From assembly GCA_902578495.1 (NCBI GenBank), contig CACHCY010000002.1, positions 130,320 through 194,319 of the forward strand: a stretch of 64,000 nt of DNA, given 5' to 3'. This document shows positions 1 through 64,000 of this stretch, piece by piece (position 1 is the first letter of the stretch; the number at the start of each line of letters is the position of its first letter). The notes below the pieces were generated by a model, which did not search any database, had not been told where the DNA came from, and worked only from the letters and a program-made list of their open reading frames with translations. Source of the stretch: an uncultured SAR86 cluster bacterium (lineage in GTDB: Bacteria > Pseudomonadota > Gammaproteobacteria > Magnimaribacterales > AG-339-G14). The translations under genes and the position numbers were made by a program.

Positions 1-77
1 ACAAAGAGCGCATACAAAACACAAAAGAAAAATGATCCAGCAATTAAAGTATTTTTATTAATACTTTTGAACTTCAC
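1..77 (-). CDS. Start of an exported or membrane protein, cut by the window edge
   Basis: A GTG codon at 77-75 on the minus strand opens a frame that stays open to base 1, about 25 codons. It reads as a lysine-containing head (KFKSINKN) followed by a hydrophobic stretch (LIAGSFFFCVLYALF), which resembles a signal peptide or first membrane helix. It begins 6 bases after the stop of the Rieske oxygenase gene on the same strand, so it may be the last gene of that operon. No clear ribosome binding site is visible and the product cannot be named. A chance reading frame is possible because only 77 bases are present. Confidence 0.35.
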   Translation of the reverse strand, partial: MKFKSINKNTLIAGSFFFCVLYALF

Positions 78-83
78 TATATT

Positions 84-1274
84 TTATTTTGATTTAATAA
101 AAGGCATTGGCTCAAGGTTCAATGCCTCCCTGAATGTATTGTGATAGTGATGCAGAGCAGGCTCATTTTGACCAAATAAAATATGATCTATTTTTCCTGA
201 TCTCAGACCTTTGTGGGAAGCTGCTGCTGCCACATAATCTTCGTCTCTAATGATTTCTCCAAAAGCAATATAAGGATTAAAGTTTTCTTCATTTTCATCT
301 TTAATCTCTTCAAGGTATCCAACTGCCTCAGGGGTAAAGTAAAAAGAAACTTTAGATACACTTTTATGTGGAGAATTTTCAAGGGGATACTCTTTAACAA
401 CGATGATTCCACCCTCTAAGACATTTATTATTATATTTGGAAAAAGGAAATAAACTGGAAGAGATCCAACTCTGACGTCCCAATCTTTTTCAGGAGTGGT
501 TCTTAAATTTTCTATTTGGCGTTTGCACAAACTCAATCTTGCATTCCTTTTAAAGGTGTCAAACATTTGAACGTTTCCATAAAAGGATTCAAATAAAGTA
601 TCTTTATGTAGAGTAGAAAAATGGTAAGTTTCCCCAAAAGTATCGATAGCTAGCTTCCAATTCATATCGGTCACATACTCTTCTTCTTGAGTAAGAATAA
701 GATCCTTAAACCCCCAAGATTCCATTTCTTCTATAAGTTTGTCTCCTAAGAGGTCTTGGGTGTTTATGACACCATTTTCATTTGGATGCACGAACAAAAA
801 ACCATGCTTCTCTACGCATGGAAGTTCTTTAAGCCCATAGCAGGATTTATCTATCTCTCCGAAATGATCAGGTTTTGGATAGCCAACTAGCGAGCCTCGA
901 TTATTGAAAGTCCAGCCATGAAAAGGACAAGAAAATTTTTCTTTTTCGCCTCGCCTCTGACTTTCAACTATAACTCCTCTGTGCGTACATACATTAACAA
1001 AACACTTAAATTCTCCATTTGCATCCCGTGTTGCAAGGATAGGAACGCCAAAATCATCGGTAGTCATAAAGGATCCTTTATTTGGTAAATCTCCGCTAAA
1101 ACCAATAATCTGAGGATGGTTGAGAAAGAAATTATCCCACTCCTTATGGAACCTATCCTCTGAAGTATAGGTATCCGCTGGATTCTTAATCATGCCATCA
1201 GCTTTAACATTAGTTTTGTTATCCAGATGATGGAGAAGGCCTTTGATGACCCTGACTTGTTCCTTTTGGATCAT
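84..1274 (-). CDS. Rieske [2Fe-2S] aromatic ring-hydroxylating dioxygenase, alpha-subunit type
   Basis: This is a cytoplasmic oxygenase subunit of 396 residues. The N-terminal Rieske domain binds a [2Fe-2S] cluster through C96-x-H98 and C116-x-x-H119. The C-terminal catalytic domain carries the mononuclear iron motif around residues 205-223 (NWKLAIDTFGETYHFSTLH), with H218 and H223 as the likely iron histidines. Length and layout fit the large-subunit family that hydroxylates aromatics or demethylates quaternary amines; the substrate cannot be read from sequence. It follows a GST gene with one base between them and an acyl-CoA ligase gene further upstream, which suggests a small oxidative pathway. 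No beta subunit or dedicated reductase is visible, so electrons must come from a partner encoded elsewhere. Confidence 0.9.
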   Translation of the reverse strand: MIQKEQVRVIKGLLHHLDNKTNVKADGMIKNPADTYTSEDRFHKEWDNFFLNHPQIIGFSGDLPNKGSFMTTDDFGVPILATRDANGEFKCFVNVCTHRGVIVESQRRGEKEKFSCPFHGWTFNNRGSLVGYPKPDHFGEIDKSCYGLKELPCVEKHGFLFVHPNENGVINTQDLLGDKLIEEMESWGFKDLILTQEEEYVTDMNWKLAIDTFGETYHFSTLHKDTLFESFYGNVQMFDTFKRNARLSLCKRQIENLRTTPEKDWDVRVGSLPVYFLFPNIIINVLEGGIIVVKEYPLENSPHKSVSKVSFYFTPEAVGYLEEIKDENEENFNPYIAFGEIIRDEDYVAAAASHKGLRSGKIDHILFGQNEPALHHYHNTFREALNLEPMPFIKSK

Positions 1275-1275
1275 T

Positions 1276-1893
1276 CTAGGAAGGTCTGTGTTCGGTCATC
1301 TTCAAAAAAGCTGGTCTTGAAGATAAACGTTCAACGTAGGCTTTTATGTTCTTCATCTCATCGGTTACACAACCCATTCTGTTTGACATATAACAAGAAT
1401 GACCAAGCATGATGTCAGCCCCAGAAAAATCACCTATTAAATAATCTTTACCTTCTAAGGCTTCGTTGATCGGTTCAAGTCCCCTTGTGAGGAGTCTTTG
1501 TGCCTGACCGAGAACAGTTTCGTCTCTTCTATCTGGCGGCAGTAAAACTGTATGAACAACTATGGTGTTCATCGGCGGCATAATCATACCTTCGCAATAA
1601 TGAAACCATTGAAGGTATTGTGGGAAAAGCTCAGATTGAACATCTGGCTTCAAACCTCCGTTCTTATATTTCTCAATTATGTACTCAGTAATAGCGCCGG
1701 ATTCCCATATTTGGATATCCCCATCATCTAAAACCGGAATCCTTCCAAGCGGGTGCCTAGCTCTATGCTCATCCGATTTCAAATCACTTGGATGGAAAGC
1801 CATTTCGTTTAATTCATAAGGTAACTCCAGCTCTTCCAGAAGCCAAAGAATCCTTTCTGCTCTTGAGTTTGGTGCAAAATGAAGTTTTAACAT
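1276..1893 (-). CDS. Glutathione S-transferase family protein
   Basis: The 205-residue product has the two-domain GST layout. The N-terminal thioredoxin-like domain (residues 1-78) contains the cis-proline region GRIPVLDDG and the ES pair of WESGAI that contacts the glutathione gamma-glutamyl group. A helical C-terminal domain follows. A serine near position 10 (PNSRAERI) is a candidate thiol-activating residue. It is the middle gene of the ligase-GST-Rieske operon, 20 bases after the ligase stop and one base before the Rieske start. In aromatic-degradation operons GSTs often act as isomerases, dehalogenases or ether-cleaving enzymes; which applies here is unknown. Confidence 0.9.
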   Translation of the reverse strand: MLKLHFAPNSRAERILWLLEELELPYELNEMAFHPSDLKSDEHRARHPLGRIPVLDDGDIQIWESGAITEYIIEKYKNGGLKPDVQSELFPQYLQWFHYCEGMIMPPMNTIVVHTVLLPPDRRDETVLGQAQRLLTRGLEPINEALEGKDYLIGDFSGADIMLGHSCYMSNRMGCVTDEMKNIKAYVERLSSRPAFLKMTEHRPS

Positions 1894-1913
1894 TTTTATC
1901 TCCTATAAAAAGT

Positions 1914-3479
1914 TTAATTTCCTGAAACCATTCTATCTTTACCTTCCCAAAAAGGCTCACGTAATTCTCTACGCAGAATTTTACCGGAGGGATTTCGCGG
2001 CAAAGCCTCTATGAAATTAATAGTCTTTGGACATTTATATCCAGCTATTTGTGTTCTTGTATACGAGATAATTTCAGTCTCATCTAAACTTGAATCCGGT
2101 TGTAAAACCACGAAGCCTTTGACTGATTCACCCCATTTTTCATCTGGCACTCCAATAACTGCAGCGTCTGCAATTTCCGGATGACTCATTAGGGCATTTT
2201 CTACTTCTGCTGGGTATATATTTTCTCCACCAGAAACAATCATATCTTTGACCCGATCATGGATGTAAAGATAACCTTCATCGTCAAAAAAACCAGCATC
2301 GCCAGAATAAAACCATCCTTCTTTTATGGCTTCCTCAGTAGCATCTGGTCTATTCCAATAACCTTTCATATTCAAAGGTGATTTGGAGATGACTTCACCT
2401 ATATCACCAGTTTTTACTTCATTGCCTTCATCGTCAACAACTTTAATTTCAACGCTATTGAGCGCTTTCCCGCATGATCTTAATTTTCCTTTCTCTGGAT
2501 CATGATCCTCTGGCATCAGAATCGTTATTGCGCCTGCAGTTTCAGTTAGTCCATAAACCTGAAATAAATCACATTCCATAATTTCTTTAGCTTTTAGGAT
2601 AGTATCATCAGCAATCGGCGAGGCTCCGTAGAGAACAAACTTAAGAGATGAAAAATCTGTCTCAGCGGCTTGAGGTATTGAGACTAAAAATAGGATCACA
2701 GCCGGAACGAAAAGAGAAGAACGTATTTTTTCTTTTTCAATCAATTCCAAAATTAAGACAGGATCAATATCAGCGATGATAATATTTTTACAACCGTGAA
2801 TTAGCCCCCAAATTCCCCAATTAGTTCCGGCAACATGATACCCCGGCATGCAGACCAAATTCGGCGTACCTTCTTCAAAGGGAACTATGCCTTCGATAGT
2901 ATCGTTGGCTGATGAAAAGTTTTGATTGGTGAGCTGAACACCTTTGGGATGGCCTGTAGTGCCTGAAGTGTAGAGCTGAATGATGTCATCATCTAATGAT
3001 GTTGAAATACCAGGATCAGCTTCTCCCTGACTGTCTCGCCACGCCATATAACTTTCAAAGGTTTCATGACTATCATCTACTGCGATAATTTTTTTTACCT
3101 TAGGTATTTCATCCTTGATTTGTTCGATAACAGGATAGAATTCTTCTCCAACAAAAAGGACCTCGCTTTCAGAATCATTTAAGACATAGACTACTTCCGG
3201 AGGTGCAAGCCTCCAATTAACACCCACAGCAACCGTTGCAGATTTCATTGTGCCTACCAAAAATTCAAAAAAATAATCTGAATTTTTTCCGTAATAAGCA
3301 ACCCTCGCGTCTGGCTTACAGCCTTCTTTAATAAGTCCATTCGCAACTTTATTGGATAACAGGTCTAATTCTTTGTAGGAAGTTTCCCTTTCAAGAAACT
3401 TGTGCGCCACTAAATCAGGCGTTTGTTCAACTCGCCATTTAAATAGGTCTTGAACTGTTTTATCTCTAGGTATATTCAT
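1914..3479 (-). CDS. AMP-forming acyl-CoA synthetase (FadD/ANL superfamily)
   Basis: This 521-residue adenylate-forming enzyme activates a carboxylic acid with ATP and joins it to coenzyme A. Clear family motifs are the P-loop-like LYTSGTTGHPKGV, the YGLTETAG motif, the GWFYSGDAG motif with its ATP-ribose aspartate, the hinge DRVKDMIVSGGENIYP, and the C-terminal lysine in NPSGKILRREL. The C-terminal swing domain is complete. The substrate may be a fatty or aromatic acid; the Rieske enzyme and GST downstream fit an oxidative degradation or modification pathway. The gene is divergent from the nitroreductase gene across a 61-base AT-rich gap that must hold both promoters. Confidence 0.92.
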   Translation of the reverse strand: MNIPRDKTVQDLFKWRVEQTPDLVAHKFLERETSYKELDLLSNKVANGLIKEGCKPDARVAYYGKNSDYFFEFLVGTMKSATVAVGVNWRLAPPEVVYVLNDSESEVLFVGEEFYPVIEQIKDEIPKVKKIIAVDDSHETFESYMAWRDSQGEADPGISTSLDDDIIQLYTSGTTGHPKGVQLTNQNFSSANDTIEGIVPFEEGTPNLVCMPGYHVAGTNWGIWGLIHGCKNIIIADIDPVLILELIEKEKIRSSLFVPAVILFLVSIPQAAETDFSSLKFVLYGASPIADDTILKAKEIMECDLFQVYGLTETAGAITILMPEDHDPEKGKLRSCGKALNSVEIKVVDDEGNEVKTGDIGEVISKSPLNMKGYWNRPDATEEAIKEGWFYSGDAGFFDDEGYLYIHDRVKDMIVSGGENIYPAEVENALMSHPEIADAAVIGVPDEKWGESVKGFVVLQPDSSLDETEIISYTRTQIAGYKCPKTINFIEALPRNPSGKILRRELREPFWEGKDRMVSGN

Positions 3480-3540
3480 TTTTTCAATAGATTAATATGT
3501 TAATTTATAGTTAATCAAATTATTTAAAAGAAGTACATCA

Positions 3541-4101
3541 ATGGAAAGCAAAGCTTTATCAAATATTCTTAAGAGAAATTCTCCTAGACGACTAATTGAA
3601 CCTCACCCTAATGCTGAACAAATGAAGTTAGTTTATGAGGCAGCTCTTAGAGCTCCTGATCATGGCTGGATTAGACCGACGAGATTTATTGAAGTTTCAG
3701 GAGATGGGTTAGATAAGCTATCTAATATTTTTGAACAATTTGCCCAAAAGCACCTGCAGGATGTCTCCGATGAGGTTTTGGAAAAATATAGACAAGCCCC
3801 TTTCAGGGCGCCAATGATAGTTATCTTGGTTTCAACCATAAAAGAACATCCCAAGGTGCCAGCTTTAGAGCAGATGTTTTCTACTGCTGCAGCTGGACAA
3901 AATATTCTCCTTGCTCTCAATGCACTTGGTTTTGGCGGGATTTGGCGAACTGGAAAATTCGCTTTGAATAAAGAAATTGGTTCTTTCTTAGAGCTTGATG
4001 ATAATCAAGAAGTGCTAGGATATCTTTACATAGGAACTCCAACCGGAGATAACAAAAAGATTCCTCAGCTTGATCCTAAAGACTTTGTAAAAAAACTCTA
4101 A
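3541..4101 (+). CDS. Nitroreductase family protein, YdjA-like
   Basis: This 186-residue FMN-dependent oxidoreductase resembles the single-domain YdjA group. The N-terminal NSPRRLIEPHPN segment matches the phosphate-binding RRS-type region of nitroreductases, and AALRAPDHGWIRPTRFI matches the conserved APDHxxxxPWRF segment. The C-terminal GFGGIWRTG segment is also typical. The family reduces nitro groups or other electrophiles with NAD(P)H as homodimers; the real substrate is not known. It opens the plus-strand run, with glucokinase 27 bases downstream. Confidence 0.88.
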   Translation: MESKALSNILKRNSPRRLIEPHPNAEQMKLVYEAALRAPDHGWIRPTRFIEVSGDGLDKLSNIFEQFAQKHLQDVSDEVLEKYRQAPFRAPMIVILVSTIKEHPKVPALEQMFSTAAAGQNILLALNALGFGGIWRTGKFALNKEIGSFLELDDNQEVLGYLYIGTPTGDNKKIPQLDPKDFVKKL

Positions 4102-4128
4102 GGTAACAAGATAAAGACATATTAAATA

Positions 4129-5019
4129 ATGAGCAGATACTCTTCTTTACTTGTAGATATTGGCGGTACCAATATGCGCTATGCCTATGCAAATAAAAAA
4201 GGTATCTCTGAAGAAAATATCCTTTCAAATATTTCTGATCAAAAGATTAATAAAACTTTGAGTAATCTTTTATCAAATCCCAAAATTAAAAATGCCGTCA
4301 TAGCTGCTGCCGGCCCAAGGCTTGGTAACAGAATAGAAATGACAAATAGAAAAGTGATCATAGATGCAGATTTATTAGGCAGAAAGTTTGAGTTGGCCAA
4401 TTCTCAAGTTCTTAATGATTGGGAGGCAGTTGGTTATGCTATTAATGAAATGAAATTGAAAAGAATTAAAAAGGGAAAATCAAAGTCCAATGTAGATTTA
4501 ATGATCGGGCCAGGAACAGGTCTAGGATTTGCTATTGTTTCTGAAGGAAAAGTTATACCGACAGAGATTGGAAATACAAAACTTCACAGTAAATTGCTTT
4601 TAAAAAATCTGGGAATAAGACCGTCAAAATATTTTTCAGTTCTTGAAGATGTAATTTCTGGGCCTAGCATTAGCAGAGCATATCAATCTAGATATAAGCA
4701 AAAATTATCTCCCGAAGAAATTGTTTACTTGGCCAAAAAAAGAAATCCAAAAGCAAAATTTATAATTTACGGTTTTGTCGATAATCTCATACAGTTTATG
4801 CAAGATGTTTCGGTAGCGTATTTGCCAAGAAGACTTCTGCTTGGAGGATCCCTTATAACGGATCTTGCATACCTTATTAAAGATAATAAGTTTTTGGATC
4901 AGTACTCAAATCATCCCAAAGATCAACACGCACAAATCCTAAAATCAATTGAGATAAATCTCATTACCAGCAAGACACCGGCTTTAAAAGGTTGCTTCAA
5001 TTTTTTAAATAAAAATTAA
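4129..5019 (+). CDS. glk: Glucokinase
   Basis: This 296-residue cytoplasmic kinase belongs to the bacterial glucokinase family (PF02685 type) and phosphorylates glucose with ATP. The N-terminal phosphate-binding motif VDIGGTNMRYA starts at about residue 10, and the second glycine-rich motif IGPGTGLGFAIV lies near residues 125-137. LNDWEAVGYAI contains the catalytic-region aspartate seen in Glk proteins. The length is slightly below the usual 320, and sequence after residue 170 is more divergent. Its stop codon directly abuts the GTG start of the following hydrolase gene, so the two are probably co-transcribed and coupled. Confidence 0.85.
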   Translation: MSRYSSLLVDIGGTNMRYAYANKKGISEENILSNISDQKINKTLSNLLSNPKIKNAVIAAAGPRLGNRIEMTNRKVIIDADLLGRKFELANSQVLNDWEAVGYAINEMKLKRIKKGKSKSNVDLMIGPGTGLGFAIVSEGKVIPTEIGNTKLHSKLLLKNLGIRPSKYFSVLEDVISGPSISRAYQSRYKQKLSPEEIVYLAKKRNPKAKFIIYGFVDNLIQFMQDVSVAYLPRRLLLGGSLITDLAYLIKDNKFLDQYSNHPKDQHAQILKSIEINLITSKTPALKGCFNFLNKN

Positions 5020-5868
5020 GTGAATAGAGTATTTAAAGTTTCTGAAGATAGAGAAATTATAGCCTCCGAGTGGGGGGATAACGTGAATCCGCTGGTAATC
5101 ATGTTACACGGTGGAGGGCAAACAAGACATTCGTGGAAAGGCGTTGCAGCAAAAATAGCTAATTTAGGTTTTCATGTAATCGCTCATGATTTAAGAGGCC
5201 ACGGTGAGAGTTTTTGGGATCATGATGGCGATTATACTTTTGATGCCCATAGAGATGATCTCGTAAGGATAATTCAGCAACTTGGAAAAAAGGCTAATTT
5301 AGTTGGCGCTTCCCTGGGCGGCATGATTTCCTTATCTTTAGCCGGCCACGAAGAAGAAAGTAAATACTGTTCAGGTCTCATTATGGTGGACATAGGGATG
5401 CGTCCTAACGACGAGGGTTCGGATAGAATAGTTGAATTCATGCGCTCTGGTGCGAAAGGTTTTGCTTCAGTGGAAGAGGCTGCAGATGCCGTTTCAGGTT
5501 ATTTGCCACACAGAGAAAGGCCCAAAGATATATCTGGACTCAAAAAAAATCTACGACTCAAAGAAGATGGTCGTTACTATTGGCACTGGGATCCTCTTTT
5601 TTTGACAGATAGGGCTGGGATGGGTGAAGTAAGAGAAGAACGTTTTAAGCAACTAGAAAATTCTGCCAAGAGGATTACCGTTCCAACTTTGCTTGTTCAA
5701 GGTGCCTTGAGCGATATTTTAACCATTAAGGAAAAAGAGGAATTTCTTAATGCCGTTCCACATTCAAAGTTTGCTGAAATTCAGCAAGCCACTCATATGG
5801 TTGTTGGCGATAAGAACGATATTTTCGCAGAAGCTATAGTAGATTTCTTGAGCGAACACATTGAATAA
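5020..5868 (+). CDS. Alpha/beta-fold hydrolase
   Basis: The 282-residue product has the alpha/beta hydrolase order of motifs. The oxyanion-side HGGGQTRHSW comes first, the nucleophile elbow GASLGGM is near residues 96-102, a likely acid lies in LVQGALSDIL, and a likely catalytic histidine in QATHMVVGD. DLRGHGESFW is the usual strand-4 segment. The start is GTG immediately after the glk stop (TAAGTG); an alternative start inside the gene would remove the first strand. Esterase, epoxide hydrolase or C-C bond hydrolase activity is possible and cannot be separated by sequence alone. Confidence 0.85.
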   Translation: MNRVFKVSEDREIIASEWGDNVNPLVIMLHGGGQTRHSWKGVAAKIANLGFHVIAHDLRGHGESFWDHDGDYTFDAHRDDLVRIIQQLGKKANLVGASLGGMISLSLAGHEEESKYCSGLIMVDIGMRPNDEGSDRIVEFMRSGAKGFASVEEAADAVSGYLPHRERPKDISGLKKNLRLKEDGRYYWHWDPLFLTDRAGMGEVREERFKQLENSAKRITVPTLLVQGALSDILTIKEKEEFLNAVPHSKFAEIQQATHMVVGDKNDIFAEAIVDFLSEHIE

Positions 5869-5900
5869 GATATTTTGTAAACATCATTAATGGAGGTTTT

Positions 5901-6479
5901 ATGAGTTACTCATTCTTAGGAGGAGATTCCAGAGATAATTTTTCTGATCAAGAGGATTTATTCAAAGTGATTGAAGGCTTCATGGGATATTTACCCAATT
6001 CTCATCTTTCCATGGCGGTAAACCCACAACTGAATCAAAGCTTTGCGGCTTTAGCAGGAACAATATTTTCTTCACAAAAAATTGATCAAGGCTCAATGCA
6101 AATAATTGCTTTGGCTTCAAGCCTCTCTTCTGGGTGTAAGTATTGTCAGGCACACACATCTCACGGAGCTCACCAAGCCGGTGTTAGTGAGGAAAAAATA
6201 AACGATATTTTGAGATATGAAGAAAGTTCTCATTACGACGATTCAGAAAAGTCAGTTCTTGATCTAGCTTTTGCAGCAGGTAAGACGCCAAATCAAGCAA
6301 AGCAAGAGCACTTTGATAACTTATTAAAGTATTTTAGCAAAGAACAAATTATCGACATGGTTGCTGTTATAGCCTTATTTGGCTTTCTAAATAGATGGAA
6401 CGATACGCTTGGCTCGTATCTAGAGGATGTACCAAATTCGTTTGTCGAAGAAAAATTAAAACCCCTTGGCTGGAAATAA
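5901..6479 (+). CDS. AhpD-like / carboxymuconolactone decarboxylase family protein
   Basis: This 192-residue protein has the AhpD fold signature: C79-K-Y-C82 followed by QAHTSHG, where the two cysteines and nearby histidines form the thiol redox centre in peroxidase-type members. The motif sits in a helical segment after SSLSSG, as in uncharacterised peroxidase-related proteins. A good ribosome binding site (GGAGG) precedes the ATG. The coding region overlaps the next gene by 14 bases, which suggests coordinated production with the DUF3445 protein. Disulfide reductase or peroxidase activity is likely but unproven. Confidence 0.85.
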   Translation: MSYSFLGGDSRDNFSDQEDLFKVIEGFMGYLPNSHLSMAVNPQLNQSFAALAGTIFSSQKIDQGSMQIIALASSLSSGCKYCQAHTSHGAHQAGVSEEKINDILRYEESSHYDDSEKSVLDLAFAAGKTPNQAKQEHFDNLLKYFSKEQIIDMVAVIALFGFLNRWNDTLGSYLEDVPNSFVEEKLKPLGWK

Positions 6480-7242
6480 TTTATTTCTCGCTCCTCCTTG
6501 GGGTGACGGTTACACTAAGTACAGACTTGGCCTTAATCCAATTCATGAAGAAAATTGGTTTAATAAATCCATTTCAAAAGAAGTTTTTGAACATAAATTT
6601 AATCTTTTAAACAATAACTACAGTGAAGTTGTGGCTGCCACAGAAGATTCTCTGCAGGCTCAACAAATATTAGCGAAACATATTCCTACCCAAAAATGCG
6701 ATTATCCAGACCCTATCGCTGATACATCTTTATTAGTACCAGACGACCTTTGTCTGATTGAGACTAATGGAAAGCAGAGGATGTTAGCGGCATCTGTTTG
6801 CTCTCCAAGTTATTGGAACGTCCAAGACAAAATAGGCAAGCCTCTTTTCGACGTTCATTCCCCGGTTAAAAGCCTCAACAAGAAAATCGGTGTCAAAATA
6901 GGAAGATTCATTGAAAGGGCCCCCTTGCTGCAACCCTTTGAAAGAGAAAATTGGCTTATCCATGCAGACACAAAAAGATTGCACCTCGCCGAAGAGCCAG
7001 AAATAGTTGGCAATCCAGATAATTGGTTTGTAAGAAGCGAGAGAGAAACTATTTGTAAAATCCACGACGACTATTCTTTGTTTACAATCAGAGTTAGTTT
7101 CACCCCTCTCAAAGAAATACACGCCCATGAAGCTGCAAAAGCGGGTATGCTAAAAAGCTTGATGATCATGGATAAAGATGAAATAAATTATTTTGGCGGC
7201 GTCAAAAAGGTTCAGACACTTATAAAATATTTAGATTCATAA
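6466..7242 (+). CDS. DUF3445 protein, haem-dependent oxidative N-demethylase-like
   Basis: The 258-residue product matches the DUF3445 (HODM alpha-subunit-like, PF11927) family. Recognisable segments are YRLGLNPIHEENWF at the N-terminus, VPDDLCLIE, AASVCSPSYWNVQDKIGKPL, the IHxPV-like DVHSPV, and the RNW-like FERENW. Characterised family members use a haem-like cofactor for oxidative demethylation of small amines. The start is a TTG inside the end of the upstream gene; no better start is seen that keeps the conserved N-terminal segment, but the exact start is uncertain. No partner beta or gamma subunits of a demethylase complex are adjacent, so the specific reaction is an inference. Confidence 0.8.
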   Translation: MAGNNLFLAPPWGDGYTKYRLGLNPIHEENWFNKSISKEVFEHKFNLLNNNYSEVVAATEDSLQAQQILAKHIPTQKCDYPDPIADTSLLVPDDLCLIETNGKQRMLAASVCSPSYWNVQDKIGKPLFDVHSPVKSLNKKIGVKIGRFIERAPLLQPFERENWLIHADTKRLHLAEEPEIVGNPDNWFVRSERETICKIHDDYSLFTIRVSFTPLKEIHAHEAAKAGMLKSLMIMDKDEINYFGGVKKVQTLIKYLDS

Positions 7243-7266
7243 ATTATTAATGAAAGAGGTAAGAAA

Positions 7267-7578
7267 ATGAGCGATGTAAAAGTCTATATGATTGCCAATC
7301 TCCAGATACACGACGCAGATAATTATAGAAATTATGAAAAAGGTTTTTTTCCGATTCTCAAAAAACACGGCGGAGAATTTATTACGTATGATGACAATAT
7401 AATAAATGTGGAAGGGGATAACGATGTTACAGGCAGGGTAATTATTTTTTCTTTTCCTAATGAGGAAGCTGCTGATAACTGGTACAACGACCCTGAATAT
7501 CAAGAGATTTCAAAATTTAGAAGAGAAGCCACAACTACTCAATTAATTAGAGTCAAAGGTCTGCCGCCAAGAGTATAG
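7267..7578 (+). CDS. DUF1330 domain protein
   Basis: This 103-residue small cytoplasmic protein has a ferredoxin-like alpha/beta pattern of the DUF1330 type (dimeric alpha-beta barrel superfamily). Typical parts are MIANLQIHDADNYRNYEKG at the start, the IIFSFPNEEAADNWYNDPEYQ segment, and IRVKGLPP at the end. A strong ribosome binding site (GAGG) lies 8-10 bases ahead of the ATG. The function of DUF1330 is not established; related folds include small monooxygenases. It lies 24 bases after the DUF3445 gene and probably belongs to the same transcript. Confidence 0.85.
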   Translation: MSDVKVYMIANLQIHDADNYRNYEKGFFPILKKHGGEFITYDDNIINVEGDNDVTGRVIIFSFPNEEAADNWYNDPEYQEISKFRREATTTQLIRVKGLPPRV

Positions 7579-7591
7579 CCAAAACTAAAAT

Positions 7592-8452
7592 ATGCTTAAT
7601 AAAATCTTTAAAAAAATATTTCCCAGTTATTTTAAACTCAAATCAAAGGTCGAATACTTGGAAAGTGAAATTAGCGAGCTTCAATATAGATTAAGGCAGC
7701 TGGCAAACAACAAGGACAATACCTCTGCCAACATAAACCAAACAAAGGAAAGTTTTTCCTCGCAGTGGTCAAAAATTCCCAAAGGCAAGGATTTGATTGG
7801 AGATGAAGAGTTTGAATCTAACCAAATTAAACTATTATCTGAATATACATTGAAAGATCCATCGTGGTTCAATGGAAAAAAAGTATTAGATGCCGGATGT
7901 GGTAACGGAAGATGGTCATATCTTTTTCATAAATTAGGAGCAGAAGTAACTTCTATTGATCAAAGCTTGTCGGGTATAGAGAACGTTAAAAAACTCATAC
8001 CCAAAGATGAGTTTAGAGCTATTCAAGTTGATATTTTGAACCCACAAGAATTTAATGGGTCTTTTGATTTTGTTTGGAGCTATGGAGTAACTCATCACAC
8101 CGGCAATACCCAATTGGCGGTTAAGAATATTTCAAATTGGGTTCGATCTGAAGGATTTATCTTCTTGATGATCTATGGGGAGCCCACAAATGATTTGGAA
8201 TATAAAGAAGTTACAAATTATATAAAGCTCAGACAAAAAACTCGATATATGAGCTTCGATCAGAAAGTAGAATTTTTATCAAGCCTCTATCCCGAAGATC
8301 TTATTCATCCTTTTTTTGACGCTATTAGCCCAGAGATAAACGACCTACATAGCTTTGAGGAAATTTCAGGATGGTTAAATCTTTATGGCTTCAAAGAAAT
8401 TATTAGATCAATAAGACAAAGAAATCATCACATTATTGCCAAAAAAGTTTAA
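7592..8452 (+). CDS. Class I SAM-dependent methyltransferase with N-terminal coiled coil
   Basis: The 286-residue product begins with a basic, heptad-like region (about residues 8-45) predicted to be coiled coil. It continues with a Rossmann-type methyltransferase domain. Motif I is VLDAGCGNGRWSYLF (near residues 98-112), followed by the acidic loop VTSIDQS. The FDFVWSYGVTHHTGN segment is the motif IV/post-I region of UbiE-like small-molecule methyltransferases. The substrate is unknown. It starts 13 bases after the DUF1330 stop and ends the plus-strand run. Confidence 0.85.
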   Translation: MLNKIFKKIFPSYFKLKSKVEYLESEISELQYRLRQLANNKDNTSANINQTKESFSSQWSKIPKGKDLIGDEEFESNQIKLLSEYTLKDPSWFNGKKVLDAGCGNGRWSYLFHKLGAEVTSIDQSLSGIENVKKLIPKDEFRAIQVDILNPQEFNGSFDFVWSYGVTHHTGNTQLAVKNISNWVRSEGFIFLMIYGEPTNDLEYKEVTNYIKLRQKTRYMSFDQKVEFLSSLYPEDLIHPFFDAISPEINDLHSFEEISGWLNLYGFKEIIRSIRQRNHHIIAKKV

Positions 8453-8483
8453 TTAAGAAATATCCGAATTTTAATTAAATAAA

Positions 8484-9431
8484 TCAAAGGAAATCTTTTA
8501 GAGCTTTTAAAATTTGAGATGGTTGTCGATAGGTAATATCGTGAGTGCCATCTTTAATTGTTATGACTTTTCCTTCATGAAAAATTTCTGAGTAAGTTTC
8601 TGCTCCCTTGTAAGAAACTACTCCATCGTTATCACCCCAAATGGCGATTGAGGGAATATTTTTTGTCGCAACCTTTTCGAACATTTCTCGCGCATCGAAA
8701 AGATTAAAATTTCTCATCGTTGAAGCTAAAGATTCACGAAATCCCTTAAATTGCATCTGAAAAGAAAAAAGCTCTTGAAATTCTTCCTCATTGATAGATA
8801 AAGGATCGCTGCTGTGAGTCGTTTCAGAGCTGATAGCAGAGCCATAAAATCTATCTGCTAAAACATGCATGGACCACTCAATCACTCCGGGAATCTTCAT
8901 AAAAAATGGAAAAGATGTTTGTACTTTTCCGAATCCAGCTGGAGCAATAAAAGATAAACTTTTTACATGGTTGGAGTATTTGTCTGCAAATCCACCAATG
9001 ATGGGGCCGCCCATGGAATATCCAACTAAATGAATTTTTCCATCAATATTTTGATGAGAAATAAGTTCTTTTAGAGTTTCAACATAAAAATCAAGAGAGT
9101 ATTTAGCTCTCGGTCTTTCAGAAAATCCTCTGCCGTAATGATCATAAACTAGGATGGAGTAACCTTCATTTAAAAGTCCGTCTAGAAGTCCATTCCAGAC
9201 AAAGCTAGGAGTAGAAAAACCATGGACCATAATAATAGTTTGGCCATTTTTTTGCTCAGGATGATGCCATCTATAATAAATATTTCCTTTAAGTAGCTTT
9301 ACCCAATTGCCATCAGATGGAAGATCTTTCGAGCTGATCTTCTTTAAACCTTTTGTTTTAAGCCGGTAGGGAATATAGATACCTAATATCAAAATACCTA
9401 AAAGGCCGACAGATAAAGATTCTAAAGGCAT
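8484..9431 (-). CDS. Membrane-anchored alpha/beta hydrolase
   Basis: The 315-residue protein has an N-terminal hydrophobic segment (about residues 5-22) that should anchor it in the inner membrane. An alpha/beta hydrolase domain follows, with the HGFSTPSFVW oxyanion region, the nucleophile elbow GYSMGG (S139), an acid in IWGDNDGVV and the histidine of DGTHDI. YDHYGRGFSERP is the strand-4 signature seen in epoxide hydrolases and C-C hydrolases. It converges on the methyltransferase gene and is preceded by an 88-codon gene with a gap of only 7 bases, so the two form a pair. Confidence 0.85.
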   Translation of the reverse strand: MPLESLSVGLLGILILGIYIPYRLKTKGLKKISSKDLPSDGNWVKLLKGNIYYRWHHPEQKNGQTIIMVHGFSTPSFVWNGLLDGLLNEGYSILVYDHYGRGFSERPRAKYSLDFYVETLKELISHQNIDGKIHLVGYSMGGPIIGGFADKYSNHVKSLSFIAPAGFGKVQTSFPFFMKIPGVIEWSMHVLADRFYGSAISSETTHSSDPLSINEEEFQELFSFQMQFKGFRESLASTMRNFNLFDAREMFEKVATKNIPSIAIWGDNDGVVSYKGAETYSEIFHEGKVITIKDGTHDITYRQPSQILKALKDFL

Positions 9432-9438
9432 GGACTAA

Positions 9439-9705
9439 TCAGTCGCTAAATTCTTCAAAAACAGTCGTCTCAATAATATGCCCTGAATCCTCTATGGTTT
9501 CATTATTGCCTTGCATAAATTCTTGAACTGCTTCCAAGGATTCCGCCGATAAAGCAATTCTTACTTTGGAGGGATTATCCAATTCATATCCAACAGCCAG
9601 TGTTTCAATGCCGTTCTCATTGAGATTTTCTTGATCATCATCAAAAACCTCTTTCCAATCTTCAAAATCTTTTGCTATTTCAAAAGTTATATAAACAGTA
9701 GCCAT
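9439..9705 (-). CDS. Small alpha/beta protein of unknown function
   Basis: The 88-residue acidic product has a beta-alpha-beta-beta-alpha-beta pattern, with YITFEIAKDFEDWKEVF at the start and an amphipathic helix SLEAVQEFMQGNN before the last strand. This is like dimeric alpha-beta barrel proteins related to DUF3764 or small monooxygenases. No catalytic residue can be assigned. A ribosome binding site (GGAG) is present ahead of the ATG. It sits between a large secreted-protein gene and the membrane hydrolase gene on the same strand. Confidence 0.7.
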   Translation of the reverse strand: MATVYITFEIAKDFEDWKEVFDDDQENLNENGIETLAVGYELDNPSKVRIALSAESLEAVQEFMQGNNETIEDSGHIIETTVFEEFSD

Positions 9706-9723
9706 ATTATCTCCGTATATTTA

Positions 9724-12700
9724 TTAAGGTGCTTCAAAAATTATTACCCCATGATCCACACTTGGTTTGCCTCCATTAAGCATTTCTTCATTAGTTGGGG
9801 TTGGCCCAACGTCACTTGCAGAAATTGGGGTTCCATTTAACTCATCTAATGCTGAAGGAGATGTGCTATATGCGAGTGTACCAACAGCTTCATTGGACGG
9901 CTTAAGAAAAAACTCGCCCCGAATAATTTTTGATTTATATTTAGTGTCGTCATCGTCAATGACCTCAGATCCGTCTGGGATGGTGTATTCAGGGAACCAT
10001 CTTATGTTTTCCCATCCCCCTTCACTGTAGTCCCAGTATTCTCCTTTTTCCGTCCAAGTTGCAATATCAAACGCCGTCCACTCGAAGCCCCATAGTTGGC
10101 CAAAACCAGCATACTCAAGAGTCTTTTTCTTATCAGCCAATTTTCCGTATTTAGCTGCGTCATTAGGAACTTTAAAGGTAACGGTATGTGGCCTTGAAAT
10201 TTCTACGAGTTGATCATTACTATCAAAAACTTGATAACTTTTCCAAGTATCCCAGTACAAATCATAGTATTCATCTGAGCCTTGCAATTTATCAACGCAA
10301 TATCTTTTTAAGGAGCTATTAGCATTTTGTATAGTATCGTCATCGTGCCATCCATAGGAATCCTTTATGCCGTCTCCATCAGAATCTTCAGTTTTCTCGC
10401 ATTCCATCTGATTTAGTTTGGCCATATTAAACAAGCGCATATTTGCGTATAAACCGCAAACTTCTCCAGATCCATTCGGCTCAAGGTAACAAACGTTTTG
10501 AAAAGCATTCCATGGATCGCTGTACTCATAAATAGTATTTGGAAATGCAATGTCGGCATTAGTAATGGTGTCTTGAATTGCACCATTAACAAATTTATAT
10601 TGCATCAGCTCTGTTTCAAGCACTCCATCAGAAGTCCAGTCACCAGCTGTCCTACCATCTTGGTTAGTTCTCAAATAATTACCAGTAGGTATTGTGGATG
10701 TACCAGCTTCGATGCCAGGACTAGTAAGGGGCGATGGAGATTTTCCATTAATATTTTCATTATTCCTTTGAGCGGTATTAATTTTTGAAGTTGCATCTGT
10801 TAAATATGTATTAAAGCTTCTAGAAGAATAGCAATTTTGAATACAACCTAAAGTGATAGAAGCTAAATCCTCAAGCGAAGCTTCACTTTCTTTTCTAAAC
10901 TCTACTGAAAGAGATGATGGATTTTGCATAGCGGCAGTTGTAATTTCATAACCTCCATAATTACCCCCAGATGCCCATAAACTTCTCCAAATTTGATAGC
11001 CATCGCTTGAATCAAGATTATCATCCATTGCATCAATATATTCTTGAGGGGTAAAAGAAAATTCAGTTATGTCTTCTTCGCCAACCCACCATCCATAGTT
11101 ATTAGTTTTAATAGCAGAATCGAAAACAAATGCGCCGACAGGCCTTGTGCCATCTAAAGAGTATGAAGCATCCCAATAACCTTTGAATACAACATAGTTT
11201 CCAGATACAGGCACGCCAAGAGAAGCCCACCTTTCTTTCATGCATCGATCATCATCACCATTTGAATTAGAATCTTTACTATCCAAAATAGGAACAGTTC
11301 CGTTGTAACCTATGACATAGCTATTCCACCAACAATCTGAGCCGGTTTCCTTGATATCCCATTCCACGAATAGCTCAACTTCAACTCCGTCTAGATCATT
11401 TAAGCTCTTTTTCTCAACAGAGATCTTTCTAATACTTACTGATTTAGGTTTAAGAAAATAATTAGAAGCATCATCTGAGTTGACTTTAGTAAACGGCGTA
11501 GTATCTGTAACGATATTCTGATAATCGTAGTCCAACCAAACTCCCCAGTAGTCAGCCCAAGCATATGGAGCACCCAAAGAACCATCTTCTTTAGTAAGCT
11601 CTGAGCCCTCTAACTCAAAACCGGGATTTTTTAGGTTGTATCTAGAGCCGTCTTCAGTATAAAGACCGTATTCCCAAACACTTATTTTAGCCAGCTCTTT
11701 ATCAGTTGATTTGCATTTCTCAGTGAGGTCAGGAGCTCCACCAAATCCTACAAATGGAGTCCAGTCAGCATTTACAATAGTATCGGTATCATCTACGTAT
11801 GATCCGTCTGATTGTTTTTTTCTAGCCGCTACAAGTTTTTCACAAAACTTTTTCGAAGTATCATCAAATGAGAATCCTTGTGTAAGTTTTCCTTCCCAAA
11901 GAGTCTTCTCTTTAAGGGTTTGCACTTGATTGGTTCCATCAAGCGCCATCTCAAATTCCTCGAAGTCACAATCAAAAGGGCTTCTTATTTGATTGACACC
12001 ATTCTCTTTTACAATACAGTAGGTTTTTTCTTCCTCCCAAATACCGTCTCTTGTAAATACTGTTTCTCCACCAATGGTTTGAGCATTTTGACTGATAAGA
12101 ATTTCTGCATTGCTAGCAGTATCATACATATCCATATTTCCGGCTGCTGCTCCGCCCATGGTTTGTCCAGCCATTGCTCCATCAGAACCTAACTCCTGAA
12201 AAGCAATGATGTTGCCCATTGTAGAGAGATAGCCGCTTCCTTGAACTGTTCCAGCTGGAGGACATTTTGTATATTTTTCGGTCTCTTGAAAATACTCCCA
12301 AGAAAAAGAATCATAGCCTGCATTAATGGCTGCATTTTGAGCATCTTCCAATGAGGCATAAGGGGCATTTTGACAATTTGCTGTAATAAGAAAATTAAGT
12401 TCCATGTCTCCATTAGGATCAGAAGAACTTGCTCCTGAATATACTTTAGTAAGAGCATAAATAAGCATATCAGGCTGAGCATCCCATAAATTATCGTAAT
12501 TAGTTTGAGCCTCAGAGTAATCCCCTTTTTGAAAAAACCATGACTTAACTTCTATGTGTTCTGGCACTGGTTGTGTTCCGTCTACTTGAGCCTCTTTAAA
12601 TTGGACGTCAACTAGCATTGTGCTCGGTAATTCAGCTTGATTTTGTTGATTTTGTTGTTGCTGATCGCCCCCAGAGCTGGACCCACTTTGTCTAGATGAA

Positions 12701-12936
12701 CCAGTTTGAATGGCTTGTTTGCGACACCGATCAGGATACACATTCGCTTTGTAAGGACCTTTGTCTATATATTGTTCAGCTCTCAATTTAGAAATAATGC
12801 ATAGTATTTCGTTAGCTAAGTTAAGGCTCTCTTCAACTTGATTCTCCCCAGCAAAAATTTCAGCTACATCGGTTTCATAAGTTTGAGCTGTCAGCACAAA
12901 CGGTAAAAGGATAGTGATTAAAAATAGTTTTTTCAT
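9724..12936 (-). CDS. Large secreted protein of unknown function (1070 residues)
   Basis: This product is not recognised. The start at 12936 was chosen because an AAGGAG ribosome binding site lies 6 bases before it; a GTG five codons upstream would put that site inside the gene. A signal peptide is clear (MKKLFLITILLPFVLTA, cleavage before QTYETD). After about 75 residues comes a Gln/Ser/Gly-rich linker, then a long acidic Trp- and Tyr-rich body with many scattered cysteines, as expected for an exported protein with disulfides. One stretch (DSDGDGIKDSYGWHDDD) resembles a calcium-binding thrombospondin type-3 motif. No membrane anchor, autotransporter or beta-barrel end is evident. It is probably periplasmic or cell-surface. 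Confidence 0.75.
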   Translation of the reverse strand: MKKLFLITILLPFVLTAQTYETDVAEIFAGENQVEESLNLANEILCIISKLRAEQYIDKGPYKANVYPDRCRKQAIQTGSSRQSGSSSGGDQQQQNQQNQAELPSTMLVDVQFKEAQVDGTQPVPEHIEVKSWFFQKGDYSEAQTNYDNLWDAQPDMLIYALTKVYSGASSSDPNGDMELNFLITANCQNAPYASLEDAQNAAINAGYDSFSWEYFQETEKYTKCPPAGTVQGSGYLSTMGNIIAFQELGSDGAMAGQTMGGAAAGNMDMYDTASNAEILISQNAQTIGGETVFTRDGIWEEEKTYCIVKENGVNQIRSPFDCDFEEFEMALDGTNQVQTLKEKTLWEGKLTQGFSFDDTSKKFCEKLVAARKKQSDGSYVDDTDTIVNADWTPFVGFGGAPDLTEKCKSTDKELAKISVWEYGLYTEDGSRYNLKNPGFELEGSELTKEDGSLGAPYAWADYWGVWLDYDYQNIVTDTTPFTKVNSDDASNYFLKPKSVSIRKISVEKKSLNDLDGVEVELFVEWDIKETGSDCWWNSYVIGYNGTVPILDSKDSNSNGDDDRCMKERWASLGVPVSGNYVVFKGYWDASYSLDGTRPVGAFVFDSAIKTNNYGWWVGEEDITEFSFTPQEYIDAMDDNLDSSDGYQIWRSLWASGGNYGGYEITTAAMQNPSSLSVEFRKESEASLEDLASITLGCIQNCYSSRSFNTYLTDATSKINTAQRNNENINGKSPSPLTSPGIEAGTSTIPTGNYLRTNQDGRTAGDWTSDGVLETELMQYKFVNGAIQDTITNADIAFPNTIYEYSDPWNAFQNVCYLEPNGSGEVCGLYANMRLFNMAKLNQMECEKTEDSDGDGIKDSYGWHDDDTIQNANSSLKRYCVDKLQGSDEYYDLYWDTWKSYQVFDSNDQLVEISRPHTVTFKVPNDAAKYGKLADKKKTLEYAGFGQLWGFEWTAFDIATWTEKGEYWDYSEGGWENIRWFPEYTIPDGSEVIDDDDTKYKSKIIRGEFFLKPSNEAVGTLAYSTSPSALDELNGTPISASDVGPTPTNEEMLNGGKPSVDHGVIIFEAP

Positions 12937-13028
12937 TTCTTTCTCCTTCACTGAATATAACTAAAAAAAATTTAATTTACAAAAACATTAGCCTATACTT
13001 TTTAGATATCTTTAAAGGGAGAACCTCA

Positions 13029-13400
13029 TTGAAAAAAATTGCTGCTTACAAAACACTGGGAACTAATAACTTAGAAGCCTCAAAGACTTTTTACGACGGT
13101 CTGTTTGAAAATTTAGATACTTTATCCTTTTCACCAAACGACAGAAGTTGGTTTTGGGTATTGAAAGGAGAGGACTCGATGTTTGCAGTTTTTATACCTT
13201 ACGATGGAGAAAAAGCGACAATAGGCAACGGAAGCATGACTGGATTTCTTATGAATTCTGAAGAAGAAGTTGATGCTATATACGCAAAAGCCATTTCATT
13301 GGGCGCAACCGATGAAGGCGAACCAGGAAGGCGCACAAAGAATTTTTATGGAGCTTACGTAAGAGATCTAGACGGAAATAAGTTAGTTTTTTATATCTAA
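13029..13400 (+). CDS. VOC-family (glyoxalase/bleomycin resistance-like) protein
   Basis: The 123-residue product is a single vicinal-oxygen-chelate module pair: KTLGTNNLEASKTFYDGLF is the first beta-alpha unit, and the end GAYVRDLDGNKLVFYI is the classic VOC terminal motif with its metal-ligand-like position. Many homologues are annotated as glyoxalase-like without known substrate. The start is TTG, supported by a GGGAG ribosome binding site about 7 bases upstream. It is transcribed away from the large secreted-protein gene. Confidence 0.82.
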   Translation: MKKIAAYKTLGTNNLEASKTFYDGLFENLDTLSFSPNDRSWFWVLKGEDSMFAVFIPYDGEKATIGNGSMTGFLMNSEEEVDAIYAKAISLGATDEGEPGRRTKNFYGAYVRDLDGNKLVFYI

Positions 13401-13438
13401 TGTAAAAGAATAGACTTTTTTCTAATATAATAATTTAT

Positions 13439-13633
13439 ATGGCTACTTATGAATGTGCGAAATGCGGGATGGCAGTCAATGCTTCCTGTGCAAAATGTGA
13501 CTTAGCTTTGATCGACGATGTGTTGATCACAGACGATGGCAGGGAAGTACAGATCTCAAAATGCACCAGCTGCGAAGGCAAAATAAAATCGCCTTTGTGC
13601 TGCGGCATGGACATGACCTGTTCCCTTGCTTAG
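13439..13633 (+). CDS. Small cysteine-rich putative zinc-binding protein
   Basis: This 64-residue protein has nine cysteines at positions 6, 9, 17, 20, 42, 45, 54, 55 and 61. The first six form three CxxC pairs, and a CCGMDMTC tail resembles rubredoxin- or zinc-ribbon-type knuckles. It could bind one or two zinc ions, or act as a small metal or redox carrier. A TATAAT-like sequence at 13426-13431 lies only 8 bases before the ATG, so a near-leaderless transcript is possible, though such matches are common in AT-rich DNA. No function can be assigned. Confidence 0.75.
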   Translation: MATYECAKCGMAVNASCAKCDLALIDDVLITDDGREVQISKCTSCEGKIKSPLCCGMDMTCSLA

Positions 13634-13665
13634 ATTTTCCAGAATTGTCGCAATTTAATTAAGAC

Positions 13666-13701
13666 GTGTTACAGAAACATCTGTACACTATATTTTTTTT
13701 T
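13666..13701 (+). terminator. Hairpin plus U-run, candidate intrinsic terminator or leader element
   Basis: The arms GTGTTACAGA (13666-13675) and TCTGTACAC (13680-13688) pair as a 9-bp stem with one bulged T and a 4-base loop. Nine consecutive T bases follow at 13693-13701. This is the shape of a rho-independent terminator. It lies between the Cys-rich gene and the RRM gene, ending about 8 bases before the RRM ATG. It may end the upstream transcript or act as a regulatory leader for the RNA-binding protein. Confidence 0.5.
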
Positions 13702-13709
13702 AGGATTTT

Positions 13710-13949
13710 ATGAATATTTACGTAGGGAATATCGCTTGGTCGGTCTCAGATGATCAACTCGAAGAACTCTTTGCACAATTCGGTACCGTTACTTCAGCTA
13801 AAATAATCGTCGACAAATTCTCAAAGCGCTCTAGAGGTTTTGGGTTTGTTGAAATGGCTGATGGCGGTGAGCAAGCAATTGCTGAATTGAATGACAAAGA
13901 CTTCGAAGGCAGACCGCTAGTGGTTAACGAATCAAGAAGCAAAGATTAA
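13710..13949 (+). CDS. Single-RRM RNA-binding protein
   Basis: The 79-residue product is one complete RNA recognition motif. RNP2 is IYVGNI (residues 3-8) and RNP1 is RGFGFVEM (residues 42-49), with the aromatic residues used for RNA stacking retained. There is almost no C-terminal tail beyond VNESRSKD, so it lacks the glycine-rich tail of many cyanobacterial Rbp proteins. Bacterial single-RRM proteins are often cold-responsive and may act as RNA chaperones; that role is inferred. A terminator-like hairpin immediately upstream may regulate it. It converges on nadB, with one base between the stop codons. Confidence 0.92.
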   Translation: MNIYVGNIAWSVSDDQLEELFAQFGTVTSAKIIVDKFSKRSRGFGFVEMADGGEQAIAELNDKDFEGRPLVVNESRSKD

Positions 13950-13950
13950 C

Positions 13951-15504
13951 TTAGGGTTTAATTACCGTTGGTTCAGTGAGATTCATCTTTTTTGGATGAT
14001 CTATAGAGAAGTGCAAGCCGCGACTCTCTTTTCTCAGCTGCGCGCTTTTAATTATATGTTCGGCAACTTGAGTAAGGTTTCGCAACTCAATTAAATCTGA
14101 GGTAACTGAAAAGTTCCAATAATAATCTTCCACTTCTGCTTGGATAGCTGCTAATTCAGCAGCTGCTTTGGCTAAACGTTTATTGGAACGCACGATCCCA
14201 ACGTAGTCCCACATCAAACGTCTGACCAGGTTCCAATTGTGGTTGACAATAATTTTCTCGTCCGATTCCACCACCATTGAGCTATCCCACAAGGGCAGTT
14301 CCGGCTGGTCGATAGGATCATCGTTTAAAATCACTTCAGCTGCTGCTTTACCAAAGACAATGCATTCCAGTAGTGAATTAGACGCCATGCGATTAGCTCC
14401 GTGCAAACCTGTGTAGGAAACTTCTCCTATGGCGTAGAGCCGGTCAATATCGGTTTTACCGGAGAGATCTACCATAACCCCGCCGCAAGTGTAGTGAGCT
14501 GCTGGGACCACCGGAACAGGAACTTTGCTCATATCGTAACCAAAAGACAAGCATGTCTCAAAGATGCTAGGAAACTTTTGTTGGATCACCGATTTGTCGG
14601 CATGGGTCATATCCAGCATGACGTGGTTTAAGCCAGAACGCTTCATCTCGAAATCAATCGACCGGGCGACAATGTCCCTGGAAGCCAAATCTCCCCGCAC
14701 ATCAAAGCGCTCCATAAAAGCCTCACCGTCCGGGAGGCGCAAAATAGCCCCTTCACCACGAAGCGCTTCGCTGAGTAAAAAAGATTTTGCCTGCGGATGA
14801 TAAAGACAGGTGGGATGAAATTGGTTGAACTCCATGTTTGCCAGACGACACCCTGCGCGTGCTGCTAAAGCATAACCATCACCGCTCGCTCCGTCCGGGT
14901 TGCTAGTATAAAAATAGACTTTACTGGCTCCGCCAGTAGCCAGAACGGTATGGCTGGCAGAAAAAGTTTTAATCAAACCCGTTGCTCTTTCAAGAATATA
15001 CGCTCCCAGACAACGCTCCCCGTCTTTAATCAAATCGACAGCGAGGTGTTTTTCATAAACGGTAATGTTTTGATGTTGTCTGACTCGTTGCGCCAACGAA
15101 TCAGAGATTTCTCGGCCCGTGGTGTCATCGGAATGAATCACCCGGCGTTGACTGTGACCGCCTTCTTGAGTCAAATGGTAATCGGTCCCGTCAGCCGTGC
15201 GGGTAAATTCGACGCCCATGTCGATCAACCACTCAATTGCAGCTTTGCTGTTTTCAATCGTAAAGCGAACCGCTTGCTCATCGCAAATGCCGTCGCCCAC
15301 CTTTAGAGTATCTTGAATGTGACTTTCAACGGTATCCTCTTTGGCTAACACCGCAGCAATACCGCCTTGCGCGTACCAAGTTGAGCTATCAACGAGGGTT
15401 TCTTTGGAGATCAACGTAACTTTTCGATGATCGGCAAGATTCAGCGCTAAAGTTAGACCCGCTGCACCGCTGCCAACGATCAAGACGTCAGATTTTATGT
15501 TCAC
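13951..15504 (-). CDS. nadB: L-aspartate oxidase
   Basis: This 517-residue FAD enzyme oxidises L-aspartate to iminoaspartate, the first step of de novo NAD synthesis. The N-terminal dinucleotide-binding motif is DVLIVGSGAAGLTLALNLA. The FAD/substrate segments STWYAQGGIAAV, HSQRRVIHSDDTTGREI, EFNQFHPT, HYTCGGV and GLHGANRMASNSLLE are all present as in NadB and the related fumarate reductase flavoproteins; the overall pattern and length favour NadB. The C-terminal helical domain is present. It follows two membrane-protein genes on the same strand. Base composition is clearly more GC-rich than in the genes to the left. Confidence 0.95.
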   Translation of the reverse strand: MNIKSDVLIVGSGAAGLTLALNLADHRKVTLISKETLVDSSTWYAQGGIAAVLAKEDTVESHIQDTLKVGDGICDEQAVRFTIENSKAAIEWLIDMGVEFTRTADGTDYHLTQEGGHSQRRVIHSDDTTGREISDSLAQRVRQHQNITVYEKHLAVDLIKDGERCLGAYILERATGLIKTFSASHTVLATGGASKVYFYTSNPDGASGDGYALAARAGCRLANMEFNQFHPTCLYHPQAKSFLLSEALRGEGAILRLPDGEAFMERFDVRGDLASRDIVARSIDFEMKRSGLNHVMLDMTHADKSVIQQKFPSIFETCLSFGYDMSKVPVPVVPAAHYTCGGVMVDLSGKTDIDRLYAIGEVSYTGLHGANRMASNSLLECIVFGKAAAEVILNDDPIDQPELPLWDSSMVVESDEKIIVNHNWNLVRRLMWDYVGIVRSNKRLAKAAAELAAIQAEVEDYYWNFSVTSDLIELRNLTQVAEHIIKSAQLRKESRGLHFSIDHPKKMNLTEPTVIKP

Positions 15505-15555
15505 TCAGTAAAGGTAGGCTAAAAAACCATGCAAAGGGTTACTAAGCATAGACAA

Positions 15556-15765
15556 TTAACTAAGCATGCGAACCAACGCTGCAACGCTCACCAAGGTCAC
15601 CAAACCAAGGAAGACCCAGCGATACCACCAGTAACGGCGACTTGTCCAATCTATTTTATTCTCACGATTGCGTTGACTGGCCGAGGCTCGAAAACGACTC
15701 AAGTAAAAAAACACAGCTAAAGAAACGACGATAAGACCGCCGAAAAATAACGTATTGAGATCCAT
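15556..15765 (-). CDS. Small two-helix membrane protein
   Basis: The 69-residue product has two hydrophobic helices (about residues 5-22 and 49-66) separated by a basic and aromatic segment (DWTSRRYWWYRW). It is not recognised. Its ATG overlaps the stop of the upstream Bax-inhibitor-like gene by one base (TAATG), so it is translationally coupled to that membrane protein and may work with it. nadB follows after 51 bases. Confidence 0.65.
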   Translation of the reverse strand: MDLNTLFFGGLIVVSLAVFFYLSRFRASASQRNRENKIDWTSRRYWWYRWVFLGLVTLVSVAALVRMLS

Positions 15766-16523
15766 TAACGGCTGCGTATTTTCGCAAGCAATCTGAGCAT
15801 TTCAAGGTACAGCCAGATCAAAGTAACCATTAAGGCGAACGCACCGAACCATTCCATATATTTCGGCGCACCGCGTTCTGCGCCATCTTCAATGAAGTCA
15901 AAGTCCAACACCAAATTCATCGCTGCAATACCGACAACGAACAAACTAAAACCGATGCCGAATAAACCGTTGGAGTGAATGAACCCAATGCCGGAACCAA
16001 AGAGACTCATGACAAAACTGATGGCGTACAAGACGGCAATCCCCATGGTGGCCGAGACGATCATTAGACGGAAATTTTCCGTGGGTTTGATGACGCCTGT
16101 TTTATAAAGCACCAATAAAGAAGCCAAGGTTCCAAAGGTAAGACCTGTAGCTTGGATAACAATGCCCGGGTACATACTTTCAAACGCCGCTGAAATTCCG
16201 CCTAAGAAAAGGCCTTGTAAAATCGCATAAATAGGAGCCGTGTACATGGCCAGAGTCGGTCTGAACATAGTGATCACTGCAAAGATCATGCCGCCAAACA
16301 AACCAACCGGCATGAAAAAGCCAGCGCTACCCGTCGAATAGAATTGATTCCAAGTGAACAAAGCACCGCCAACCACAAGGGCCAGCAGAATACCGACTTT
16401 ATTGACCGTGCCTTGCAAAGACATGGTTTTAGCGCCGGATGTTTCAAACCCAGCAAAAGTCGCATCGCTCAACGTTGGGTTGCCTGATCTGCCCAGCATT
16501 CTTAAAGCGTTATGTTTTGTCAT
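15765..16523 (-). CDS. Bax inhibitor-1 / YccA-like integral membrane protein
   Basis: The 252-residue protein has a soluble N-terminus with GRSGNPTLSDATF, followed by about seven hydrophobic helices. This matches the bacterial Bax1-I/YccA-like family (PF12811 type). The C-terminal segment DFDFIEDGAERGAPKYMEW with its paired acidic residues, then the last helix and LRLLAKIRSR, is characteristic. Family members are proposed cation (Ca2+ or H+) leak channels or modulators of membrane proteases; neither is shown here. It is transcribed divergently from the SMR exporter gene across 33 bases. Confidence 0.85.
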   Translation of the reverse strand: MTKHNALRMLGRSGNPTLSDATFAGFETSGAKTMSLQGTVNKVGILLALVVGGALFTWNQFYSTGSAGFFMPVGLFGGMIFAVITMFRPTLAMYTAPIYAILQGLFLGGISAAFESMYPGIVIQATGLTFGTLASLLVLYKTGVIKPTENFRLMIVSATMGIAVLYAISFVMSLFGSGIGFIHSNGLFGIGFSLFVVGIAAMNLVLDFDFIEDGAERGAPKYMEWFGAFALMVTLIWLYLEMLRLLAKIRSR

Positions 16524-16556
16524 GCATTCTCCATATTTGTGTAATATTATCTTTAT

Positions 16557-16892
16557 ATGAGTATTATTGTTGCTTATTTATTTTTATCAATAGCTATCGT
16601 CACCGAAGTGATCGGGACTATATATTTACGCGATACCGAAGGGTTTACGCGCCTGACACCCAGTGTGATCACCGCGGTCAGTTACGCAGCATCTTTTTAT
16701 TTTATTTCCCTTACTCTGAAACAAATTCCAGTTGCCGTGACCTATGCCATTTGGTCCGGAGTAGGGCTGGTTTTAATCAATATCTTTGCCGCCATCAAAT
16801 ACGGCCAAGTCCCCAACTCGATGACCACCTTGGGGATGGCTTTTATCATCTTGGGCGTGGTTCTCGTTAATTTCAACACAGGTGTTGATTAA
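16557..16892 (+). CDS. SMR-family multidrug/cation exporter (EmrE-like)
   Basis: The 111-residue protein has four hydrophobic helices and works as a dimer in the inner membrane to exchange protons for quaternary cations or guanidinium-type compounds. The essential membrane glutamate is E17 in AIVTEVIGT, and the conserved AIWSGVG segment of helix 3 is present. Family relatives include EmrE, SugE/Gdx and MdtIJ; the residues around the glutamate look EmrE/QacE-like. Its stop region contains the AT-rich string also found at the end of the first giant gene downstream. Confidence 0.9.
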   Translation: MSIIVAYLFLSIAIVTEVIGTIYLRDTEGFTRLTPSVITAVSYAASFYFISLTLKQIPVAVTYAIWSGVGLVLINIFAAIKYGQVPNSMTTLGMAFIILGVVLVNFNTGVD

Positions 16893-16974
16893 TTAAAAAA
16901 ATACCTGAAAATAGCTGTTTTAGTTAGCTTATGAAAGTTTCCTAAAAGGGAAAATTGGAGTTTTGGGGCAAAAT
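16885..16974 (+). repeat. Leader region duplicated with the giant genes, copy 1
   Basis: This roughly 90-base stretch begins with TTGATTAATTAAAAAAAT at 16885, at the end of the SMR gene, and runs to the first ATG of giant gene 1. An 18-base identical string occurs at 23627, almost exactly the same distance before giant gene 2. Both leaders also share AAGGGAAAA and a G-run just before the ATG. The remainder is diverged. It is best read as a leader carried along in a tandem duplication. Confidence 0.5.
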
Positions 16975-16988
16975 ATGACAAAATGTCA
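16975..16988 (+). promoter_or_regulatory. Palindrome starting within the first ATG of giant gene 1
   Basis: TGACAAAATGTCA (16976-16988) is a perfect 5-bp inverted repeat with a 3-base spacer. In this copy the arms extend to ATGACA/TGTCAT, so the putative start codon lies in the left arm. The same 13 bases occur at the equivalent place in giant gene 2. It could be an operator or an RNA hairpin that hides the start codon. Confidence 0.4.
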
Positions 16989-19900
16989 TAATAGAAAGAT
17001 TATGAGCAAGAAAGTTTTACATTTTCTTGTGCCCTCTAAACCATCAACCATACTGTTTAGTGCGTTACTTTTAATCACAGGAGTAATCGGAGCGCAAGAA
17101 CGAATCGGAGTCGCTGCCGCAGTCGACACCACCACCACTGATTTAACTCTGGAGCAAGAGCGTAGGCTCGTGGATGAAGGTTACAAAATCATCCAAAATC
17201 ATACGATTGAAACCGACGAGAACGGAAAAGCGCAAATGCTGCTGATCGACGGGACGGCTTTTACCGTTGGACCTAATTCTTCGGTTACCCTTGATTCCTT
17301 TATCTATAACCCAGAAACCGCCGAAGGTTCACTGACCGTCACCAGTAAAGGCTTAATGCGTTTAGTCGGCGGTAAAGTCACCAAAAGTAATCCGGCCATC
17401 ATCAGAACCAACGCAGCGACCGTGGGTATCAGAGGGGGTATTGTCTTTGTCGATAGTGAAGGCGATACGACCGAAGCTTCTTTTATTTACGGTGATGAGA
17501 TGAGCGTCACACCCAATTTGAATCAAGACGGCACATACGTACTAACTCGTAACGGCTTTATCGTTGTAGTCGACGATCCGTTGGAAGACGTAGAAGACGT
17601 GTCACTTTTAACCGCAGATCAGTTACTTTCTATGCAACAAAGCCTTCAAGGCTCACCTGAAGAAGAGGAAGAGGAGTCAGAGGAAGAATCCAGCGAAGAA
17701 GGAGAATCAGAGGAAGAAGAGTCTGAGGAAGAAGAATCCGAAGAAGAAGAGTCTGAGGAAGAAGAGTCTGAGGAAGAAGAGTCTGAGGAAGAAGAATCAG
17801 AGGAAGAAGAGTCAGAAGAAGAATCAGAGGAAGAATCTGAAGAGGAATCCAGCGAAGAAGAATCAGAGGAAGAATCCAGCGAAGAAGAGTCAAGCGAAGA
17901 AGAATCAAGCGAAGATTCAAACGAAGAAGAAAGTTCTGAGGACTCAGATTCAGAATCTGAATCTGAAGATTCAGGCAGCGAGGAGTCTGAGAGCAGTGAT
18001 GATGCTGGGACTGAAGACGATTCTTCAGACAGCTCAAGTGAGGAAGGGTCTGACGCAGGCTCAGATTCGGAAACTACAGAAAGTGAAAGCGAAAGTGAAG
18101 TTGGCTCAGATACCGGATCATCAGATGAAGCTGGAACAACTGAAACTGAAGCTGGCGGCAGCGAGGCCGATGCCAGTCCTGACACCGATGCCTTGGATGC
18201 CGGACCGGATACTGATAGCGAACCAGAAATAGACGAGAGTGCTTTAGACTCAAGCGGTATATCCGATAACTCCTCAGCAGTTGCCCCGGATCAATTAACC
18301 ACTGCAACAGACATCGATACAGGAACAGAGATTGAAGTAGCCGCTGAAACTGAAACCGAGACACAAGAAGAGACGGAAGTAGTCGAAGACGTTACCGAAG
18401 TTGCACAAGAAACTGCTGCCGATGAATCGGTCGGTGCGCCAGAGGTCGATGTTGTCGCCACTACCTCAGTTACAGAAAACGAAAGCAACACCACCGTTGC
18501 TACGCTATCGATCACCAATCCGGGAGAAAATGAAATTAACTTTGAGATAACCGGAGAAGACAGCGACAAGGTCGTCTTTGATCCAGAGACAAATTCCATT
18601 CAGCTTATCGATGGTTTGGATCATGAAACCAATGATACTTTAGACATTACTTTGGTGGTTACCGATGATCTAGGGAACATTCAAATCAACGATTTAACGA
18701 TTGAGGTAGACGACGTCAACGAAGCGCCGAGCATGCTTTCGATGACGCATAACAATTTAATCTCAGTTAATGCATCGATAAACGACGTTCAAGCCAACGG
18801 CTCTAACATCAGTGAGACCACCGAAATAGGTGCCGTGGTTGCTGACATTACGGTTGCTGATCCAGACGGCGACACCGTGCAATACACTTTAGCCGGTACG
18901 GGCAGCGATAACTTCGCTATTTCAAATTCCGGTGAAATTACTCTGACTTCAGAGCTGAATTTTGAATCTCAAAGCCAATTCACCATTCAAGTGGTCAGCT
19001 CGGACGGGATCAATGAGATTGTCCAAGACGTCGTTATCTATGTGGTTAATGATAACGAAGCCCCGAGCGTAACCCTTGATAATTTTCAGGTGGCTGAAAA
19101 CGCTGCTGCAGGAACAGTGCTTGCTACGGCAACCGGCCTTGATCCTGAAGGTGTGGACGTCACTTATTCGATCGCGGGGACAGGCAGTGAAAACTTTCAA
19201 ATCGACAGCAACGGAAACATTACATTAGTAGATTCTTTGGACTATGAAACAACAGAAAGTTACGAGTTAACTATATTTGCCAGCGACGGTTTGTTTACGG
19301 TTCCGAAAGTGGTCACTGTTTCCATCACTGACAGCAACGAGGCACCGTCAGTTACCTCATCAGTTGCTTTTAATTCATTTCTAGAGAACACCGCTGTGGG
19401 AACCACCATTGCTACTTCCACCGGCTCCGATCCTGAAGACGATACAATTACTTACTCGCTCTCGGGTACCGGGAGCGATAAATTCAGTGTGGACGCCGAC
19501 GGTAAGGTTACCCTAGCCAGTGCTTTGGACTACGAGACGGCTACCTCTTATTCAATTAATTTAAACGCAAGCGACGGTACTAGCACCACCACAAAAGTCC
19601 TTACCATTAACGTCGGTAACGTGGCTGAATTGGTGTATTCCGGAAGTTTAGCGGCAAGCTCTCAAAACGAAACCATCTCTACCGGTTCGGTTATCTTAAG
19701 TTCAAGCACCAGCGGTGAGGAAGGCACCGTCACGTATTCCATTTCTGATCCGGATAATAAATTTGCTATTAACTCTTCCACTGGAGAAGTGACCCTGGCT
19801 AATGCGCTCGATCACGAGACGAAAACCTCGCACTCGTTTACCGTTACCGCCAGCGACGGCAGCAACAGCGAGTCGCAAACTTTTACCTTACAAATTAATG

Positions 19901-22900
19901 ATGTTGATTTATCTATTGCTGCAAGCCTAGCCAGCGCGGCACAAACCGAAGGCATAGCTACAGGAACAACGATTGTTGCAGCTCCCACAGCAAGCGGCGC
20001 AGAAGGCACGATCACTTACTCCATAACCGATGCCGATAACAAATTTACGGTCAATTCATCCACCGGAGCGGTAACTTTAGCCAATGCTTTAGACTACGAG
20101 ACCAAGACCTCGCATACCTTTACCTTAACAGCGAGTGACGGCAGCACTACAACCTCACAGACTTTTACTCTAAACGTTACCGATATTGATTTAGCGAATT
20201 TAGTTACGGCCCTAGCAAGTGCAACGTTAGACGAAAGTTCCAGCGTCGGTGCCTCTGTCGCCACAGTGAGCAGCCTCGAGAACGACACCGGCAGTGCGGC
20301 AACTTACAGCATAACCGCTGGAAACAGTGCGGGTAAATTTAGCGTGAACTCCAGCACCGGGGCCATTACCACGGCGGCTGCGGTCGATTTCAAAGATGCT
20401 AAATCATACACGTTAACGTTAACCGCATCGGCCGGCGGCGACACGACGTCATCCACCGTTGTTATCCCCATTCAGAATGAAGAAGATTATCTATCGGCTT
20501 CGGTACGATTTTCGCAGGCGTATCATTCGGTCACACAAACTGGTTTTTCAGCAACGGCAACCAGAGGGCCGTCCGGTTCCTCCATGTCTAATTACGTGCT
20601 CGAGGGCGCGACCAACGACGCCACTCAAAATTACTTAATTTGTGGAAGCAATTGTGGCGCAGCAAGTTCTTCGGACAATTACACACAAGCAGTGTCTCAA
20701 GAAGGAAACAATCTTGTCGACATCCAATATTATTTTCCTCTTTCCACAAGCAGTGGAGCTCGAGGGAATACTTTTGACGGCACAGTTACTGCGAAAATCG
20801 CCGACACAGCAGACTCTTCTAACAAAATTGACTTCGCGACGTCAGAGATTCTCTACGGGGGTCGCGATACACTCAACGCAGACTTTTGGTTTATGCACTT
20901 AGATAAGGATGAAACCTCTTTATCGATAGCCGGTTCCATCGATATGTTATTGATGCAAAGTTATCCTCATGGCCAATACGTCACAAATTTACAAAATAGA
21001 GCTGCTGCTAAAGGGATTAACGTTACCACAAGCAGGATCCCCTGGTCTGGAGGCCAAAATGCTTGGCCTACATCTACCAGCCCGATGGCAGCTTATTACG
21101 ATACCCTTTCTGATTTTGAAATCATTTGGGATCAACGAGCTACTCGATTCCAAAGCGGTAATGACACGAACAGAAGACCGATTTGGGAAGGCGAACAAGC
21201 TCGGATTGAAGCATGGGCAGCTGACCCCGGCAGTCTGAGCTATGTTTTTATGGTTGAGCGTTGCTGTGGAAAGGAATATGCAAAAACTTATTTCACGGAC
21301 TTAATTAGTAACCTTGGAGGTTCAATTACCATGAACTCAACCATCGATAGAGCCGGTGGTTCTAATAGTTCGCTAACTCTGCCAAGCTTTTTTGATGGCA
21401 TTAAAAATCATGATGTTACCGATAGTGGTCCAGGTTACGGAACTAACTCCTGCACCGGCTGTACTTTGCTGTATCCACGTAATGACAGTTCTTTTGCTGC
21501 CGCCTATTTTCGCAGTCAAGATTTAGAAAGCGGCACCAACGCAGATATCTTTCTTTACACCGATGTATACGTTGCGTCTCAAAGTGGTAACAATACGCTG
21601 CTTGATTGGTTCTTCGATGCCATGATCAACAAGCACGGTGCGAATCAAATTTTTCAATCCTTCCAAGATCAATTTATTTTTGTCGGTGAACCTTTCACTG
21701 AGGTCAGAGGAAATAATACTTGGGCAAGTTTTGTATCTTCGTTGAGCAATGGCTCAAAAAAAGTCATGGCGGGAGCGATAATCCCAGTAAGAAATTTCAC
21801 AGGCGGCACGGAATACTTCTACCCTAACTTTATTCCTTCAAACGCCTGGGCAGATAGCTTTGGGGATGTCGGTCTTACCTACGATAGTCAATTAGGGGAC
21901 AACCCTGGAGCAACCGATGCAGATTGGCTATGGGTTAAAGTTGCTCAAGGGAGCGCAAGTGGCCTTGCTTACATGGGAATACAAAGTTGTCGTTTTGATT
22001 CAAATTGCACTGGCGCTTACAGTAACGAAGTACCCGAAGGTCAATCTTTGTTCTGGCAGGTTTATTCCAAGACCGATAGTTCGACGCTATCTCCTGGTGT
22101 TGGAATTTGGGCGCAAATTTCTTTTAAAGATTCCTACGACGGTGCTTCCGGTAGCACCACCAGGGACGATCAACAAAGCTTGTTCAGTGTCCTTATTGCT
22201 GATTACGATTACAGAAAAAACGATACCGATCGTTATTCTGCTGGTGATACAAACTACGGCCTTGACGGTTATCATTATTGGTCGTACCAAGATCCAACCA
22301 ATGCCGACGATAATTCCAAAGCACTGCTCTACGGCACCTCGCCGGTGGAATGCGTTACCACGCGTGAATCAGGTTGCTGGTACTCAAAAGCTTCAGGCGA
22401 AAGACCGCTTGCTAGTCTGTTAACGCCCTCAGACCCCTACAACAGCGAGGACATGAAGCTGAGTGTGTTTTACGATGCAAACTCTGGAGCTTTTAATCAG
22501 GGAACCTTTGCTCAAGCAAGTTTTACGCAAACTGTTCAAGATAGATCAGACGGAAGTAATTTTACTTGGCAAAGGACTGGAGTAGACATAAGCGCTTTTC
22601 GAACAAGCGCAGAGGCTGGATACCTCTCCAGCGCTTCGACTCATAACGGTTTCTTCGGTGGGATTCTAGAATTCCACGATAGCGGCAAAAGTCAATTAGC
22701 TCGAATTCATTCGACTAGCACGCTAGCTACAATTCTCTTTGATGATACGAACGACTTAGTGCAAACGGTGGCACCGCTAACGATAGCTTCTGCGCCTGCC
22801 AATAATTACACAGCAACTTGGTCGACCGTTGATACGGGGGCTGTGACTTTAAAATACGGAGATGCCAATAACTCCGAAGCAAAATCTGCTTACATATCTA

Positions 22901-23634
22901 AAGAAGTTTTTGGGGCCGAGATTCAAGACGACGGTTCGCAAATTGACGGTTCGTCAGGCGGTACCGGTAATTTAGCTGGCGCCATGGTTTCTTATAACAC
23001 CTTAGAAGAGGGTGACTCAGATTTATTCCACTCTGGGGGCAACGATCCTATGCCAGATACGAGCTACTCAACGTGGGGTTTTTGGGCGATGAGCTCGGTG
23101 GATATTTCTCCTAATTCAGGTACCCAAAATGCTTCGGTGCACTTGGGTTCTTGGGTAGCGGGTGATGTGGTCGATCAAAGCGATATTCCAACTTCCGGTT
23201 CTGCATCGATGAGCGGGGCAGCGGTGATGAAAGTCGCATCGCGATACAATCAATCGGGATCTAATTACGATGTCCATAAATACACCACCACAGCGGATGT
23301 CGCAGCTACTTTCAATTGGGGTGTGGGTAGTTATTCAGGACAATTTGACTTCACTAATTTTGACGATAAAAATGCCATCGTTGCCAACGCAGGCTTTACC
23401 TCGTTTTCAATCAATATCTCCGGTTCGGGATCCACTTATGCCGGCTCGTTAGCCGATACCAACAACGGTTGGACGCGCGAGGCAGTTATTGCCGGAGCGC
23501 TCTACGGAGCTAGCGGTTCGGCTCCGGATGAAAGCGGCGGACGCTTGGGCGTAAGCTTGAGCAAATCCGGCGCTTTAGGAACAGCCGGCGCTAATGACTT
23601 CTATATGGCAGAAGGCATATATTTGATTGATTAA
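16975..23634 (+). CDS. Giant exported FecR / cadherin-repeat protein, paralogue 1
   Basis: The product has about 2219 residues. The domain order is: signal peptide (about 1-40, ending TGVIGA-Q); FecR-type domain (about 88-180, AFTVGPNSSVTLDSF to AATVGIRGG); Glu/Ser/Asp-rich tract (about 227-415); seven cadherin-like repeats of about 95 residues (about 492-1171, with VNDNEAPS-type linkers and LDYET strands); then a unique region of about 1050 residues. The last 250 residues have Gly/Ser/aromatic beta-strand texture (GSYSGQFDFTNF, GWTREAVIAGALYG, ESGGRLGV) reminiscent of TbpB-type barrels; that link is an inference. ATG 16975 has a G-run 6 bases upstream; ATG 17002 is the alternative start. It is probably a surface or extracellular adhesin or binding protein. 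The export route is unknown. Confidence 0.85.
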   Translation: MTKCHNRKIMSKKVLHFLVPSKPSTILFSALLLITGVIGAQERIGVAAAVDTTTTDLTLEQERRLVDEGYKIIQNHTIETDENGKAQMLLIDGTAFTVGPNSSVTLDSFIYNPETAEGSLTVTSKGLMRLVGGKVTKSNPAIIRTNAATVGIRGGIVFVDSEGDTTEASFIYGDEMSVTPNLNQDGTYVLTRNGFIVVVDDPLEDVEDVSLLTADQLLSMQQSLQGSPEEEEEESEEESSEEGESEEEESEEEESEEEESEEEESEEEESEEEESEEEESEEESEEESEEESSEEESEEESSEEESSEEESSEDSNEEESSEDSDSESESEDSGSEESESSDDAGTEDDSSDSSSEEGSDAGSDSETTESESESEVGSDTGSSDEAGTTETEAGGSEADASPDTDALDAGPDTDSEPEIDESALDSSGISDNSSAVAPDQLTTATDIDTGTEIEVAAETETETQEETEVVEDVTEVAQETAADESVGAPEVDVVATTSVTENESNTTVATLSITNPGENEINFEITGEDSDKVVFDPETNSIQLIDGLDHETNDTLDITLVVTDDLGNIQINDLTIEVDDVNEAPSMLSMTHNNLISVNASINDVQANGSNISETTEIGAVVADITVADPDGDTVQYTLAGTGSDNFAISNSGEITLTSELNFESQSQFTIQVVSSDGINEIVQDVVIYVVNDNEAPSVTLDNFQVAENAAAGTVLATATGLDPEGVDVTYSIAGTGSENFQIDSNGNITLVDSLDYETTESYELTIFASDGLFTVPKVVTVSITDSNEAPSVTSSVAFNSFLENTAVGTTIATSTGSDPEDDTITYSLSGTGSDKFSVDADGKVTLASALDYETATSYSINLNASDGTSTTTKVLTINVGNVAELVYSGSLAASSQNETISTGSVILSSSTSGEEGTVTYSISDPDNKFAINSSTGEVTLANALDHETKTSHSFTVTASDGSNSESQTFTLQINDVDLSIAASLASAAQTEGIATGTTIVAAPTASGAEGTITYSITDADNKFTVNSSTGAVTLANALDYETKTSHTFTLTASDGSTTTSQTFTLNVTDIDLANLVTALASATLDESSSVGASVATVSSLENDTGSAATYSITAGNSAGKFSVNSSTGAITTAAAVDFKDAKSYTLTLTASAGGDTTSSTVVIPIQNEEDYLSASVRFSQAYHSVTQTGFSATATRGPSGSSMSNYVLEGATNDATQNYLICGSNCGAASSSDNYTQAVSQEGNNLVDIQYYFPLSTSSGARGNTFDGTVTAKIADTADSSNKIDFATSEILYGGRDTLNADFWFMHLDKDETSLSIAGSIDMLLMQSYPHGQYVTNLQNRAAAKGINVTTSRIPWSGGQNAWPTSTSPMAAYYDTLSDFEIIWDQRATRFQSGNDTNRRPIWEGEQARIEAWAADPGSLSYVFMVERCCGKEYAKTYFTDLISNLGGSITMNSTIDRAGGSNSSLTLPSFFDGIKNHDVTDSGPGYGTNSCTGCTLLYPRNDSSFAAAYFRSQDLESGTNADIFLYTDVYVASQSGNNTLLDWFFDAMINKHGANQIFQSFQDQFIFVGEPFTEVRGNNTWASFVSSLSNGSKKVMAGAIIPVRNFTGGTEYFYPNFIPSNAWADSFGDVGLTYDSQLGDNPGATDADWLWVKVAQGSASGLAYMGIQSCRFDSNCTGAYSNEVPEGQSLFWQVYSKTDSSTLSPGVGIWAQISFKDSYDGASGSTTRDDQQSLFSVLIADYDYRKNDTDRYSAGDTNYGLDGYHYWSYQDPTNADDNSKALLYGTSPVECVTTRESGCWYSKASGERPLASLLTPSDPYNSEDMKLSVFYDANSGAFNQGTFAQASFTQTVQDRSDGSNFTWQRTGVDISAFRTSAEAGYLSSASTHNGFFGGILEFHDSGKSQLARIHSTSTLATILFDDTNDLVQTVAPLTIASAPANNYTATWSTVDTGAVTLKYGDANNSEAKSAYISKEVFGAEIQDDGSQIDGSSGGTGNLAGAMVSYNTLEEGDSDLFHSGGNDPMPDTSYSTWGFWAMSSVDISPNSGTQNASVHLGSWVAGDVVDQSDIPTSGSASMSGAAVMKVASRYNQSGSNYDVHKYTTTADVAATFNWGVGSYSGQFDFTNFDDKNAIVANAGFTSFSINISGSGSTYAGSLADTNNGWTREAVIAGALYGASGSAPDESGGRLGVSLSKSGALGTAGANDFYMAEGIYLID
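17662..17960 (+). repeat. Glu/Ser-coding tandem repeat in giant gene 1
   Basis: Near-identical 15-base units of the form GAGGAAGAAGAGTCT (coding EEEES) are repeated head to tail, grading into shorter EES units. The repeat is in frame, so unit gain or loss changes only linker length. The tract is clearly shorter and less regular in the paralogue (about 24391-24620). It is expected to be a disordered, strongly acidic spacer. Confidence 0.8.
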
Positions 23635-23715
23635 TTAAAAAAATCAAAGAAAATACTCTATCCAACCTAATAAAACCTTGCAAATAAGGGAAAAAATGGA
23701 TTTTTGGGTTGAAAT
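23627..23715 (+). repeat. Leader region duplicated with the giant genes, copy 2
   Basis: This stretch begins with the same TTGATTAATTAAAAAAAT string as at 16885, overlapping the stop of giant gene 1, and ends at the ATG of giant gene 2. Its length differs by one base from copy 1. Internal sequence is partly conserved near the 3' end (AAGGGAAAA and a G-run before the ATG). No terminator hairpin is visible between the two giant genes, so read-through is possible. Confidence 0.5.
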
Positions 23716-23729
23716 ATGACAAAATGTCA
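23716..23729 (+). promoter_or_regulatory. Palindrome starting within the first ATG of giant gene 2
   Basis: TGACAAAATGTCA (23717-23729) is identical to the element at 16976-16988 and occupies the same place relative to the two possible start codons. Here the outermost pair is lost (following base G instead of T), leaving the 5-bp arms. Conservation between copies suggests function, although recent duplication could also explain it. Confidence 0.4.
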
Positions 23730-26700
23730 GAATAAAAAGATTATGAGCAAGAAAGTTTTACATTTTCTTGCGCCACCTAAACCATCAACCATACTGTTTA
23801 GTGCGTTACTTTTTATAACAGGAGTAATTCAAGCGCAAGAACGAATTGGAGTCGCCGCAGCGGTAGACACCACCACCACTGATTTAACTTTGGAACAAGA
23901 ACGTAAACTTGTCGACGAAGGTTACAAAATCATCCAAAACCATACGATTGAAACCGACGAGAACGGAAAGGCGCAGATGCTTCTGGTTGATGGAACTGCG
24001 TTTACCGTTGGACCAAACTCGTCGGTCACTCTAGATTCCTTTATTTATAATCCGGAAACCGCTGAGGGTTCCCTGACGGTTACCAGTAAAGGTTTGATGC
24101 GTTTAGTCGGTGGAAAGGTCACCAAAAATAACCCTGCGATTATTCGAACCAACGCAGCCACCGTCGGTATCAGGGGTGGAATTGTCTTTGTCGATAGCGA
24201 AGGTGAGACCACCGAAGCTTCGTTCATTTACGGCGATGAGATGACGGTCACGCCTGCTTTAAATCAAGACGGCACTTACGTGCTAACCCGAAACGGATTT
24301 GTCGTTGTGGTTGATGATCCGTTAGAAGACGTTGAAGACGTTTCATTGTTGACTGCTGATCAACTGTTAGCAATGCAGGAGAGTTTGCAAGGATCGCCAG
24401 AAGAAGAGGACGAAGAAACAGAAGAAGAAACCAGTGAAGAAAGCGAATCGGAAGAATCCGAAGAAGAAGAATCCGAAGAAGAAAGCAGCGAGGAAGAATC
24501 CGAAGAAGAAGGTGAGTCTGAAGACGAAAGCAGCGAGGAAGAATCGGAATCGGAAGATGAGTCTGAGTCTGAATCTGAAGAAAGCGAGGAAAGTTCAGAA
24601 GAATCATCAGATGAGTCTGAAAGTTCTGATTCCGAAGCAGATGAAAATTCTGGAAGTGAGGACGGTTCATCAGAAGAATCCACTGACAGCGATAACGAAA
24701 CCGAAGCACAAGAAACCGATAACGCAACAGATTCGGATACCAATCAAGACGGCGTTGAGACCGACGGCGATACCGATAATGAACCAGAAATCGATGAAAG
24801 TGCATTGGACTCAAGCGGTATTTCCGATAATTCATCCGACGTCGAACCCGATCAATTATCTACTGCGACTGATATCGATACTGGATCGGATATTGACGTT
24901 GCCGCTGAAACCGAAACTGAGTCCGCAGAAGAAACCGAGGCAGTTGAGGACGTGAGTGAGGTGGCACAAGAAACAGTGCAAGACACCGCTCAACAAGAAG
25001 ATACTGCTGAGGCTGCTGAGGGCACACCGCTTGCCAGCGCGTTGGCAGGGGAGACAACCGATTCCTTGTCAGCCGATATTACTATAACGCCGTCGTTAGC
25101 AGAGAACGCTTCAAACGTTTCGATAGGAACCATTGACTTGGAAGCCACTGAAGATAGTCAAGTTACCGTAGAGATTACCGGCGCAGACAGCGATAAAGTG
25201 GTCTATAACCCCGAGACTCAAGAAATCATTCTTATATCAGGGTTAGATTTTGAAGACGATTCAACTTTGGATATTACTGTTTCAATCAGCGATGAATTAG
25301 GGAACAATCAAACAGACAATTTTACAATCGCGGTCACCAATCAAAACGACGCTCCAAGTTTGGTGGCTGTGGAGAATAATAATTTACTGTCTGTTAATGC
25401 ATCTCTAGATGACATTCAAACCAACGGATCAAACATTAGCGAGACCACTGAGATTGGTACTGTAGTTGCTTCGGTTACGGTTGCTGACCAAGATGGAGAT
25501 GCTCTGCAATACAGCCTTTCTGGTGCTGGCAGTGATAACTTTGCTATCTCATCTACCGGTGAGATAACCCTAGCATCATCCCTCAATTTCGAATCGCAAA
25601 CACAATACACCATAGAGGTAACATCCACCGACGGTCTTGTTTCCATGACCGAAGAGATAACTATTTACGTGGTCAACGATAACGAGGCACCGTCTTTAGC
25701 AGTCCAAGATTTCAGTATCAGTGAAGCATCTTCCTTAAATTCAGTCGTTGCAACAGCCGTGGGTAACGATCCAGAAAACACTACGATTTCCTACTCGTTG
25801 TCCGGCGGCGGCGATAAATTCACTATCGATAATAACGGACAAATTACCCTTACCGATAATTTGGATTATGAGAGTAATGCTACCTATGAACTTACAGTCT
25901 TTGCCAGCGATGGTTTTTTCTCGGTACCAAAAATTATTACAGTTACGATTACCGATGCTAACGATGCTCCATCGTTATCTTCATCGGTTGCCTTTAACTC
26001 GTTTCTTGAGAATACAGCGGTTGGTTCAACCATCGCAACTTCAACTTTTTCGGATCCCGAAAGCGATACACTTTCTTTTTCATTATCTGGCACCGGCAGC
26101 GATAAATTTTCTGTCGATGCCGATGGAAAGGTAACTTTGGCAAGCGCTTTAGATTACGAGTCTGCAACCAGTTATACCATTGCATTGGAAGCAACCGATG
26201 GGGTTAATACTATTACCAAATCTCTATTAATAAACATTGGCGACGTTACAGAATTAAGTTACACAGGATCACTGGCAGCAAACTCGCAAATAGAAAGTAT
26301 TAATACCGGAACAGTTATCCTTACTTCGTCTGTTTCCAATGGCCAAGGGTCTTTAACTTACTCCATCAGCGATCCAGATAACAAATTTGCCATTAATTCT
26401 TCTACCGGTGAAGTTACTCTAGATAACGCTTTAGATTTTGAAACAAAAACTTCGCACTCTTTCACGGTTTCGGTGACCGACGGCAGTACCACGTTATCTG
26501 AAACCTTCAGCGTATCGGTGAGCGATATCGATTTAAGTTACTCGGGAAGTTTGGCTTCAAGCTCACAATCAGAAAATATCTCTTCCGGTACCTTAATTTT
26601 GAATTCAAGCGCATCCAACGCCGAAGGCACAGTCACTTATTCGATAACCGATGCTGACAATAAATTTGCAATCAACTCATCTACCGGACAAGTCACTTTG

Positions 26701-29700
26701 GCCAACGCGTTGGATTACGAGACCAAGACCTCGCATACGTTTACTGTTTCTGCCAATGACGGTACCACTTCGACTTCTACAACTTTTACTTTAAACGTAA
26801 GCGATGCCAGCGGTTTAAGCAATCTTGTTACTACCTTAGCCAATCCAACGGTGGCAGAAAGTGGCACTAGGCATGCAAACTTTAATCCCGGTACTGCAGT
26901 TGCCTCCGTGTCTGGACTTGCGAATGAACTAGGTGGCTCGCCGGTCTATAGCATTACTTCGGGTAACGAGAAAAATATTTTTGCAGTTAATTCCAGTACC
27001 GGAGCCATAACGACAAACATAGACCTAGATTTTGAAACCGCTAAATCTCATACCATTAATCTGACCGCTACCGTCGGTAGCGATAGCACAACCACCGCCA
27101 TCACGATACCGGTGAAAAATGCCCGTGAGAACAATGCTTCATTGGTTCGTTACTCCGGTGCCTTCCACAATGCTTCAAGATCGGGTTTATCGGCCACTGC
27201 TACCCGAGGCCATCAAGCCGGCGCAGAAACTTTTGAGGAGGTTTTGATCGGCCTGAGAAATCGAACTAGGCAGAATAATCAGGATAACATTAGGGAAGAA
27301 GGCTTAAGTAATGCTCTGCACGGTGGCGGAATTCGACTTCAATACGGTCATGGAGTAAAAGAAAATCTAGATTTTTATTTTCCCGTTTTCAGAAGTGGGG
27401 ACTTAGAGGGTGCCTATGCACCTAACAACAATTCTGCAGGATCTGGTAATGCTGCAGTTTTTAAAGATGGGTTTTACTGGCCTTTTGGCGGAGCCACCGA
27501 TATGTTAGATGTGAACTCAACAGGAGGCAGCAGTAAAATTCATACCGCAGGGCGTACCAATTACGTTGGAAATGGTTGGCATGAATTTGCGTTTATGACG
27601 ACGCAAACCGCCAGCGTAGTTTCTTCAAATTTTAATATCATGGAGGAGGATTTGCGTGTCTTTTGTATGGGGTATGCTGAATCTTATTGCAACAACGCCT
27701 CCGGTTATTTTGCCAGCGGAAACCTCCAAACAAATTCTTTTATGTTCAACCGTACTTATACTTCGGAAATGGCTCAATCAGCAGGAAGTTCGCTTTATGC
27801 CCAGCAAGGCACTAGCAACCTCAGCGATAATTACCTGAACAGGTTTAACGTTATCATTGATAATCGCCAGTATGTCTACACGGATTCGACCAGCCAATCT
27901 GGTATGGCAACCGACCTTGATCTTTTTGTCGATTGGATGAAATTACCCTCGTCATTGCTCTACGTCAAAATATACGGAGATTACCAAGATGACGGAGATG
28001 GCCTTACAGAAAGCCAGCTCCCGCAACAAACCCGTAAATGGATTCAAGCAATAGGTGGCGACGTCGAGTTCTCTAATAATTGGAATGCTGGAACCGGGGG
28101 TTATCGTCGGCTTGGTGGAACTTTTGCCAGCGGCAGTTTTTACGAAGGTTTGAATAACACTATAATGTACGTCGCCTCCCCAGGGCCGGCGATATTATCG
28201 GCTACCAACGGCCAACCTATGTACTGCGGAGCGGGTTCAGGTGGCTCCGTTAGCAATTTCTCAAATTGCATGTCAGCTTATTTCAGAGCGGAAGATTTAG
28301 GCCCTGGAGTGCATGCGGATCTTTTCATCCACGGGGATCTCAGTTCAGCATGGGGCACGGGCTTGACGCAACAAGATAACAAACTTATCAGGACTTGGAT
28401 GTTAGACAAGGCGTTTAGTAAAATAGATCCGCCCACCGGCTCTAATACTCCTGATGCGGAAGTCGATTCCATCACCTACTATAAAGATATGGTTACTGCG
28501 GCCGGCGAAATACTAAGGGATAGTACTTTTACCTCCTTTACCGGCGGCGGTAAGGTGGTTACTGCGTGGGTACCGATCCCAATAGAAAATACCGCGGCTG
28601 CGGGTTTTGCCAATGATTATTTTTTTCCAGCTTTTATCCCAATCGATACCTGGAAAAATATGACCGTTAACAGTAACGACTTTAATTTAGAGGCAGCTAA
28701 TTTATGTATAGCCCAGGGATCGAGTTCGACTTGTAATAGTATGCGCTCTTCGATTAATACCTACGACGATAACTACAAATACATTAAAAATGCCATGACT
28801 GCCAGTATCTTCTCTGAAGAAAAATTTTATTACGGTAATCAAAATTGGTCGAACGCACCAATAGGGACAAGCCATTTGTGGCAAGTATTAAACGATAACG
28901 GTATCGGTGTTGGACTGTACGCACAAATTTCGGTTGTGCACTCAAGCAACACCAACAGAGACGACCAACAAAGTTTACTGAATGTTGTCATCACTCAAGT
29001 TGATCACAGGAGTAACGATACGACTAGATATTCTGTGGGTGATACAGGCATGGGAATGGACGGATACCATTATTGGTCTTTTCAAGACGACACCAGCAGC
29101 AATTCCAGAGGAATTCACTACGGAGTCGGGCCCATTGAATGTGCGACTGCGACTGAAGCGGGCTGTTTCTTTGGCGGACAACAGTCCCCTGCTTTTCCGG
29201 TAGGAGCAATGCTGACATCCTCTGATCCCTACAAATCAACTGCCATGACCTTGGCTGTGAGTTATGATTCCAGAGAGGATTCTTTTCAAGTGGGAACTTT
29301 TAATCAAGCCATAGTAAGACAAAGAATACTCGACAGCTCTGGTACTAAGGAAAGTCCAGGAAATACTTCTTACCAAACTAGTATGAACTTAAGCGATTTT
29401 CGTTCCACTGAATTTTATTCGTCGAGCGCTAGTTCCTACAGCGGATTTTTTGGCGGCTTATTAGAATTTGACGTCAGCGGTGTAGGTAACGGTCAATTGG
29501 CAAGGGCGCATTCAACCAGTACTTTGGCTACATTTACTTTCGATGCAACCAACGATGATGTTCAAGTTGTTGCGCCTATGACCGTAGCATCTGCGCCTAA
29601 TAATAATTACACCGCAACGTGGAGTGCAGTGGATACCGGTTCGATGACTTTAAAATTTGGAGATGCCAATAACGATCAAGCTAAGTCAGCTTATATAAGC

Positions 29701-30441
29701 AATGAGATGTTCGGTGCCCAGATTCAAGACGACGGCACTCAGATAGACGGATCCTCAGGGGGTTCTAATAATCTAGCTGGAGTTTTAGTCTCTTGGGAAA
29801 CCATTGAATCAAAGGATCATACTCTAGTCAGTGAGGGCATGCCTGATTGTAATACCTATAATTGCAACAATGCCGAATATTCAACTTGGGGTGCTTGGGC
29901 AATGGGATCGCCTGACATATCACCCAACGCAGGAGATCAAAACGCCGCAGTGCATCTAGGCTTTTGGGTAGCCGGCGATATGCTCGATCAAAGCGAGATT
30001 CCTACATCAGGCTCTGCTTCCATGTCGGGAAAAGCTGTGTTCAACGTAGCCTATAGACACAATCAAGCAAATTCCGATTACGGCGTTACTCAATATTCCA
30101 GCAACGCAACAGTAAACGGCACATTTAATTGGGGATCAGGCAGTTATTCTGGCCAATTGGACTTTACTAATTTTGATAGCGGAAATTCCTTAGTCAGCAA
30201 TGCAGGCTTCACTTCTTTTTCAGTAAGCCTTGCCGGCTCGGGGGCAACTTACGCAGGTAGCTTGAACGATACCAACAACGGCTGGACCAGGGAAGCTGTG
30301 ATAGCAGGAGCTCTCTACGGAAATAACACTCCGGTTGAAAGCGGCGGCAGGATCAGCGTTGGGCTGTCAAAATCAGGCTCTTTAGGTACTTCAGGCGCCA
30401 ATGATTTTTACATGGCTGAAGGTATCTATTTAATCGACTAA
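23716..30441 (+). CDS. Giant exported FecR / cadherin-repeat protein, paralogue 2
   Basis: The 2241-residue paralogue has the same order: signal peptide (ending TGVIQA-Q), FecR domain (about 88-180, nearly identical to paralogue 1), Glu/Ser tract (about 226-358, shorter), seven cadherin-like repeats (about 454-1135) and a unique C-terminal region. Between about residues 1150 and 1730 the sequence differs strongly from paralogue 1. From DDQQSLLNVVI onward it becomes highly similar again, through YSTWGAWAM, IPTSGSASMSGKA and GANDFYMAEGIYLID at the very end. Extra cysteines occur in the divergent region (CMGYAESYCNNASG), suggesting disulfides. The gene follows paralogue 1 by 81 bases and its stop overlaps that of the converging flavin-binding gene by three bases. 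Confidence 0.85.
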   Translation: MTKCQNKKIMSKKVLHFLAPPKPSTILFSALLFITGVIQAQERIGVAAAVDTTTTDLTLEQERKLVDEGYKIIQNHTIETDENGKAQMLLVDGTAFTVGPNSSVTLDSFIYNPETAEGSLTVTSKGLMRLVGGKVTKNNPAIIRTNAATVGIRGGIVFVDSEGETTEASFIYGDEMTVTPALNQDGTYVLTRNGFVVVVDDPLEDVEDVSLLTADQLLAMQESLQGSPEEEDEETEEETSEESESEESEEEESEEESSEEESEEEGESEDESSEEESESEDESESESEESEESSEESSDESESSDSEADENSGSEDGSSEESTDSDNETEAQETDNATDSDTNQDGVETDGDTDNEPEIDESALDSSGISDNSSDVEPDQLSTATDIDTGSDIDVAAETETESAEETEAVEDVSEVAQETVQDTAQQEDTAEAAEGTPLASALAGETTDSLSADITITPSLAENASNVSIGTIDLEATEDSQVTVEITGADSDKVVYNPETQEIILISGLDFEDDSTLDITVSISDELGNNQTDNFTIAVTNQNDAPSLVAVENNNLLSVNASLDDIQTNGSNISETTEIGTVVASVTVADQDGDALQYSLSGAGSDNFAISSTGEITLASSLNFESQTQYTIEVTSTDGLVSMTEEITIYVVNDNEAPSLAVQDFSISEASSLNSVVATAVGNDPENTTISYSLSGGGDKFTIDNNGQITLTDNLDYESNATYELTVFASDGFFSVPKIITVTITDANDAPSLSSSVAFNSFLENTAVGSTIATSTFSDPESDTLSFSLSGTGSDKFSVDADGKVTLASALDYESATSYTIALEATDGVNTITKSLLINIGDVTELSYTGSLAANSQIESINTGTVILTSSVSNGQGSLTYSISDPDNKFAINSSTGEVTLDNALDFETKTSHSFTVSVTDGSTTLSETFSVSVSDIDLSYSGSLASSSQSENISSGTLILNSSASNAEGTVTYSITDADNKFAINSSTGQVTLANALDYETKTSHTFTVSANDGTTSTSTTFTLNVSDASGLSNLVTTLANPTVAESGTRHANFNPGTAVASVSGLANELGGSPVYSITSGNEKNIFAVNSSTGAITTNIDLDFETAKSHTINLTATVGSDSTTTAITIPVKNARENNASLVRYSGAFHNASRSGLSATATRGHQAGAETFEEVLIGLRNRTRQNNQDNIREEGLSNALHGGGIRLQYGHGVKENLDFYFPVFRSGDLEGAYAPNNNSAGSGNAAVFKDGFYWPFGGATDMLDVNSTGGSSKIHTAGRTNYVGNGWHEFAFMTTQTASVVSSNFNIMEEDLRVFCMGYAESYCNNASGYFASGNLQTNSFMFNRTYTSEMAQSAGSSLYAQQGTSNLSDNYLNRFNVIIDNRQYVYTDSTSQSGMATDLDLFVDWMKLPSSLLYVKIYGDYQDDGDGLTESQLPQQTRKWIQAIGGDVEFSNNWNAGTGGYRRLGGTFASGSFYEGLNNTIMYVASPGPAILSATNGQPMYCGAGSGGSVSNFSNCMSAYFRAEDLGPGVHADLFIHGDLSSAWGTGLTQQDNKLIRTWMLDKAFSKIDPPTGSNTPDAEVDSITYYKDMVTAAGEILRDSTFTSFTGGGKVVTAWVPIPIENTAAAGFANDYFFPAFIPIDTWKNMTVNSNDFNLEAANLCIAQGSSSTCNSMRSSINTYDDNYKYIKNAMTASIFSEEKFYYGNQNWSNAPIGTSHLWQVLNDNGIGVGLYAQISVVHSSNTNRDDQQSLLNVVITQVDHRSNDTTRYSVGDTGMGMDGYHYWSFQDDTSSNSRGIHYGVGPIECATATEAGCFFGGQQSPAFPVGAMLTSSDPYKSTAMTLAVSYDSREDSFQVGTFNQAIVRQRILDSSGTKESPGNTSYQTSMNLSDFRSTEFYSSSASSYSGFFGGLLEFDVSGVGNGQLARAHSTSTLATFTFDATNDDVQVVAPMTVASAPNNNYTATWSAVDTGSMTLKFGDANNDQAKSAYISNEMFGAQIQDDGTQIDGSSGGSNNLAGVLVSWETIESKDHTLVSEGMPDCNTYNCNNAEYSTWGAWAMGSPDISPNAGDQNAAVHLGFWVAGDMLDQSEIPTSGSASMSGKAVFNVAYRHNQANSDYGVTQYSSNATVNGTFNWGSGSYSGQLDFTNFDSGNSLVSNAGFTSFSVSLAGSGATYAGSLNDTNNGWTREAVIAGALYGNNTPVESGGRISVGLSKSGSLGTSGANDFYMAEGIYLID

Positions 30442-31058
30442 GGAATCAGCCAACTGGAAGACAAAGCATCATTTTGCCAAACGTGTTTTGCGCGCCTGTG
30501 ACCGCTTCCCTTTAAATGCAGAAATTCAAGGGAATCAAATTGAAACAGTACTACGCAAAAATTAGCGTAGCCCAATTCCAAATCTAAATTTTTCGCGTCG
30601 ATATCAAAGGCATTTGGATCGTCTATCGATAATCCTGGTGCATCGGCGACCGAGTAACATTCTTTGGACATTTCTCTGGTTTCCGCCCAAGCAGCTTCGG
30701 TGACCGCATCTTGATGATGCACTTCAGCCGAACCAAGCATCCTTAATTGAATTTTTATGCTCGGGTCGTAGCCTTGCATCGTTGCTGCCGGATTAGCTTG
30801 TAATTCTTTTACTTTAAGTGAGCGCAAATCAGTATGGAATCTGATGATTCTGGAATCTTGGATAAAATCACGCAGCACGACGGTACGAGTTTGAATCCCT
30901 TCATTGGAATGACTTGAGATCACCGGCGTGTGAAACAAATTTTTGGCGTTCCGGATGGCATCTTCTAAAATAGACTCAGCTGATTGCAACGTCTGCTCAA
31001 GCGAATCGTAGTGCGAAGGTAAGTCCGGCATAATGGTGGTAGTGTAGCCCAACATCAA
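30438..31058 (-). CDS. Pyridoxamine 5'-phosphate oxidase-related FMN-binding protein
   Basis: The 206-residue product resembles the PNPOx-like split-barrel flavoproteins of the Alr4036/pyridoxamine oxidase type. TRTVVLRDF and IIRFHTDLRSLKVKELQANP form the FMN-binding core, and the C-terminal half continues the barrel. It lacks the usual C-terminal RLxxR of true PdxH, so a role in vitamin B6 synthesis is not supported. The start is uncertain: TTG at 31058, the ATG next to it, or an ATG nine codons in. It overlaps the giant gene 2 stop codon convergently and lies 5 bases from the divergent uvrD start. Confidence 0.75.
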   Translation of the reverse strand: MMLGYTTTIMPDLPSHYDSLEQTLQSAESILEDAIRNAKNLFHTPVISSHSNEGIQTRTVVLRDFIQDSRIIRFHTDLRSLKVKELQANPAATMQGYDPSIKIQLRMLGSAEVHHQDAVTEAAWAETREMSKECYSVADAPGLSIDDPNAFDIDAKNLDLELGYANFCVVLFQFDSLEFLHLKGSGHRRAKHVWQNDALSSSWLIP

Positions 31059-31063
31059 AAAAA

Positions 31064-33235
31064 ATGGATGCTAATCATATACTTGAAAGTTTAAACGAAG
31101 CTCAACAACAGGCTATTAAGTCCGATGCCAAGCAGTCGTTGATTTTAGCGGGCGCCGGTTCGGGTAAAACTCGGGTCATTACTCATAAAGTCGCATGGCT
31201 GTCGAGCATTCTTGATATCAATCCCATGTCGATCATGACGGTGACGTTTACCAATAAAGCCGCACGCGAGATGCGCGGCCGAATCGAAGGGATTTTAGGC
31301 GAACAACTGCAAACCATGTGGTGCGGCACCTTTCACGGTTTGTTTCACCGCATGCTGAAGATGCACTGGCAAGAAGCAGGACTCATTAAAAGTTTTGCCA
31401 TTTTAGACGGCGACGATCAACTGCGCGTTATCAAACGTGTCATGAAAGAAATGAATATCGATCTGGATCAATGGCCGCCCAGTCAAGTGCAATGGTTTAT
31501 CAATAAACAAAAAGAGGAAGGGCGCCGCAAAGCTAAAATCAGTTCAAATAATTCATACCTCGAAGAAAAAATGGCAGAGATTTATGAGAGTTACCAGGCC
31601 GTATGCGAAGCAGAAGGGCTGGTGGATTTTTCTGAGATTTTGTTACGCTCCTACGAGCTTCTCAATAATAATGAAGGCCTACGTGATCATTATCAAAGGC
31701 GGTTTGAGTACGTTCTGGTCGATGAGTTTCAAGATACCAACGAAATTCAGTACTTATTATTAAGACAAATAGTCGGTCCCGATGGCTGCATCATGGTGGT
31801 CGGCGATGACGATCAAAGCATCTATTCATGGCGGGGAGCCAAAAGCGGGAACATTAAACGCTACACCAAAGACTTCCCGAAAGCCGATGTTATTAAGCTT
31901 GAGCAGAACTACCGCTCAACCAAAAATATTTTATCTGCTGCTAATTCGGTCATTAAGAATAACCCCAGCAGAATGGCTAAAGAATTATGGAGCAACAACG
32001 AAGAAGGCGAGATGGTGAAAGTTTACCGCGCCTTTAACGAAAGAGACGAAGCAAAGTTCATCGTCGATATTATCAAAGACTGGGTCAAGGAAGGTGGTTG
32101 CCTATCAGAATGCGCCATTATTTATCGGTCAAACGCACAGTCTCGTTCGCTTGAAGATTCCATCTTGCGAGCTGAATTACCGTATCGAATATACGGCGGC
32201 GTGCGCTTCTACGAGAGAGCAGAAATTAAAAACGCCCTAGCTTATGCGCGCTTAGCTGTGGAACGAAATAACGACGCTGCCTTTGAGCGAGTGATCAACG
32301 TGCCGACCAGAGGGATCGGTGCCAAAACGATGGATAATTTGCGCGAAGCAGCAAGGCAGGCGGGTTCATCGCTATGGGAAGCGGCTGAAGAAATGGCTAA
32401 AGCTAATAGCTCCGGTCGAGCAGTTTCATCCTTTCAAACGTTTATCGATCTTATTAATAAGATAGCCACGCATAAAGACACCGAAGAATTAGGGTCTTTT
32501 TTCACTGACTTGATTGAGGCGTCTGAGTTAAAAGAATTTCACGGCAAAGAACCCGGAGAAAAAGGTCGATCGCGGGTCGAAAACTTAGAGGAGCTCATCA
32601 CTGCCACCTCAAACTATTTTGGTATCGGTGAAGACGATACCGACGAGAGAACCACGTTGGAGTTATTTCTCGACCAAGCTGCTTTGGATGCCGGTGAAAC
32701 TCAAGCGGATGAAAGCGAAAAAGCCATTCAGCTGATGACCTTGCATTCATCCAAAGGATTGGAATTTCCGTTGGTCTTTATTGCCGGTTGCGAGGAAGGG
32801 TTGTTCCCGCACCAACGCTCCATGGACGATGCCGGACAACTGGCTGAAGAGCGTCGCCTTTGTTACGTAGGCATGACGCGCGCGATGCAACGCCTATATA
32901 TGACCCACGCTGAAGTCAGAAGTTTGTACGGGAGCGATTCATTCAGTCCGGTCTCAAGATTCATCAAAGAAATACCGGAAGAATTAAAGTACGAAATTCG
33001 TTTAGCAGCAGAAAAAGAACATCCAGACCAAGGCTTTAAACCTAGAATAGTTGGCGGCACCGATGTGGCCGATACGCCTTTTGCTTTAGGGGATAGAGTG
33101 ACTCATAACATGTTCGGTGAAGGCATCATTTTGAATTATGAAGGCCAAGGGGATAATGCTAGAGTGGAAGTCAATTTTGATTCGGGAGGCAGCAAATGGC
33201 TGGTAGTCAGTTACGCAAATTTGGAAAAAGTTTAA
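31064..33235 (+). CDS. uvrD: DNA helicase II (UvrD)
   Basis: This 723-residue superfamily 1 3'-5' helicase works in nucleotide excision and mismatch repair. All motifs are present: Walker A GAGSGKT (residues 30-36), motif II VDEFQDTN, motif III GDDDQSIYSWRGA, motif IV EQNYRST, motif V LMTLHSSKGLEFP and motif VI EERRLCYVGMTRA. The C-terminal FALGDRVTHNMFGEGIILN segment is the UvrD-type Tudor-like extension absent from Rep, which supports UvrD. The 3' end overlaps the TRAP binding-protein gene by 40 bases. The gene shares the higher-GC composition of its neighbourhood. Confidence 0.95.
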   Translation: MDANHILESLNEAQQQAIKSDAKQSLILAGAGSGKTRVITHKVAWLSSILDINPMSIMTVTFTNKAAREMRGRIEGILGEQLQTMWCGTFHGLFHRMLKMHWQEAGLIKSFAILDGDDQLRVIKRVMKEMNIDLDQWPPSQVQWFINKQKEEGRRKAKISSNNSYLEEKMAEIYESYQAVCEAEGLVDFSEILLRSYELLNNNEGLRDHYQRRFEYVLVDEFQDTNEIQYLLLRQIVGPDGCIMVVGDDDQSIYSWRGAKSGNIKRYTKDFPKADVIKLEQNYRSTKNILSAANSVIKNNPSRMAKELWSNNEEGEMVKVYRAFNERDEAKFIVDIIKDWVKEGGCLSECAIIYRSNAQSRSLEDSILRAELPYRIYGGVRFYERAEIKNALAYARLAVERNNDAAFERVINVPTRGIGAKTMDNLREAARQAGSSLWEAAEEMAKANSSGRAVSSFQTFIDLINKIATHKDTEELGSFFTDLIEASELKEFHGKEPGEKGRSRVENLEELITATSNYFGIGEDDTDERTTLELFLDQAALDAGETQADESEKAIQLMTLHSSKGLEFPLVFIAGCEEGLFPHQRSMDDAGQLAEERRLCYVGMTRAMQRLYMTHAEVRSLYGSDSFSPVSRFIKEIPEELKYEIRLAAEKEHPDQGFKPRIVGGTDVADTPFALGDRVTHNMFGEGIILNYEGQGDNARVEVNFDSGGSKWLVVSYANLEKV

Positions 33236-34302
33236 TCGTTATTGTTGCGATGACGCTTTTTGCTTGCGCTGACTCAGGCACCGAAGCTGCTGGCGCTACC
33301 GATAATAAGGTCTACAAATGGCGCATGGTAACGACTTGGCCGAAAAATTACCCCGGCGTTGGATTAGCTGCAGAAAATTTATCGCGCTACGTGGATGAGA
33401 TGAGTAACGGGCGCTTACAGATTCAAGTTTACGGTAACGGTGAGCTGGTGCCTGCTTTAGAGGTATTCGATGCTGTCTCTCGAGGCAGCGTACAACTGGG
33501 ACATGGCGCTGCTTATTATTGGGTTGGAAAAGTACCTTCTGCGCAATTTTTTACCGCTCTCCCTTTTGGTATGAATGCCCAAGAGATGAATGCTTGGCTG
33601 CATTACGGCGGCGGCCTTGAGCTCTGGCAAAAAGCCTATGCACCTTACAACTTACTGCCTTTGACTGGTGGCAACACCGGCGTGCAGATGGCAGGGTGGT
33701 TCAACAAGGAAATTAATTCTCTGGAAGACATCAAAGGAGTGCGCATGCGTATTCCTGGGTTGGCAGGAAAAGTTTTTACTCGAGCCGGCGGTGAATCGGT
33801 ATTGATGCCGGGTAGTGAGATTTTTACCAATTTACAAACCGGAGTTATCGATGCCGCGGAATGGATAGGACCGTACAACGATTTTACTTTTGGCCTCCAT
33901 CAGGCAGCTAAATATTACTACTACCCCGGCTGGCATGAACCCGGTGCGGTGCTAGAAACCCTTGTGAACAAGGAAGCGTTTGAGTCACTGCCGACAGACT
34001 TACAGAGTATTTTGAAAGTCGCTGCCCGCGCCGTGAATCAAGATATGCTCGATGAGTACACGGCCAGAAACAATCAAGCCCTAGAAACTTTAGTTAACGA
34101 CCACGATGTGCAACTGCGGAAACTACCGGATGATGTTTTAAAAAAATTCCGAGAAATCACAGACGAGTTGGTGGATGAGATAGCCGCTGAAGATCCGCTC
34201 TTTCGAGAAATTCGCGATTCCTTCACGGACTTTCAAAAAAACGTGAGCAATTATCACGAGATTTCTGAAAAAGCCGTCTATGAGATGCGCGATTTAGATT
34301 AA
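33196..34302 (+). CDS. TRAP transporter substrate-binding lipoprotein (DctP family)
   Basis: The 368-residue protein is a periplasmic solute receptor. It has a lipobox LFAC with C24 as the likely lipidated cysteine, then VYKWRMVTTWPKNYPG, the start of the mature DctP fold. The family segments VRMRIPGLAGKVF and TGVIDAAEWIGPYND, which line the carboxylate-binding site, are clear. The pattern resembles the TRAP receptors for mannitol or haloaromatic-type 2-oxo acids. The ATG lies inside the end of uvrD, with a GGGAGG ribosome binding site at 33184-33189. Its permease genes are on the opposite strand beyond a dipeptidase gene, an unusual split. Confidence 0.9.
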   Translation: MAGSQLRKFGKSLIVIVAMTLFACADSGTEAAGATDNKVYKWRMVTTWPKNYPGVGLAAENLSRYVDEMSNGRLQIQVYGNGELVPALEVFDAVSRGSVQLGHGAAYYWVGKVPSAQFFTALPFGMNAQEMNAWLHYGGGLELWQKAYAPYNLLPLTGGNTGVQMAGWFNKEINSLEDIKGVRMRIPGLAGKVFTRAGGESVLMPGSEIFTNLQTGVIDAAEWIGPYNDFTFGLHQAAKYYYYPGWHEPGAVLETLVNKEAFESLPTDLQSILKVAARAVNQDMLDEYTARNNQALETLVNDHDVQLRKLPDDVLKKFREITDELVDEIAAEDPLFREIRDSFTDFQKNVSNYHEISEKAVYEMRDLD

Positions 34303-34583
34303 GCGTATCTTTTCACTAACCAAACTCCAATCGACGTCGATACCGTAAACCTAAGAAGATAAAGCAATATTGCAGGTAAGGTGTAGATGAATTCTATGTA
34401 AGCTTGAAAAAAACCGTTTAAGTTTTTAAACCATTCGATCACAGGAAAGAAAACGTTTAGATGAACTTGCAGATGTTCTTCAAAATTTATTGGTCCGACG
34501 ACGAAGGCGTGCAGCGCAAAAAACAAGAGATAAAAATCACCCCATATTAAAAAATACCCTAAACCTTTTAAAAAATTAGTCAT
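34299..34583 (-). CDS. Small membrane protein of unknown function
   Basis: The 94-residue product is rich in aromatic and hydrophobic residues, with probable helices at about residues 6-30 and 62-88. It is not recognised. It overlaps the 3' end of the dipeptidase gene by 8 bases, so it is translated from the same minus-strand transcript, and its stop overlaps the TRAP receptor stop convergently. It could be an accessory subunit, but nothing in the sequence shows this. Confidence 0.6.
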   Translation of the reverse strand: MTNFLKGLGYFLIWGDFYLLFFALHAFVVGPINFEEHLQVHLNVFFPVIEWFKNLNGFFQAYIEFIYTLPAILLYLLRFTVSTSIGVWLVKRYA

Positions 34584-35667
34584 CAGCCAAGCGTCTGACT
34601 TCTCTCCAGACCCTTAAAATGTTGCCGTTCATTATTTTTTTGATGTCTTCATCGGAATAGCCGCGCACTAAGAGCTCTTTGATGAATTGCGGGTAAGTTG
34701 ATACGTCTTCAAGACCGACTGGCAATCTTGGGATCCCATCGTAATCTGAGCCTATGCCAATGTGGTCGATTCCGACTAAATCAACAACTCGGTCAACGTG
34801 GTCAACGACGTCGGCAATGGTGACTTTTAAGTCAGGATTATTTCTTACGTCGCGAATAAAGTAATCACCAAAATTCAGTTGCAAGACGCCACCGTTTTTA
34901 GCTAGGGCAATCATCATTTCATCGGAAACGTTACGTTCGAAGTCTGGTACAAAGTGTCTTAACGATGAATGCGTCGCTACCGTCGGCACACTTGATAATT
35001 CAAGGACTTGAAAGAAGGCTTCGTCGGAAACATGAGAAATATCGATCATCATACCCAAACGGTTCATTTCTTTTACAACCTCAACTCCAAAAGGACTCAG
35101 TCCATCCCATTGACGAGTTTCATCGTAAGAGGAATCAGAAATGTGATTACTTTTTGAATGCGTTAGGGTGATGTAACTGATGCCTTTATCGGCAAAATAC
35201 TGAAGTCGTTCCAGTTTTCCTTCCAAGGGACCACCGTTTTCCATACCGTAAGCGATACCGACTTTTTTGTTAAAGGTACTTTTATCGATATCCTCCGGAG
35301 ATCTAACAAAATAAAAGAAGCGCTCGTTTTTCTCGATAATGGCATTCATAAAATCAATTACCTTATTGGCGGTATCGAAAGCTACGCCGTTGGCTTCATC
35401 GACTGCTGGAACGTAAATAGCAAAGAAGGGCACGTTCAATCCTCCTTCAAGTGCTCTCGGCAAATCAAAGTGGATGCTGGTTCTTCGGGTGATATCCTCA
35501 AACGAGCCGGTATCCATTTGTTGTTTGTACAAACGGTAGGGCGTATCGATGTGCGTATCGATAATCGCATTTTCCAGACTCATCTCAATGGCCTTTCTCT
35601 CAAGCGATCGGTCACAACCTAATAATAAGATCAAGCTGGTTAGTGCGATAAGACTTTTTACTTTCAT
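34576..35667 (-). CDS. Membrane dipeptidase, peptidase M19 family, lipoprotein
   Basis: The 363-residue zinc peptidase has an N-terminal lipobox LLGC (C18), so the mature enzyme should be tethered in the periplasm. The metal-binding HxD is H39-I-D41 in IIDTHIDTP, and the bridging glutamate region is VGIAYGMENGGPL. MIDISHVSDEAF and TVATHSS supply the further zinc histidines, and DHIGIGSDYDG is the C-terminal signature. M19 enzymes cleave dipeptides and related amide bonds. It lies between the TRAP permease and TRAP receptor genes and is only 4 bases from the permease gene, which suggests a shared role in taking up or processing a small amide or peptide-derived compound. Confidence 0.92.
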   Translation of the reverse strand: MKVKSLIALTSLILLLGCDRSLERKAIEMSLENAIIDTHIDTPYRLYKQQMDTGSFEDITRRTSIHFDLPRALEGGLNVPFFAIYVPAVDEANGVAFDTANKVIDFMNAIIEKNERFFYFVRSPEDIDKSTFNKKVGIAYGMENGGPLEGKLERLQYFADKGISYITLTHSKSNHISDSSYDETRQWDGLSPFGVEVVKEMNRLGMMIDISHVSDEAFFQVLELSSVPTVATHSSLRHFVPDFERNVSDEMMIALAKNGGVLQLNFGDYFIRDVRNNPDLKVTIADVVDHVDRVVDLVGIDHIGIGSDYDGIPRLPVGLEDVSTYPQFIKELLVRGYSDEDIKKIMNGNILRVWREVRRLADD

Positions 35668-35671
35668 ACTT

Positions 35672-37024
35672 TTAACTATAAATGATAGAGGGCAACTTAG
35701 TCACGATGTCTGGGAACATAGCCATCAGAACCAACAAGCCAATTTGGATGGCAATGAAAGGAATCACTCCCTTGTAGATCGATTCTGTTGCAATACTCTC
35801 AGGCGCAATGCCACGCAAATAAAAGAGTGCAAACCCAAACGGCGGCGTTAAAAATGACGTTTGCAGATTTACTGCCAGCATGATGCCAAGCCACAGCGGA
35901 TCAGCGCCCATTGCCATCAATACCGGTCCAACAATCGGCACCACTACAAAGCTGATTTCGATGAAGTCTAAAATAAAACCAAGCAGGAAGACCATCGCCA
36001 TGACCAAGAGCATCGCGCCAAAAAGACCTCCAGGTATGGCATTGAAAATTTCATTGATGATCTCTTCACCGCCCAACCCTCTAAACACGAGAGAAAAAAT
36101 TGACGCTCCGATAAGAATGAGAAAAACCATGGTGGTAATAAAAGCGGTTTGACGAGTTGCTTCCTTGAGCACGCCGCCGGAGAGTTTACCGCCGCTCCAA
36201 GCGATCAACATCGCACCTAAGGCCCCAATGCCGGCTGCTTCCGTAGGCGAGGCAACCCCGGAAATGATGGACCCCAAAACAATAAAGATCAGTGCAAAAG
36301 GCGGTAGCAAAGATCTTATGAGTTTAGGAATATCTAGGTCATCTTGATCTTGGGATTGTCCTTCGGAACTGACTTTAACGAAAAGCACAAAGTAAATGGC
36401 ATAAGCCACAACGAGCATTAGTCCGGGTACGATGGCTGCGATAAAGAGATCACCGACTGAAATTGTCTTCGCAGCAAAATTCCCAAGACTTAATTGCGAT
36501 TGTTGGTAGGCGCTCGACAGCACGTCTCCTAAAATAACTAAAGCAATGGACGGCGGAATGATTTGTCCCAAAGTGCCGGTCGCACAAATTAAGCCAGTGG
36601 ATATTTCTTGTGGGTAGCCGCGCTTCAACATGGCAGGCAAAGAAATCAACCCCATGGCTATGACTGTGGCGCCAACGATACCGGTGCTCGCAGCAAGGAG
36701 AGCTCCGACGATGACCACCGATAGACCCAATCCGCTTTTCATTCGACCAAAGAGCCTCGCCATTGAAGTTAATAGATCTTCAGCAACTTTTGATTTCTCC
36801 ATGATGACTCCCATGAAGATAAAGAGCGGCACCGCAATTAAGGTTGCATTGGTCATCACTCCGTACAAACGATTCGGGATGGTTTCTAATAGGTATAAAT
36901 CAAAACCCCCAAATAAGGAAACGATGGCAGCAAAAATTAAAGAAACGCCTGCCAGAGTAAAAGCGACTGGAAATCCTGCCAAAAGAATTAAGCAAACAAG
37001 GGCAAATAACAATAAAGGCAACAC
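35672..37024 (-). CDS. TRAP transporter large permease subunit (DctM family)
   Basis: The 450-residue inner-membrane protein has about 12 hydrophobic helices. Family segments include the N-terminal LAGFPVAFTLAG, AVPLFIFMG, the first helical-hairpin motif CATGTLGQIIPPSIALVI and the second, LGIMLAVNLQTSFLTPPFGFALFYL. It forms the sodium-driven translocation channel with the small subunit, whose gene ends at the base before this one starts. The substrate class is not fixed by the sequence. Confidence 0.93.
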   Translation of the reverse strand: MLPLLLFALVCLILLAGFPVAFTLAGVSLIFAAIVSLFGGFDLYLLETIPNRLYGVMTNATLIAVPLFIFMGVIMEKSKVAEDLLTSMARLFGRMKSGLGLSVVIVGALLAASTGIVGATVIAMGLISLPAMLKRGYPQEISTGLICATGTLGQIIPPSIALVILGDVLSSAYQQSQLSLGNFAAKTISVGDLFIAAIVPGLMLVVAYAIYFVLFVKVSSEGQSQDQDDLDIPKLIRSLLPPFALIFIVLGSIISGVASPTEAAGIGALGAMLIAWSGGKLSGGVLKEATRQTAFITTMVFLILIGASIFSLVFRGLGGEEIINEIFNAIPGGLFGAMLLVMAMVFLLGFILDFIEISFVVVPIVGPVLMAMGADPLWLGIMLAVNLQTSFLTPPFGFALFYLRGIAPESIATESIYKGVIPFIAIQIGLLVLMAMFPDIVTKLPSIIYS

Positions 37025-37528
37025 TTATCGATCCTCAAAATATTTCAATATCATGGCAGCGCTTTGCATAATCAAAAGAATTGCAAAAACCAACAACATG
37101 GATTTCAAAACGTAGACAATGGGCAAACCTCCTGGCTCAGGGGAAACTTCTCCAATTGACCAAGAAAAACTAACGTAATCGATTGAAATCAGCAGGGTTA
37201 GCCATGCCATCGGTTGCACAAACAAAACCTGACCCAAAAAGTTAATTAATGCTTTGCGTGGCTTACTCCAATTGCGATAAAAGATATCCACCCGAACGTG
37301 CTCGTCTTCACCTAGCGCGTAGGCCGCACATAATAAAAAGAGAGAGCCGTGCAGGTAGATGGTCATTTCTTGTAAAGAAATGATTCCAATGTTCAAAACG
37401 TAACGACAAAAAACCACGATTCCGGTCAAAAAAATCATTGCAACGACAAACCAGGCGGCAAATTTGCCTATAGCTGTGGGTAAAAAGGTTAGTACCGATT
37501 GAGATAAATGGATTATTTTTTTGCTCAT
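37025..37528 (-). CDS. TRAP transporter small permease subunit (DctQ family)
   Basis: The 167-residue protein has four hydrophobic helices and the DctQ signature ALGEDEHVRVDIFYRNW after the second helix. It partners the DctM subunit directly downstream. It is the first gene of the minus-strand DctQ-DctM-dipeptidase-small membrane protein transcript and is divergent from yaaA across 27 bases. The sharp fall in GC content occurs at this junction. Confidence 0.9.
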   Translation of the reverse strand: MSKKIIHLSQSVLTFLPTAIGKFAAWFVVAMIFLTGIVVFCRYVLNIGIISLQEMTIYLHGSLFLLCAAYALGEDEHVRVDIFYRNWSKPRKALINFLGQVLFVQPMAWLTLLISIDYVSFSWSIGEVSPEPGGLPIVYVLKSMLLVFAILLIMQSAAMILKYFEDR

Positions 37529-37555
37529 TTAGCTAATTTTGATTAGAATTTTTTA

Positions 37556-38332
37556 GTGATTATTGTTCTTTCTCCAGCTAAAACATTGGATTATGAAACT
37601 CCAATGAACGGTATTGATTATACCGTTGCCAATCATTTAAGTAAGTCTGCTGAACTTATCAAGACTTTAAAGTCCTATGAAACCGAGGATATATCGAAAT
37701 TAATGGGGTTAAGCAGCAATTTGGCGTTTTTGAATTTTGAGCGTTATCAAAGCTGGAAAAAGCCAACCAAGCCAAGTGCGGATGCTCGCCAAGCAGTGTT
37801 TGCTTTCCAAGGGGATGTTTATCAAGGTTTAGAAGCTGCAACTATGAAAAAAGGCGATCTGAAATTTGCCCAAAAACATTTAAGAATTCTCTCCGGTCTT
37901 TACGGAGTGTTGAAACCTCTAGATTTAATGGCGCCGTATCGTTTAGAAATGGGCACTAAATTAGCAACAAAAAAGCACGATGATCTATACGGTTTCTGGA
38001 AAGACACTCTAACAGCCGATATCAATGAACAATTGGCAGAGCAAAAAGATTCAACACTAATCAACCTAGCTTCCAACGAATACTTCAATGCCTTGAATAA
38101 AAAAGACATCGCTGGCGACATCGTCAGTCCAGTTTTCAAAGATTTCAAAAACGGTGATTACAAGATCATTAGTTTCTTTGCCAAAAAAGCCAGAGGCATG
38201 ATGGCAAGGTATATCATTGATAATAAAGTTACCAATCCCGATGGATTAGCTACCTTTAATTACGGTGGTTATAAGTTCAACGCGAAGCTTTCACAAGACA
38301 ACGCGCCAACTTTTACTCGCAAAACTTCTTAA
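37556..38332 (+). CDS. yaaA: Peroxide stress protein YaaA (UPF0246)
   Basis: The 258-residue product matches YaaA over its full length. IIVLSPAKTLDYETP is the family N-terminus, and LKFAQKHLRILSGLYGVLKPLDLMAPYRLEMGT is the conserved core (quoted in part here: LRILSGLYGVLKPLDLM). INLASNEYF and VSPVFKDFKNGDYKIISF are also present. In E. coli YaaA lowers free iron and limits oxidative DNA damage; it binds DNA. The start is GTG. It converges on the crotonase gene with overlapping stops. Confidence 0.93.
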   Translation: MIIVLSPAKTLDYETPMNGIDYTVANHLSKSAELIKTLKSYETEDISKLMGLSSNLAFLNFERYQSWKKPTKPSADARQAVFAFQGDVYQGLEAATMKKGDLKFAQKHLRILSGLYGVLKPLDLMAPYRLEMGTKLATKKHDDLYGFWKDTLTADINEQLAEQKDSTLINLASNEYFNALNKKDIAGDIVSPVFKDFKNGDYKIISFFAKKARGMMARYIIDNKVTNPDGLATFNYGGYKFNAKLSQDNAPTFTRKTS

Positions 38333-39186
38333 CTTCCTGTTTCGTCGTATTTTTTGACAGCAACCATCTTGTCAAAAGAGGTTTCTCTTTTTTCCATTTT
38401 CGCTTGCATGGCTTCGCCCATGTCTTTGGAACTCAACATAGCTCCACTCCATAAGGCATTGTATTCCAAGCCATCTTTCACGGTATGATCGCGAGAATAA
38501 TTCAGAACTTCTTTTAGACCGTAAATAGCAACAGGAGATTTACTGGCGATCTCTTTGGCCATGGCATCGGCAGCTTCAAGCATGGCTTCATGTGAATCGT
38601 AAACTTCATTCACTAAACCGCATTCTTTTGCTTCCTCAGCCATCATCCTTCTGCCGGTGTACGCAAGATCACGGACTTTTCCTTCTGGGATCAAGCGAGG
38701 CAGTCTTTGCAAAGTTCCAACGTCAGCTGCCATACCAATATTGATTTCTTGAATACAGAAAAAAGCATCTTTGGTGCACAGTCTTATATCACATGCCGTA
38801 ACCATATCTAGTGCTCCGCCAATGCAACCACCTTGTATAGCAGCGATTACAGGTGCTCTGATGGTTTCTATGTTTGTGATGTAGCCTTGCAGCTCCTTCG
38901 CAACTCGATACATGACTTCACCAACCCTTGCATGATCAGGTTTCTTTTCAGGCGATATGTTCTCAACCCCGTTGTCGAAATTAGCTAAGTCCATGCCTGC
39001 ACAGAAGTGCTTTCCAGTTGAAGAAATGACAACTGACCTTAAGTCAGGATCACGATTTATTTCATTCAATATTTCTGGCAACTCAATCCAGAACTTTTTA
39101 GTCATAGTGTTAAACGATTCCCCTCTACAGAGAGTCATGTTTGCGACGTGACCATCTTTTTCTAAAGTAAAACTTTCATAACTCAT
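38329..39186 (-). CDS. Enoyl-CoA hydratase/isomerase family, dienoyl-CoA isomerase-like
   Basis: The 285-residue crotonase has the oxyanion-hole segments FCAGMDLANF and AAIQGGCIGGALDM. The segment EINIGMAADVGTLQRLPRLI is characteristic of delta(3,5)-delta(2,4)-dienoyl-CoA isomerases (ECH1 type), where the Glu and Asp of this stretch are the catalytic acids. It therefore probably handles odd-position double bonds in beta-oxidation; a plain hydratase cannot be excluded. Its ATG overlaps the stop of a small upstream gene (TAATG). Confidence 0.88.
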   Translation of the reverse strand: MSYESFTLEKDGHVANMTLCRGESFNTMTKKFWIELPEILNEINRDPDLRSVVISSTGKHFCAGMDLANFDNGVENISPEKKPDHARVGEVMYRVAKELQGYITNIETIRAPVIAAIQGGCIGGALDMVTACDIRLCTKDAFFCIQEINIGMAADVGTLQRLPRLIPEGKVRDLAYTGRRMMAEEAKECGLVNEVYDSHEAMLEAADAMAKEIASKSPVAIYGLKEVLNYSRDHTVKDGLEYNALWSGAMLSSKDMGEAMQAKMEKRETSFDKMVAVKKYDETGS

Positions 39187-39359
39187 TACGAACCTCCGTT
39201 TTCAAGTTTTGCAATAGCGTCTGCTGCAATGCCTTCGAGTTCTTCTATTAATTCAAACTCTTTGTGATGCGGCAGAACTACTTTTCTGTTTTTCCCTATT
39301 CTTTTTAGTCCTGATGCGATATCTTTTAAATCACTCAGAACGTCGTTTGTATTTTCCAT
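39186..39359 (-). CDS. Small charged protein upstream of the crotonase
   Basis: Starting at the ATG at 39359, the product has 57 residues and begins MENTNDVLSDLKDIASGLKRIG. An upstream TTG at 39410 would add 17 residues, but that sequence looks like intergenic or promoter DNA. It appears helical, is not recognised, and ends coupled to the crotonase start by a one-base overlap. No clear ribosome binding site is seen. Confidence 0.6.
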   Translation of the reverse strand: MENTNDVLSDLKDIASGLKRIGKNRKVVLPHHKEFELIEELEGIAADAIAKLENGGS

Positions 39360-39416
39360 AATGTGCAAATTCAAAAGACCATTGTAAAGTAATAATTTAT
39401 TGGAAAACAATTTTTA

Positions 39417-40229
39417 ATGGATAAAGAAACCGTCAATAGCCTAGTTGCAGAAGCTCAGCACATTGCTGAGAATGCTGGAAATCTGATTATGACTTTTTTT
39501 GATGAATTAGCTGAAGAAGAGGTGGAATACAAAGCTGACCAATCTCCGGTTACCTTAGCCGATAAAGCAGCCAACAAACAAATCGTCGAGGAGTTAATCA
39601 ATTTAGATGACTCTATTCCAATTATCTCAGAGGAAGGTTTAGCTCAAAATCTAGATAACTCCGATATCTTTTGGCTGGTGGATCCTTTAGACGGAACCAA
39701 AGAATTTATTAATGGATCACAAGAGTTTACCGTCAACATTGCTCTTATTAATAAAGGTGAGCCAGTTCTGGGTGTTATTCATCAACCGCCAGCTAATATC
39801 ACGACATTTGGTAGCCTAGAGTCCGGTGCTTTTATTGCTGGGGATGATGAAGAGTTATCCACCAGCAGACCTGAGAATTCATGCATGCTTGCAGTTAGCA
39901 AACGTCATAGCTCGGGAGAAGAAACTAAATTTGCCTTGTTTCTTCAGGATAAATTTGAAGAAATGAGGACCATTGGTCTTGGATCTTCATTAAAATTTAA
40001 TGCCATTGCTCAAGGTTCGGCGCATATATATTCCCGATTTGGTAGGACTTTTCAGTGGGATATTGCTGCTGGGCACGCTATTTTAAGATCAGCAGGTGGT
40101 GAAGTAGTGGATTTACACGGAAAGCCAATTTCTTACAAAAATGACTCAAATCAGCCAATAAATGGATTTTTTGCCGTTTCTGATATAGACTACTGGAAAG
40201 GAATAATCAACGAATTCAACAACTTATAA
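39417..40229 (+). CDS. cysQ: 3'(2'),5'-bisphosphate nucleotidase CysQ
   Basis: The 270-residue enzyme belongs to the inositol monophosphatase superfamily and removes a phosphate from PAP, a by-product of sulfate assimilation. Metal-binding motifs are SEEG (residues about 72-75), VDPLDGTKEFINGSQEFTVN, the CysQ form of the DPxDGT motif, and the C-terminal WDIAAGHAILRSAGG. The TKEFI continuation favours CysQ over SuhB. It is divergent from the small gene at 39186-39359. Confidence 0.92.
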   Translation: MDKETVNSLVAEAQHIAENAGNLIMTFFDELAEEEVEYKADQSPVTLADKAANKQIVEELINLDDSIPIISEEGLAQNLDNSDIFWLVDPLDGTKEFINGSQEFTVNIALINKGEPVLGVIHQPPANITTFGSLESGAFIAGDDEELSTSRPENSCMLAVSKRHSSGEETKFALFLQDKFEEMRTIGLGSSLKFNAIAQGSAHIYSRFGRTFQWDIAAGHAILRSAGGEVVDLHGKPISYKNDSNQPINGFFAVSDIDYWKGIINEFNNL

Positions 40230-40256
40230 AGCTTATATCTTTATTCTAATTACTAA

Positions 40257-40290
40257 TATTTTGTCATTTTCACAAAATAGGAGTTAAAAT
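40257..40290 (+). promoter_or_regulatory. Candidate rpoH promoter with overlapping inverted repeat
   Basis: TTGTCA (40261-40266) and TAAAAT (40285-40290) lie 18 bases apart, a reasonable sigma-70 pair. An 8-bp inverted repeat, TATTTTGT/ACAAAATA (40257-40264 and 40272-40279), covers the -35 box and part of the spacer. Transcription would begin only a few bases before the rpoH ATG. This is a pattern match only. Confidence 0.35.
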
Positions 40291-40299
40291 TCCGCACCT

Positions 40300-41154
40300 A
40301 TGGGCAAAGAATTGCAACCAATGGACATTTCGGCACCAGGTCAGAACCTGGAGGCCTACCTTAACTCCATTCAAAACATAGCTATTCTCTCGCCAGAAGA
40401 AGAGCGCAAGTTAGCAGAAGATCTTTACTATAGAGAAGATCTAGAAGCTGCGAGGCAGCTCGTAATGGCACATTTAAGGTTTGTCGTGCACATTGCTAGA
40501 GGATATTCAGGTTACGGTTTGCCTCAGGCAGATCTTATCCAAGAAGGTAACGTTGGCTTGATGAAAGCTGTCCGAAAGTTCAATCCTGAGGTGGGCGTCA
40601 GATTGATTTCATTTGCTGTGCATTGGATTAAATCGGAAATACACGAATACGTTTTAAAAAATTGGAAAATAGTTAAAGTAGCTACCACTAAGGCTCAGAG
40701 AAAATTATTTTTTAATCTAAGAAATAAAAAGAAAGATATCACTTGGTTAAGTGAAGAAGATGTAAAAATGATATCTAACGAGCTTGATGTCAAGGAAGAT
40801 ACGGTGCGGGAAATGGAGAAAAGAATGTCATCTCATGACGTTTCTTTTGATCCTTACTCTGCAGATGATGGCGAAGAGGGTAATATTTATAGCCCTGCTG
40901 ATTACCTAACAAATGAAGACTCGGATCCAATGGAAATTGTTGAGAAAGAAGACTTTGCTAGAGATCAAATTAATCAGCTGCAAAACGCAATATCTGACTT
41001 AGATGAAAGAAGCCAATTGATTCTTAAAGAACGCTGGTTAACAGATGATAAACCTACTTTACATGAGTTGGCTGACAGGCATGGAATCAGCGCCGAACGA
41101 ATTCGCCAAATTGAAAAGAAAGCCATGGAAAAGATCAGAACTAATATAAACTGA
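40300..41154 (+). CDS. rpoH: RNA polymerase sigma-32 factor (heat shock)
   Basis: The 284 residues equal the E. coli RpoH length. Region 2 contains LIQEGNVGLMKAVRKFNP and the -10 recognition segment SFAVHWIKSEIHEYVL. The RpoH box, which distinguishes this factor from RpoD and RpoS, is ATTKAQRKLFFNLR. Region 4 ends with the helix-turn-helix LHELADRHGISAERIRQIE. The start gives an N-terminus that aligns well with other RpoH proteins. It precedes thiS by 8 bases, so thiamine genes may be read from the same transcript. Confidence 0.97.
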   Translation: MGKELQPMDISAPGQNLEAYLNSIQNIAILSPEEERKLAEDLYYREDLEAARQLVMAHLRFVVHIARGYSGYGLPQADLIQEGNVGLMKAVRKFNPEVGVRLISFAVHWIKSEIHEYVLKNWKIVKVATTKAQRKLFFNLRNKKKDITWLSEEDVKMISNELDVKEDTVREMEKRMSSHDVSFDPYSADDGEEGNIYSPADYLTNEDSDPMEIVEKEDFARDQINQLQNAISDLDERSQLILKERWLTDDKPTLHELADRHGISAERIRQIEKKAMEKIRTNIN

Positions 41155-41162
41155 TCTTATTC

Positions 41163-41372
41163 ATGAACAATATTCAAGTTAGCATCAACGCCGAATCAAA
41201 AAAAATTCCCGAGAACCTAAACATTCCTCAGCTGCTCAATTTTTTAAAGCTCAAAGATGATCTACTTGTGGTCGAATTAAACGAAGAAGTGGTTATGCGA
41301 GCAGATTGGGAAACCTCAATAGTTGGAGAAGGCGACAAACTAGAAATAGTTAAAGCCATTGGAGGAGGGTAA
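41163..41372 (+). CDS. thiS: Sulfur carrier protein ThiS
   Basis: This 69-residue ubiquitin-fold protein ends in the diagnostic di-glycine tail (KAIGGG), which is adenylated and then thiocarboxylated to carry sulfur for the thiamine thiazole ring. Its stop overlaps the thiG start by one base (TAATG). Only 8 bases separate it from rpoH, so there is no room for a thiamine pyrophosphate riboswitch. Confidence 0.93.
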
Positions 41373-42154
41373 TGTCCGATTCATTAAGAATTGGAGTTCG
41401 TGAATTTCAGTCTCGTCTCATGGTTGGTACAGGAAAATATGCCAACGACCAATTAGCAATTGACGCTATCAGAGAATCCGGAGCGAATATCGTCACCATG
41501 GCGATCCGAAGAGTAAACCTTGGTCAAAATAAAGATGAAAGCAATATTCTTGAGCTAATCTCGCCAAATGAATTTACAATCTTGCCAAATACTGCGGGAT
41601 GTTACACAGCTGATGAGTCTGTTAGAACATGTAAATTAGCGCGTGAGTTATTAGGCGGCCACAGCTTGGTTAAGTTAGAAGTCATTGGCGATAAAAATAC
41701 TTTACTGCCTGATATGTCAGAAACATTAAAAGCAGCAAAGGACCTTGTTAAAGAAGGTTTCGAGGTGATGGTTTATTGCACCGATGATTTTGATTACGCA
41801 GTTGCCCTAGAAGATGCTGGTTGCGTTGCAGTGATGCCTTTAGCCGCTCCCATAGGATCTGGAAGAGGAATAGAGAATCCACAAGCAATTGAAGCAATTG
41901 TTCAAAAAATTCAAGTTCCGGTCATTGTTGATGCCGGCATTGGAACTGCTTCAGATGCAACTTTGGCAATGGAGTTAGGCTGCGATGGAGTTTTATTGAA
42001 TACGGCGATTGCAGGAGCACAAAATCCAGTTTTAATGGCAGCTGCAATGCGACAAGCAGTCAAAGCGGGTAGGTCTGCCTATCTTGCTGGTCGCATGACT
42101 AAATCTAATCAGGCCGTTGCCAGTTCACCTACAGAAGGAGTTATTAACTCTTGA
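41372..42154 (+). CDS. thiG: Thiazole synthase ThiG
   Basis: The 260-residue TIM-barrel enzyme makes the thiazole phosphate of thiamine from DXP, dehydroglycine and ThiS thiocarboxylate. The N-terminal [12 protein letters not shown], the [22 protein letters not shown] core ([14 protein letters not shown]), the Schiff-base lysine region LVKLEVIGD and the phosphate-binding [11 protein letters not shown] are all present. It is coupled to thiS and overlaps trmB by 4 bases. Confidence 0.96.
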
Positions 42155-42798
42155 GATCTATAAGAAGCTTTGCCAAAGCAAGGTCAAGACTCTCAGCTAA
42201 TCATAAAAAAATTTTAAACCAAGAGAATGATTTTCTTTTTTCAGCGATCACCAAGTCAGCTTTCGAAGAAACATTAAGAAGCACTAAGAACAAGATTCTT
42301 GAAATTGGTTTTGGCGAAGGAGATTCTCTCTTCGAAATGGCTGTAAACAATCCAGATCTCAATTTTTTTGGTATAGAAGTTTATGAAACCGGCGTTGCAA
42401 GAACTTGTTCAAAAATAGAGGAGTCTGGTATTAAAAATTTGAAAATATACTTGGGCGATGTTGTCGACTTAATGCTGGATAAAGATATCGAGACAACATT
42501 TGATTTGCTGTTATTTCTCTTTCCTGATCCCTGGCATAAAAGAAAACACAACAAAAGACGTCTTTTAAGTTCAGATTATTTAAACAAATTTCGAAGTTAT
42601 CTCTCTAAAGAGGGATTTATTTTTTTTCGCACCGACTGGAAAGAATACGCAGATTCTGTCAAAAAAATTTGTAATGACCAGAAAGTAGAATTTCAAGATT
42701 TAGAAAAGTTATTTCTTCTTAATCAGTTGACCCTTACTAAATACCAAAGAAAGGGAATTGAAGCAGGCAGATCCATTACATCACTTCTCTTTAAGTAA
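42151..42798 (+). CDS. trmB: tRNA (guanine-N7)-methyltransferase
   Basis: The 215-residue enzyme methylates G46 in the tRNA variable loop with SAM. The SAM motif is [16 protein letters not shown], and the family signature is [16 protein letters not shown]. The start is TTG inside the thiG stop (TTGA). The gene overlaps rdgB on the opposite strand by 18 bases at its 3' end. Confidence 0.95.
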
Positions 42799-43368
42799 TT
42801 TATTCAAAAGAATCTTTGTTGCTTTAGCCCTATGGCTGTTTTTATTTTTATAATCTTTGCCTAATTCAGCAAGGGTTTTGCTTTCTTCAGAGATATAAAA
42901 AATTGGATCATAGCCAAAACCATCTTTACCTTGAGAGTCTCTGGCTATCTCACCTTCAAGTCTCCCCTCTGCTGATAAGGGATCTTCATCTGAATTGGGA
43001 TCGAAGAACACCAGGCAGGCCACAAAGGCAGCATTTCTTTGCGTTTCATTTTCTAAAGATTTCAATAATTTTAAATTGTTATCAGCATCGCTTGAATTTT
43101 CCCCTGCATAACGAGCAGATTTAATACCCGGCGCTCCATTTAAAGAGTCAACGCAAAGACCTGAGTCATCAGCTATAGCAGGATATCCAGAAATAGTTGC
43201 AGCATGCTTTGCTTTGATCAGTGCATTTTCATAGAAAGTTGCACCGTCTTCAATAGGACTATTAATTCCTAGATCTTGAAGAGAATAAAACTGCCAATTC
43301 AAAGGCGCTAATAGGGTTTCAAATTCTTTTAGTTTTCCTTGATTAGAGGTGGCTATGACAACTTTCAA
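42781..43368 (-). CDS. rdgB: XTP/dITP diphosphatase (RdgB/HAM1)
   Basis: The 195-residue house-cleaning pyrophosphatase removes deaminated purine nucleotides such as XTP and ITP. Signatures are the N-terminal VVIATSNQGKLKEF, AIADDSGLCVDSLNGAPGI, GKDGFGYDPIF and the C-terminal NSHRAKA. It is the last gene of the efp-to-rdgB minus-strand operon and overlaps metW by 4 bases. Confidence 0.95.
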   Translation of the reverse strand: MKVVIATSNQGKLKEFETLLAPLNWQFYSLQDLGINSPIEDGATFYENALIKAKHAATISGYPAIADDSGLCVDSLNGAPGIKSARYAGENSSDADNNLKLLKSLENETQRNAAFVACLVFFDPNSDEDPLSAEGRLEGEIARDSQGKDGFGYDPIFYISEESKTLAELGKDYKNKNSHRAKATKILLNKLLKEK

Positions 43369-43952
43369 TTCCTGGCCTTAACCCTATAAAGAGCAATTTC
43401 GGTTAAGAGGTTAGGAGCAACTTTCATAAACGATCGTTCTTCTCCATCAAAAGTTAAAAGTTGTCTATCAAGAATGTCTGCGCCGTGATCAACGCATAAC
43501 TTTTCAAAATCCTTTAAAGAGCATAAGTGTATGTTTGGTGTTGAATACCAATCGTGGGGAAGGGCAGAAGATACCGGCATCGTGCCGCCAAAAATAAGCT
43601 GTAAGCGACATCGCCAATTTGCAAAGTTGGGAATACTGATTATTGCCTCTTTGCCTATTCTAGTGATTTCTTCTAGAGCAACTTCAGGCTTTCTTAATGC
43701 TTGAATTGATTGACTCATAATGACTGCATCAAAACTTTGATCTTGAAAGTTACTCAAACCCGAATCAATGTCTTGATCGATAACGCTGACATCTTTCTGT
43801 AGACACTCTTGAATTTTTTTATGATCTATTTCTAAACCTAAACCTTTTACTTGATTATTTTTTTTTAAAAATGCTAAGAGTGAGCCGTCACCGCATCCCA
43901 GATCAAGGACTCTGGCATTACTCTGGATAAAATTACCTATCAACTTATTCAT
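43365..43952 (-). CDS. metW: Methionine biosynthesis protein MetW
   Basis: The 195-residue protein has a SAM-binding motif ARVLDLGCGDGSLLAFL and the MetW-specific SIPNFANWRCRLQLIFGG and LPHDWYSTPNIHLCS. MetW is found paired with MetX and supports or adjusts homoserine acyltransferase activity. The gene overlaps metX by 8 bases and rdgB by 4, consistent with obligate co-production. Confidence 0.94.
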   Translation of the reverse strand: MNKLIGNFIQSNARVLDLGCGDGSLLAFLKKNNQVKGLGLEIDHKKIQECLQKDVSVIDQDIDSGLSNFQDQSFDAVIMSQSIQALRKPEVALEEITRIGKEAIISIPNFANWRCRLQLIFGGTMPVSSALPHDWYSTPNIHLCSLKDFEKLCVDHGADILDRQLLTFDGEERSFMKVAPNLLTEIALYRVKARN

Positions 43953-45045
43953 TTTTCTCCAAGAACGTCTCTACTGCACTATCGTATGTTTCGCTAGGCA
44001 TTAAAAAAGCATCGTGACCATGCGGAGAATCTATTTCTAAAAAGGAGACGTCTTTTTCAGCCTCAATAAAAGCATCGGCTAACTCTCTGGATCTTTCCGG
44101 TGAAAATCGCCAGTCGGATGAAAATGCGATAAGAAGAGTTTTCGCAGTAACCGATTTAAGAGTTTTAGCTAAATCTCCCTCATGAGACTCAGCAGGATCA
44201 AAATAGTCTAAAACTTTGGTCATAAGCAGGTAAGTATGCGCATCAAATCTATTAGAAAAACTCTCGCCTTGGTACCTTAAATAGCTTTCTACTTCAAACT
44301 CGACATCGTAGGAGAAATTCACTTCGCCTTTTTTCATATCTCGCCCAAATTTCTCTCGCATTGCATCATCTGATAGGTAAGTAATGTGACCAAGCATTCT
44401 CGCTAGCCCCAAACCCGTCTTCGGAAGCTTATCCTCAGAGTTATAGTTGGGATCAGCCAAGATGGCTTGCCTAGCTATTTCGTTAAAAGCAATGTTTTGA
44501 GCGCTCAGCTTAGCTGCTGCGGCTATTACCACAATTTTTTTAACAAGGTCGGGGTAATCTATGGACCATTGTAAAGCTTGCATACCACCTAGACTGCCGC
44601 CAACAACAGCATACCAATAGGGCAGTCCGAGATGAGTACGCAAGAAATCTTGGCTTTTGACCCAGTCTCCAACTGTCACCATAGGAAAAGAGGAGCCGTA
44701 AGCTGTATTGTTTTCTGGATTAATGGAATTTGGGCCTGTGCTACCGTGGCAGCCGCCTAAATTGTTGGAACCAACAATGAAATATTTGTTTGTATCAAAC
44801 GCTTTGTTTGGACCGACCATATCATCCCACCAGCCTTTCTTATCGTCTTCACTCAATCCTGCTACGTGATGATTGCCGCTGAGGGCATGACAAATGAGAA
44901 TAGCGTTATCTTTAGCTTCATTTAATTCTCCATAAGTTTGATAAACCATTTCAAATCCTTGAAGGGTTTTACCTGATTTCAAAGAAAAAGAATCTTTATG
45001 AATAAAACTCTTTGTTTCTACCCGACCTAGTGAATCGTTTGACAT
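43945..45045 (-). CDS. metX: Homoserine O-acyltransferase MetX
   Basis: This 366-residue alpha/beta-fold enzyme acylates homoserine in methionine synthesis. The N-terminal YQTYGELNEAKDNAILICHALSG (YGELNEAKDNAILICHALSG) and the nucleophile elbow VVGGSLGGMQALQW are characteristic. The catalytic acid lies in the FSSDWRFSP region and the histidine in DSPHGHDAFL. Whether acetyl-CoA or succinyl-CoA is used cannot be read with certainty; the MetX fold with MetW alongside occurs with both. Its ATG overlaps the yggT stop (TAATG). Confidence 0.95.
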   Translation of the reverse strand: MSNDSLGRVETKSFIHKDSFSLKSGKTLQGFEMVYQTYGELNEAKDNAILICHALSGNHHVAGLSEDDKKGWWDDMVGPNKAFDTNKYFIVGSNNLGGCHGSTGPNSINPENNTAYGSSFPMVTVGDWVKSQDFLRTHLGLPYWYAVVGGSLGGMQALQWSIDYPDLVKKIVVIAAAAKLSAQNIAFNEIARQAILADPNYNSEDKLPKTGLGLARMLGHITYLSDDAMREKFGRDMKKGEVNFSYDVEFEVESYLRYQGESFSNRFDAHTYLLMTKVLDYFDPAESHEGDLAKTLKSVTAKTLLIAFSSDWRFSPERSRELADAFIEAEKDVSFLEIDSPHGHDAFLMPSETYDSAVETFLEKNE

Positions 45046-45596
45046 TATATGAACCGAGGTAATTCTAAGTTTGCGCCTAGAGTTAGAAGAATTCTATCGA
45101 TCTGTATTAAGAGAAAAAATACAATAATCGGTGAAAAGTCTATCCCCGAGAATGAAGTAAATCTCTGAAAAGGTAACAGCAAAGGTTGCGTAAGACCATG
45201 ACATATATTCAGAAAGGAATTATTTGACATGGGCGCTAACCAACTGGCAAATATTGAGATAAACAAACTATATCTAATTATTTGCGAGGCCATGTATAAA
45301 GAGCCAATAGCCGCCCACGATAAAGCATCTATCGTATCGAAGATCTGGTCGGCACTAAAAATCAAATTAAACAGACCGAATTTTGCCAAAATTACCAATG
45401 CCAATGCAGACAAATCTATTCCAAACAAAATAGGTAAAACAAATCGAAAAGGTTTAAGGAAAGGTTCTAAATACTTAAAGGAATTTGAAACGATCGGATT
45501 ATTAAAACTTAATTGAAACAATCTAAAGAGTAGATACAGCAAAAAAATTGCCGAAAAGAAATTTACCAAAGCTATGAGAAAAAAGTTATTCGCCAT
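45045..45596 (-). CDS. YggT family membrane protein
   Basis: The 183-residue inner-membrane protein has two YggT units, each with paired hydrophobic helices. The first begins near FLLYLLFRLFQL and the second contains FASWLAPMSNN and the conserved PLLLPFQRF segment. Its role is not firmly known; related proteins affect osmotic tolerance or organisation of membrane machinery. It sits in the conserved proC-yggT-metX order, one base from the proC stop. Confidence 0.87.
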   Translation of the reverse strand: MANNFFLIALVNFFSAIFLLYLLFRLFQLSFNNPIVSNSFKYLEPFLKPFRFVLPILFGIDLSALALVILAKFGLFNLIFSADQIFDTIDALSWAAIGSLYMASQIIRYSLFISIFASWLAPMSNNSFLNICHGLTQPLLLPFQRFTSFSGIDFSPIIVFFLLIQIDRILLTLGANLELPRFI

Positions 45597-45597
45597 T

Positions 45598-46368
45598 TTA
45601 ATCGTTTAGTTTTTTTGATCTTTTAATTGCATTATTGATTGCTTGTGAAATGATCTCATTAATTCCAGCAGACTTCATTGTATTTAAAGCTTCTTCTGTG
45701 ACTCCTTTTTTTGAAGCAACTTTATTTTGAACTTCAGCAAATCCAGCTGACTCATTCTCTTGAAGCAATTCTCCGGTAGTGAACATAACTGATGCTAGGT
45801 CTTTATCGGACATGGATAAACCGCTATCCGCAGCAAGCTTGCTCATTGTTTCTGCTACAAGAGCAAAATAAGCTGGCCCAGCACCGTAAATAGCTGTGAA
45901 TGCATCAATGTCTTTCTCTTCCAATACATAAGTGCTTCCTAACTCAGAAATGATCACTTCGGTTTGATCAACCAATGCTTTATCTCCCATTTCCGCTATA
46001 GCGATAGGCCCGTTTTTAAAACCAATTCCAAGTGATGGCATGGTTCTCACGATATTTTTATAACCGCCTGCTAGATCGACGAGCTTACTTCTTGTGATGC
46101 CAGCAACAAAAGAAATTACGAGTTGGTTCTCTAATTGTGAGGCAATGCTAGAAAGAACCTCTGCCGTTACGTTTGGCTTTACGGTTATAAAAATAACATC
46201 ACATTTTTTTGCTAAATCGATAGTTTCTAACTTTTCTGCTGCTAGGTTTTCAGCAGCTTGATTAATCGAAAGGTTTGAATAAAAAATATTATAAGAACCG
46301 GACAAAGTTTTAATTGCCTGTAAAGCTAAGTTTCCGCATCCTATAAACCCTATGTTTTGTTTATTCAT
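45598..46368 (-). CDS. proC: Pyrroline-5-carboxylate reductase
   Basis: The 256-residue enzyme performs the last step of proline synthesis with NAD(P)H. The Rossmann motif IGFIGCGNLALQAI, the TVKPN segment, VRTMPSLGIGF and GAGPAYFALVAETM are present. The C-terminal motif that is usually SPGGTT is here SKKGVTEEALNTM, a departure from the usual glycine-rich form though the Thr-Glu-x-Ala-Leu helix is kept. It overlaps yggS by 4 bases (ATGA). Confidence 0.92.
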   Translation of the reverse strand: MNKQNIGFIGCGNLALQAIKTLSGSYNIFYSNLSINQAAENLAAEKLETIDLAKKCDVIFITVKPNVTAEVLSSIASQLENQLVISFVAGITRSKLVDLAGGYKNIVRTMPSLGIGFKNGPIAIAEMGDKALVDQTEVIISELGSTYVLEEKDIDAFTAIYGAGPAYFALVAETMSKLAADSGLSMSDKDLASVMFTTGELLQENESAGFAEVQNKVASKKGVTEEALNTMKSAGINEIISQAINNAIKRSKKLND

Positions 46369-47030
46369 CGTTTACCAAATATTGATTCCCCAACTCTAAC
46401 CATGGTTGATCCGTGCTTAATGCCCAACTCAAAGTCTTGTGAGGTTCCCAATGAAAGTTCATTGGCAGAAGGATAATAATTTTTGAGTTGATCGCTAAGC
46501 ATATTCATTTTCTCATATTCTTTTTCATTAATCTTTCCATCTGTTGGAGGCGAAGGAAGCGCCATCAAACCTTTAAGTTCCAAGCATTTCGATTCAATAA
46601 CAATCTCCGCCAGAGGCATCAGATCGCTTTCAGTTATGCCTGACTTGCTCTTTTCTTCACTGACATTAACTTGGATTAAAACTTTAAGATTTTGACCGGC
46701 AGCATCTAGTGCATTAACTATCTTTGCTCTATCAATGGTATGCACCCAAGAAAAATATTGAGCTATTTGCAAACTTTTTTTTGATTGAATGTTGCCAATA
46801 AAATGCCAATCTATTTCTTTTGAATTTATGGATGAAATCTTTTCAACCGATTCTTGCAGATAATTTTCGCCAAAGTTGGTCAACCCACAATGATGAGCTG
46901 CAGCGATTAAATCAGTGCTTTTCTTTTTTGAAACCGCAATTAACTTTATCTCTTCTAAAGATCTTCCGGCTTTAGCTGCAGCAGATTTTATTTTGTCGTT
47001 AATTTTTGTAATATTATCTGAAATATCCAT
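46365..47030 (-). CDS. yggS: YggS/PLPBP family PLP homeostasis protein
   Basis: The 221-residue single-domain alanine-racemase-like barrel binds pyridoxal phosphate at the lysine of LIAVSKKKS. The family signatures FGENYLQE, WHFIGNIQSKK and the C-terminal LSLGTSQDFELGIKHGSTMVRVG (LGTSQDFELGIKHGSTMVR) are clear. It maintains free PLP balance rather than acting as an enzyme. Its ATG overlaps the argS stop by one base. Confidence 0.95.
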   Translation of the reverse strand: MDISDNITKINDKIKSAAAKAGRSLEEIKLIAVSKKKSTDLIAAAHHCGLTNFGENYLQESVEKISSINSKEIDWHFIGNIQSKKSLQIAQYFSWVHTIDRAKIVNALDAAGQNLKVLIQVNVSEEKSKSGITESDLMPLAEIVIESKCLELKGLMALPSPPTDGKINEKEYEKMNMLSDQLKNYYPSANELSLGTSQDFELGIKHGSTMVRVGESIFGKR

Positions 47031-48742
47031 TACATTTTTTCAGGAGCAACTATCCCTAAAATACCTAATCCATCATTAATCACTGCTTTTGTTGCCAAAG
47101 AAACAGCAATCCTTGCATTTCTTGAATTATCATCTTTATCCAAGATTGGGTGAGAGTTGTAAAACGAATGAAAGATAGCCGCTAAGTCTCTAAGGTAAAA
47201 ACATAAGGAATGGATTTCTCTTTTATCAAAACATCGCTCAAGAGTTTGTTGGTAGCTGTTAATTTGTGAAACAAGCTCATTCTCTTTATCAGAAGATAAA
47301 GACGATAGGGCACTAGAACCTTCTGAATTGGAATAATTAAAACCCCTTTCTGGCAACTCTTTCATCAAGCTGCAGATTCGAGCATGAGCATATTGAATGT
47401 AGTAAACAGGATTATCTTTATTTTTCTTTTTAGCAAGCTCAATATCGAACTCAAGCGTTTGATCTGACCTTCTTTCTAAAAAGAAATACCTTACAGCATC
47501 TACACCCACCTCATCGACAAGTTTCTTTAAGGTCACAAACTCTCCTGATCTTGTAGACATGGCAACTTTATTTTTTCCTCTTATTAAAGAAACAAATTGT
47601 ATAAAAATTGTTTTGAGTTTCTTGCTGTCGTAGCCGAGACCCTTTAATGATGCATTTATTCTGGGTAGATAACCATGATGGTCTGAACCCCATAGATTTA
47701 TCATTTCATCAAACTTTCTATCAAATTTATTTTTATGGTAGACCAGATCAGAAGCAAAATATGTTGGTGCTTCATTCTCTCTAATTAGAACCCTATCTTT
47801 TTCATCGCCAAAATCCGTTGATTTATACCAAATAGCACCGTCTTTATCGTAACTAAGATCTTTTTTACTGAGATAATTTAGAGTTTTATTAAATTCTGAT
47901 TTTTTAGAGTCTTTAAAAAGACTAGATTCAAAAAAGAAATCATCATGGAATGTATTAAATTCTTTTAGGTCGGTTTTTATGCCATCCAAAATTTTTGTGA
48001 GTGCAAATACTCCTAACTCTTCAAAATCAGATAACTCTTTTTTTGCCAAAATAAGCCAGTCATCAAAATTTGTTGGTAGTTTTTTTGGAAGAGTGAATTC
48101 GTATTTATTTTGTTTATTTTTTTTCAAATCACTTGCGAGGGTTTTCAAATAATCCCCCTGGTAACACTCTTTGGGTAATTTAATCTTTTCACCGCCAAGC
48201 GATAGATAATTCAGCAAAAGACTAAGACCGAGAGTCTCTATCTGCAATCCTTGATCGTTCACGTAATATTCTTGTGTTACTTCACATCCTGCTTTAGATA
48301 AAAGATTTGCTAAGGCAGAACCCAATGCAGCTCCTCTTCCGTGTCCAATATGAATGGGCCCGGTTGGATTGCTAGAAACGTATTCAATTAATATATTCTG
48401 TTTAGTTTTACCTTTAATTAAGAAGGGCTCCTCTTGCTCTAAACATTCTTGAATGAAAATATATTTTTGTTCAGAGGTTAAATAAAAATTTAAGAATCCT
48501 GCTCCTGCAATCTCAATTTTAGTTATCCAGTCATTTTTTGTGAGGTTCCTAATTAATTTTTCAGCAATTTGTCTCGGATTATCTTCAGAATTAGCAGCAA
48601 GTTTCATACAAATATTTGAAGTCCAATCTCCAAACTCAAGATTTTTGGGTTCAAAAACCTCAATTTGGGACGCCTTAGTGACTCCTTTGAGATTTGATGA
48701 CTTAATTTCTTCAAAAAGAAGGTTTTGAATATCTTCTTTCAA
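47030..48742 (-). CDS. argS: Arginyl-tRNA synthetase
   Basis: The 570-residue class I synthetase has the HIGH motif in NPTGPIHIGHGRGAALGS and the KMSK-equivalent VAMSTRSGEFVTL. The N-terminal additional domain and the C-terminal anticodon-binding helical region (CFYLRDLAAIFHSFYN) are complete. The start is TTG overlapping the efp stop as TTGA, implying coupled translation from efp. It leads the yggS-proC-yggT-metX-metW-rdgB run. Confidence 0.96.
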   Translation of the reverse strand: MKEDIQNLLFEEIKSSNLKGVTKASQIEVFEPKNLEFGDWTSNICMKLAANSEDNPRQIAEKLIRNLTKNDWITKIEIAGAGFLNFYLTSEQKYIFIQECLEQEEPFLIKGKTKQNILIEYVSSNPTGPIHIGHGRGAALGSALANLLSKAGCEVTQEYYVNDQGLQIETLGLSLLLNYLSLGGEKIKLPKECYQGDYLKTLASDLKKNKQNKYEFTLPKKLPTNFDDWLILAKKELSDFEELGVFALTKILDGIKTDLKEFNTFHDDFFFESSLFKDSKKSEFNKTLNYLSKKDLSYDKDGAIWYKSTDFGDEKDRVLIRENEAPTYFASDLVYHKNKFDRKFDEMINLWGSDHHGYLPRINASLKGLGYDSKKLKTIFIQFVSLIRGKNKVAMSTRSGEFVTLKKLVDEVGVDAVRYFFLERRSDQTLEFDIELAKKKNKDNPVYYIQYAHARICSLMKELPERGFNYSNSEGSSALSSLSSDKENELVSQINSYQQTLERCFDKREIHSLCFYLRDLAAIFHSFYNSHPILDKDDNSRNARIAVSLATKAVINDGLGILGIVAPEKM

Positions 48743-49308
48743 TCTTTCGCTCTGCTTTGATATTCGCCAGTTCTGGTATCAATTTTAAGGATATCTCCAA
48801 TCTCAATAAATAACGGGACTTTTACTTCAACACCATTTTTAAGGATGGCCGGTTTCGTTGCTCCTGTAGCAGTATCTCCTTTAAATCCAGGCTCAGTTTC
48901 AGTTACTTCCATTTCAACAAACGTATCGAGCTCAACAGATAGAGGTGAACCTTCAAATAATAAGACTTCATAAGACTCACCTTCTTCCATCCATTGAATT
49001 GAGTCGCCGAGATCACCTTTAGAGAAAGTTTCTTGATCGAAACTATTATTATTCATCATTACAACTTCTTCGCCGCTTTCGTACAAAAATTGCATGGGTA
49101 TATTCTCAAGATCTGCCTTTTCAAGCGACTCCCCGGTTTTGTAAGTTTTTTCCCATACTCTATTGGATTTTAAATTTTTGAATTTCACACGCATTACTGC
49201 TTGCCCTTTACCGGGTTTATGGAATTCATGTTCAAGAATCTCGCAAGGATCCCCTTCAACAATAAGTTTTAATCCATTTTTGAATTCATTTGTACTGATC
49301 AAAGCCAT
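48739..49308 (-). CDS. efp: Translation elongation factor P
   Basis: This 189-residue factor rescues ribosomes at proline stretches. The N-terminal loop EHEFHKPGKGQAVMRVK carries K34, the position beta-lysylated in E. coli by EpmA/EpmB. Domains II and III end with the conserved KIDTRTGEYQSR. It is the first gene of the minus-strand operon and diverges from the TonB module across 191 bases. Confidence 0.97.
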   Translation of the reverse strand: MALISTNEFKNGLKLIVEGDPCEILEHEFHKPGKGQAVMRVKFKNLKSNRVWEKTYKTGESLEKADLENIPMQFLYESGEEVVMMNNNSFDQETFSKGDLGDSIQWMEEGESYEVLLFEGSPLSVELDTFVEMEVTETEPGFKGDTATGATKPAILKNGVEVKVPLFIEIGDILKIDTRTGEYQSRAKD

Positions 49309-49447
49309 AGTGAATTTTACATTAGAGTGACAAATAATTTCATAGATAGATGTTGATTTTTTATTTGAATTCCAATAAAAGAAAAACTAATAAGTTTGTT
49401 GCTTTGATAAGTTATTCTTACTAAAGTAGATAACGAAAAAAATCCGC

Positions 49448-49479
49448 CCAGCAAAAATTTAATTATTAATTTTTGTTGG
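49448..49479 (+). promoter_or_regulatory. Hairpin in the leader of the TonB operon
   Basis: CCAGCAAAAATT (49448-49459) pairs with AATTTTTGTTGG (49468-49479) as a 12-bp stem with one G-U pair and an 8-base loop. A pyrimidine-rich CTTTCTTTT follows, then the AGGGAG ribosome binding site (49489-49494) of the DUF3450 gene. It could act as an attenuator or leader element of this operon. The rest of the 191-base gap (49309-49499) is AT-rich with no recognisable Fur box. Confidence 0.45.
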
Positions 49480-49499
49480 CTTTCTTTTAGGGAGATGAA

Positions 49500-50273
49500 A
49501 TGTTTAGTAAAACAGTTAAAAAATTAAAAATTACTGTCTTTATTATTATGTTTTCTTTTTCAGGAGCACTTTTTGCTCAGCTTCAACCTGTTCTGCAAGT
49601 TAATGATGAAAGAACGGAAAGAGCTTCAACTTCTCAAACTGCTATCGATGGTTTTCAAGATAAAACCGATAAGTTATCCGCTGAATACAAAATAGTCAGC
49701 AAGCAAATTGAGGGGTTAAAGGTTTACAACGCACAAAAAAGAAAACAAATAAAAAGACAAGTCGAAAGAATGGAAGAAATCGAAACGACCATGAAAGATG
49801 CATCGGTTCTTCAAAGACAAATTCCACCTTTATCAAGAAGAATGTATGAGGGGCTCAAAAGTTTCATTTCATTAGACTTACCATTCAGACTTGGCGAAAG
49901 AGAAGAAAGATTATCATTTATTCAGAAAGCTTTAGATAACCCAACCGTTTCTCCCGCGGAACAATTAAGACAGGTTCTTGAAGGTTATACAGTTGAATCT
50001 GAATATGGAATGAAAATGGATACCTACAAAGACACAATCACTATTGATGGCCAGGATCGAGAAGTTAATATTCTTAGAGTTGGCAGATTAGTTTTAGCCT
50101 ATCAAACTTCTGATCTTGATCAGACCGGGGTATGGAATAAAGAGACAAATACTTGGGAAGAATTACCATCTAGATATAGAAATCCTGTAAAAAACGGTAT
50201 TCGTATAGCTCAAAAACTTCAAACAGTTAACATCCTAGAGATGCCAATTCAAGCAGCTGAGGTGGTCCAATGA
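49500..50273 (+). CDS. DUF3450 periplasmic protein of the TonB module
   Basis: The 257-residue protein has a signal peptide (VFIIMFSFSGALFA-QLQ) followed by a long coiled coil (about residues 45-95) and a globular part with LPFRLGEREERL and LEGYTVESEYG, typical of DUF3450. This family is regularly encoded first in TtpC-type TonB operons, which fits here. It probably works in the periplasm with the TtpC-like protein, whose gene overlaps it by 4 bases. Confidence 0.88.
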   Translation: MFSKTVKKLKITVFIIMFSFSGALFAQLQPVLQVNDERTERASTSQTAIDGFQDKTDKLSAEYKIVSKQIEGLKVYNAQKRKQIKRQVERMEEIETTMKDASVLQRQIPPLSRRMYEGLKSFISLDLPFRLGEREERLSFIQKALDNPTVSPAEQLRQVLEGYTVESEYGMKMDTYKDTITIDGQDREVNILRVGRLVLAYQTSDLDQTGVWNKETNTWEELPSRYRNPVKNGIRIAQKLQTVNILEMPIQAAEVVQ

Positions 50274-51646
50274 AAAAACTATTGTTGATATTTATCATTG
50301 GGTTATTTTTAAACCCACTTTTTTCTCAAGAAGAGGAAAAACCAGAATCTGCAGCGGCTAGTCTTGATGAGTTATTGGAACTCGTAAAACAAGGTAGGTT
50401 TGCTGAATCAGAAGAAGCATCAGAAAGAGAAGACAGATTCAGAACTGAAAGAAATAGACAGCAAAAACTTTTAACGGATGCTAAAGCTGAGAGAGCTCGT
50501 TTAGAGAGAATAGCTGAAGAATTAGAAGCTCAGTTTGAAGCCAATGATGCAAAGCTTGTGGTGCTTGAAGAACAACTTAAAGAAAGGCTTGGTTCTCTCT
50601 ATGAAATGTTTGGGCATCTACAAAGTACTGCAAGTGACTCTTTAGCAAGGTTCGAAGAATCAATCACAGCAGCTCAATTTGGTAAAGACAGAGAAATATT
50701 CCTATCTAATTTAGCTAAAAAAATGAGCGAAGGTGTTTCTTTGGCATCAATTCCAGAATTAGAAAGACTTTGGTTTGAGTTATTAAGAGAACTACAAGCA
50801 TCCGGATCGGTAGAAAAATTTAACGCAACAGTTGTTGATAATAACGGTAATGCAACTGAAGAGGATGTTGTGAGGGTTGGAACTTTTAACGCCGTTACTG
50901 AGGGAAGTTACTTAAGTTACTTAAAAACTAGAGGAGCTTATGAGGTTCTTCCAAGACAACCTGCAAGATATACCGGAGGAACATATGACCTATTCGATGA
51001 GAGTTCTGGATTTGTGCAATTTGGAGTTGATCCGACAGGACCTCAAGGTGGTACCTTACTTTCTAATCTAATAACACTTCCAACATTTAGTGAAAAAATT
51101 GCTCAAGGAAGATTTGTTGGTTACTTGATTCTAGTCTTGTTAGCCATATCTGCAGCAGTATTCATATGGCGTTTTTACATCTTATACGGGGTAAGAAGGG
51201 GAGTGAACGCCGAGGCTTCAGGCAAAGGCTCTGGAAACAATGCACTATCAAGAGTCATGAAAGTAGCTGAAGAAGCAAAAGATGCCGATACGGAGACTCT
51301 CGAGCTCAAGATGGCTGAACAAATTCTTGCAGAAAGACCGGCTATAGAAGCTTACATATGGGTGGTTAAATTAATCGCTGCAGTTGCTCCGCTTCTTGGA
51401 TTATTTGGAACGATAATCGGTATGATTAATACATTCCAAGCAATTACCTTGTTTGGAACAGGTGATCCAAAAACTATGGCTAGTGGTATTTCAGAAGCGC
51501 TTGTCACAACCTGGTTAGGATTGATGTGTGCTATACCATCTGTCTTCATGGCAGCTATCCTTGCTAATTATTCAAAAGGTATTTTGTCTATCATCGAAGA
51601 GCAAAGTACTGGAATGGTGGCTGCAAGATCTGAAGGAAAAGCCTAG
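50270..51646 (+). CDS. TtpC-like MotA/TolQ/ExbB proton channel family protein
   Basis: The 458-residue protein has a signal sequence (LLLIFIIGLFLNPLFS), a charged periplasmic coiled-coil region (about 50-115), and a transmembrane helix (FVGYLILVLLAISAAVFIW). The C-terminal MotA/ExbB domain contains VAPLLGLFGTIIGMINTFQ and TTWLGLMCAIPSVF. This long form with a periplasmic extension matches TtpC, the extra subunit of Vibrio TonB2 systems that is needed for energy transfer. A separate short ExbB gene follows. Confidence 0.9.
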   Translation: MKKLLLIFIIGLFLNPLFSQEEEKPESAAASLDELLELVKQGRFAESEEASEREDRFRTERNRQQKLLTDAKAERARLERIAEELEAQFEANDAKLVVLEEQLKERLGSLYEMFGHLQSTASDSLARFEESITAAQFGKDREIFLSNLAKKMSEGVSLASIPELERLWFELLRELQASGSVEKFNATVVDNNGNATEEDVVRVGTFNAVTEGSYLSYLKTRGAYEVLPRQPARYTGGTYDLFDESSGFVQFGVDPTGPQGGTLLSNLITLPTFSEKIAQGRFVGYLILVLLAISAAVFIWRFYILYGVRRGVNAEASGKGSGNNALSRVMKVAEEAKDADTETLELKMAEQILAERPAIEAYIWVVKLIAAVAPLLGLFGTIIGMINTFQAITLFGTGDPKTMASGISEALVTTWLGLMCAIPSVFMAAILANYSKGILSIIEEQSTGMVAARSEGKA

Positions 51647-51655
51647 CGTTTAGAT

Positions 51656-52216
51656 ATGAGTTGGTTCTACGATCTTCAAGACCTTCTTTTCGAGTTTCTT
51701 GAAAAAGGGGGTCCTGTAGTTCTTCTTATAGGAGTCCTCATTATGGTTATGTGGATCCTTATTTTTGAGAGATTATGGTTTTTTAGATTCTCAAAACCAC
51801 AACTTATTCAAGATGCACGAGATCAGTGGGATCAAGTAAGATCTGAAAATGGCGGTCCAGGAAGAAAATCTTGGGAAGGTCATATGATAAGAAGTATGCT
51901 TATTTCTCAGGCTAGCTCATCAATCAATACAAATATAGATCTGATAAAAGTATGCACAGCCGTTGCTCCTTTATTTGGATTATTTGGAACAATCACCGGA
52001 ATGATGGAAGTATTTCATATTCTTGCTGTCACAGGCGGTGGAGATGCTAAGGCTATGGCAGGTGGAGTAGCTAGGTCTACCATACCAGCAATGGCAGGTT
52101 TATTTGCCTCCATCCCAGCATTGTTAGCTTTGAGATCTATCGATCAAGCAGCTAAAAAGAACGTAGAGATTCTTACAGAAAGATTAACTTATGATAAAAA
52201 ATTTGATGTAATTTAA
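51656..52216 (+). CDS. exbB: ExbB-type proton channel protein
   Basis: The 186-residue inner-membrane protein has three hydrophobic helices. The MotA/TolQ/ExbB signature is VCTAVAPLFGLFGTITGMMEVF, followed by GVARSTIPAMAGLFASIPALLA. It forms the pentameric stator channel with ExbD and uses the proton gradient to drive TonB. The gene follows the TtpC-like gene by 9 bases and precedes exbD by 12. Confidence 0.93.
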   Translation: MSWFYDLQDLLFEFLEKGGPVVLLIGVLIMVMWILIFERLWFFRFSKPQLIQDARDQWDQVRSENGGPGRKSWEGHMIRSMLISQASSSINTNIDLIKVCTAVAPLFGLFGTITGMMEVFHILAVTGGGDAKAMAGGVARSTIPAMAGLFASIPALLALRSIDQAAKKNVEILTERLTYDKKFDVI

Positions 52217-52228
52217 AGAGGATAAATA

Positions 52229-52639
52229 ATGAGAAGAGCACCTATCAGCCAAGCAGTAGCAGAAGAAGAAGAAATAAATATTACACCTATGTTGGATGTA
52301 GTATTCATTCTGCTAATTTTCTTTATTGTTACAGCAAACTTTATCAAAGAGCCTGGACTAGAAGTAAACAGACCAGACTCAGAAACAGCAGAGCCTACTG
52401 AAAATGCTGCAATTTTAATAGCTGTAGGTAACGCTGGTGAAATATATATGGATGGTAGGAGAATTGATAAGCGTCAGGTGAAAGCAAATGTCGTGAGACT
52501 ACTAGCAGAAAACCCTCAAGGATCAGTAGTAATTCAAGCTGATGAAAAAGCCACTGCAGATACAATTATGGCTGTAATGGATGGCGCTAGAGAGGCTGGC
52601 GTTTACAACATCTCTCTCGCATCGGAACCTCAATTTTAA
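52229..52639 (+). CDS. exbD: ExbD-type proton channel protein
   Basis: The 136-residue protein has one N-terminal membrane helix (MLDVVFILLIFFIVTANFI) whose aspartate, in NITPMLDVVF, is the conserved proton-carrying residue of ExbD/TolR. The periplasmic domain has the usual VVIQADEKATADTIMAVMDGAREAG pattern (VVIQADEKATADTIM). It has an AGAGGAT ribosome binding site and sits 2 bases from tonB. Confidence 0.94.
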   Translation: MRRAPISQAVAEEEEINITPMLDVVFILLIFFIVTANFIKEPGLEVNRPDSETAEPTENAAILIAVGNAGEIYMDGRRIDKRQVKANVVRLLAENPQGSVVIQADEKATADTIMAVMDGAREAGVYNISLASEPQF

Positions 52640-52641
52640 TT

Positions 52642-53298
52642 ATGGCATTCGGTCTGAATAAAAACGATTATCAAAAGTACGGCCTTATAGCCGCCGGTGG
52701 AACTTCTTTTGCAATTTTTTCCCTGCTATTTATGGCCGCCTTAATTGCTACTGGGGATGTTTCACTCGACGATATTAATACCAGAAAAATAGCTGATTTC
52801 CTCATGCCGGAAAGAGAACTTGAGCTGATGGATGATTCTATGGAAAGACCTGAAGAGCAAGAACCTCCACCAGACATGCTACCTCCTGATGTTGAGATGG
52901 AAACTATGGAAGATTTATCGGGAAATATAGCTCCAAAATTTAATTTTAAAGCCAGGAGGCAGGGAGTCTTTGCAGATGGAGCTTATGTTCCTATATTTCA
53001 AATCCCTCCTCAGTATCCAAGAAGAGCTGCTGAAAGAGGAATTGAAGGTTGCGTGGTCGTTGAATACACCGTTACGACTATGGGAACCGTGAGAGATCCA
53101 GAAGTTATAGCAGCCAATCCTTCTGGAATATTTAATAGTTCAGCAAAAAGAGCTGCATTAAAATATAAATATAAACCTATGATAAGAGATGGTGTGGCTG
53201 TGGAAGTTCCTGGAGTAAAACAAAGAATAACTTTTATTTTAGAGGGCGAGGGCAAGGGCCCTGATTACATTCCTCAAAATTGTTTAGAAATGTATTGA
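52642..53298 (+). CDS. tonB: TonB-family energy transducer
   Basis: The 218-residue protein has one N-terminal membrane helix (about residues 14-38), a short proline- and acid-containing linker (RPEEQEPPPDMLPPDVEME), and a C-terminal TonB domain from about residue 120. The domain contains PQYPRRAAERGIEGCVVVEYTV and ALKYKYKPMIRDG (YPRRAAERGIEGCVVVEYTV). The linker is far shorter than in E. coli TonB, typical of TonB2-type proteins that rely on TtpC. It couples the ExbBD motor to outer-membrane receptors. Confidence 0.93.
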   Translation: MAFGLNKNDYQKYGLIAAGGTSFAIFSLLFMAALIATGDVSLDDINTRKIADFLMPERELELMDDSMERPEEQEPPPDMLPPDVEMETMEDLSGNIAPKFNFKARRQGVFADGAYVPIFQIPPQYPRRAAERGIEGCVVVEYTVTTMGTVRDPEVIAANPSGIFNSSAKRAALKYKYKPMIRDGVAVEVPGVKQRITFILEGEGKGPDYIPQNCLEMY

Positions 53299-53299
53299 T

Positions 53300-54694
53300 A
53301 TGCTTAAGTTTTTTATAATAATTTCATTATCTTTTATTTCCTTTTCTGCATTTGTTCAAGAGGAGCAGCCAAAAGAGAAACAGATTCTTTTTCCTGAGTA
53401 CAACCTTGATGATTGTTTAAAGAATCTTGATATCAAGAAGGCCAGTAAAAGAAGATCGGCAAAAACTTTAAGCAGATCTGTCCAAAGAATAATGGCTGAT
53501 ATTTTTCCTCTTCTAGAAGAAGAACAATGGGATGAAGCTCTATTATTGTTAGATCAAATTAAAGGTCTTGAAAAAGCTACTGATACTGATTTTGCACAAA
53601 TGTGGTATTACTATGCTTATGTTCATTTTTCTCAAGATAATCTTAGACTTGCAAAATACGATTACCAACAGTTTTTAGCAATTCCTGATACTGATCCAAG
53701 ACTTAAGGCCGGTGTAATTTTTAGTCTTGCTCAAATAGCATATTCGAGCGAGGATTATAGAGAGGCTATTAAACGCTTGAAAGAATGGCTTGCTTTAGAA
53801 GAAGCTCCTAGTTCAACTGGTTTCGACATCATGGCCGCTGCCCACTGGCAACTTAAAGAAAAGAAATTAGCTTTAAAAAATGCTGAGACTGCAATGTGTA
53901 TCTCTAAAGCAAACCAAAAAATTCCGCGTGAAGGAACTTACAATCTATTAATAGCTTTGTATAACGAAACTGATGATTCACAATCAATGTTAACTCTATA
54001 TGAAGAACTGGTAAGTTTTTATCCGAAGAAAAGATATTGGGTTCAGCTTTCTGGCATTTATGGAGAATTTAAAGAAGAATCAAAGCAATTAGGAGCTTTA
54101 GAAGCAGCACATGATCAAAGACTTCTAGATAAAGAAAATGAGTACGTTGTTTTATATCAACTCTTAATGAGAGCCGAAGCGCCATTCAAGGCAGCAAAAG
54201 TAATTGACTATGGAATCAAAGAAGAATTTGTTGAAGAGAACGAGAAACATCTTAAATACTTAGCTCAAGCATGGCATTTATCACAGGAGCTAGACAAAGC
54301 AGAACCCGTTTACAAAAAGGCTGCTGAAAAAGCCAAAGATGGTGAATTATATGTTTTCTTAGGACAGATTTACCTCGCTACCGATAGATTAGATATGGCC
54401 TCAGAAAGCTTAAAAAAAGGTCTTGAAAAAGGAAAGTTAAAAGATCCTGTATCTGTGAATATATTATTGGGGCAAGTTGCTTATGAACAGCAAAAATTTG
54501 ATGAGGCTACGACATTTTTTAGAAAATCCCTCGATAAAGTCAGTGATATAAAAGGGAAAAATGAAGAAGATACATATAAAAAGCAAGATAAGCTTAGAAA
54601 CCAGGCTTTAAAGTGGTTGACGTATACTGAGAATGAAAGAGAACGAGTTAGGATTCTTAACTTAAGAAGAAAAGATTTAGAAGAAAACGCCTAA
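53300..54694 (+). CDS. TPR-repeat protein of the TonB module
   Basis: The 464-residue product has a signal peptide (IISLSFISFSAFV-QEE) and then successive tetratricopeptide-like helical pairs over most of its length, for example VFLGQIYLATDRLDMASESL and ILLGQVAYEQQKFDEATTFF. TPR proteins commonly close TtpC-type TonB operons and are thought to assemble or regulate the complex in the periplasm. It starts 1 base after tonB and ends overlapping the folA stop convergently. Confidence 0.88.
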   Translation: MLKFFIIISLSFISFSAFVQEEQPKEKQILFPEYNLDDCLKNLDIKKASKRRSAKTLSRSVQRIMADIFPLLEEEQWDEALLLLDQIKGLEKATDTDFAQMWYYYAYVHFSQDNLRLAKYDYQQFLAIPDTDPRLKAGVIFSLAQIAYSSEDYREAIKRLKEWLALEEAPSSTGFDIMAAAHWQLKEKKLALKNAETAMCISKANQKIPREGTYNLLIALYNETDDSQSMLTLYEELVSFYPKKRYWVQLSGIYGEFKEESKQLGALEAAHDQRLLDKENEYVVLYQLLMRAEAPFKAAKVIDYGIKEEFVEENEKHLKYLAQAWHLSQELDKAEPVYKKAAEKAKDGELYVFLGQIYLATDRLDMASESLKKGLEKGKLKDPVSVNILLGQVAYEQQKFDEATTFFRKSLDKVSDIKGKNEEDTYKKQDKLRNQALKWLTYTENERERVRILNLRRKDLEENA

Positions 54695-55182
54695 GAATTT
54701 TTTACGTACTTTATTAAAGCACAGTTTATTCCAGAGCCTTCGTCAAAAAAGTCTTCTCTTTCCATTTCCTTCCAGCTTTTCCAGTCAAAATCAGGCAGAC
54801 TTACATCTCCCTCTACTTTAATATCAACTTTAGTTAGATATAGCGTATCTGCAAAAATTTCCCCATTTTTATAAATGGCATGACCCCCGATCAAGAAAAT
54901 ATCTTTATTTGGAAAGTTTTCTTTTGATGAATTTATTGCTTCTTCCAATGAGCTAACTATTTCGCAGCCATCAGCTGACTTCAATGTTGTTGAGATAACT
55001 ATATTTTCTCTATTTGGCAGAGGTTTTCCTATCGATAAAAAAGTATTTTTACCCATTATCACCACTGAATTGCTTGTAATTTTTCTGAATCTTTTTAGAT
55101 CTTCAGAAATTTGCCAAGGTAGGGAACCATTCTTTCCGATGAAGCCATTTTTAGAAACGGCAACAATTAGACTTACAGTCAT
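54691..55182 (-). CDS. folA: Dihydrofolate reductase
   Basis: The 163-residue enzyme reduces dihydrofolate with NADPH. Signatures are SLIVAVSKNGFIGKNGSLPW (with the catalytic acid nearby in ISEDLKRFR), VIMGKNTFLSIGKPLPNREN (GKNTFLSIGKPLPNREN) and IFLIGGHAIY. Its ATG overlaps the thyA stop by one base, consistent with the functional link: ThyA makes the dihydrofolate that FolA recycles. Confidence 0.96.
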   Translation of the reverse strand: MTVSLIVAVSKNGFIGKNGSLPWQISEDLKRFRKITSNSVVIMGKNTFLSIGKPLPNRENIVISTTLKSADGCEIVSSLEEAINSSKENFPNKDIFLIGGHAIYKNGEIFADTLYLTKVDIKVEGDVSLPDFDWKSWKEMEREDFFDEGSGINCALIKYVKNS

Positions 55183-55976
55183 TAGACGGCAATAGGAGCT
55201 GAAATTGCAGGGTGAGGATCGTATTCTTTTATTTTGAAATCTTCATAAGAAAAATCAAAAAGATCCTTAACATCTTTATTTATTTCGAGGCTGGGTAATT
55301 TTTTAGGCTCTCTTTCAAGTTGAAATTTAGCTTGATCAAGATGATTGAGATATAAATGTGCATCACCTAAAGTTAAAATAAATTCCTTTGGCTTTAGGTT
55401 GCAAACTTGAGCAATCATCATTGTTAAAAGAGCATAGGAAGCAATGTTGAACGGAACTCCGAGAAAGACATCTGCACTTCTTTGATATAACTGACAAGAA
55501 ATTTTTCCGTCTGCTACATAAAATTGAAAGAGTATATGACAAGGCGGCAATGCCATTTCATCGATAAGCGAAACATTCCATGCGCTTACTATATGACGTC
55601 TGGAATTCGGATTATTTTTTATGCTTTCAACGACTTGAGTTAATTGATCAACTTTTTTGCCATCATGAGTTGGCCATGATCTCCATTGAGATCCATAAAC
55701 CGGCCCTAGCTCTCCATCTTGATCTGCCCACTCATCCCAAATAGTTACTTTATTATCTTTCAAAAATTTTATATTTGTTTCTCCTTTGATAAACCAAAGC
55801 AATTCATAAATGATAGATTTTAGATGCACCTTCTTAGTTGTTAATAATGGGAAATTATTTTCTAAATTAAACCTTAACTGTTCTCCAAAAATACTTCTTG
55901 TTCCTGTGCCGGTTCGATCTTCTCTATCAATACCTTCGTTGATAATTTTTTCTACTAAATTTAAATAATTTCTCAT
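55182..55976 (-). CDS. thyA: Thymidylate synthase
   Basis: The 264 residues equal the E. coli ThyA length. The enzyme methylates dUMP with methylene-tetrahydrofolate. The catalytic cysteine lies in [13 protein letters not shown], and the phosphate-binding [18 protein letters not shown] follows. [12 protein letters not shown] and the C-terminal [13 protein letters not shown] are also conserved. It overlaps lgt by 4 bases upstream and folA by one base downstream. Confidence 0.97.
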
Positions 55977-56767
55977 GAAGGTTTTTTCCTATAAGCAAAG
56001 AGCATTAAAGATATACCTATTATTAACATAGGTAAACTCAAAAGCTGACCTCTTGTAAATATTTCCAATAAATCAAATCCTATGTGTGCATCTGGTGTTC
56101 TAAAGTTTTCTGTAAAAATTCTTACAACCCCATAGCCACTTAGAAATAAACCAGCTATGGACCATCTTGGAGGATTAGTGCGCGCAAACAGGTAAAGCAA
56201 AATAAATAGAATAAACCCTTCGCTGAATGCTTGATAGAGTTGAGATGGATGTCTTAAAAGGCCATCAGGATCATTTGAAAAAATGACCCCCCAAGAAACT
56301 TCAGTTGGCCGTCCTAATAATTCTCCTCCCAAAAAATTTCCTACTCTGACTGATCCAAGGCCTATAGGGAAGCAGATAGCGTAATGTTCCATTACATCAG
56401 AGAACTTGAGGTTAAACTTTCTACCGAATAAATAAAAGGAAAAGAGAACCCCAATCAAACCTCCGTGAAAGGATAGGCCGCCTTCCCAGATCCTTATAAT
56501 TGACAAAGGATCGTAAATTAATTGATCAGGTGCATAAAAGACCATGTACCCAATTCTGCCGCCTAAAATTGCTCCTAATATTCCATAAGTTAAGTAGTCT
56601 TCAGCCTGTGCAGGTGACAATCTTCTACTTACTTTACCAATTCTTTTAGCAGCAAAATTTACTCCTAAAATCGCAGCTAACCATGAGATGCCATACCAGT
56701 AAACTGGCCACCAACCTACCACAGGAACTGGAATATAAAATGCAACCGGGTCGATATTTATAATCAT
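55973..56767 (-). CDS. lgt: Prolipoprotein diacylglyceryl transferase
   Basis: The 264-residue integral membrane enzyme transfers diacylglycerol to the lipobox cysteine of prolipoproteins. The signature [20 protein letters not shown], the [11 protein letters not shown] segment and YPAFSEG-like [12 protein letters not shown] are present, with seven hydrophobic helices. It would process the lipoproteins predicted elsewhere in the window (TRAP receptor, M19 dipeptidase). The order lgt-thyA-folA is common in gammaproteobacteria. Confidence 0.96.
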
Positions 56768-57573
56768 AAAAAAGTTGAATAAAAGACCCTAAACGCAGCT
56801 AGGATTACCAAAATTGCAAAAGCTTTTTTTAAAATATCTCCTTGTGTGTTTGAGGATAAATTTGCCCCGACCCGAGCGAAATAAATACTGCTTAATCCAA
56901 CAATTAAAATGGCAGGATAAAAAGCTGCTCCAATAAGATAATCTAATTCTTTAGCAGTCTCTGGAACAAATATAAAGACTGCTATAGAGCTTGATAGAGC
57001 AAATGAAAATCCCATCACAGAAGATGTGCCAATTGCTTTATGCATAGATAATCCTCTAAATTTGAAATAAGGAATCATTAAAATACCTCCACCAATTCCT
57101 ACAATTGAGGTTAAAGAGGCTATTGCGGCGATGACAAGTATTAGCTCTACTTTATTTATTTGCTTAGAAGTTTGTTTTGGAGAAATATCAAAAATTAATT
57201 GTAAGGCTGCCAAAGTTAATGAAACAGCAATGATAATTTGTAAGGTTGTGCTTTCGAAAAAAAACGAAATATATCTTCCTAAGAAAGCAAAAAGTAATCC
57301 CACTAAAAAAACAATCCTTAAAACATCCGTATCAACATTTCCATTCTTATAATGAGTTCGGGCAGCATTGGGAATCACTAAAGCCATTGTCGTCATTGAA
57401 GTGCCCGTTGCTAAGAATGGGATAATTTCTTTAGGGAAGTTTAAAAATTCAAATAGGAAAATGTATGCTGGCACTAGAATGATGCCAGATCCAATACCAA
57501 AGAAACCCGAAAGTAGCCCTGCAAAGATACCTAGAAACAAGAGAGCTATGGTTATTTCAATCATTACATGCAT
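56764..57573 (-). CDS. TSUP (TauE/SafE) family permease
   Basis: The 269-residue protein has about eight hydrophobic helices. Two inverted half repeats each contain the family glycine-rich motif: GLLSGFFGIGSGIILVP near the start and SIVGIGGGILMIPYF in the middle. Members export or import small sulfur- or carbon-containing anions such as sulfite or sulfoacetate; the substrate here is unknown. It is the first gene ahead of lgt (4-base overlap). Confidence 0.9.
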   Translation of the reverse strand: MHVMIEITIALLFLGIFAGLLSGFFGIGSGIILVPAYIFLFEFLNFPKEIIPFLATGTSMTTMALVIPNAARTHYKNGNVDTDVLRIVFLVGLLFAFLGRYISFFFESTTLQIIIAVSLTLAALQLIFDISPKQTSKQINKVELILVIAAIASLTSIVGIGGGILMIPYFKFRGLSMHKAIGTSSVMGFSFALSSSIAVFIFVPETAKELDYLIGAAFYPAILIVGLSSIYFARVGANLSSNTQGDILKKAFAILVILAAFRVFYSTFL

Positions 57574-57617
57574 TATCTATGATAGAGGTGCTCTGATAAA
57601 CTTCTTTCCAAAATAAA

Positions 57618-58394
57618 ATGTGTCTCATCCTTACTGCAATAAATCCTAATTCTGAGTTAAAACTTGTCTTAGCCTCTAATCGTGATGAGTTTTATGAAAG
57701 ACCAACAAAAAATATGTTTTGGAGGTCAGATAAAAATATTCTTTCTGGTGAGGATGAGCTTAAAAAAGGGATGTGGTTAGGCCTAAATAAAAATGGAAGT
57801 CTCGCAGCGGTAACCAATGTCAGAGATTTTTCTGATGAAGAGGCTCTTAATCAACCTGAAAAAAAGGAATCCAGAGGCGACCTAGTAAAAAACTTTCTTG
57901 AGAAAAACATATCTATAAAAGATTATTCAAATAGAATTACTGGATCAAATTATCAAGGATTTAATCTGATTCTTATCAAAGATTTCAAGTTAAGTATTAT
58001 TTCAAGCGAAGGCATAGAATTAGATGAGCAGAGTGAGGGGGCCTTTGTTTTAGGCAATAAAAAATATAATTCAAAAAGTGAAAAACTCTCAAGTGCAAAA
58101 AATGATTTTAATGATGTTCTCAAATCTCAATTAACTCATGAGGGGCTGCTTGAGTTGATGTCTGAGCCAGCTAATGAACCTTTTGCTTTTTCAAATACAT
58201 TTATCAAAGGTAATCATGGCAATGAATTCAATGCGCGCTTTATAAATTCTGATATTTATGGAACGAGAGCAACGACAATCATAACAATTGATCAAGAAAA
58301 CTTATGTTTAATTACAGAGAGGGTCTTCGATGACAAGGGCTTTGTCAAAGAAAATAAATTTGAATTTACTATAAAGAATGAAAGAGTTTCCTGA
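57618..58394 (+). CDS. NRDE (TANGO2) family protein
   Basis: The 258-residue product has the family N-terminus MCLILTAINPNSELKLVLASNRDEFYERP (quoted part: LVLASNRDEFYERPT). NRDE is the family signature, and Cys2 is the proposed N-terminal nucleophile. GLNKNGSLAAVTNVRDF and the C-terminal YGTRATTIITID also match. Its biochemical role is unsettled; eukaryotic TANGO2 is linked to lipid or haem handling. It overlaps rppH by 17 bases. Confidence 0.9.
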   Translation: MCLILTAINPNSELKLVLASNRDEFYERPTKNMFWRSDKNILSGEDELKKGMWLGLNKNGSLAAVTNVRDFSDEEALNQPEKKESRGDLVKNFLEKNISIKDYSNRITGSNYQGFNLILIKDFKLSIISSEGIELDEQSEGAFVLGNKKYNSKSEKLSSAKNDFNDVLKSQLTHEGLLELMSEPANEPFAFSNTFIKGNHGNEFNARFINSDIYGTRATTIITIDQENLCLITERVFDDKGFVKENKFEFTIKNERVS

Positions 58395-58851
58395 AGGCTA
58401 TAGAAAGAATGTGGCTGTCATTGTTAGAGATCCGTCGAATGGAAAGTTACTCTTTTGTCGAAGATGCGAAACAGACAATTGGCAATTTCCACAAGGCGGC
58501 ATTGATAATGGAGAAGATACCACGGAAGCTATGTACCGAGAACTATATGAGGAAGTAGGTCTTGGTAAAGATGATATTAATATTGTGGCTATTTCAAAAG
58601 AATGGATAACTTATGACATCCCAACATCAATTAGATCTTACGTTTTGGGAGGTAAATTTAAAGGCCAGATTCAAAAATGGTATTTTGTGGATCTCGTTTC
58701 CCCAAAAGAAAAAATAGACTTAAATCAGGATACTAAGCCAGAATTTGATAGATATGAATGGGTCACATATTGGTATCCTTTAGGAAAAATTATCGACTTC
58801 AAAAAGGAAGCATATAGAAAGGTGCTTACAGAATTTGCAGAGCAAATGTGA
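58378..58851 (+). CDS. rppH: RNA pyrophosphohydrolase RppH
   Basis: The 157-residue Nudix hydrolase removes pyrophosphate from the 5' end of RNAs to trigger decay. The Nudix box is GGIDNGEDTTEAMYRELYEEVG, of which the catalytic RELYEEVG part is intact. NWQFPQGG and the C-terminal FKKEAYRKVLTEFA match RppH. A HAD phosphatase gene follows 3 bases later, an arrangement also common in pseudomonads. Confidence 0.95.
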   Translation: MKEFPEGYRKNVAVIVRDPSNGKLLFCRRCETDNWQFPQGGIDNGEDTTEAMYRELYEEVGLGKDDINIVAISKEWITYDIPTSIRSYVLGGKFKGQIQKWYFVDLVSPKEKIDLNQDTKPEFDRYEWVTYWYPLGKIIDFKKEAYRKVLTEFAEQM

Positions 58852-58854
58852 AAG

Positions 58855-59502
58855 ATGAAATTACACGTTTTTGATTTAGACGACACACTCCTTTGCGGAG
58901 ACTCTGAGGGAGCATGGATAAATTTTTTATCAACAAAAGGTTTCTTTGTTAACGGAGATCACGCCTCAATAATAGAACAGTTTGAAGTAGATTATCGTTC
59001 CGGTAATTTTGATCCAGAAAAATACTGTCTTTATATTTTGCAATCCATGCAGGGGCTACATGAAAAGGAATTATCAAAATTATCTGATGAATTTATTGAA
59101 GAGTACTTCGATCAATTGGTAGATCAAACTACTTTTAATCTTTTAGATAGGATTGAGAAAGAAGACCTATCAATTATTGCTACCGGGGCTATGGATTTTT
59201 TAGGAAATAAATTTTCCAGCAAATTTGGCATTCAAGACTGCATTGCGACCAAAACAGAGATCATAAACAATAAAATATCTGGCAGGTTAGATGGTTCGCC
59301 AAACTTTGGGTCTGATAAGAAAGCTAACGTTGAAGAATGGTGCAAACGCAAAAACATCTCCAAAGAAGAGATTATTTTTTACACCGATTCTATAAATGAT
59401 TTTCCTTTGGTTGAATATAGCCCCAAAAATGTAATTGTATGCCCCGATGATAAGTTAGAAATATTTGCTCAGGAAAATAAATTAGAAATTATTTATCGTT
59501 AA
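58855..59502 (+). CDS. HAD-family phosphatase (subfamily IB, SerB-like)
   Basis: The 215-residue phosphatase has the HAD nucleophile motif FDLDDTLLCGDS with D7 and D9, motif II in SIIATGAMDFL, and motif III/IV in FYTDSINDFPLVE. It resembles the histidinol-phosphatase/phosphoserine-phosphatase-like group found next to rppH. The substrate is unassigned. It sits between rppH and an aminotransferase gene; a role in serine or amino-acid metabolism is possible but not shown. Confidence 0.9.
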   Translation: MKLHVFDLDDTLLCGDSEGAWINFLSTKGFFVNGDHASIIEQFEVDYRSGNFDPEKYCLYILQSMQGLHEKELSKLSDEFIEEYFDQLVDQTTFNLLDRIEKEDLSIIATGAMDFLGNKFSSKFGIQDCIATKTEIINNKISGRLDGSPNFGSDKKANVEEWCKRKNISKEEIIFYTDSINDFPLVEYSPKNVIVCPDDKLEIFAQENKLEIIYR

Positions 59503-59519
59503 CATATTAAAATAAATAC

Positions 59520-60740
59520 ATGGAAGATCTTAAAGAACAATTTGATTCTTTTTGCAAAGAAAAAAATGTAATTGATTTAACAAGGGGAAAGCCGTCTCCT
59601 GAACAGCTGACTCTATCTGAAGATCTCGATGGCATTTTAGATGGTAATTTTATCCAAGACGACATTGATATAAGAAATTATGGTGAAATAAAAGGGCTAC
59701 CTTCTGCTAGAAAGCTTGGTGCTGAGATATTGGATTATTCTGAAGAATTTATCCTTGCTTCTTCAAATAGTAGTTTAACTTTGATGGGCAATCTTTTGTC
59801 AGCCTTCCTTTTCAATGGAAGCGGGGATGTCCCTTGGAAAGAATTGGAGACTATTTCAATAATTTGTCCAGTTCCTGGTTATGATCGTCATTTTGCACTA
59901 TGTGAAAAACTTGGGATCAAGATGATAAAAGTTCCACTAACAGGAGATGGTCCCGACATGAATATTGTTGAAGACTTAGTTAAGAATGATGACAGCATTA
60001 AGGGTATATGGTGCAACCCCAAACATTCAAACCCTACGGGAGAAATATATTCTAATGATACCGTTAAGAGAATTGCCAATTTGCCACTGATTGGTTCTTC
60101 TGATTTCATTGTTCTCTGGGATAATGCTTACGCGGTTCATGATTTTACAAATTCAAAAAAGCTTTCTAGCATTCAGGATGTCTCTAAAGAACTTGATACT
60201 TTTGATAATGTGGCTACTTTTGGCAGCACCAGCAAAATAACTTTTGCCGGCGGCGGAATAGCTTTTTTAGGGGCTTCCGATAAGTTAATGAGCTTATTTC
60301 TTGATTACTTTTCAAAATTCAATTTCAGTCCAGATAAGGTTAATCAAGCAAGACACGTTAGATTTTTAAAAAATAGAAAAGGCATAGAAGCTCACATGAA
60401 AAAACTAGCTGACGTCATAAGGCCTAAATTTGAGCTAGTAGATAAGTATCTGAATTCTTTACCCAAGGGATTGGCTTCTTGGACAAAACCAACTGGAGGA
60501 TATTTTATATCGTTTGACTCAAAGCCTGGACAAGCATCAAAAATTTTTGATTTATGTAAGACAGCCGGGCTTAATCTTACTCCTATAGGATCTGCTTTCC
60601 CTTACAGAAGAGATCAAGAAGATAGCAATATAAGAATCGCGCCAACTTACGTGTCAATTGAAGATCTTGAAAAGGCAATGCAAATATTTGTGTGTTGCGT
60701 GAAATTGGCAGATGAAATGGAGAAGAATTTAGTTTCTTGA
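59520..60740 (+). CDS. PLP-dependent class I aminotransferase, AspAT subgroup (PF12897-like)
   Basis: The 406-residue fold-type I enzyme has the Schiff-base lysine at about residue 239 in FGSTSKITFAGGG. WCNPKHSNPTGE and DFIVLWDNAYAVHDF contain the Asn and Asp that hold PLP. The N-terminal IDLTRGKPSPEQL and the RNYGEIKGLPSARKLGAEIL segment mark the group related to actinobacterial-type aspartate aminotransferases rather than E. coli AspC. Its 3' end overlaps hspQ by 12 bases convergently. Confidence 0.88.
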   Translation: MEDLKEQFDSFCKEKNVIDLTRGKPSPEQLTLSEDLDGILDGNFIQDDIDIRNYGEIKGLPSARKLGAEILDYSEEFILASSNSSLTLMGNLLSAFLFNGSGDVPWKELETISIICPVPGYDRHFALCEKLGIKMIKVPLTGDGPDMNIVEDLVKNDDSIKGIWCNPKHSNPTGEIYSNDTVKRIANLPLIGSSDFIVLWDNAYAVHDFTNSKKLSSIQDVSKELDTFDNVATFGSTSKITFAGGGIAFLGASDKLMSLFLDYFSKFNFSPDKVNQARHVRFLKNRKGIEAHMKKLADVIRPKFELVDKYLNSLPKGLASWTKPTGGYFISFDSKPGQASKIFDLCKTAGLNLTPIGSAFPYRRDQEDSNIRIAPTYVSIEDLEKAMQIFVCCVKLADEMEKNLVS

Positions 60741-61073
60741 AGTTTCCCTTACTTCATAAGATTGGCCTTTGAAAGGTCCAAAAAATTCTTTCACATCGGG
60801 ATGATCGACTGGAGAGTTTGAGTCGTCAGCTATAAGATTTTGCTGAGAGACATAAGCTGTATAAAAAACATCATCATTTTCGGCGAACACATGATAGAAA
60901 GGTTGATCCTTTCTAGGTCTTATTTGTTGAGGAATGCTTTGGTACCACTCTTCGGTGTTATTAAACTCAGGATCAACGTCAAAAATTACGCCTCTAAAGT
61001 CTAGGTATTTATGTCTTACAACTTGTCCTATGGAATAATTGGTTTCGATAAGTTCTTTCATTGATGATTTCAT
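60729..61073 (-). CDS. hspQ: Heat shock protein HspQ
   Basis: The 114-residue protein matches HspQ/YccV: YSIGQVVRHKYLDFRGVIFD at the start, and QPFYHVFAENDDVFYTAYVSQQNL in the centre (PFYHVFAENDDVFYTAYVSQ). HspQ binds hemimethylated oriC DNA and, in E. coli, modulates Lon protease activity. Two in-frame ATGs four codons apart could start it. It lies 36 bases downstream of zapE on the same strand. Confidence 0.92.
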   Translation of the reverse strand: MKSSMKELIETNYSIGQVVRHKYLDFRGVIFDVDPEFNNTEEWYQSIPQQIRPRKDQPFYHVFAENDDVFYTAYVSQQNLIADDSNSPVDHPDVKEFFGPFKGQSYEVRETSRN

Positions 61074-61109
61074 TCTAACATCTTTTTAATGAGGGCTTTG
61101 TCAAAAAAA

Positions 61110-62180
61110 TCAACCTTTGTGACGCCCTTGCAAATAATCATTAGACTGCATTTCAGTTAGTCTGCTTAAGGTTCTTTGAAATTTATCTGCAAGCCTTGTG
61201 CCAGTGTATATTTCATTAGGAAGAGGGTTAGACAGAAAAATTACCTTAACGTTTCGATCGTAACATTCATCAATAAAAGCTATAAATCTTCTTGCTGTAT
61301 CTTCTCCTTCAATTACATTTAGATTGGAAATAAAAATTGTATGGAACTCTCTTGATAACTCGATGTAGTCTGGTGAACTTCTTGGAGAGTTAAAAATTAC
61401 ATCAGCCGAAAAATGAATAATGTCATTTGCAGAATCTTCAAAAGCAATCTTTCTGTCTAAAATATTTATGGCATCTGGCCCAGAATTAGTTCCTTTAGAT
61501 AACTGAAGAAATAATTCATGGAAGCTATTTATCTTCTCAGAATCTATAGGAGAGAAATAAATACCGCTCTTTTCTAGCTCTCTTAATCTGTAATCTGTTA
61601 CTGACTCTAAACATACAACTTCGCAATGATTTTCAATTGCAGATATTGCTGACAGAAAAGATTTTCTCTGTAGTCCACCCATGTAAAGATCGCTAGGTTT
61701 GATGTTTGAAGTGAAAACCATTTTAACTTTCGAGGCCAGTAGCTTTTCTAATGATCTACCGAGCAACATAGCATCACCGATGTCTTCAACGTAAAACTCA
61801 TCGAAGCATATAAGGTCATAATCTCTCTCTAATTCTGAGACTACGAGACTCAAAGGATCAGTTTTACCAGATAGTTCGGCTAACCTTGCATGGATAGACT
61901 GCATGAATCTATGGAAATGTTGACGAATCTTTTTCTTAGTCCCTACTGAATCAAAAAATAAATCCATAAGCATTGTTTTACCTCTTCCAACACCACCGTA
62001 TATGTAAACTCCTTCTAAAGAATTAGAAGATTTTTTGAAAAGTCCTTTAATATCTTCAAGGATTCCTTCCTTTGCTATATTTTCAGAGAGGCTCTCAAGT
62101 ATTTCGACAATTTTGAGCTGATCAGGATCCTTTTGAAGGATTCCTGATTCAACTTGAGCTAAGTATTCTTTTTTCAGAAT
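61110..62180 (-). CDS. zapE: Cell-division ATPase ZapE (AFG1-like), non-canonical start codon
   Basis: The full product has about 356 residues. The first in-frame ATG (61973) would remove the Walker A motif, which lies just upstream as YIYGGVGRGKTMLMD. Upstream of that the frame continues as a family-like N-terminus (KKEYLAQVESGILQKDPDQL) back to the stop of the preceding gene. No ATG, GTG or TTG occurs in that part, so translation probably begins at ATT (62180-62178, overlapping the upstream TAA as TAATT) or CTG (62177-62175). HFHRFMQSIH and the Walker B ICFDEFYVEDIGDAMLL follow. ZapE acts at the division ring. Because the frame is intact, a pseudogene is unlikely. Confidence 0.88.
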   Translation of the reverse strand: MLKKEYLAQVESGILQKDPDQLKIVEILESLSENIAKEGILEDIKGLFKKSSNSLEGVYIYGGVGRGKTMLMDLFFDSVGTKKKIRQHFHRFMQSIHARLAELSGKTDPLSLVVSELERDYDLICFDEFYVEDIGDAMLLGRSLEKLLASKVKMVFTSNIKPSDLYMGGLQRKSFLSAISAIENHCEVVCLESVTDYRLRELEKSGIYFSPIDSEKINSFHELFLQLSKGTNSGPDAINILDRKIAFEDSANDIIHFSADVIFNSPRSSPDYIELSREFHTIFISNLNVIEGEDTARRFIAFIDECYDRNVKVIFLSNPLPNEIYTGTRLADKFQRTLSRLTEMQSNDYLQGRHKG

Positions 62181-62464
62181 TAGACTTTTTTATGTACTGA
62201 TATCTCAGGGGCTCCAGCCATAAAAGGCGCTAACGCCATTCCAAGCGTTTTGAAATGTTCTGTTTGCGAATGACTTTGATGAGCCTCTTCAGTTTTATAA
62301 AGCTCCATCATCATAATGGTTTGAGGATCATCGGTCTCATGCATTTCATAGTAAAAACAATCAGGCTCATTATCAGCTACTGCTTGAACTAATTTACCCA
62401 TGGCTTCTATAAAGTTATCTCTATCCCCGTCTTTTATTTTTAATTTAGCTATTACTCCAATCAT
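62180..62464 (-). CDS. Antibiotic biosynthesis monooxygenase (YgiN-like) domain protein
   Basis: The 94-residue dimeric alpha-beta barrel protein has the ABM pattern: VIAKLKIKDGDRDNFIEAM, EPDCFYYEMHETDDPQTIMMMELYKTEEA (EPDCFYYEMHETDDP) and HSQTEHFKTLG. Relatives are quinol monooxygenases or small haem-free oxygenases. Its stop overlaps the probable zapE start, so zapE is likely translated by coupling from this gene. It diverges from a GST gene across 70 bases. Confidence 0.9.
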   Translation of the reverse strand: MIGVIAKLKIKDGDRDNFIEAMGKLVQAVADNEPDCFYYEMHETDDPQTIMMMELYKTEEAHQSHSQTEHFKTLGMALAPFMAGAPEISVHKKV

Positions 62465-62534
62465 TATTTATCCTCATTGATTTAAATTGATTTAAGATAT
62501 CAAAGTATAACCATTTAATACTCAAGGAGAAATC

Positions 62535-63149
62535 ATGATTAAAATTTGGGCTACGCAAGGTTCTAGAGCCATAAGACCAATATGGACTGCCGAAGAAATG
62601 GGATTAGATTATGAACTGACAATGATGCCTTTCCCGCCGAGAGTTTTTATGAAGGAATATCTCGATGTAAACATGTTGGGCACAATTCCTTATCTCAATG
62701 ATGGCGACGTAAAAATGACCGAATCAGTAGCTATGGCGCAATACTTAGTTGAAAAATATGGTCCGACAGATTTAAGAGTTTCACCAGATGAACCAGATTA
62801 TCCATCTTATCTAAATTGGTTATTCCATTCAGATGCAACCTTAACCTTTCCTCAAACTGTTGTTCTTCGATATAAACTTCAAGAGCCTGGTGTAGCCGAT
62901 GCTGCAGTTGATGGTTACAGTAGATGGTTTGTATCTAGATTGAAATTACTTGAAACAACATTGGAAGATAGAGAATTTCTTTGTTCTGACAGGTTTACTA
63001 TCGCAGATATATGCGTGAGTTATGCTATTACGTTGGCAGATTCTTTAGGTATTGAACAAGCATTTAAACCTAATATTAAGCGTTGGACAGATATGCTTTT
63101 TGAAAGAGCGGCCTACAAAAAATCTATGTCTTACAAACACGAAGAATAA
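62535..63149 (+). CDS. Glutathione S-transferase family protein
   Basis: The 204-residue protein has a thioredoxin-like N-terminal domain with a candidate active serine at position 10 (TQGSRAIRP), the cis-proline segment GTIPYLNDGD and the glutathione-binding ES in MTESVAM. A helical C-terminal domain with FTIADICVSYA carries the conserved N-capping box. An AAGGAG ribosome binding site precedes the ATG. It is distinct in sequence from the GST at the left end of the window. The substrate is unknown. Confidence 0.92.
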   Translation: MIKIWATQGSRAIRPIWTAEEMGLDYELTMMPFPPRVFMKEYLDVNMLGTIPYLNDGDVKMTESVAMAQYLVEKYGPTDLRVSPDEPDYPSYLNWLFHSDATLTFPQTVVLRYKLQEPGVADAAVDGYSRWFVSRLKLLETTLEDREFLCSDRFTIADICVSYAITLADSLGIEQAFKPNIKRWTDMLFERAAYKKSMSYKHEE

Positions 63150-63157
63150 ATTTTTTA

Positions 63158-63697
63158 TCAAACTTTAGACTTAGGTCTAAAAAATAATATTATTCCTGTA
63201 ATGGAGCTGATCAAAGCAAGGATCGAGAAGATTTTTAATAAAAGATTATTAATATCATCTCTATCGCGCCAGTCCATGATGTGAAGACCCCACATTAAAT
63301 CCCAAAGGCGCCATTCAAAAGTTCGAATGGCTACTATTTTTCCTAAACTTGGATCAATGTACACGTTTACTTCTTTATTTGAAGAATCTAAAGAGGATAA
63401 TTTATACAAGGGAAGGTTTCTCCCTCGAAACTCACTCCCTCTTTTTTCTTCTGTAATTTCCTCAACTGAAATTGGTTTTAGATAAGTTTTTTCTATCACT
63501 ATTTCTTTAGCTTCATCAAAAGAAATTCTGCTTATTTTCTGTGGTGTAATTTGCTCAACTGATTTCAGATAATTTTCTCCTCTTATCTGATCAATTTTAT
63601 TAAAAGAAAAGAATATTCCCGAGATAGTCCAAAGTAAGAGTTGGACTGAAACAACTAAACCAATAAATTTGTGAACTTTGCGGTTAGAAACGTTCAA
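63158..63697 (-). CDS. PepSY domain membrane protein
   Basis: The 179-residue protein has an N-terminal membrane helix (KFIGLVVSVQLLLWTISGIFF), a periplasmic region with a PepSY-like fold (ISFDEAKEIVIEKTYLKP, then VYIDPSLGKIVAIRTFEWRLWD), and a C-terminal helix (IFSILALISSITGIILFF). PepSY-TM proteins are often linked to metal reduction or iron uptake. Its ATG overlaps the upstream DUF1295-type gene by 4 bases. Confidence 0.88.
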   Translation of the reverse strand: MNVSNRKVHKFIGLVVSVQLLLWTISGIFFSFNKIDQIRGENYLKSVEQITPQKISRISFDEAKEIVIEKTYLKPISVEEITEEKRGSEFRGRNLPLYKLSSLDSSNKEVNVYIDPSLGKIVAIRTFEWRLWDLMWGLHIMDWRDRDDINNLLLKIFSILALISSITGIILFFRPKSKV

Positions 63698-64000
63698 ATT
63701 TTTTTCGGAGGCATAGGAATTAGAATAGATGTTTTATTTAAATACCGTTGGTATTCCTCATTGCCTTTCCATTGTTTTCTTCCTCTTGCCTCAAGAAGAC
63801 TAACACCACTTATTCTTGTAAGTTGAATAAAAACAAAGATTGGGGATATCAATGCGAAATATAACCATCCTTCAAGCGATGGAAGGGCAACAATAGCAAC
63901 ACCAAACCATAGCAATATTTCACCGAAATAATTCGGATGCCTTGACCAGGACCAAAGGCCAGTTGTAATGAATTTATCTTCATTTTCCTTTTTTGCTCTA
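63694..64000 (-). CDS. DUF1295 / steroid 5-alpha-reductase-like membrane protein (C-terminal part)
   Basis: The gene enters from beyond base 64000. The visible frame reads in-frame from the edge as KFITTGLWSWSRHPNYFGEI and continues with LLWFGVAIVALPSLEG, exactly the GLW-x-x-SRHPNYFGE signature of DUF1295 and isoprenylcysteine methyltransferase-like enzymes. The end GNEEYQRYLNKTSILIPMPPK is also typical. About 101 residues are visible; the N-terminal helices are outside the window. An apparent internal start at 63915 (TTG) is not real. It is coupled to the PepSY gene downstream. Confidence 0.88.
   Translation of the reverse strand, partial: RAKKENEDKFITTGLWSWSRHPNYFGEILLWFGVAIVALPSLEGWLYFALISPIFVFIQLTRISGVSLLEARGRKQWKGNEEYQRYLNKTSILIPMPPKKI

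Follow-up and report, generated by a model that had tools for sequence, protein, structure and literature searches.

The two giant tandem genes described here appear to encode alternative recognition fibres, part of a SAR86 system that senses contact across the cell envelope, a reading to which a probability of about 0.6 is given. SAR86 bacteria have small genomes, are abundant in the surface ocean and were called resistant to cultivation in a genome report (PMC3569297). The stretch of DNA analysed (the window) comprises 64 kb, positions 130320-194319 of contig C2 in a 1.18-Mb assembly (G000, the window's own genome), and both giant genes lie on its forward strand. Protein A (2219 aa, 16975..23634) and its tandem paralogue, protein B (2241 aa, 23716..30441), are encoded by intact open frames, in keeping with an earlier interpretation from the letters of the window (the sequence-only reading), which had described two adjacent genes with a common domain order; the gene start that it placed at 16885 is corrected to the ATG at 16975 (or an internal Met10). 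Together the genes occupy 13.4 of the 64 kb, which bears out its estimate of more than a fifth of the window. From the N-terminus, both proteins consist of a signal peptide, one FecR domain, an acidic tract of Glu and Ser, a run of seven cadherin repeats, a head that varies and the C-terminal region. The architecture is made of known kinds of parts, the combination of which was not found described in the open-access literature; in that search, which subscription papers lay mostly outside, no description was found of a system joining FecR with Slam, cadherin or SAR86.

An assembly duplication of one locus is excluded. DNA identity between A and B is about 65-82%, with some parts unalignable, and further assemblies, single-cell genomes included, show one to three copies between the same neighbours. 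Within the genus (where the contig reaches), the slot lies between nadB, together with genes for a Bax-inhibitor-like protein and an SMR transporter, and, on the far side of the giants, pdxH, uvrD and dctP. One copy is present in G001 and G008 and two in G000, G004, G005 and G006, and G002 apparently has three, to judge from three contigs broken inside the repeat-rich genes. The common slot, with one or two copies elsewhere in the genus and the probable three of G002, indicates that the pair is biological rather than an assembly artefact. Of 61 related genomes, 34 have homologues of the giants, some of these matches being to cadherin only; most of the named relatives are assemblies of the SAR86 cluster, from single cells or metagenomes. 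The named loci keep the order of FecR, acidic tract, 1-12 cadherin stretches, head and C-terminal lobe. Three alphaproteobacterial proteins (L122, L123 and L124; 932-1004 aa) carry FecR and the C-terminal lobe without cadherin, a core that appears to have been enlarged in the SAR86 form.

Both proteins begin with a signal peptide of 40 residues (A, 16975..17094; B, 23716..23835), which on inspection is of the Sec type in both, with cleavage in A at about VIGA|QE, and has no lipobox Cys in either protein. The two are 90% identical over residues 1-60. No stretch beyond the signal peptide is hydrophobic enough to be a membrane anchor in A or B, as the sequence-only reading had observed. Its assignment of an N-terminal FecR domain was upheld by a genome-scale search and by Pfam, where each giant has a single match to PF04773 (E of about 1e-6) at residues 77-173, with 29.3 bits against a cut-off of 24 in A (17203..17493) and 29.2 bits in B (23944..24234). 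Identity of the domain is about 95% between A and B and 0.95 within the genus. A role as a FecR anti-sigma regulator is disfavoured, given the signal peptide that precedes FecR, the lack of a later hydrophobic segment and the lack of an adjacent ECF sigma factor or FecA-type receptor gene. The acidic tract that follows comprises 189 residues in A (228-416; 17656..18222), of which 85 are Glu and 51 Ser with no Lys or Arg, and 129 residues in B (228-356; 24397..24783).

The predicted stalk consists of seven cadherin repeats in each protein, spanning approximately residues 484-1170 in A (18424..20484) and 446-1136 in B (25051..27123). PF00028 matched seven stretches in both (E 1.5e-67 and 1.2e-65, respectively), in agreement with the number of repeats first proposed. 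Each repeat of A contains an LDxE-like motif, and such putative calcium motifs are found in both proteins. Cadherin identity within the genus is 0.72-0.74, and the head that follows is hypervariable. In A, the head extends over residues 1171-1888 (20485..22638), as judged from a structural model and from pairwise identities of 0.24-0.52; within the genus, identity is 0.36 for residues 1171-1330, 0.24 for 1331-1460, the lowest value, and 0.30 for 1461-1600. The head of B (27124..29445) is 17-48% identical to that of A in most sub-regions, and in parts the two can barely be aligned. Cys pairs of the disulphide type are present in the head of A. An alpha/beta domain resembling glutamine amidotransferases, ThuA and OST48 is predicted at residues 1320-1555 of A (20932..21639; model residues 150-385), for which VIA-align gave Z scores of 15.9 to an OST subunit (6ezn_G) and 13.6 to a ThuA-like protein (1t0b). 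In the model, this head domain has a class I glutamine-amidotransferase-like fold, the likeness proposed being one of fold.

The C-terminal region, taken at first to be novel, is of a known fold. An AlphaFold model of A residues 1171-2219 (57 sequences, pLDDT 80, pTM 0.78) places at residues 1889-2219 (22639..23631) a TbpB-type lobe, composed of a handle and an eight-strand barrel at about residues 2075-2218. Homology predicts the same lobe in B (29446..30438), with 68% identity, and thus the near-identity claimed for the two proteins applies to the signal peptide and FecR region (about 90-95%) but not to their last 250 residues; barrel identity within the genus is 0.70. With VIA-align, the modelled lobe of A matched the TbpB C-lobe (5kkx) with a Z of 13.0 over 199 residues and the NHBA C-terminus (6cuj) with a Z of 12.4 (rmsd 2.5 A over 140 residues, 19% identity), whilst Foldseek returned TbpB (E 6e-7) and HpuA (E 2e-5), and LbpB was also among the structural matches. 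TbpB, LbpB, HpuA and fHbp are Slam substrates. A profile of the C-terminus found no match among PDB sequences and single SAR86 sequences have only weak matches in Pfam and NCBIfam (PF01298, E 0.012 in 2 of 14; slam_lipo, 0.18), so that the fold and the relatives were needed to identify it. The alphaproteobacterial relatives match the NCBIfam family slam_lipo, 'Slam-dependent surface lipoprotein' (E 2e-6 to 1e-4), and FHBP_C. As modelled, the C-terminus is a TbpB-type handle and eight-strand barrel, the mark of cargo of Slam, the type XI secretion system (T11SS). A 2025 survey describes T11SS cargo as a variable effector part joined to an eight-strand C-terminal barrel; it makes no mention of FecR or cadherin (PMC12282271).

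A candidate exporter was located through genes neighbouring the alphaproteobacterial relatives and one weak match (L141). In three alphaproteobacteria, a gene for an outer-membrane protein (OMP) with TPR and barrel parts lies directly upstream of the FecR gene, and one of these OMPs exceeds the Pfam Slam cut-off (PF04575, 23.7 against 22 bits). The gene for the SAR86 homologue, of 24-26% identity, directly precedes that of the giant at 16 named loci of SAR86, and the OMP is present in 7 of 8 further giant-carrying genomes. In the window genome it is found at contig C3:71210-72508, unlinked to the giants. The sequence-only reading was thus correct that no partner gene adjoins the pair in the window, where neither a sigma gene nor a FecA-type receptor gene lies beside A or B, but partners are encoded on contig C3 and, in relatives, beside the giant itself. 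In a model of the OMP of locus L064 (pLDDT 83.6), N-terminal TPR helices are joined to a barrel of exactly 14 long strands. CymA and OmpG, which also have 14 strands, are its closest matches among solved barrels (Z of about 22), and there is no Slam structure among the PDB fold matches listed. Nothing in the SAR86 genomes exceeded the PF04575 cut-off: the L064 protein scored 12.5 bits, and the window genome's own OMP has no match among those listed. The OMP, as modelled, is distantly Slam-like in architecture, and because the SAR86 members fall below the Slam cut-off, a point that counts against the contact-sensing reading, 'works like Slam' is preferred here to 'is Slam'.

Wherever a SAR86 locus extends far enough, a gene for an adenylate cyclase with a CHASE2 sensor domain (PF05226, E 7e-43; PF00211, E 1e-22) is divergent from the OMP gene. 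Past the cyclase lies a DUF481 OMP gene and then, in loci reaching further, a gene for a cyclic-nucleotide-gated (CNG) channel with a cNMP domain. In addition, the giant gene is followed in most loci by one for a voltage-gated cation channel of the bacterial Nav/Cav type (Ion_trans, E 7e-43), which lies no more than 600 bp downstream in 43 cases; the window genus has the channel gene beside the OMP gene instead. Its TYDDW filter is kept in nearly all copies. The DD of this filter recalls the calcium-selective CavAb, a resemblance mentioned as a lead only.

Across the 61 genomes, the giant, the OMP, the CHASE2 cyclase, the CNG channel and the voltage-gated channel come and go together. Giant and OMP are both present in 19 genomes and both absent from 36 (Fisher p 3e-10), with corresponding p values of 3e-11 for giant and CHASE2, 1e-12 for OMP and CHASE2 and 3e-11 for giant and CNG channel, all of which ignore kinship. 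For the voltage-gated channel, counted as homologues of at least 66% identity with two distant ones at 41% left out, 22 genomes have both channel and giant, 2 have the giant only and none has the channel only (p 1e-14, kinship again ignored). Most of the misses are incomplete assemblies. Set against the caveat on kinship, the giant, OMP and CHASE2 cyclase occur in genus g8 in the same 2 of 5 genomes, and G019 is missing the giant and the voltage-gated channel together. G019 nevertheless carries the OMP, cyclase and CNG channel; a genome of this kind counts against the contact-sensing reading, as does the separation of the window-genus giants from the OMP/cyclase/channel locus on contig C3. The OMP/cyclase/CNG-channel cluster recurs in two Woeseiaceae-labelled genomes, and a minimal triad of adjacent genes, for the OMP, a CHASE2 cyclase and a short protein with FecR (265-406 aa), is present in four genomes of the phylum outside the SAR86 set. 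Because the FecR protein of these four genomes is without a barrel, the OMP there may not be an exporter, a further point against the reading.

The sequence-only reading had proposed a surface recognition or adhesion system, and this is well supported by the Slam-cargo-type C-terminus, the cadherin stalk, the hypervariable head and its disulphide-type Cys pairs. It had further regarded FecR as a structural or secretion module, which is probably incomplete as a description, because the conserved genomic partner of FecR is the CHASE2 sensor cyclase, even where FecR is short and stands alone; this partnership points to signal relay. From these data we infer a route and an orientation for the fibre. 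Sec would carry the giant protein through the inner membrane, after which the TPR/14-strand-barrel OMP, acting like Slam, would recognise the TbpB-type handle and barrel and move the head and cadherin stalk outside, where the stalk might extend roughly 30 nm, from the textbook length of a cadherin repeat. Exposure of the giant at the surface through the OMP is considered likely, the indirect evidence for export being good. The folded N-terminal FecR domain would stay periplasmic, with the disordered acidic tract spanning from FecR to the stalk; that retention is a proposal for a domain placed at the N-terminus counts against the overall reading. On binding of a varying outside target by the hypervariable amidotransferase-like head, FecR would pass the signal to the inner-membrane cyclase at its CHASE2 domain, a step suggested by gene context and given about even odds. 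It is noted that in S. meliloti CHASE2-dependent signal perception survives loss of the FecR-domain protein SMc02177 (PMC5498481), which also weighs against a FecR relay in a contact sensor. The resulting cAMP would act at least on the CNG channel encoded beside the cyclase, and the voltage-gated channel may be a further effector, but assignment of the channels as outputs is tentative. The complete circuit, a touch or contact sensor in which a Slam-exported, FecR-tethered cadherin fibre switches on the CHASE2 cyclase, cAMP opens the CNG channel and a calcium- or sodium-permeable voltage-gated channel takes part, is possible and rather doubtful as a whole.

Much of this evidence would also fit a plain adhesin or recognition fibre, exported in a Slam-like manner and used for attachment or prey/particle binding only. 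In that case FecR would have no part in signalling and would retain the protein as a plug or anchor it on the peptidoglycan side, and the presence of the cyclase and channels would reflect no more than a shared ancestral locus. The cadherin, head and barrel data are all compatible with such a fibre, the window genus and genus g3 have giants and cyclase at separate loci, and there is similarity between the FecR domain of A and the surface adhesin Lsa33 (E 4e-7). The N-terminus of A also weakly matches the LapA retention module (E 0.0013); membership of the LapA type was rejected, with 19 bits against a cut-off of 50 and a Sec signal peptide present. A purely adhesive role is nevertheless judged somewhat unlikely, since it leaves unexplained why the CHASE2 cyclase stays with the OMP and FecR in SAR86 and in the four outside genomes, where a short FecR has nothing to anchor, and why genomes with the giants tend also to have the cyclase and channel genes.

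Variation in the head raises the alternative of a decoy or exclusion fibre under phage or grazer pressure, the head of which varies to escape use as a receptor. Between G000 and G008, identity at four-fold sites is 0.24 in the giant gene against about 0.93 in the flanking baxI and pdxH, so that the head appears as an allelic replacement between flanks of high synonymous identity, and the head has been exchanged or diversified fast. Hitch-hiking of the flanks through recombination is not claimed, as flanking four-fold identity is not consistently raised and only a raised GC is clear. Such replacement, and the presence of one to three copies per genome, would suit a decoy, but the variation also suits varying targets and the cyclase and channels are left without a role, making this an unlikely reading. 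Capture of iron, haem or glycan at the surface by the TbpB-like lobe, with delivery to a TonB receptor, is improbable: there are structural matches to TbpB, LbpB and HpuA, and a TonB-dependent receptor gene flanks the C3 locus, three genes from the OMP, yet among the loci checked only those of the window genus have such a receptor next to the cluster, conservation of the barrel alongside variation of the head is the reverse of what a fixed nutrient ligand would give, and the long cadherin stalk and acidic tract would be superfluous. Iron-type cell-surface signalling, in which FecR, paired with a FecA-like receptor, would regulate an ECF sigma factor, can draw on the PF04773 domain and on the same TonB-dependent receptor gene, but is very improbable, given that the giants have no cytoplasmic anti-sigma segment or membrane anchor, that no sigma gene adjoins them or the OMP locus and that all FecR matches in the 61 genomes belong to the giant/short cargo family with the CHASE2 cyclase as conserved partner.

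More than 1% of the genome is spent on two variable fibres, with a proposed dedicated exporter, cyclase and channels in addition. If the contact-sensing reading is correct, the detection of contact would be important even to a cell supposed to float freely. Outside contact would be converted into an electrical and cAMP signal in a highly abundant, streamlined ocean bacterium. The range of T11SS cargo would grow to include giant fibres, FecR domains would gain a cAMP output, and voltage-gated and cyclic-nucleotide-gated channels would be placed in a defined bacterial signalling circuit that could be rebuilt in a laboratory strain.

The system shares features with several known ones. With FecA-FecR-FecI signalling it has in common a periplasmic-type FecR domain, but the giants lack the anti-sigma part, the membrane helix and the sigma partner, and are associated with a CHASE2 adenylate cyclase. 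LapA-type retained adhesins similarly have a long repeat fibre, and there is the weak N-terminal similarity to their retention module, whereas the giants have a Sec signal peptide in place of a type 1 secretion signal and end in a TbpB barrel. Closer in their signalling parts are the BiofilmReg system of Burkholderia, in which a LysM-FecR protein and a CHASE2 histidine kinase are encoded in an operon (PMC5192318), and the NsrA-CyaD1/CyaK cAMP pathway of S. meliloti, which combines an outer-membrane barrel with CHASE2 cyclases (PMC7529298, PMC13001267). In both, a FecR protein or beta-barrel receptor is tied to a CHASE2 sensor, and in S. meliloti the output is cAMP; the giant fibre, Slam-type barrel and ion-channel genes are unreported there, and NsrA, with its barrel described at residues 600-1200, is far larger than the 440-aa OMP found here. 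The Slam/T11SS cargo proteins (TbpB, LbpB, HpuA, fHbp, NHBA and the haemophilins) share with the giants a C-terminal handle and eight-strand barrel preceded by an N-terminal variable part, together with an adjacent gene for a TPR and 14-strand OMP (in relatives of the giants, not in the window genome), but the giants are 4-10 times longer, are not lipidated and carry an N-terminal FecR domain, an acidic tract and a cadherin stalk.

GC content and third-position GC are elevated over positions 13951-38000 of the window, in a block centred on the two giant genes, with GC3 from nadB to dctQ mostly between 0.44 and 0.53, as against about 0.25-0.36 elsewhere. The raised GC around the giant genes is common to all same-genus relatives and the block is therefore old, with biased gene conversion and old acquisition as candidate causes. 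Besides the giants, the window carries a further variable surface-type gene (9724-12951, reverse strand), encoding an exported protein of 1075 aa for which no Pfam match was found. Among three relatives compared, a homologue is present in G004 only, and is 80% identical with synonymous sites saturated.

In the same-genus genome G002 (L004, L035, L034), every giant copy has a contig break within the FecR/acidic tract, and giant genes are therefore probably under-counted in short-read assemblies. The giant and OMP copies of one SAR86 genome (G033/G318; L105, L183-L186) are broken and contain in-frame stops, so either the system is decaying there or the assembly is faulty. In genus g3 (L089, L100; L043), the OMP gene has a second copy, divergent in sequence, and immediately after it comes a short giant of 1224 aa with one recognised cadherin repeat. 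In the window genome, the TPR/barrel OMP gene lies on contig C3 in a single cluster (L162:5741-11776) with genes for a cyclic-nucleotide-gated channel, a DUF481 outer-membrane protein, the CHASE2 cyclase and a voltage-gated channel, and this five-gene cluster is adjoined by a TonB receptor gene.
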